From a virus: a stretch of 21,367 bases of DNA. Where the stretch lies: the IMG/VR virus record IMGVR_UViG_3300042301_001253, positions 1 to 21,367 of that record. The stretch is one strand, 5' to 3'. Below, piece by piece: positions 1-21,367 of the stretch (position 1 is the stretch's first letter; each line of letters starts with the position of its first letter). The notes under the pieces were generated by a model. That model was not told the origin of the DNA. It worked only from the letters and a program-made list of their open reading frames with translations, and searched no databases. The position numbers were made by a program, and so were the translations under genes.

Positions 1-280
1 TACCCCTTGCTTTTGCAATAGCGGCACTGGCGCGCTCAAACATGCAACCGTCGCCGTCGTCGTTAAAGTTTTCTTGACGTTGGCACATGGCTAACAATTC
101 TTCTAACGCTCCAAGCAAATCAGGCGCAGCGGCAAATAATTGAGCAAGCGCCAAGGTTTTATTAAAATCGCCGTAATTCAATACATAAGCCACCTGAATG
201 TCGGGGTTATCTACTTCCTGTATATACATTTCACAGTCACTGCATTCGCCGTATGTAAGAGGTTTAATTGTGCTAGTCAT
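1..280 (-). CDS. Small phage protein of unknown function, 3' end beyond window
   Basis: Reading from the ATG at 280 the frame stays open for 93 codons to the left edge, so the C-terminus is missing. The start overlaps the stop of the preceding gene as ATGA. The N-terminus holds a C-x2-C pair (Cys13, Cys16) within GECSDCEMYI. The second half carries AAAPDLLGALEELL followed by ERASAAIAKARG. This combination is familiar from the ends of many small accessory proteins of proteobacterial phages (established pattern), for which no function is known. The sequence is otherwise alpha-helical and acidic with no membrane segment. I am confident it is coding because of the coupled start and the recognisable C-terminal pattern. 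The function is unknown. Confidence 0.75.
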   Translation of the reverse strand, partial: MTSTIKPLTYGECSDCEMYIQEVDNPDIQVAYVLNYGDFNKTLALAQLFAAAPDLLGALEELLAMCQRQENFNDDGDGCMFERASAAIAKARG

Positions 281-510
281 TTCTTCCCCCTTGCTAGTAT
301 GGCTTCTAGTGTTGAGGCAAATGTATTCCAGTCACCCCCAAGCAAGTCCATACCTGCTGAATGCCATGCTTCATATACTGCATCAAAGAATAACCCTTTG
401 TGTAATTCAGCGAAGCGTTCAAGCGAGCCGTCAAGCCTAAACTGTATTGACCCGGTTCCCGTCATGGCTCCGGCTTCTTGCGCTATGCGAATAATGTCTT
501 CTTTAGTCAT
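277..510 (-). CDS. Small phage protein, unknown function (77 aa)
   Basis: The protein begins MTKEDIIRIAQEAG, a start shared by many small accessory proteins of tailed phages, often found next to proteins with the AAAPDLL ending seen in the next gene. It continues with a helical LERFAELHKGLFFDAVYEAW stretch and ends in a basic tail. The ATG is preceded six bases upstream by GGGG, a weak ribosome site, and lies in a 35-base direct repeat whose second copy precedes the 24-codon frame upstream. It ends in an ATGA overlap with the following gene. No catalytic motif or membrane segment is visible. It is probably expressed from the promoter near 1363-1390 with the other small genes. Confidence 0.7.
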   Translation of the reverse strand: MTKEDIIRIAQEAGAMTGTGSIQFRLDGSLERFAELHKGLFFDAVYEAWHSAGMDLLGGDWNTFASTLEAILARGKK

Positions 511-527
511 TTATGTCCCCAATGCGT
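493..527. repeat. Direct repeat copy A (35 bp) at a gene start
   Basis: This matches 560-594 at 33 of 35 positions (mismatches at repeat positions 7 and 24), with a 67-bp offset between copies. On the minus strand the unit carries GCATTGGGG, a short spacer, ATG and the codons for MTK-D/E-DI. It therefore duplicates a weak ribosome site plus the first codons of a gene. Confidence 0.9.
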
Positions 528-577
528 CTTGCTGTTTTGTATTTACTGTACCTTTTCAAAATGTCGTCTTTAGTCAT
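503..577 (-). CDS. Very short frame, possible remnant of a duplicated gene start (24 aa)
   Basis: The frame starts with ATG directly after the TAA of the 43-aa gene and encodes 24 residues beginning MTKDDILKRY and ending RRIGDIND. Its last 8 bases overlap the start region of the 77-aa gene. The first six residues nearly match those of that gene (MTKDDI versus MTKEDI) because both starts sit in copies of a 35-bp repeat. The peptide is strongly basic in the middle (KRYSKYKTARR). It may be a genuine tiny gene coupled to its neighbours, a leader peptide, or the leftover of a duplication. Nothing in the sequence decides between these. Confidence 0.4.
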   Translation of the reverse strand: MTKDDILKRYSKYKTARRIGDIND

Positions 578-594
578 TTATGCCCCCAATGCGT
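560..594. repeat. Direct repeat copy B (35 bp) at a gene start
   Basis: This is the partner of copy A at 493-527, with two mismatches in 35 bases. On the minus strand it spans the end of the 43-aa gene (the codons for NALGA and the TAA) and the first codons of the 24-aa frame. Confidence 0.9.
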
Positions 595-709
595 TAAAAA
601 TAGCCTGCACTTGCTCATAAGTCAGGCCGAAAGAAAGAATTAGCAAAGCCGCAAAACTTACTCCGGCCAGCCCCCAGGTTATGCACTCCATTACAATGCG
701 TCCTATCAT
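578..709 (-). CDS. Small single-span membrane protein, unknown function (43 aa)
   Basis: The ATG at 709 has a strong ribosome site, AAGGAG at 716-721, with a six-base spacer; the site overlaps the TAA of the preceding gene. The product has a hydrophobic segment at about residues 10-28 (TWGLAGVSFAALLILSF) followed by a short polar tail YEQVQAIFNALGA. This gives one predicted inner-membrane helix and a tiny soluble end. It is followed at once by another ATG. Small membrane proteins of this kind are frequent in phage accessory regions and have many possible roles, so I assign none. Confidence 0.7.
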   Translation of the reverse strand: MIGRIVMECITWGLAGVSFAALLILSFGLTYEQVQAIFNALGA

Positions 710-719
710 TTCATTCTCC

Positions 720-923
720 TTAATCTCTATCGCCACCATTTTCGTGACGGCACGAAAATGCTATGCTTTCTAAATAGTAATCACGTTGTGCGTTTTTTGC
801 TTTGCGTAGCGTCTCATCATCAATCTCAATTAGATTTTTGCCGTGCAACCAAACAATATATGAAGGTTCTATTTCTATCACCTCTTCTATTGTTTTACCT
901 TTGAATTTTCCGAATTCAATCAT
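720..923 (-). CDS. ExoX C-terminal-domain-like small protein (67 aa)
   Basis: The protein opens MIEFGKFKGKTIEEV and continues EPSYIVWLHGKNL, then IDDETLRKA. The FGK-x-KGK-x-IEEV and PSY-x-xWL pattern resembles the small domain found at the C-terminus of exodeoxyribonuclease X-like proteins and as free-standing small phage proteins (family knowledge, recognised by eye). The exonuclease catalytic domain itself is absent. If the match is right it is probably a small nucleic-acid-associated domain acting in the cytoplasm; that is inference. It starts inside the stop of the upstream gene (ATGA) and its TAA overlaps the ribosome site of the next gene, so it belongs to the short-gene operon. Confidence 0.65.
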   Translation of the reverse strand: MIEFGKFKGKTIEEVIEIEPSYIVWLHGKNLIEIDDETLRKAKNAQRDYYLESIAFSCRHENGGDRD

Positions 924-1099
924 TTCACCCTCAACTCTTCCAATTTTTCGCGCAGGCAGTCAGTTAAATACGGGTAACTTGTGCCAGCATTGCCCTCTAA
1001 AATTACCGAAACCAGTGTTTCTATGCTGTAATTGCCGAATCCGGCAATTTCTATGCGTTCATCTTTGAAAATTACTGCGTATTTAAATATGCTATTCAT
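920..1099 (-). CDS. Hypothetical protein (59 aa)
   Basis: This frame is recovered from ATGA overlaps at both ends: its start shares bases with the stop of the 80-aa gene and its stop with the start of the 67-aa gene. The product begins MNSIFKYAVIFKDERIEI, contains a GFGNYSIETLVSVILEG segment and ends with a charged helix, CLREKLEELRVK. It looks like a small alpha/beta fold with no membrane segment, signal peptide or recognised motif. The double coupling is strong evidence that it is translated. The function is unknown. Confidence 0.7.
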   Translation of the reverse strand: MNSIFKYAVIFKDERIEIAGFGNYSIETLVSVILEGNAGTSYPYLTDCLREKLEELRVK

Positions 1100-1338
1100 G
1101 CTAATCGCTCCATAAAGTCAATGACTTCATTGTTGATACGGCTTTCTTCTTTAACAGTCAATTTTTTTTCAAGCCAGTTTGCTTTGTAACCTTTACGGTC
1201 ACAAATAACCCAATTCATGCGGCCGCACAATGTGCCTTCGTCATCGTCGCTCATATCATAATCAAGCACGGCAGCAATGCAGGGAATGCCGCCTACTGTA
1301 GTCTGTACGTCAGCTATGCTGTTATGCGTAAATTTCAT
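1096..1338 (-). CDS. Hypothetical protein, first gene of the left operon (80 aa)
   Basis: I chose the ATG at 1338 because GGAG at 1345-1348 stands six bases before it. The longer in-frame start at 1371 would lie upstream of the predicted transcription start and its first codons overlap the -10 box. The product begins MKFTHNSIADVQTTVGGIP and carries an acidic run, DYDMSDDDEG, then a CGRMNWVICDRKGYKANWL segment with a charged helical end. No family is recognised with certainty. It is the first gene after a promoter and is coupled by ATGA to the 59-aa gene. No membrane segment is visible, so it is likely cytoplasmic. Confidence 0.75.
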   Translation of the reverse strand: MKFTHNSIADVQTTVGGIPCIAAVLDYDMSDDDEGTLCGRMNWVICDRKGYKANWLEKKLTVKEESRINNEVIDFMERLA

Positions 1339-1344
1339 TTCAAT

Positions 1345-1348
1345 CTCC
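1345..1348 (-). promoter_or_regulatory. Ribosome binding site (GGAG) for the 80-aa gene
   Basis: GGAG on the minus strand is followed by six bases and the ATG at 1338. It fixes the start of the first gene of the left operon and rules out the longer in-frame alternative. Confidence 0.75.
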
Positions 1349-1362
1349 TGTCTATGAACATA

Positions 1363-1390
1363 ATTATACACACATTAAAACAGAATGCAA
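1363..1390 (-). promoter_or_regulatory. Sigma70-type promoter for the left small-gene operon
   Basis: On the minus strand TTGCAT (1390-1385) and a perfect TATAAT (1368-1363) are separated by 16 bases. The start point would fall near 1355, leaving a leader of under 20 bases that contains only the GGAG ribosome site. The promoter sits directly downstream of the late-operon terminator, so the small-gene unit has its own control. The -35 box matches the consensus at four of six positions. No operator repeat is evident around it. Confidence 0.7.
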
Positions 1391-1393
1391 GCG

Positions 1394-1421
1394 AAAAAAA
1401 ACCCGGCACAAAGGCCGGGTT
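1394..1421 (-). terminator. Rho-independent terminator of the late operon
   Basis: On the minus strand an 8-bp perfect GC-rich stem (AACCCGGC / GCCGGGTT) encloses a six-base loop and is followed by an uninterrupted run of T reaching 1394. It lies just after the holin stop at 1440. There is no T-run on the other strand, so it acts on minus-strand transcripts only. Confidence 0.92.
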
Positions 1422-1439
1422 AAGTTACCACAGGAGAGA

Positions 1440-1976
1440 TTATTTTGACTGACCTCGGCTTACGAACCAGTAGCCAAGCACCGCCGAAGCCTGCCCGGTT
1501 ATCCAGGCGAAGGCTTGCATGGCCGCATCGTATTTCTGTTCTGTACTCAAAGCGTCCCAGCCGGTGCCGAGGCGCTCGACAAGTAGCCAGTTTAGGTACA
1601 AAGCCATGCTAACAAGCAACAGCGTCAGCACAGGGCGTATCAAGCGCCTGAATGCGTCTGTCAGTATCAACAACCACGCCCAACCACCAGCGCTTTTTAT
1701 TTCCTCTGCGCCCAGATTATCGGCTGCATGGGCTTGTCCGATTGCTGTCATCCGGGATGATTCTATCTCACCCTCAGATTCCGCAACGGCAACTTGCAGC
1801 CGCCCTTCCGCTTCGATCTTGGCAAGCTCTCGATCTTCTTTCCTCAGTTCTAGCTCGTGGGCATGGTCAAGCCGTCTGATCTCAATATCAGCTTTTTTGT
1901 TCAGAAACGCAAAAATGCCGCCAATCAAACTGCCGACCGTGCTTGAACCAAGAATCGCTAAAATCGCGCTTAACAT
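1440..1976 (-). CDS. Holin of the 3TM type (178 aa)
   Basis: Three hydrophobic segments are visible: residues 1-25 (starting MLSAILAILGSSTVGSLIGG), about 100-132 (GWAWLLILTDAF then PVLTLLLVSMALYLNWLLV), and about 155-172 (AWITGQASAVLGYWF). A long charged helix rich in R, E and K separates the first two. This layout matches the three-TM phage holin family, which forms lesions in the inner membrane at the end of infection (family knowledge). The strong ribosome site GGAGGTG (1985-1979) lies inside the last codons of the DUF5675 gene, and the two genes overlap by 7 bases. It is the last gene before the terminator. Assignment rests on topology and position, without a database search. Confidence 0.82.
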   Translation of the reverse strand: MLSAILAILGSSTVGSLIGGIFAFLNKKADIEIRRLDHAHELELRKEDRELAKIEAEGRLQVAVAESEGEIESSRMTAIGQAHAADNLGAEEIKSAGGWAWLLILTDAFRRLIRPVLTLLLVSMALYLNWLLVERLGTGWDALSTEQKYDAAMQAFAWITGQASAVLGYWFVSRGQSK

Positions 1977-2395
1977 ATCACCTCCAAATTAAACGGCTTT
2001 CCATCAGCCCAATTCATTAGTTTTCTAAGCGCAGGGCGTGAAACAAGCCCGGCAGCCTGCATTTTACCGCTGGGTATCTTAATCGAGCCAAGTCTTTCGG
2101 CTGGCGCAATACATCCGTGAAGCTGAGTTATCCACCCATTATACACATCCCCTGCAAGGTTAGATGCGTGTATAAGTATGTGACTACGCCCAGGCACGTT
2201 CTGAACCCCATAAACTTTCCCGAATCTTGGGCTATTCACCAAAGCGCACTGATACGTCCCGGTCGGTATGCAACTCACTCGGCGTGCATTGTCGCGCCAC
2301 GGCAATTCGACCGTGTGCAGTACGTTTCCACCGAAATATAACCTGCCAAACGTGCCTTGGTCTGTACTGTTTCCGCGCTTTAGCGTGACAATCAT
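1970..2395 (-). CDS. DUF5675 family protein, lysis region (141 aa)
   Basis: The sequence shows the DUF5675 pattern: TFGRLYFGGNVLHTVELPW, then IPTGTYQC, NVPGRSHILIHASN (His76) and LHGCIAP (His93, Cys95). The family is common in phages and resembles L,D-transpeptidase-like folds in having paired His and Cys positions; a cell-wall role is plausible but unproven (inference). I start it at the ATG at 2395, which overlaps the stop of the 53-aa gene as ATGA. A TTG four codons upstream is possible but has no ribosome site. There is no signal peptide or membrane segment, so access to the wall would need the holin. Length is usual for the family. Confidence 0.78.
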   Translation of the reverse strand: MIVTLKRGNSTDQGTFGRLYFGGNVLHTVELPWRDNARRVSCIPTGTYQCALVNSPRFGKVYGVQNVPGRSHILIHASNLAGDVYNGWITQLHGCIAPAERLGSIKIPSGKMQAAGLVSRPALRKLMNWADGKPFNLEVIC

Positions 2396-2553
2396 CTGTC
2401 TATGCAAGAAGCAACCAAACGGTATTCTTTGGGCATATCTTTCAGCAATTTAGCTTTTGCCAGTTCGCACGTTTGCTGCGAACCGTGAACCGTAGTGATG
2501 GGCTGGGTCATCGTGCCGTTTGCCATTACAAAAAACGCTATTAAGTATGTCAT
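2392..2553 (-). CDS. Small protein of the lysis block with hydrophobic N-terminus (53 aa)
   Basis: The frame is locked between two ATGA overlaps, its start in the stop of the membrane coiled-coil gene and its stop in the start of the DUF5675 gene. The product begins with a short hydrophobic segment (MTYLIAFFVMANG) followed by a polar part with two cysteines, Cys29 in QQTCELAKAK and Cys50 in VASCIDR. A weak signal peptide or membrane anchor with an external disulfide is conceivable. There is no lipobox, so it is not an ordinary outer-membrane spanin. The function is unknown; its position within the lysis genes suggests a lysis or envelope role. Confidence 0.72.
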   Translation of the reverse strand: MTYLIAFFVMANGTMTQPITTVHGSQQTCELAKAKLLKDMPKEYRLVASCIDR

Positions 2554-2831
2554 TTGTCTGCTTTGTTTAGTCGTTGCTCAATCTGGCTGATCTTAGCATC
2601 AAAAAGCTGGTCTTTAACCTTCAGTTCCATCAAATCTTTAGTCATGGCGTCTTGTTTTTGCATCACTTCCTTGCCCAAACGAACCGCGCTTTCTAGTTGA
2701 ATTTTCAGGTCGGCGGCCTGCCATCCGGCATAAAACAAAGATGAAGCAACAACACCAAAACCGCCAATAAGCCAAGTAATAGGCACCTCATAACGAATTG
2801 TCATCTTTTGTGGTGGTTGAATTTCGTTCAT
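2550..2831 (-). CDS. Membrane-anchored coiled-coil protein of the lysis block (93 aa)
   Basis: A polar start (MNEIQPPQKMTIRYE) is followed by one membrane helix at about residues 17-36 (VPITWLIGGFGVVASSLFYAGW), and the remaining 55 residues form a charged heptad-like helix ending IEQRLNKADK. The topology, with a short cytoplasmic end and a long coiled coil, would fit an inner-membrane spanin or a holin accessory protein. Neither is certain, and no matching lipoprotein partner is seen. The start overlaps the amidase stop (ATGA) and the stop overlaps the 53-aa gene (ATGA), so it is translated as part of the lysis block. Confidence 0.7.
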   Translation of the reverse strand: MNEIQPPQKMTIRYEVPITWLIGGFGVVASSLFYAGWQAADLKIQLESAVRLGKEVMQKQDAMTKDLMELKVKDQLFDAKISQIEQRLNKADK

Positions 2832-3259
2832 AATGTCTCTTTATTGCTAATCATCCAAATGTGTTGTGGGGTAACTCTTGAAAACGTGCCAAGTCTAAAC
2901 AATGGTTCGTTAGCTTGTGAGAAAGCCCACGCAACAAGTTCTGAACAAAACCACTTATTTGTTTTTTCCCAATTACGCCTAGCCACAAAACCAAAAATTG
3001 CACCAATATCATAGGGTTTGCCAACTTGAGACCGTGCTGCCTTTATTATTTCAGCATCGTTTTTAGTCTTGACTTCAGCAATTACCCAACTTTCATATTT
3101 ATTCTTTGCTTCTTCAAGTTTAGACACCCGTACTTTAGGCCATACTGCTTCGATAATCTCGTCGCCGTCAATAATTCCGACATGGCTCCAGTCGCTCCAC
3201 GTCAACACGCGAATTGCGACAGAAGCAGGTAGATTACTCGTGCAAAACAACAGTTTCAC
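2828..3259 (-). CDS. Permuted papain-like (YiiX/YaeF type) amidase, putative lysis enzyme (143 aa)
   Basis: Two blocks typical of permuted NlpC/P60-like papain-fold enzymes are present in the permuted order: WSDWSHVGI with the candidate catalytic His26 near the N-terminus, and KWFCSELVAWAF with candidate nucleophile Cys105. Between them lies QVGKPYDIGAIFGF, also usual for the fold. Such enzymes hydrolyse amide bonds, often in peptidoglycan or lipids (family knowledge). Given the holin two genes on, a role as cell-wall hydrolase is likely but inferred. The start is GTG, overlapping the previous stop as GTGA. There is no signal sequence. Composition is more AT-rich than the head genes. Confidence 0.78.
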   Translation of the reverse strand: MKLLFCTSNLPASVAIRVLTWSDWSHVGIIDGDEIIEAVWPKVRVSKLEEAKNKYESWVIAEVKTKNDAEIIKAARSQVGKPYDIGAIFGFVARRNWEKTNKWFCSELVAWAFSQANEPLFRLGTFSRVTPQHIWMISNKETL

Positions 3260-3534
3260 AAAGTTGCCGCCAAATTAAAAAGGTCATCTAGCTGCGCTTC
3301 TGTTAAATTTAATGCCACGGCAAGCGATTGCAATAACGGCCTATTACGCTCGACAGCGCTGGAAAATTCCCATTCTATGCGCGCTGCCTCACCTTGAGAA
3401 CCTGGCAGGTTTTGAATGGCAATATTCACCTGTTCAAGCAAACCAGTTTGCAACAACGCTAGGCGCGCCTGTCTCATGGTTACAGACAGTGGCGCATCTG
3501 GCGGGTTCAATTCCCTGTCAATTTTCACAATCAT
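3256..3534 (-). CDS. Conserved phage protein downstream of the tail fibre (92 aa)
   Basis: The pattern SVTMRQARLALLQTGLLEQV followed by AARIEWEFSSAVERNRPLLQ and LTEAQLDDLFNLAA is one I recognise from many proteobacterial phages, usually just after the tail fibre gene. The family is all-helical with no known activity. A chaperone or assembly role for the fibre has been imagined from position only, and I do not claim it. It starts within the stop of the 82-aa gene (ATGA) and ends in a GTGA overlap with the amidase gene. Confidence 0.72.
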   Translation of the reverse strand: MIVKIDRELNPPDAPLSVTMRQARLALLQTGLLEQVNIAIQNLPGSQGEAARIEWEFSSAVERNRPLLQSLAVALNLTEAQLDDLFNLAATL

Positions 3535-3779
3535 GGGTTACTTTCAAAAGTATTTGATTCACTACCGACACCATCGGTCAAATCTTCGTCGTCGCACGTC
3601 CAATAGGCTCGTTCGCTCCTGTCCGCAGGTAACTCACTAGCGTCGATGATTTTGTAAGGCTTTCCTGCCGGTACATCTTTAGCCGCAATAGCCCCAATGC
3701 CATACAGCTCAAGCGCTTCAACCGTGGGGCGAATAACAGCCAAAACACCATTGTTTTGTTTGTAGATTATGACTTGCAT
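3531..3779 (-). CDS. Conserved phage protein after the tail fibre (82 aa)
   Basis: It begins MQVIIYKQNNGVLAVIRPT and contains AAKDVPAGKPYKIIDASELP and YWTCDDEDLTDGVG. The KDVP-x-GKPY-x-I motif is a recurring feature of small proteins encoded directly after tail fibre genes in many phages, where they occur in tandem with the 92-aa family that follows here. Function is unknown. A ribosome site AAGGAC precedes the ATG, and the stop overlaps the next start (ATGA). The C-terminus is acidic and probably flexible. Confidence 0.72.
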   Translation of the reverse strand: MQVIIYKQNNGVLAVIRPTVEALELYGIGAIAAKDVPAGKPYKIIDASELPADRSERAYWTCDDEDLTDGVGSESNTFESNP

Positions 3780-3791
3780 GGTTATGGTCCT

Positions 3792-4976
3792 TTAGCGGAA
3801 GATAGCGACATGCACTTGCGGGCAGTCTTCGTTGCTAGAGCCTGCATAAAGTGTGCCGACGCGAACAGAAGATGTGGTCAAGGCGGTTACGCCTTGCTTT
3901 AGCGCGAGCGAGTTCCCGCCATCGTTAGTGGCATTGCGCTGGGCAGTGCCGGCCACCATATAATTTGCATCAGGCATCGCCGTGATGAAGTTCACCGTAT
4001 AATCGCCCGTGCCATTATCCGTGATGCTGCTGACATTACCAGAAGCGCGAATAGCAACAGTGCCAGTGCCGTTAAAGTTCACCCATGCGCGGCAGGCAAA
4101 TTGAGGCAGTAGAGCCGTGCCGCCCGGTATGACGGATAACTGAGAGCCGTCAGGGGCTATTTGAAACCGTGTCGCGCCGTTATTGAAAAATGCAGTGACT
4201 CCAGCCGCTGTGGTGTTTGCCACAAAAAGACTAGTACCGATCTGAACAAATTCACCGTTATTCGCCCCGCTAGAAACTACCAGGCCAGTGGGTCCAGAAG
4301 GCTTTGCCACATGAAGCCCATAGACTGACGGTGAAATCGTCCCAATGCCAACATTGCCACTTGTATCCCAAAATAAACCACCAGTGGATAATTTAGCTGG
4401 AGTGACAGAACCATTAGGTATAGCCAAAGGACTACCATCTGACCTTTGATAACCAGCAACCCTCCACCCATTAGCCGGGCTTCCGCTCGGCACCACAATA
4501 GCGCTATCCCCTGCTGCCGTGGTGATGTTAGCCGCGCCGGGAAGTATCAGCGTAGTAGCGTTATGGGTCAGCGTAAGCGCACCGTCGAAACGAACATATC
4601 GAGGCCCGTTGTAGTTCGTGCCAAAGCTCGTGATCGTCGTCGTGCCGGTTATGTTCAGAAATACCGAGTTCTGCGCGCCTATGTCCGTAGTGGTCGCGCT
4701 TACCAGGTTTTGGGGCGTTCCTTGGCTGAATAATTGTTCCCAGCGTACAGAATCGCCAGTGGCAGACCCGGCACCAAGCCCGGTCAGCTTGTTTCCGGTC
4801 ATAGGCAGGTTCCCGGTGGCCGGCGTTTGGCCGTCAGACGAAAGCGACTGCGTAAGCGCTGCCGCTATGTCATTAGCCAGGTTTTGCCAGTCTGCCGCAG
4901 TAGCGGAAACCCCGTTGATAGCAGGGTTCCAGCTATTCACTGGTAGACTGTATACTCCGCTTCCGTTACGTGACAT
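3792..4976 (-). CDS. Tail fibre/tail spike, receptor-binding protein (394 aa)
   Basis: The N-terminus MSRNGSGVYSLPVNSWNP, with ALTQSLSSDGQTPATGNLPM and KLTGLGAGSATGDSVRWEQL, is the virion-attachment domain shared by many podovirus fibres. The middle is beta-rich, with NGWRVAGYQRSDGSPLAIP and a GNVGIGTISPS motif common in fibre shafts. The C-terminal 100 residues begin FACRAWVNFNGTGTVAIRAS and run to the end in alternating beta strands, probably the receptor-binding tip. At 394 residues it is short for a fibre and has no endosialidase chaperone domain. The ribosome site AAAGGAA lies nine bases after the previous stop. Host specificity cannot be read from the sequence. Confidence 0.85.
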   Translation of the reverse strand: MSRNGSGVYSLPVNSWNPAINGVSATAADWQNLANDIAAALTQSLSSDGQTPATGNLPMTGNKLTGLGAGSATGDSVRWEQLFSQGTPQNLVSATTTDIGAQNSVFLNITGTTTITSFGTNYNGPRYVRFDGALTLTHNATTLILPGAANITTAAGDSAIVVPSGSPANGWRVAGYQRSDGSPLAIPNGSVTPAKLSTGGLFWDTSGNVGIGTISPSVYGLHVAKPSGPTGLVVSSGANNGEFVQIGTSLFVANTTAAGVTAFFNNGATRFQIAPDGSQLSVIPGGTALLPQFACRAWVNFNGTGTVAIRASGNVSSITDNGTGDYTVNFITAMPDANYMVAGTAQRNATNDGGNSLALKQGVTALTTSSVRVGTLYAGSSNEDCPQVHVAIFR

Positions 4977-4985
4977 TTTTTTCCT

Positions 4986-6686
4986 TTATTGGGTACTTAA
5001 AACAGGGACAGCAGTTGGCAAAGATTGTCTTAAAGCGTTAATCAAAGCTTGATTTTGTGGGCTTGCTTGAGATGCTAATCTTCTAGCCAGAGCCGGGCTA
5101 TTTAATGCTGAACTTACACCATAAGCAGCAGGAGCCGTTGCTAATATTCTTGGGTCAAAATAAGAGCCAACAGCAAAAGCGCTACCTAAAGTATTTTGAG
5201 CAAAAGCTCGCGGACTGCCGCCTGTTTGCGCGACACGATCAGCAACAAACCTAGACCCCATTTGCGCCGCTTCGCCTAGTGGAGTATTGCTTGCTCCCCT
5301 TCCGTATTGCTGGAATACAGCATTAGGCAACAAAGCGGCAGGAACATCGCCCATTTCTCTACCAGCAACTCCGACCTCACCTTTAGCCAGCAAAGGTTCT
5401 ACCGTTTTGAATGCTCGGTATTGCTGTTTGTTCATAGTCAGCGCGGCAGCATCCTCCGGCGTTAGTCCCCGACCAAATGCGGATAGCACTGATTTTCTAA
5501 GATCGCTTAATAACTTTTGATGAAACCCTTTTTCTCCTTCAGCGACGATTCTTAATCGAGATTGCCAGTTGTTTGCAAAATTACCGGGGATTGCTCCGTT
5601 TTCTTGCCTTCGTAGCAAGTTTCCGATTATCTTGTCAATTTTTGTTATTTGTTCCGGGTCAAGATTTTCAGCAGCTTCTTGTTGTATTTTTGCAATGTCA
5701 TCAGCTAGATTTGAATCTAGTACGAGTTTATTATTCCCCCACAGACGATTAAACTCAGCGCCCAACCTCTTACTCGCGTCGTCCATTACGTCTGGTGTTA
5801 GTTTGTCAAACTCAGCGCCAAAAGATTTCCCTACCTGACGATTAAACCATTCTTGTTTTGCTTTTGCAGCCGCGTTTGCAGGTCGTCCGATTATTGGAAG
5901 GTCAGCTAAAAATGATCGTATTCCTTTGACCATTGCATTTTCAGATAAATCAGCAATACCAAGTGGGGCGCCGGCGGTTAATGCTTTTTTTACTAACGGA
6001 TTATTAACATCTGGACGAATTGCAGAACCTATTGCCTGCCCAGCCATTCCAGCACCACGAACAGCCGCAGGCAATGCAGCGCCAAAAATTGCACCAGTGT
6101 CAGCTTCTTCAGGATTGACCAAACCAGCAGCAGTAGCGCCGGTAGTAGCGCCGCCAGCCGTCCGTAATCCAGCGTTTGCAAGCGTAGCGCCCCTACCGCC
6201 TTGAATGCCGGGCGACACTAAACCGCCACCACGCAGCGCATTGACTATGGCAGGCGCGGCTCTTAGCGCTTGAGCGCCTTTTGCTAAAATTCCGGGCGCG
6301 CCAGCGGTTCCCGCTATTTCAGTAGCAAGTTTACCGCCTTGATAGCTTAAAGACTCAGGCTCAGCGCCCAAGTTTTTTAGCCCTTCCTCTGTCGCCGCTC
6401 GCCTGTCAAATTGTTTGAACCCGCCTACCCCTGTTTTTTCAGACAGGTATTCAGCCGCTACATCTACTGGCTTTAGCAACGTCGCCCCAATATTAGCAGC
6501 GCCGCGAATAGCCCCTAAAGTGCTTTGTACGGGCAGTGAACCCATTACCTCTTGTTTAAGCATTTCTCCGAATGACGGTTTTTGCGTTGCGCCAAGTCGT
6601 TGTTTAACAACTCTCTGGATCACATCCTGAGAAGTTCCTTCGGGAAATTCCAATACTGTACCGTCTGGCAATTCGGCTTCTATCAT
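4986..6686 (-). CDS. Candidate ejection / internal virion protein, large (566 aa)
   Basis: The N-terminal domain ELPDGTVLEFPEGTSQDVI (residues 4-22) recurs at the start of many large injected virion proteins of podoviruses. It is followed by an Ala/Gly-rich, mildly hydrophobic region (about 60-260) that could insert into membranes, then a helical section (270-420) and another Ala-rich end. With the two preceding genes it makes a set of three large helical proteins in the place where T7 (gp14-15-16) and P22 (gp7-20-16) encode their ejection proteins. The role is inferred from layout and composition. No lytic transglycosylase motif is visible. The start overlaps the previous stop (ATGA). Confidence 0.65.
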   Translation of the reverse strand: MIEAELPDGTVLEFPEGTSQDVIQRVVKQRLGATQKPSFGEMLKQEVMGSLPVQSTLGAIRGAANIGATLLKPVDVAAEYLSEKTGVGGFKQFDRRAATEEGLKNLGAEPESLSYQGGKLATEIAGTAGAPGILAKGAQALRAAPAIVNALRGGGLVSPGIQGGRGATLANAGLRTAGGATTGATAAGLVNPEEADTGAIFGAALPAAVRGAGMAGQAIGSAIRPDVNNPLVKKALTAGAPLGIADLSENAMVKGIRSFLADLPIIGRPANAAAKAKQEWFNRQVGKSFGAEFDKLTPDVMDDASKRLGAEFNRLWGNNKLVLDSNLADDIAKIQQEAAENLDPEQITKIDKIIGNLLRRQENGAIPGNFANNWQSRLRIVAEGEKGFHQKLLSDLRKSVLSAFGRGLTPEDAAALTMNKQQYRAFKTVEPLLAKGEVGVAGREMGDVPAALLPNAVFQQYGRGASNTPLGEAAQMGSRFVADRVAQTGGSPRAFAQNTLGSAFAVGSYFDPRILATAPAAYGVSSALNSPALARRLASQASPQNQALINALRQSLPTAVPVLSTQ

Positions 6687-7963
6687 GGTATTAAATTCCC
6701 TTGAGCGTCATAACGAAGTCGGTTTTTGGGAATGGCAGGTTGTTCAATTTTAGGCGCGCTTGGCGCTATTCCGCTTTGCGCAGTTCTTGCGCGTTCTACG
6801 CCTTTGCGAATAATAGACTGAAATTCTCGTGCAGCTTTTATAAACTCAGATTCGCTCCCAGCGGCATCCATTCGAGCAATTGCATCAGTTGCTTTTTTAC
6901 CTTCAACCTCAGTAATTGCACCCCCTCCTTTAAGAGATTCAAATGCTTGTAAGAACTGTTGCCCTTTGAGTTGGTCAAGACGAATATCAAAATCTTTAGC
7001 AGGAGTGCCTGGAATTTTTTGGATTCCAAGCAAACGACTCGCCCCGACCGCTTGTTTCATTCCTGGGGCATTTAACAAATCATCAACAAGACGAATTGTC
7101 TCTTCACCTTGCGTTATTGCTTTTGGAGCTTCTAATCGCGATTCTGTACGCATTTTTGCTTCGGTTGTTGCTGCCGCTTTTGCTCCAGCTAAAGAACCTT
7201 GTAAGGTCGGGTCATCAGAAGCTTTGATAACCGGCTGACCATTGATGGAGCCAAGCGACAATTCACCTGTACGCGCATTGCCCACGGCGATGCCCTGGGG
7301 TGTTCCGATGAACTGGTAATACCCTTGTTGCTGCGGCTGCATACTACGGCGCAACTCAACCATTTCGCGCTGGAATTGGCGTTGCATTTCGGCTTGTTCT
7401 GCTGCGCTGGCGTTTCTAGCCTGTAGTTCTGCCATGCGCGACTCTTGCTGGAATCGAAGCTGGTCCATACGAGCCTGTCGTGCTGTTTCAGCCTCTTGCT
7501 GACGGAATGCTCGATCTTCAACCCTTTGAGCCGCTGCCGCTTCCAGTTCAGGAATTCGACTAATTCCTTGCATTGCCATCTGACGATAGCCAGCATCAGG
7601 CGCACCCATCAATGCTCTATAAGCGCCTGGCATATCTTGTGGCTCTGCGGGTCTTGGTGGGCCAGCAACATCGGGCGGCAATACTTCAGCCGGTCGGCCT
7701 AACGCTTTTTCGGTGAAACCGCGAAGCGCGTTAGCTAAAGCTTTTTCTCTTTCACTTCCGATTTGCGTTATTTCTTCCTGCGCCATTTGTTGCCCACGCA
7801 TACCGCCGAGCGAACGAAGGCCAGCGGCTAGATATTCAAGCGGGTTAGGGGCAACGTATATATTCCCCACCATGCGGCCTTGCGGAGCTTGGTATTGAGC
7901 TTGCTGGCCGTAGCGTAATGCTCTTTCACGCGCTAGTTGCAGTTGTTGTTCGTAGTCTGTCAT
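6683..7963 (-). CDS. Candidate ejection / internal virion protein with coiled coil (426 aa)
   Basis: The protein is rich in Gln, Ala, Arg and Glu. A long coiled coil spans about residues 135-215 (QRVEDRAFRQQEAETARQAR and onwards). The conserved block at about 319-390, including DFDIRLDQLKGQQFLQAFES and KGGGAITEVEGKKATDAIAR, is common among phage structural proteins at this map position. No enzymatic motif is seen. By position between two other helical virion proteins it is probably carried in the head or tail and released with the DNA (inference). The ribosome site AAGG stands before the ATG, and the end overlaps the next gene by ATGA. Confidence 0.65.
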   Translation of the reverse strand: MTDYEQQLQLARERALRYGQQAQYQAPQGRMVGNIYVAPNPLEYLAAGLRSLGGMRGQQMAQEEITQIGSEREKALANALRGFTEKALGRPAEVLPPDVAGPPRPAEPQDMPGAYRALMGAPDAGYRQMAMQGISRIPELEAAAAQRVEDRAFRQQEAETARQARMDQLRFQQESRMAELQARNASAAEQAEMQRQFQREMVELRRSMQPQQQGYYQFIGTPQGIAVGNARTGELSLGSINGQPVIKASDDPTLQGSLAGAKAAATTEAKMRTESRLEAPKAITQGEETIRLVDDLLNAPGMKQAVGASRLLGIQKIPGTPAKDFDIRLDQLKGQQFLQAFESLKGGGAITEVEGKKATDAIARMDAAGSESEFIKAAREFQSIIRKGVERARTAQSGIAPSAPKIEQPAIPKNRLRYDAQGNLIP

Positions 7964-7965
7964 GA

Positions 7966-8832
7966 TTACCTTCCAAACAAACTAGGGAATTGTTTGCCAA
8001 AGAAATTCCCGCCCAAAGAACCGCCGCCAGCAACCGGCAGCCCGGCAATTCCCATCCCTAATCCAAAAATGCCGCCCAACGGGCTGGAGGCTTGCTCGGC
8101 GTTGTAAGCGTTCAATTGTGCGCCGTATTGAGCATTAGCAGCATTCAGGTAATCAGGGCCTTGCGTAGCGTTTTGCAGTGCAAATTGCTGGAACTGAGGC
8201 GCTTGCACTTGGTTGCCAGAGCGTAGCGCGTTAATCAGGTTGAGCGGTCGGTCTTGCAGATAAGCCTGTTCTTGAAGTGCGGCAGCACGGTTAGCTTGGT
8301 CAAGACTGATACCCTGCATTGCAGCTTGCGTCATCAGATCATTAGCTTGCTGGTTTTGCATCGCCATCTCACGCGAGAATGCGTCAGAACCGAGACCAAT
8401 GCCGGTATTAGCCAGCCGTTGCCGGGTGGCTTCTTCTTGCGCCTGTAGTTGTGGCCTAAGTCTTGCCAAAATCGCTTCTTGCGCGGTCTGTCCGACATTT
8501 ATACCTCTGGTCGGTAAACCGCTAACGTCTAGCTCAGGGTTTTCAAATATCCGGCGAGCGCGGTCAAAACCAAGGTTGGCAACCTCGCCGTATTTCCGAT
8601 TGAGCGCTAGTTGCTCGTCAAGTGCGGATTGGGCTTCCGGGGTCAAATTGGTGTATTGTTCCCATACGCCATCATCATCGGTCGGTCTTTTATAAGTCAA
8701 AGAACCCCAGGGGGTGTATTGATTTATGCGGTTCGCTTTAGTAGCGTATTTTGCGGCCTCTAAATTGCCAGCCGCCGTTTGTTCTGCCGCGCCGCGATAA
8801 TCTGGCGGGGGGGGTGGGCTAGAGCTGCACAT
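7966..8832 (-). CDS. Candidate ejection / tail-associated virion protein, Pro-rich start (288 aa)
   Basis: It begins MCSSSPPPPPDYRGAAEQTA, a start known from a widespread family of podovirus virion proteins. The motif NQYTPWGSLTYKRP and the LTPEAQSALDEQLAL helix are also typical. The middle is Gln/Ala-rich and helical (RLRPQLQAQEEATRQRLANT). The last 40 residues are Gly-rich and hydrophobic (GGIFGLGMGIAGLPVAGGGS), possibly membrane-active. I infer the smallest member of an ejection-protein trio. A ribosome site GAGG precedes the ATG. A run of eight C residues in codons 7-9 is a potential slippage point. Confidence 0.65.
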   Translation of the reverse strand: MCSSSPPPPPDYRGAAEQTAAGNLEAAKYATKANRINQYTPWGSLTYKRPTDDDGVWEQYTNLTPEAQSALDEQLALNRKYGEVANLGFDRARRIFENPELDVSGLPTRGINVGQTAQEAILARLRPQLQAQEEATRQRLANTGIGLGSDAFSREMAMQNQQANDLMTQAAMQGISLDQANRAAALQEQAYLQDRPLNLINALRSGNQVQAPQFQQFALQNATQGPDYLNAANAQYGAQLNAYNAEQASSPLGGIFGLGMGIAGLPVAGGGSLGGNFFGKQFPSLFGR

Positions 8833-8834
8833 AT

Positions 8835-9296
8835 TTACCTCAATTCATAAACCATTTCGGTTGCCATATTCTTAAACCCCATTCTTTGCCATAACTTGCT
8901 AACTCTTAAGTCAGTCACGGCTGTACAATAGGCTTTTTGAACGTCAAGTTTTTTTAGTTCAGCCAATACATGCTGCACTAATTTCTTTCCTATGCCATTC
9001 CGATGGTTTCGGGTAACGAATAACGCATCTTCTTTGGCTATTTTATCACCGTTATGCATATCATTGGTAATATAAATCAAACAATATCCGACACATTCAG
9101 CGTCGTGTTTTACAATAAAAAACTTTAACCAGCCATCATTATTAAATTTGATGTACCTGTCTAGTTGCGGATTAAATGGCGAAATTTTTATGCCATCTTT
9201 TTCTAATCGTTCTTTCATTTCTTGGTAATGCTCACTCGTCAATCGGCAAAAATCAGGCAAATTGTTTGCTATTTTTGCTTCATGAAAAGTGTACAT
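8835..9296 (-). CDS. GNAT family N-acetyltransferase (153 aa)
   Basis: Features of the GNAT fold are visible in order: an N-terminal helical region, GWLKFFIVKHDAECVGYCLI (strand, turn, strand), the acetyl-CoA-binding loop RNHRNGIGKKLVQHVL at about residues 96-111, then KAYCTAVTDLRVSKLWQRMG, the usual end of the fold. Such enzymes transfer acetyl from acetyl-CoA to amines of proteins, small molecules or peptides; the substrate here is unknown. It lies between the tail hub and an ejection protein with gaps of only 8 and 2 bases. It is visibly richer in Lys, Asn and Ile and in A+T than its neighbours, suggesting separate acquisition. Confidence 0.88.
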   Translation of the reverse strand: MYTFHEAKIANNLPDFCRLTSEHYQEMKERLEKDGIKISPFNPQLDRYIKFNNDGWLKFFIVKHDAECVGYCLIYITNDMHNGDKIAKEDALFVTRNHRNGIGKKLVQHVLAELKKLDVQKAYCTAVTDLRVSKLWQRMGFKNMATEMVYELR

Positions 9297-9304
9297 ATTT
9301 AGCC

Positions 9305-10828
9305 TTATAAAACAGAGTTGGCAGGCTGGTAGACATAATCGACATTGGTGAATCGTACTTCTGCCCCGTTATTTTGCACTTTAAGCCTTAGTGCGGCAGA
9401 GTTTGCCACCGCCCCGACAGTATTCCAGCCAGTCGTCGAACGTGACCCGCCGCCCCAAACCATTGAACCCCATGTCATTGAACCCCACACCATACCCGTA
9501 GGTGCGACAAAACTTAACGTACCTTGTGGGTCTTGTGCCAGATAGTTTGTATTCAGACCGTAAACAGCAGTCGGGTTTCCGCTTGTTAAAATGTACGGGC
9601 GCACCATGGTGAAATACTTATTGAATGCCTTGTTGCCAAAGTAACCGAAGGCGGTCAGGCAGTCAGATTGAATAGGCGCGGACACGTCAACATTAGACAC
9701 CCACGCTTTGTAGACTTTGGTGTTGTCTGCGTAATAAAGCCCTGTTGAGGCACGCAACAACACGTTCGCATTCCAGCCGGTGAACTTAGTCCATGCGCCA
9801 GTAATTGTGTTTTGTGCGAACTGATACGCCCCGCCGGTTGCCGGTACGTTCAATAACATCATGTTTTCTTCGGGGAAAAGACACAATTGCCACCCGAATG
9901 CTGACGAGAAAGAATTGGCAGCTATTGAGACACTATTCTGTATTTTGTCGGTCAAAGCCACTCGTCTATCGACACTTGCGGACAATAACCCTCTGCCTAA
10001 AGGAAATACACCCTCGGTCGTATTAACAGCTAGATCGCCGCCGTACTTTGCCGCGCATCGTCTGCCTAGTGGTCGCCCAAGCTGAAACACGCCAATGATC
10101 GAAAAATCACCGCCCGCACCTGGATTGCTTCCTCGATAAACCGCTACCTCGCCATTAGTAGATAGCACGACAAAGTGATCGTCAGCGCCAGAGCCAGCGT
10201 CAACCGTCCATGTATAACAAGCCTGAATTGAACCGCCATTTCTAAACACGCTTGACAAGTCAAGAGTGCCAGCAGCGCCCCCAACCTGACCAACCGGCAG
10301 AAATGCCACCGTCATACTGTTTTTAACGACAAAGTACAACCTCGACTTAAACACGCAAACATGCACCAGGCTGGTAGTCGTCACGCCTGTAATCGAAGGC
10401 GACGACGCTCCATCAATGGCCGTCCAAGTGGTCCCATTGAATAACTGAGGCTTATCTACCCCGTTGACCAGGTACAGAAAAGACCCGCCAGCGGTCGTCA
10501 CGTTAGCATCTTGCCATTGCGCCGAAGTCTGGCCGGTAACGACTGCCGCGCCAAGCGTTCCAGCGGTTGTAACGTCAAATATAGACCCGCCAGCCGCAGC
10601 AAATAGCTTAGATACGCCTGACGTTGGAAGATACTCAACCAGCGTTTGCACTGGGTTTGTAAAGCCAGTAACGTGGTTTGCGCTACCTTTTCTGATGCCT
10701 AAGTAACCCGGATATGGCCACCAGTTTTCAAGAATGGGCGCGTACTGAGCAGGCATGTCGGCAATGCTATCGCGGTCATTGAGACCACCAACTGGGGCGG
10801 GAATAGAGGTAGCGCGTGCTGTTGCCAT
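9305..10828 (-). CDS. Tail hub/nozzle, P22 gp10-like (507 aa)
   Basis: The start MATARATSIPAPVGGLNDRD with ENWWPYPGYLGIRKGSANHV is characteristic of the tail-hub (nozzle, packaged-DNA-stabilisation) family of podoviruses. The rest is almost all beta strand with repeated blade-like segments (GSFLYLVNGVDKPQLFNGTT, FKSRLYFVVKNSMTVAFLPV), consistent with a propeller-like hub. Near the C-terminus there is a WGSM-x-WGSM-x-WGG repeat. The product should sit under the adaptor as the distal tail tube and hold the fibres (family knowledge). Its ATG overlaps the preceding TAA by one base (TAATG). Length fits the family. Confidence 0.82.
   Translation of the reverse strand: MATARATSIPAPVGGLNDRDSIADMPAQYAPILENWWPYPGYLGIRKGSANHVTGFTNPVQTLVEYLPTSGVSKLFAAAGGSIFDVTTAGTLGAAVVTGQTSAQWQDANVTTAGGSFLYLVNGVDKPQLFNGTTWTAIDGASSPSITGVTTTSLVHVCVFKSRLYFVVKNSMTVAFLPVGQVGGAAGTLDLSSVFRNGGSIQACYTWTVDAGSGADDHFVVLSTNGEVAVYRGSNPGAGGDFSIIGVFQLGRPLGRRCAAKYGGDLAVNTTEGVFPLGRGLLSASVDRRVALTDKIQNSVSIAANSFSSAFGWQLCLFPEENMMLLNVPATGGAYQFAQNTITGAWTKFTGWNANVLLRASTGLYYADNTKVYKAWVSNVDVSAPIQSDCLTAFGYFGNKAFNKYFTMVRPYILTSGNPTAVYGLNTNYLAQDPQGTLSFVAPTGMVWGSMTWGSMVWGGGSRSTTGWNTVGAVANSAALRLKVQNNGAEVRFTNVDYVYQPANSVL
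9461..9490. repeat. Two-copy 15-bp tandem repeat inside the tail hub gene
   Basis: The two units share cattgaacccca and differ only in the last three bases. On the minus strand they encode the repeated Trp-Gly-Ser-Met segment, so the repeat reflects a coding duplication, not a control site. Confidence 0.75.
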
Positions 10829-11997
10829 TATTTGATGCCCATTAAGCCTAATGGCTGATTGTTGCGCTCCAATATTCTGAGCATGTTTTCATTTCCGGGA
10901 AATACCACAAAGTTTGAAGTGCCAGCGCCAGCGCCGCGACTGCCTTGATCTAAGTATCGAATGCCGGGGATACCTAGCTCATTGAGTCGCAAAGAAACGG
11001 CTTGGGGAGTGTTGCCTAAGTTTGTTCTTCCTGAAGTTATATTGAGCCCAGTTGCATCTTCCAATGCTTCACGCTTTGTCGCGTACGTATTGCCGCCATA
11101 TTCCCAATAGTCGCCGCGATTAACAGGCGCATCGTTTATAGCGTTAATTATTGTTTTGTCGCCTGACTTTAGTAGCGCCGCCCGCACTTCCGGTGCTTGC
11201 TGACTTAATGGCTTATCCCAATCCAGCATTTTTGCTATAGCTTCGTCTGGTAGGTCTACTTTGTAAAGCGCGCCTTCTGGTTTAATAGTTTTTACTATTG
11301 GGCGCTCGCCAGCATCTAATAATTTTAATGCTTGTTTTGCGGAATCGGTAACGGATTTTGCCCCTCCCGGTCTAGCTAATACAGCAAGAGACTGCCGCGC
11401 AGCTTCAACATTTCCAGATTCGTCAGACAATATGCGCGCCAAAAAATGTTTGGGAATTCCTGAATCAAGCAATTGCCCATCAACGTAATCATCAGAATGT
11501 GTTAATGCTGTTTGATATGCTTTTGCCACATCCGGCGACTCTGCCAGATACAACCCATGCCCATACGCTTGCGCGCCTTCGCCAGTTCCGATCTTGCTTG
11601 CGTCGAAACGGTCGAATTTGTGTGGGCTACCGTGCCATACAATCGCCCCGCGTTGTCCAGCAAAGCCAGGGGTGTTTAATGTAGCTGGTGCCATAGCGTT
11701 TTCAATTGCGCGGTTAGCACCTGCCGCTATTTGTGGCGCTTTGGCTGTCGCCGCCATAGGAAAAATCATTCCAAAAGTTTCGCCTACGGTTTTCGGTATT
11801 CCTTCTTGTACTGGAACGGTCAACCCTACATCCTCCATCCAGCGCGAGCCTCCCAACGCGTTTTCAGGAACAGGTACGCCCATTTTGCGAAGCCCAGCGG
11901 CTATTAAGTCCACCGGCGCAGAGACACCGCTTGCTATGGTGTTCGAGGCGCTTTGTGCGGTATCTCGCAGAGCTTTAATTATGGCTTTTTTGTCCAT
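10828..11997 (-). CDS. Phage ADP-ribosyltransferase-domain protein (ART-PolyVal-like), probable virion cargo (389 aa)
   Basis: An N-terminal region of about 115 residues, with a hydrophobic GETFGMIFPMAATAKAPQIA stretch, resembles the leaders of proteins carried in phage virions. A domain like the phage ADP-ribosyltransferases then follows: IVWHGSPHKFDRFD (candidate NAD-binding His122), GAQAYGHGLYLAES (Tyr150) and, near the end, GIPGIRYLDQGSRGAGAGTS followed by NFVVF. Enzymes of this class move ADP-ribose from NAD+ to host proteins. The target and the activity are not known. The gene sits between adaptor and tail hub with gaps of one base or less, so it is co-expressed with the tail. The N-terminal part has no recognised catalytic motif. 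Confidence 0.8.
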   Translation of the reverse strand: MDKKAIIKALRDTAQSASNTIASGVSAPVDLIAAGLRKMGVPVPENALGGSRWMEDVGLTVPVQEGIPKTVGETFGMIFPMAATAKAPQIAAGANRAIENAMAPATLNTPGFAGQRGAIVWHGSPHKFDRFDASKIGTGEGAQAYGHGLYLAESPDVAKAYQTALTHSDDYVDGQLLDSGIPKHFLARILSDESGNVEAARQSLAVLARPGGAKSVTDSAKQALKLLDAGERPIVKTIKPEGALYKVDLPDEAIAKMLDWDKPLSQQAPEVRAALLKSGDKTIINAINDAPVNRGDYWEYGGNTYATKREALEDATGLNITSGRTNLGNTPQAVSLRLNELGIPGIRYLDQGSRGAGAGTSNFVVFPGNENMLRILERNNQPLGLMGIK

Positions 11998-11998
11998 A

Positions 11999-12706
11999 TC
12001 AGCCTGGGAAATTTCCGTCTTGAATGTTCCACTCGGTCAACAGAATATTACGCGGGAATGAGCCAAGTGACAATTTTTGAGCCGATTTGTCCTGCGCTTT
12101 TATGGTATCAAACATGGCGCGAAACTCGGAAACATCAAAGCTTGCATCCAAGCCTTTCGCGGCCTTCCATTGCACCTTGAGGCCGGTCAGCATCAGCGAA
12201 TCATCAAACATTGATACGTCTGTGTCAGCTTGGTACTTGTACCGATAAACCCCGCCGCCAGCATCAATCCAGTTTTTCGAGACATAGAAAAACGAAAGGT
12301 CAAGGCCGCCAGTCGCAGGGTCAACCTCGACGAAGTTATTAGCTATTCTGAAACGAAGATTGGGGCCTTGGCTGATAATGGCTGATTTGTATATCTGCCA
12401 CTCTTGAGTAGTCGCAGGACCTATGAGCGGCCATCGTGACGTTCTATCCCATTCGGTCTGCGGTATTTGTCTGAGCCAGTCAGTAGGCAGTGCATATTGC
12501 GACTGCCCCTGCACCGTGGTGAAGCTGTACTCTTTATTTAGCTTCTGCCACTCATATTGCCGAGAAATGTCACGTCCGAGCCTGTTTGCCAGCGCCAGCA
12601 ATTGAACGACCTGCGGGTCTGTATTGCCGACAACAAAGCTCGGACTTGGTAATAACCCCAACTCGCCGGTGACTTGTTGTATCAGTTCGAGCAGGGTGTA
12701 ATTCAT
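11999..12706 (-). CDS. Head-to-tail adaptor (connector) protein (235 aa)
   Basis: The opening MNYTLLELIQQVTGELGL, then VVQLLALANRLGRDISRQYE and WQKLNKEYSFTTVQGQSQYA, leading to LPTDWLRQIPQTEWDR, is the pattern of the podovirus adaptor family (SU10 adaptor-like, equivalent in role to P22 gp4). Such proteins form a ring under the portal that closes the filled head and receives the tail hub. The helical N-terminus and beta-rich middle with IANNFVEVDPATGGLDLSFF agree. It has a good ribosome site, GAGGAATAA, overlapping the stop of the previous gene, and it lies before the ART gene and tail hub, as expected. Confidence 0.78.
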   Translation of the reverse strand: MNYTLLELIQQVTGELGLLPSPSFVVGNTDPQVVQLLALANRLGRDISRQYEWQKLNKEYSFTTVQGQSQYALPTDWLRQIPQTEWDRTSRWPLIGPATTQEWQIYKSAIISQGPNLRFRIANNFVEVDPATGGLDLSFFYVSKNWIDAGGGVYRYKYQADTDVSMFDDSLMLTGLKVQWKAAKGLDASFDVSEFRAMFDTIKAQDKSAQKLSLGSFPRNILLTEWNIQDGNFPG

Positions 12707-13246
12707 TTATTCCTCGACTTCCTCTTTGATTTGTCGTTTGCGTTTGATTTCAGGGTTTTGCAATGAAGCTTTCAGCGCTTCAAACTCTTGCTTGAGCTTT
12801 TCGTTTTCAGCCTGCAACGCGCTAATCGGTGCATTCCCTGCCGCTGCCGCTAAGTAATCACGCGCTTTCTTGCGTAATTCCATCCAGCCAATACCGATAC
12901 GCTGTAATGCAGCATCGTTGACTTCGGCCAAGTTTTCAACAGTGCGAATGCCAAAATACTCGGCTTCTTTACACTGAGACTTAGTAACCTGCGGCCATTG
13001 TGACAAAGGCGTTCCGATCACTTCGCCAGCCAGCCCCGCTTCAAATTCACGCCACTGGCGGCTATATTTTTGTTTGTAGTGCTCGTCTGCTTTTACTTCA
13101 AGAATGTTCAAACGATCACCGGGGTGTTGAATACGAATGAAAGGCATTTCCTTAAAAATAGGACGGCCAGCCTTTTCGCTTTCGTATCTTAGCTCAACGG
13201 ATTCCATGAAAAATTCTACAAAACTGCCGGATTGAGGATTGCTCAT
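12707..13246 (-). CDS. HhH-like and coiled-coil virion-region protein, unknown role (179 aa)
   Basis: An N-terminal beta-like region (FVEFFMESVELRYESEKAGR, MPFIRIQHPGD) is followed by a helix pair YFGIRTVENLAEVNDAALQR with IGIGWMELRKKARDYL at about residues 93-130, which looks like a helix-hairpin-helix unit. The C-terminus is a coiled coil (ALQAENEKLKQEFEALKASL) ending in a basic then acidic tail (KRKRQIKEEVEE). Proteins of this outline occur between capsid and adaptor genes in related podoviruses, but no role has been shown. DNA or protein contact through the HhH is inference. Upstream hairpins separate it from the capsid genes. The ribosome site is weak. Confidence 0.6.
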   Translation of the reverse strand: MSNPQSGSFVEFFMESVELRYESEKAGRPIFKEMPFIRIQHPGDRLNILEVKADEHYKQKYSRQWREFEAGLAGEVIGTPLSQWPQVTKSQCKEAEYFGIRTVENLAEVNDAALQRIGIGWMELRKKARDYLAAAAGNAPISALQAENEKLKQEFEALKASLQNPEIKRKRQIKEEVEE

Positions 13247-13252
13247 ATCGAC

Positions 13253-13268
13253 TTTCTAAAAATGCCCG
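13253..13268 (-). other. Short hairpin followed by a T-run before the HhH gene
   Basis: On the minus strand GCCC-TC-GGGC is followed by ATTTTT, directly upstream of the ribosome site of the 179-aa gene. The stem is only four pairs with a two-base turn, so it is weak on its own. Together with the larger hairpin at 13280-13302 it may slow or terminate a fraction of transcripts. Confidence 0.35.
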
Positions 13269-13279
13269 AGGGCGTTGAT

Positions 13280-13302
13280 AAAACAGGGGCGCGAAGCCCC
13301 TG
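13280..13302 (-). terminator. Intra-operon hairpin, possible leaky terminator after the capsid genes
   Basis: On the minus strand CAGGGGC-TTCGC-GCCCCTG forms a perfect 7-bp GC-rich stem with a five-base loop, followed by TTTT and then ATC. It lies immediately after the stop of the 118-aa gene. The T-run is short, so partial termination or 3' end protection of capsid mRNA is more likely than full termination. Confidence 0.55.
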
Positions 13303-13305
13303 CCC

Positions 13306-13662
13306 TTAATACGTAACCCAGTTAAGGTTATTTCGACCTAAAAAACGACCTTGACCAGCAGCCGCAACTGAAAAACCGGCATTAGCAGCTAAAGCGTTAA
13401 TAGCACCACCCGTTGCCGGATAGACTAAAACAGCGTTAGCCCCAAGGTTTTTCACAGTAACCTCTGCACAAGGTTCGGCCGGGGGCAAAATAACACCAGT
13501 GCTGGCTGCCGCTGTCGTTACTATGACATGAGCGCCAGTTACTAGGGTTGCCGTGCCTTGAGTTGAACCCGCAGCAGTCACGTTGTCTTGAACGTCGCCA
13601 CACACCTGTTCGGTTAGTGCAGCAGCCATTCCGACACCCATACACCGTGAAGGGTAGCTCAT
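13306..13662 (-). CDS. Small capsid-region protein, candidate decoration protein (118 aa)
   Basis: The sequence is Ala, Gly, Thr and Val-rich with few charges. The central part TGVILPPAEPCAEVTVKNLG followed by ANAVLVYPATGGAINALAAN has an alternating beta pattern seen in small virion proteins that trimerise on the head surface. It has three cysteines. There is no membrane segment or catalytic motif. A strong ribosome site, AAGGAG, precedes the ATG. Position two genes after the major capsid, inside a block bounded by hairpins, supports a high-copy structural role. The decoration assignment is inference. Confidence 0.6.
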   Translation of the reverse strand: MSYPSRCMGVGMAAALTEQVCGDVQDNVTAAGSTQGTATLVTGAHVIVTTAAASTGVILPPAEPCAEVTVKNLGANAVLVYPATGGAINALAANAGFSVAAAGQGRFLGRNNLNWVTY

Positions 13663-13672
13663 AATCTACTCC

Positions 13673-13975
13673 TTAAACAGAAGCAGCAGAGAACCAGCCA
13701 CGATCACCAGTCGCCATAGCAACAGCAGGCGAACGGTATGAACCGCCCGTAGCAGTCACTAAAAACGTGGCGGCGTTGACGGTACATACTGCGGTCGAGG
13801 CGGTAATAGTCGCGTTAGCTTGTGCATAAACATAACGACGACCATCAGAGCCAAGAGTTTGAGTACCCAATTGCGGTGCATCTTCTGCGCCAGAAGTGGG
13901 GCCAACATCAGCGGCCAGAGTGATGGTATTGAAATCACACCCCAAAACCGGGGAAACGGTAAACGGTGCAGCCAT
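13673..13975 (-). CDS. Small capsid-region protein, candidate decoration protein (100 aa)
   Basis: It begins MAAPFTVSPVLGCDFNTITL and contains PQLGTQTLGSDGRRYVYAQA followed by NATITASTAVCTVNA, then GDRGWFSAASV at the end. The LGT-x-xxGSDGR-x-YVY motif recurs in small proteins encoded straight after the major capsid gene of podovirus-like phages. The composition is beta-rich and low in charge. It has a clear ribosome site, AAAGGAA, and follows a stable hairpin after the capsid stop. A capsid decoration or stabilising role is likely from context but not demonstrated. Confidence 0.6.
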   Translation of the reverse strand: MAAPFTVSPVLGCDFNTITLAADVGPTSGAEDAPQLGTQTLGSDGRRYVYAQANATITASTAVCTVNAATFLVTATGGSYRSPAVAMATGDRGWFSAASV

Positions 13976-13995
13976 TTTAATTCCTTTCAGAAATA

Positions 13996-14009
13996 GGGGC
14001 TTACGCCCC
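13996..14009 (-). other. Stable hairpin with GNRA-type loop after the major capsid gene
   Basis: On the minus strand GGGGC-GTAA-GCCCC forms a five-pair GC stem closed by a GTAA tetraloop, between the capsid stop (14016) and the ribosome site of the next gene. There is no T-run, so it is more likely an mRNA stability or processing element than a terminator. Confidence 0.55.
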
Positions 14010-14015
14010 GTTTAT

Positions 14016-15008
14016 TTAGTCAGTCAGAACGCCTTGATAACGAGGGCCGGAGCTTGTCAAGTTACCTGCCCAGCCAATCAAGCGCACCATTGCGTCCTGG
14101 TTGACGGACATACGGTCGCCGCCAATAGGCACAAAGTTACGGTCACGATGGGGACGGAAGAACAGATACTTGGTATTCAGAAAGTACATGCGGTTCGTGT
14201 TCAATTGACCACCGATACCGCCATCCAAATACACATCGCAGTTAAAACCGGCACCAAAGTATTTCAGGCTAGTGAAACCGGCACCGGCTGACGTTTCCGA
14301 AGTGATACGCTGAATTGCTTGCAGCGATTCCAGATAGAAACGATAGTAGTTATTACCGGCCACGATGATATCGGGACGATCTGCACCGCGCACCAACTGA
14401 ACTGCAACCCGGTTCATGTACGATTGAATGTTAGCCACAGAAGCAGCAGCGCCGCCGTCAGTGGTAGCATCAAAAGCTACGTTACGCCAGAACGAGAAGT
14501 TAGTACGGTTAATGCCGCCGTAAGTACCGGAACCGGGCGAAGCTGCTACAGCTAAAGCCAAGCCGGTAATATCCTTGCCGCCATTACCAGTGCCGTCAGA
14601 GTAAATACCAGCGCTGATATCGTTCATCAGTTGAGCTTCGGCAACCTGAACGCGACCCTCTAGCAAGTCGATGATCTGCTCTTTGCCAGCATTTTGCAGC
14701 ACTTCCAGACCGCTCATTGAAACAGCAGCGGCATATTGCTTAATGTCAAACTGAGCAGAAGAAATTGGGCTGTTCGGGGTAATGTCGATAATGTCATACC
14801 CTGAGAAAGAGCCAGCATTTTCTGTTGCCGGATCGTTATACATAACCTCTTGAAGAATAACGTTACCGCCGGAAAATGGCTTGACGTTACCGCGCTCTTT
14901 GAGTTTGTATAACAGTGCGTTGTTGTTGGTAGTGCTGTCGGCTAAAGTGCCGGAACGAGATTGAACGGTGGTTGCGACAATGTCGCTTAAACCTGCAAAA
15001 GTGGCCAT
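14016..15008 (-). CDS. Major capsid protein (330 aa)
   Basis: The protein begins MATFAGLSDIVATTVQSRSG, then NALLYKLKERGNVKPFSGGN and VILQEVMYND, and later FDIKQYAAAVSMSGLEVLQN with a DLLEGRVQVAEAQLMNDISA helix. This looks like the E-loop and spine helix region of an HK97-type capsid fold. The middle has NRTNFSFWRNVAFDATTDGG and RGADRPDIIVAGNNYYRFYL, and the C-terminus QDAMVRLIGWAGNLTSSGPR. It directly follows the scaffold gene, the canonical arrangement. The ribosome site AAAGGA lies nine bases before the ATG and overlaps the scaffold stop. Length fits podovirus capsids with a separate scaffold. Confidence 0.88.
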   Translation of the reverse strand: MATFAGLSDIVATTVQSRSGTLADSTTNNNALLYKLKERGNVKPFSGGNVILQEVMYNDPATENAGSFSGYDIIDITPNSPISSAQFDIKQYAAAVSMSGLEVLQNAGKEQIIDLLEGRVQVAEAQLMNDISAGIYSDGTGNGGKDITGLALAVAASPGSGTYGGINRTNFSFWRNVAFDATTDGGAAASVANIQSYMNRVAVQLVRGADRPDIIVAGNNYYRFYLESLQAIQRITSETSAGAGFTSLKYFGAGFNCDVYLDGGIGGQLNTNRMYFLNTKYLFFRPHRDRNFVPIGGDRMSVNQDAMVRLIGWAGNLTSSGPRYQGVLTD

Positions 15009-15022
15009 GATCGGCTATCCTT

Positions 15023-15994
15023 TCAGTTAGAATCAAATTGCGCTGCAATAATGTCCCGCAGCGAACCTTTAGTACCGGGCTGAACCCCACCAGAAACAGG
15101 ACTAGAGCCTTTTACACTTACCGCAGCGGTTCTCGCTTTTTGCGCTTGTGCTTGCTCTAATGCTTTCTTTTGGGCTTCTGCGCGTTGCTGATCTAACAGG
15201 GATTGCCTGATATCTTTACGCATCCAAACAGCCGTATCGTAGGCTTCTTCTAACGATTCTGCATTGCCGGTTGCCAGCAAATCAGCCATATCGTTACGCA
15301 CTGCCTCGAAGTGCACTTTGTCAGCAGTCACAAACTTGGCTAATTCTGAATTAGCCCTAGCCTGCTCTTGCTGTTGTATCTGATTTTGCCACAGTTGTTG
15401 CTGATTGCGCAACTGTTGCAGCTCGCTCATTAAATAATTTGTTTGCGGGTCGAGTTGTGGCGGTTCCTGCACGCTGTTCAGGTCAATGCCATATTCTTTA
15501 GCCAACTGGGAAAAATACTGCGCTTTCGTTACCGGGTCTGATGTTCTAAGAATGGTATCAGCACGCATCAGGGCAGAAATGGCGGTCGGTGCATCTACTC
15601 CAAGGCGCTGCAAGTGAGCCTGGTACGGAGCAATGGCAGCATCGTAGGCTTTTGCGCGTTCGCTGTGTGACTTAAATTCGGACACGCCTTTATGGAAGTC
15701 TGATTCGCGCCGCTCTGCCTCTGCTGTTAGCAGCTTGATTTCCTCCGGTGTCAGGGCTTCGCCACGATCAGCCTTCAGAAAAGCCTCTTGCGCCGCTGGT
15801 TTCCAGCTGGACGGGGCTTTGCGTGGGGCAGGTTCAGTTTGCTCAGTTGGCTCGATCTCTTTCGCAAATTTTCCCGCTTCGTCACGAGGCTGTTCGGTCT
15901 GTTCCGGCTCTGGCGTTGGCTCCGGCTTAACTTCCGGGCTTTCCTCGGCTTTTTCTGCGAATGCTTCTTCTAATGCGGTGCGTAAATCACTCAT
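15023..15994 (-). CDS. Scaffolding protein (323 aa)
   Basis: The first 60 residues are a disordered Pro/Glu/Thr-rich stretch (EESPEVKPEPTPEPEQTEQP). A helical region beginning APSSWKPAAQEAFLKADRGE follows; this SWKP-x-x-QE-x-F motif is typical of phage scaffold proteins. The second half is Gln-rich coiled coil (LQQLRNQQQLWQNQIQQQEQ; LDQQRAEAQKKALEQAQAQK), and the last 20 residues (GTKGSLRDIIAAQFDSN) probably contact the capsid shell. It would organise procapsid assembly and leave before or during packaging. It stands immediately upstream of the major capsid gene, 14 bases apart. No protease motif is seen. Confidence 0.85.
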   Translation of the reverse strand: MSDLRTALEEAFAEKAEESPEVKPEPTPEPEQTEQPRDEAGKFAKEIEPTEQTEPAPRKAPSSWKPAAQEAFLKADRGEALTPEEIKLLTAEAERRESDFHKGVSEFKSHSERAKAYDAAIAPYQAHLQRLGVDAPTAISALMRADTILRTSDPVTKAQYFSQLAKEYGIDLNSVQEPPQLDPQTNYLMSELQQLRNQQQLWQNQIQQQEQARANSELAKFVTADKVHFEAVRNDMADLLATGNAESLEEAYDTAVWMRKDIRQSLLDQQRAEAQKKALEQAQAQKARTAAVSVKGSSPVSGGVQPGTKGSLRDIIAAQFDSN

Positions 15995-16053
15995 GGTAGG
16001 GTTTTCCTATCTGTGCCGCCCAGAATATCCACCTTCCGGTCGGCGTGGCGCAT
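15991..16053 (-). CDS. Possible 20-aa frame upstream of the scaffold
   Basis: In the 87-base gap before the scaffold gene a 20-codon frame starts MRHADRKVDILGG and its TGA overlaps the scaffold ATG as ATGA, the coupling used throughout this genome. There is only a weak ribosome site (GCAGAG). It may be a translated leader that delivers ribosomes to the scaffold start, or chance. I report it because the scaffold start otherwise lacks a close, strong ribosome site. Confidence 0.35.
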   Translation of the reverse strand: MRHADRKVDILGGTDRKTLP

Positions 16054-16081
16054 CTCTGCGGACACAATAAGCCAGTGGGGG

Positions 16082-16456
16082 CTAATAACCTCTCGATGCC
16101 ATCACTTCGGCAATGGCGCGTTTTCTCAATTCCCGGTCGTCACGGGGCTGTTGTTTCGTCATTGCTGTTTTGATCTCGTTGCCGATCTCAACCAGGCCGT
16201 GTTGTTTCAAGTGCGCCCGGTGGTGGCTTCTCGATGTAATCATCTCGCCGGTCTGCATACTTTTGTAAGGTTGAATGTCTGGCATGACATAGGGCGAAGT
16301 ATTCTCCGGTGCGTAATATTGATCTTTCGGCACCAGTTCGCCGGTTTCAGGGTCTTGGATGAAACTTCCACGAATAGGCTTTTCAGTGAAAATTTTGTCG
16401 AAATTTCCTGAAAAGGCATCGTGATTAGTCGGTCTTTGTTTGCTGCCCTTGCTCAT
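16082..16456 (-). CDS. Conserved phage head-region protein, unknown role (124 aa)
   Basis: The motif YVMPDIQPYKSMQTGEMITS followed by RSHHRAHLKQHGLVEIGNEI is strongly conserved in many proteobacterial tailed phages, usually near capsid genes. Before it stands FIQDPETGELVPKDQYY, with the DPETGE pattern also common. The histidine-rich RSHHRAHLKQH stretch resembles metal- or nucleic-acid-binding surfaces, but no activity is known. The C-terminus is basic and helical (DRELRKRAIAEVMASRGY). The start overlaps the previous stop (ATGA). It precedes the scaffold by 87 bases. Confidence 0.72.
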   Translation of the reverse strand: MSKGSKQRPTNHDAFSGNFDKIFTEKPIRGSFIQDPETGELVPKDQYYAPENTSPYVMPDIQPYKSMQTGEMITSRSHHRAHLKQHGLVEIGNEIKTAMTKQQPRDDRELRKRAIAEVMASRGY

Positions 16457-16803
16457 AACAATAAAACCTCCAGGTCGTCCTCTTCTATCGCGTTTTCTAT
16501 TTGCTTTTGTATCAGATTTGCAACTATTCTTTGTAATTTTATATTGTTTTGCAAAAATTGATAGTCAAAATCTGGGTATTTTTCAAAAATCTCGGCTTTT
16601 ACTTCCGGTATTTCTTCGATGATTTGCGGGTTTTCTTTTATTTCCTCGATGATCTCTTTGATCTGAGGTTTTTCCAACATTTTCTTGTACTTATCCAGCC
16701 ACCATGCGCCGTAATGCCCACCCGTGATAACTGGCTCAGGCGGGTCAGGCTTCGATGGCGAAGCGCCATCGATTAACTCAAGGCTGAGTAAATGGATCCA
16801 CAT
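16453..16803 (-). CDS. Hypothetical acidic helical protein (116 aa)
   Basis: After a short start (MWIHLLSLELIDGASPSKPD) comes GGHYGAWWLDKYKKMLEKPQ and then a highly charged helix with repeats of E-I-I-E-E-I (IKEIIEEIKENPQIIEEIPE). The rest is helical with an acidic end. It is more AT-rich than the adjacent structural genes. No family is recognised. The ATG lies three bases after the previous stop and its TGA overlaps the next start (ATGA). A perfect 9-bp inverted repeat lies within its first codons and could affect translation. Confidence 0.65.
   Translation of the reverse strand: MWIHLLSLELIDGASPSKPDPPEPVITGGHYGAWWLDKYKKMLEKPQIKEIIEEIKENPQIIEEIPEVKAEIFEKYPDFDYQFLQNNIKLQRIVANLIQKQIENAIEEDDLEVLLL
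16752..16772 (-). repeat. Perfect 9-bp inverted repeat with 3-base loop near a gene start
   Basis: TCGATGGCG and CGCCATCGA are separated by three bases. In minus-strand mRNA this gives a stable hairpin about 30 bases inside the 116-aa gene. It lacks a T-run. The same bases encode IDGASPS. Confidence 0.7.
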
Positions 16804-16806
16804 GGA

Positions 16807-17073
16807 TCAGCCAAAAGTCAGCGTACTGATGTTGTTTTCTGCGTCATCTACACGGGAAACGCTGGCAGGTGCTGGCAAATCTGTGGGAGGCGGAATCAAA
16901 GTGCGCAAAATGTCAGCGGGCGGAACCGTCAGGATGTTGGGCGCGTAGCCATTGCCAATAACTACAGTCGAGCCATCGTCTTCGGTTGTGCCATTGGCGT
17001 TGTCGCAGCTAATAACCTCGCTGGTTTCTGGATCGCGGATCAAAACTTGGATGGCAACGGTTTTTGTGGTCAT
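16807..17073 (-). CDS. Hypothetical protein of the head region (88 aa)
   Basis: It begins MTTKTVAIQVLIRDPETSEV and has an acidic middle (NGTTEDDGSTVVIGNGYAPN), a Pro-rich segment (RTLIPPPTDLPAPASVSR) and a short end. The DPET pattern near the start is similar to that in the 124-aa gene two positions on. No known domain is recognised. The ribosome site AAGGA stands before the ATG after a 24-base gap. It could be a minor virion component, judging only by its place between the large virion protein and the scaffold block. Confidence 0.6.
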   Translation of the reverse strand: MTTKTVAIQVLIRDPETSEVISCDNANGTTEDDGSTVVIGNGYAPNILTVPPADILRTLIPPPTDLPAPASVSRVDDAENNISTLTFG

Positions 17074-17097
17074 GATAAATCCTTTGTTAATTGAAAA

Positions 17098-18288
17098 TCA
17101 AGCGGAAGCAATAAAGCCAGTCACGTCACCCGCCGCAAGTCCGGTGGCCGTGTTATCGGTCAATCCTCTAGCGGATGTGACTGCGATCTGAATGCCAGTT
17201 GAAAAACCTAGCCCGCCAGGGAAATTGACAGTCCGTGCTTGGCTAGGCTCTAAACAAACCTCAAACAGCGCACTTGTGGTGCCCATAGTGACACTTGTGG
17301 CATTAAAAAACTTGACATAGCGCCGAGTAACAGCAGCATTGTGCAAATCGTATCCCGCCAGTCTACCGGCCGAACCTTTGATGGATTGCCCTGCGGGGGT
17401 TGCCGGAGAGGTTACAGGAGCAGCCGATGCCGCACCCGTCGCTGTGCTTCGGTACTGAATGCCAAAATCACCGATGGCATTAGTACCAGCAGCAATAGAG
17501 CCCGTACCGATGTTGGCAGTAACCGTGCCCGATACAGGCTGCGTGCCACTGATCTGGGCCGCTGGAATTGGCTCCGTAGCGTATGCACCCGGCTGAATCT
17601 GAATGGTCGCAGTGCCCGATGTCCACGCAGTGGCGCGCACGCGGAACCAATTCAGCCCGTTAACCGCTAGCTCCCAGCCATAAGCGGGAGGTGCGCCCAA
17701 TACGCCCGATGTCGTCTCAATTGTGTTGGCGTTTGTGCGTACAGCCTGAATGCCAAACCAGTTGCCATTGGTGCCGTTCGTGCTGTTGAGCGATCCCTCA
17801 AAAGTAAAGTTGACGCCCGCAAACGTACCAACAACGTACACCATGACGTTAGACACGCGGCTGACGTTAGACGGCACCGCGCTGCTTGCACTTGTGATTG
17901 TCCCGGTCACTAGCGGATACCCGGCAGGCTGCACAGCGACCTTAAGCCGCCCTGCTTCGTCCATCTTGAGAATGGTGTAGTCGCCGTCATCCGCTGTCGA
18001 TGTGTCAGTATCTGATCGAATCGCTAACATCAGATTACCGATTGCGCCTGTAACGTGTAGCGTGTCCTCAGCGTAAGCTGACGCGCTCGTAATCGGCAAA
18101 GGCGTTGCCCGTAGCTGCGCGTCAGTCACCGGGCCAGTAACAGGCATCGGGTTAGCCGCAGTTACAGGCGAAGAAATACCATCGCCGCCGATGTCAAGCT
18201 TGCTGTAAGGGTACTTAACACCCGCCACATCATCGGCAGCAAACGTATCGCCACCTGTCCCAGGATTGGCCGTAAAGTTATCTGCCAT
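17098..18288 (-). CDS. Large beta-rich head-region protein, candidate head fibre or decoration (396 aa)
   Basis: The N-terminus MADNFTANPGTGGDTFAADD followed by VAGVKYPYSKLDIGGDG is a leader seen in phage surface proteins encoded between portal and capsid. The body is low in charge and rich in Gly, Ala, Thr and Ser, with strand patterns (NVMVYVVGTFAGVNFTFEGS; WFRVRATAWTSGTATIQIQP) like an Ig- or lectin-like fold at about residues 130-240. The last third has YDLHNAAVTRRYVKFFNATS followed by MGTTSALFEVCLEPSQA, another beta block. A role on the head surface is inferred. Its ATG shares a base with the portal TAA (TAATG). Confidence 0.6.
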   Translation of the reverse strand: MADNFTANPGTGGDTFAADDVAGVKYPYSKLDIGGDGISSPVTAANPMPVTGPVTDAQLRATPLPITSASAYAEDTLHVTGAIGNLMLAIRSDTDTSTADDGDYTILKMDEAGRLKVAVQPAGYPLVTGTITSASSAVPSNVSRVSNVMVYVVGTFAGVNFTFEGSLNSTNGTNGNWFGIQAVRTNANTIETTSGVLGAPPAYGWELAVNGLNWFRVRATAWTSGTATIQIQPGAYATEPIPAAQISGTQPVSGTVTANIGTGSIAAGTNAIGDFGIQYRSTATGAASAAPVTSPATPAGQSIKGSAGRLAGYDLHNAAVTRRYVKFFNATSVTMGTTSALFEVCLEPSQARTVNFPGGLGFSTGIQIAVTSARGLTDNTATGLAAGDVTGFIASA

Positions 18289-20486
18289 TATTCGCTTTCA
18301 ATTTCAATGACGCCAATTGCTCGACCATCTTGCCCACGCTCCACAATTTTACGCTTCGGCTTGTTCATTTTGGTAACTGCATCAGCCAACATCGCTACAG
18401 CTTGCGCCATGTTGTTTTGTTGGTCGCTCAATATGTTAGCGGCCTGATCTGCCATCATTTTTACTTCGTCGCCAACTTTTTGTAAATGATTTTCGCCCTC
18501 GATTTGTACTGATACCGCTGGCTTTTCTGAGGCCTGCGCGGTCATTTGTGCAATTGTGATTTTAGTTTCAGCGTCGATCCTGGCTTTCATTTCTGCGCGT
18601 TCTGTTTCAGCCTGCTGGCGCATGATTTCGAGATTCTTGGCTTGTTCTGCTTTGAATTGCTCAATCTGCAAACTTGCTTGCAGCTTAGCTTGCTCGATTT
18701 GCCCTTGCGTTTGTATTTTTGCCTGTTCTAGCTGCATCTTGCCCTGTTCGACCTGCATCATAGCCTCGGCTTTCATTTGTTCCGGGTCAGGCTGCGGCTG
18801 TTCAGGCGGTTTCGGTGCGTTCAGTTTAGCCATCGCCTCATCAAAAGCAGATTCCATCATTCTGCCGCCTTTGAATGCGCGAACACCAAACATCAGCATT
18901 TCACCCATTAAAGGCGCAAGTTCTGGCACTTGTTGTGTAACGGGTAATGCTCTGTCCATGAACTGACCGACCGCACCCAGAAACTCAATCCGGCTTTGTT
19001 TTTCGGTGGCTTCGTCCATTTCTACCAGTGAATCAGAGGCAACCTCAATCCTGAACCCTCTGGCTGGCTCAGACTTCAACAACATAATGGCCTGCTCTGC
19101 GTATTGAGCGTCCATTGTCCCCATGATTCCAGACATCTCGACAAGGGTCTGTGGTGCGTAAAAATCACACATTATCTGGGCTTTGATTCTCAGCACTTCC
19201 GAAGCAAACTGCGCCACTTCGGTCTGTAGGCGTTTCAGTCTCAGTGAAGCGTACTGGCTTTTAATCTGTTGCGCGGTAGCCGTTTCCGAAGCCATCGACG
19301 CACCGCGAATGATGTCAGACAGTCCGGTGATCTCATACACTACCTGCTTCGCTTGCTCTCTGGCTGCGTAGCATTCTCTTAAAGCTTGAAGGACAGAATC
19401 CAGCGGCATGAAGTCCACGACACCCTTTAGCCCGCCCTTTTCCGCAAAAGCCGCCCAAGTATCCACAGGTATCAACTGGTTATTCACACCCTCGCTTAAC
19501 ATCCTTTGCACACCCTGCTGGCTTGCGTCATAGACACCCACGACTTTAACCGCTTCGACTAACATTGCTATCCTGTTGGTTAGCATGTCAATCTCTTCGG
19601 CTTGGTCTTGGTAAAGGCTGTAATCAGCTATGGGTACTAAAGTCTCGGTGGTTTGGGTAGAAAATAAAGGCTTGGGACAAGGCCAGAAATTATCTAAACC
19701 GAGCGGGTCGTCTTTAATGTCCAGCGTCTTAGAGTATCCCTCAGACACCCAGAAGACCTGCTTTGTCGTCTTGCTCCATATTTCCCAGACAACGGCTTTT
19801 TTCATGTCGTCCAGGCCTTCAACACCCATCTTTTCCATCTCGTCAAGGCCAACAGGCTCGTGAGTTAATGGAACTTGCTTAAAATCCTCGCCGAATCGTT
19901 TAATACCGTCCTCTTGGCTCATGTACACCCTACGGGCGATCCATGTCACTTCATCCCAACATCTTGCGGGTGAATATCTAACATCTTTCCAGAAGACATA
20001 ATCTACCGGGGTACATTCGTATTTATACGGCGCGTTGGGCATGACCTGCGCCTCGCCGCCTTCCTCACCGGGCAAAGCGTCAACAGGTTGGGCTAGTTCT
20101 TTTTCCTCGAATCGCACCCACACCGTACCGCGTCCCGGAAGCAATCTGTCAAGTATCGCCAGCCTCATCGAAGCGTCAAAATCGCCCTTGTCAATCTCGT
20201 ACTGTAAGCAACGTTCTATAATCACCGAGGCAGTGCGTCCTACTGGGTCAGAATCCTTCCAGCGTCTCGATACTTCGGCTCTAGGTGTTTTCCCGTATAG
20301 GGCTGGCATCATGGTCTGAATGTTCGACCACAATATATTGAATCGCCTACCGTATGTCGTGAAGTTTTTACGGTCGTCGCGGTAACGCCTGATTATTTTG
20401 TCGCCACGCTCAATAAACTTCTCATCTTCACGCTTGGCAAGTTTTAACTCAGCCAGCCATTTTGTGCTTGCATCAACGGGGTTCAT
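18288..20486 (-). CDS. Portal protein, P22 type (732 aa)
   Basis: The N-terminal NILWSNIQTMMPALYGKTPR (about residues 50-69), then DRLLPGRGTVWVRFEEKE, CTPVDYVFWKDVRYSPARCW and LYQDQAEEIDMLTNRIAMLV are hallmarks of the P22-like portal family. Residues from about 568 to 650 form a Gln/Glu/Ala-rich coiled coil (MQVEQGKMQLEQAKIQTQGQ), the expected barrel that projects into the head, and the end is basic (KMNKPKRKIVERGQ). Twelve copies would form the DNA gate at one head vertex. The length matches P22 gp1 (725 residues, from memory). The start overlaps the previous stop (ATGA) and lacks its own ribosome site, so translation is probably coupled. Confidence 0.92.
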   Translation of the reverse strand: MNPVDASTKWLAELKLAKREDEKFIERGDKIIRRYRDDRKNFTTYGRRFNILWSNIQTMMPALYGKTPRAEVSRRWKDSDPVGRTASVIIERCLQYEIDKGDFDASMRLAILDRLLPGRGTVWVRFEEKELAQPVDALPGEEGGEAQVMPNAPYKYECTPVDYVFWKDVRYSPARCWDEVTWIARRVYMSQEDGIKRFGEDFKQVPLTHEPVGLDEMEKMGVEGLDDMKKAVVWEIWSKTTKQVFWVSEGYSKTLDIKDDPLGLDNFWPCPKPLFSTQTTETLVPIADYSLYQDQAEEIDMLTNRIAMLVEAVKVVGVYDASQQGVQRMLSEGVNNQLIPVDTWAAFAEKGGLKGVVDFMPLDSVLQALRECYAAREQAKQVVYEITGLSDIIRGASMASETATAQQIKSQYASLRLKRLQTEVAQFASEVLRIKAQIMCDFYAPQTLVEMSGIMGTMDAQYAEQAIMLLKSEPARGFRIEVASDSLVEMDEATEKQSRIEFLGAVGQFMDRALPVTQQVPELAPLMGEMLMFGVRAFKGGRMMESAFDEAMAKLNAPKPPEQPQPDPEQMKAEAMMQVEQGKMQLEQAKIQTQGQIEQAKLQASLQIEQFKAEQAKNLEIMRQQAETERAEMKARIDAETKITIAQMTAQASEKPAVSVQIEGENHLQKVGDEVKMMADQAANILSDQQNNMAQAVAMLADAVTKMNKPKRKIVERGQDGRAIGVIEIESE

Positions 20487-20734
20487 GTCGGTATTCCGTA
20501 TTTTTCAAGAAGCGGCTTGTCGGTCATAATTCTTGACCAAGCTTCTTCTGGGCTTTCCGCAACGGCCACCAGTCTTTCAGGTGTTGCGCTAGTTTTTAAC
20601 TCTGCGCCATTTGGGAACAAATAATATGCTGTTTTGTCTTCACATTTAACAGGATGCCACATGACATATTGCACCGCGCCAATTTTATCAATGACGGGCG
20701 GCCTGGCTTGTGGGTGCGCTTGTACAAATATCAT
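20483..20734 (-). CDS. Hypothetical protein between terminase and portal (83 aa)
   Basis: I place the start at the ATG at 20734, which overlaps the stop of the 112-aa gene as ATGA; a longer in-frame start at 20818 would overlap that gene by more than 80 bases. The product begins MIFVQAHPQARPPVIDKIGA and has VQYVMWHPVKCEDKTAYYLF then PNGAELKTSATPERLVAVAE and a short helical end with MTDKPLLEKYGIPT. It appears to be a small alpha/beta protein with no signal or membrane segment. No family is recognised. It is transcribed with the portal and coupled to it by ATGA. Confidence 0.65.
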   Translation of the reverse strand: MIFVQAHPQARPPVIDKIGAVQYVMWHPVKCEDKTAYYLFPNGAELKTSATPERLVAVAESPEEAWSRIMTDKPLLEKYGIPT

Positions 20735-21069
20735 GGGACTATGCTCAGTCTTACCGCGCCATTCGCAACCATAGGCGTACCGTTTGAATATGTCGCCAGT
20801 GCGCCCGTCGAGACACACAAAGCGCCATCATTGGCTCTGGGAAGTCCGTTAGACCACACCACATTTACAGGAAGTCCAGCAGTAGCGTCAACGTATCGAA
20901 TCTGTCCTGCGTCTGTCATTAAAAGACCGTTAGCGTACTCATCACCACCTGTAGCAATAGCCCTGTTTAAGTCACCAGATAAAAGCACACCATTCTGGAA
21001 TGTGTCTGTCGGCTGAATAGCGCCAGTTCCTAATTGCACTACTTCTGCTGATACTGTAAATATAGACAT
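20731..21069 (-). CDS. Small structural-type protein after terminase (112 aa)
   Basis: The protein has repeated small-residue strands with NG turns: GVLLSGDLNRAIATGGDEYA, NGLLMTDAGQIRYVDATAGL, WSNGLPRANDGALCVSTGAL and YSNGTPMVANGAVRLSIVP. The recurring NG-x-P/L-x-x-x-x-GA pattern suggests two or three related repeats and is reminiscent of small virion proteins found next to portal genes. No enzymatic motif is present. Its ATG shares a base with the terminase TAA (TAATG), and its stop overlaps the next start. A structural role is inferred only. Confidence 0.6.
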   Translation of the reverse strand: MSIFTVSAEVVQLGTGAIQPTDTFQNGVLLSGDLNRAIATGGDEYANGLLMTDAGQIRYVDATAGLPVNVVWSNGLPRANDGALCVSTGALATYSNGTPMVANGAVRLSIVP

Positions 21070-21367
21070 TAGTATCTTTCCTGATGGCGTTTAACGTCTT
21101 GCCACAATTCGTCTAAAGGTGCCGTAATTATGACACCGTTTTGTGCTTTTATGTTGAATTTTGCGGGTTTTTCGGGTTCTTTTGGCTTAATTTGCTCCGC
21201 TATCAGGCATCCGTAACTGAATCCGTCGCCATCATGTGACGCCCAATTGTGGTCTGGGTCACTTGAAAATATGCGTCTTTCCTCATCCCATATATAACTC
21301 CAAGCGCTTAAACCTTCTAGCCCTTTTTCACATTTGTCGGAAAATTCGCATCTTTGAATAATCCTTC
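21069..21367 (-). CDS. Terminase large subunit, C-terminal end only (98 codons visible)
   Basis: The frame is open from the right edge to the TAA at 21069-21071. The segment EGLSAWSYIWDEERRIFSSD followed by PDHNWASHDGDGFSYGC matches the end of terminase large-subunit nuclease domains, whose usual form is W-[DE]-x-x-x-x-x-F-x-x-x-P-x-H-[DN]-W-[AST]-SH-x-x-D-[AG]-F-R-Y. The Asp in the SH-x-x-D motif is a metal-binding residue of the RNase H-like nuclease that cuts concatemeric DNA during packaging. Here GFSY replaces the commoner AFRY. A Lys/Pro-rich tail (KPKEPEKPAKFNIK) follows. The ATPase domain would lie to the right of the window. It is the first late gene seen and lies two small genes before the portal. 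Confidence 0.82.
   Translation of the reverse strand, partial: RIIQRCEFSDKCEKGLEGLSAWSYIWDEERRIFSSDPDHNWASHDGDGFSYGCLIAEQIKPKEPEKPAKFNIKAQNGVIITAPLDELWQDVKRHQERY

Follow-up and report, generated by a model that had tools for sequence, protein, structure and literature searches.

A gene with a conserved leader and a replaceable, here ART-like, cargo at the adaptor/stabilization junction of an uncultivated, probably short-tailed phage

The virus sequence analyzed here, a stretch of 21,367 nucleotides referred to as the window (IMG/VR record IMGVR_UViG_3300042301_001253, positions 1 to 21,367), carries between the genes for the head-tail adaptor and the stabilization protein a one-gene insert composed of a leader, a replaceable cargo and a short tail coupled to the next gene. 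In related phages the gene is present or absent as a whole, the cargo behind the leader is exchanged, and the leader as well as the core of the ADP-ribosyltransferase (ART)-like cargo domain are kept under constraint. We favor, at slightly better than even confidence, the view that it represents an exchangeable effector cassette of the virion-gene operon whose product would be recruited by its leader, co-delivered with the DNA and directed as a NAD+-using ART against a host component. The original prediction, a virion-packaged ART effector made late, holds in part: the data support both an ART-type domain and a leader that forms a unit of its own, encoded among late virion genes.

The gene was found where it had been predicted, on the minus strand (the strand had not been stated), as an open reading frame of 389 amino acids at 10828-11997 in the ORF listing of the window, and the late genes around it all have the same orientation. 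The distances of one base or less claimed for both neighbors proved correct, with a gap of 1 base to the adaptor gene (11999-12706) and a 1-base overlap (TAATG) between the stop codon of the ORF and the start of the gene at 9305-10828.

10828-11997, minus strand: gene for the leader and ART-like cargo, 389 amino acids
11999-12706, minus strand: head-tail adaptor, the upstream neighbor (SU10 adaptor family PF24175, E 9e-11; phrog_6013, E 2e-48)
9305-10828, minus strand: P22 gp10-like stabilization protein or tail hub, the downstream neighbor (phrog_5107, E 8e-108)

The label "amidase" attached to phrog_5107 is misleading, since relatives of the 9305-10828 protein in named phages are annotated as stabilization protein, tubular tail B or head closure. 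For its capsid and stabilization proteins the window has relatives in Myxococcus phages Mx8/Mx9, Stenotrophomonas phage BUCT555 and Bradyrhizobium phage ppBjS10J-1, and it derives from an uncultivated, probably short-tailed (podovirus-type) phage. A GNAT acetyltransferase gene is located 3′ of the stabilization gene (8835-9296); a GNAT gene follows the stabilization gene also in phiGT1, Mx8, BUCT555, ppBjS10J-1 and MW202489, and has been likened to P22 gp14 by the phiGT1 annotators. The protein has 270 relatives in viral contigs, which speaks against a chance observation. Its true start is uncertain, because in relatives such as L005 an upstream in-frame start gives a 401-amino-acid version of the ORF; this extension, present in L005 and others and corresponding to window positions 11998-12033, reaches some 34 nt into the end of the adaptor gene.

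The modular build of the gene is apparent from four loci, L042, L096, L102 and L103, whose DNA identity to the window reaches 97, 95, 89 and 78%, respectively, in the upstream flank and 97, 94, 91 and 79% in the downstream flank. They differ from the window in cargo only: in all four the upstream match breaks off at gene nt 357-368, and the downstream match sets in at nt 1122-1165.

11650-11997, minus strand: conserved N-terminal leader, residues 1-116, predicted helical, described by its own HMM
11630-11641, unstranded: zone of the 5′ breakpoints at which cargos are exchanged (gene nt 357-368), where identity with the four loci ends
10833-10876, unstranded: 3′ breakpoint zone, where identity with the four loci resumes (gene nt 1122-1165)

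The 5′ breakpoints of the four loci lie within 12 nt of one another at the end of the leader, the conserved C-terminal tail of the gene leads into the TAATG overlap with the stabilization gene, and the four cargos are mutually unrelated. In a further locus, L288, the gene is absent exactly, from ATG to ATG, between flanks that share 95.8% and 93.9% identity with the window; the junction joining the adaptor stop to the stabilization start reads TGATATGG. Both this gene and its stabilization neighbor start with ATGG in the window.

Among 72 scored loci selected by their stabilization gene, 58 were empty, five encoded the leader with ART, seven the leader with another cargo or none, and two had an HNH gene only. 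The empty junction is probably the ancestral state, because the adaptor and stabilization genes abut in Mx8, BUCT555, Bradyrhizobium ppBjS10J-1 and MW202489. Minus-strand genes of the homing type HNH_3/NUMOD4 occupy the adaptor/stabilization junction in five loci (confirmed with Pfam in L297, L302 and L316, assigned by resemblance in L111 and L349), and in three of the five the HNH gene stands beside a leader. Large plus-strand ORFs in the slot of these loci were rejected as cargos, being antisense readings of the minus-strand HNH genes. Conceivably, the exchange of cassettes might be driven by the homing endonucleases encoded in this slot.

The leader (residues 1 to about 115) had no match in Pfam, PHROG or NCBIfam. 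Its alignment was used as a query against viral contigs and a leader HMM was then run on the collected loci, where it recognized 97 distinct leader ORFs (a few of them truncated), 54 with the window-type ART and 43 without, counts that are skewed to ART because ART was the query for many of the collected loci; among 14,582 reversed ORFs this HMM had zero matches. The leader is helical with mildly hydrophobic stretches and evolves under purifying selection (dN/dS 0.05-0.33), which holds also for leader-only ORFs; such ORFs of 87-102 amino acids were found in the adaptor/stabilization slot of L121, L297/L310, L302 and L320. In the isolated phages of the collection searched, tblastn with a consensus-like leader query detected no leader. 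Similar-looking N-terminal stretches in the protein encoded at 4986-6686 had raised the idea that the leader is a homolog of the phage's own ejection proteins; it was discarded after hhalign against three putative ones (best probability 1.1%, E 0.05).

Since unrelated cargos sit behind it, the leader is regarded as an independent module. At least 18 cargo clusters from viral contigs, compared through their representatives, show no mutual similarity at E≤1e-4. They include a GNAT domain (L096, 32.8 bits at a Pfam cut-off of 20.7; weaker in L144), an LPD23 domain with a HELQH motif (L137, 49 bits at a cut-off of 27), HELxH proteins (L153, L160), other ARTs (L111, L114, L123, L152, L368) and cargos without a family (L042, L103/L118, L125/L150/L373, L126, L136, L142). 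The cargo domains are of the same kinds as those in giant polyvalent proteins. The cargo that L125, L150 and L373 have in common (39-51% identity) stands behind divergent leaders; by eye it resembles a phage RNase (PBECR), and it had no Pfam match.

The leader is not confined to the adaptor/stabilization junction. Leader or ART genes have been found in other late slots, beside terL, portal, scaffold/MCP and ejection genes. The ART relatives, with or without the leader, precede terL or are found close to portal and scaffold genes (phiGT1, L034, L037) or to ejection genes. Leader genes with a non-ART cargo occupy the terL/portal interval (L137), stand ahead of terL (L153) or have a phrog_3287 virion protein on one side and an ejection protein on the other (L136). 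Most placed leader copies stand among head, neck or ejection genes; those of L125 and L131 are located in lysis regions (after endolysin/spanin) or beside the integrase. From this spread of slots we infer that late expression is general and that location in the particle is likely, albeit not uniform. The N-terminal virion-protein leader of the original prediction has been borne out as a separate module in a late virion-gene context, but because leader genes occur also in lysis cassettes, the evidence is stronger for late expression than for packaging into the virion.

The cargo of the window gene contains all three motifs on which the ART assignment had been based, WHGSP (residues 121-125), GHGLYLAES (146-154) and GIRYLDQGSRG (345-355).

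10849-11649, minus strand: divergent ART-PolyVal-like domain, residues 117-383, with H122 (11632-11634), Y150 (11548-11550) and N362 (10912-10914)
11275-11502, minus strand: insert 1, a hypervariable and mostly helical part of the ART domain (residues 166-241)
10987-11193, minus strand: insert 2, a second hypervariable part of the ART domain (residues 269-337)

The window protein scored 23.3 bits against ART-PolyVal (PF18760), which is under the Pfam gathering score of 31.2, and the same family matched 44 of 45 relatives at E≤0.01 (best 1e-8). A canonical ART-PolyVal profile made of 9 domains, from which members of the window ART clade had been removed, matched the clade in global mode of hhalign with a probability of 97% (E 7e-11); in local mode the match extends over the N-terminal core. 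Zero matches to the ART HMM were obtained among 14,582 reversed ORFs. Within a set of 99 diverse ART domains, reaching down to about 26% identity, H122 is conserved in 98 and Y150 and N362 in all, and G123 and G148 are also kept. PADLOC gave a weak match of the ART start to PDC-M42A (E 0.004).

The active-site His of strand 1 and Tyr of strand 2 of ART-PolyVal/Tox-ART-HYD2 are thus present as H122 and Y150. The Asp of strand 5 is absent, its position being taken by Asn in 99 of 99 domains, mostly preceded by Ser. Judged by the alignment and the general ART fold, N362 presumably opens the strand whose first residue in PARP/ExoA-type ARTs is the catalytic acid. Since polyvalent ARTs have an Asp in strand 5 according to Iyer et al. 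(PMC5512222), the window clade departs from them at the third active-site position. The predicted ART domain is accordingly upheld by H122, Y150 and the homology to the PF18760 profile, but its third catalytic position holds an invariant Asn instead of an acid, and for this reason a protein-modifying activity cannot be assumed.

The two inserts vary between the conserved cores from 53 to 98 residues (insert 1) and from 39 to 109 residues (insert 2) across relatives, and may be considered candidates for target recognition. The gene of L010 (2551-3729), from a phage nearly identical to that of the window, differs from the window gene only in the ART part, around insert 1; this exchange suggests a variable specificity region within the enzyme.

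The model of the full-length protein was of modest quality (pLDDT 71) and gave 24 matches at E<1e-3 among viral models, several of them named ART-PolyVal. The ART-only model, built from the 99 sequences, reached a pLDDT of 85 and a pTM of 0.78. Neither model had a match in the PDB at E<1e-3 (best E for the ART-only model 0.46), and a sequence search of solved structures returned nothing relevant for the single protein and none for the profile. Ten of the 20 best PDB matches of the ART-only model belong to the ART superfamily (RES toxins and ExoA-like, partly redundant), none being individually significant; the RES-family toxins 6fkg, 9r35 and 6gw6 are among the best fold matches and ExoA-type enzymes rank high too. 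Taken together, the ART assignment is well supported by sequence profiles, and the structure search is only consistent with it.

Relatives of the window ART are found also inside giant polyvalent proteins (L083, L085), and the relatives in L076 and L085 add ParB-like, GNAT and NUDIX domains, whereas the window protein has one enzymatic domain and the leader. The product of L085 5568-10052 (Tunturiibacter phage Tunturi_5), annotated as MutT/NUDIX hydrolase only, is in fact polyvalent: it combines NUDIX and GNAT domains with several ARTs, one of which belongs to the window clade. Two distant relatives (26% identity) were found in chromosomal loci of Phocaeicola vulgatus ATCC 8482 (L274, L276).

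T4 Alt is an ADP-ribosyltransferase made late, carried in the phage head and injected. It offers a working analogy to the window ART, but Alt is of the R-S-E type, whereas in those positions the window domain carries H and Y and lacks a Glu. Among isolated phages, Sulfitobacter phage phiGT1 encodes in gp5 (MT584811) an ART of the same clade with 32% identity; unlike the window gene, gp5 lies in a different slot, between portal-side and scaffold genes, and has no match to the window leader. Phage ARTs near head genes, probably packaged, have already been published (PMC5512222, PMC9503650). Polyvalent proteins (PF18760; PMC5512222, PMC9503650) resemble the window family in their ART-PolyVal, GNAT and LPD23 domains, late-gene context and predicted injection, whereas the window family is small and two-part, with one cargo per gene, a short common leader and cassette exchange. 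It follows the layout of leader plus variable C-terminus known from secreted toxins, which polyvalent proteins do not (Iyer et al., PMC5512222). The MuF polymorphic toxins of temperate phages have an N-terminal domain linked to the virion and variable C-terminal enzymes, ARTs and metallopeptidases among them, for which co-delivery with DNA has been proposed (PMC5576092). As late phage genes with a conserved N-terminus and a variable C-terminal effector they are similar to the leader family with its 18 unrelated cargo clusters. In contrast to them, the window protein has no MuF family match in Pfam at E≤1, and its gene is located at the adaptor/stabilization junction (or, in relatives, in other late slots) instead of directly downstream of portal. 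Nor is there a small immunity ORF downstream, the stop codon being overlapped by the stabilization gene; this suggests that the protein encounters its target in the next host and not in lysogen competition.

A late effector might also act unpackaged in the producing cell, in host shut-down, lysis timing or competitor exclusion, with the leader targeting it within the cell, e.g. to the membrane. The leader genes of L125 and L131, after endolysin/spanin and next to the integrase, and the helical, mildly hydrophobic leader stretches point in this direction, but most placed copies stand among head, neck and ejection genes and the cargo domains are like those of giant polyvalent proteins, which are predicted to be injected (PMC5512222), so we hold this explanation to be rather unlikely. 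It is also unlikely, in our estimate, that the cargo is a NAD-consuming enzyme (a glycohydrolase or phosphorylase, RES-toxin-like) instead of an ADP-ribosyltransferase, which would deplete or rewire NAD, e.g. against NAD-based defence: the weak matches to the three RES-family toxins and the third catalytic position without an acid would fit, but the profile similarity is to ART-PolyVal, the H...Y layout is that of PARP/ExoA-type ARTs, and ExoA-type structures rank high as well, every fold match being weak.

Least probable, and quite doubtful, is a structural accessory that decorates the neck and keeps the ART as a dead NAD-site fold for binding. Asn in place of the acid and the tight fit between two tail genes agree with such a role; yet the gene is missing from 58 of the 72 surveyed loci, and the active-site-type residues are near-invariant while the inserts vary freely. 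Because many loci do without the gene and others carry unrelated folds as cargo, no structural role needs an ART fold.

For the co-delivered effector cassette, we infer that the protein is packaged and injected, that it uses NAD and that it has a host target; the grounds are the gene context and published work on virion-packaged ARTs and MuF toxins (PMC5512222, PMC9503650, PMC5576092). The leader would bring the protein to the particle during assembly, close to the neck, and the protein would enter the new host together with the phage DNA. There the ART domain may use NAD+ early in infection, either modifying a host component or depleting NAD. The cargos that differ among phages of the group would presumably be matched to host or rival defences.

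A broader proposal, which we advance tentatively and at somewhat less than even confidence, is that the leader is a general virion-loading/injection domain of podovirus-type phages serving at least 18 cargos, that its slot is shuffled, perhaps by homing endonucleases, and that the H-Y-N ART has an unusual NAD chemistry. Should cargo indeed be loaded into particles by the leader, phages would possess a second polymorphic effector system, independent of MuF, and the leader would serve as a compact delivery tag; dozens of unknown phage genes would be marked as early effectors, some with cargos that have no known relative. The near-identical phages would then constitute a natural series (empty, leader only, leader with cargo A, B or C) for testing the roles of the cargos.
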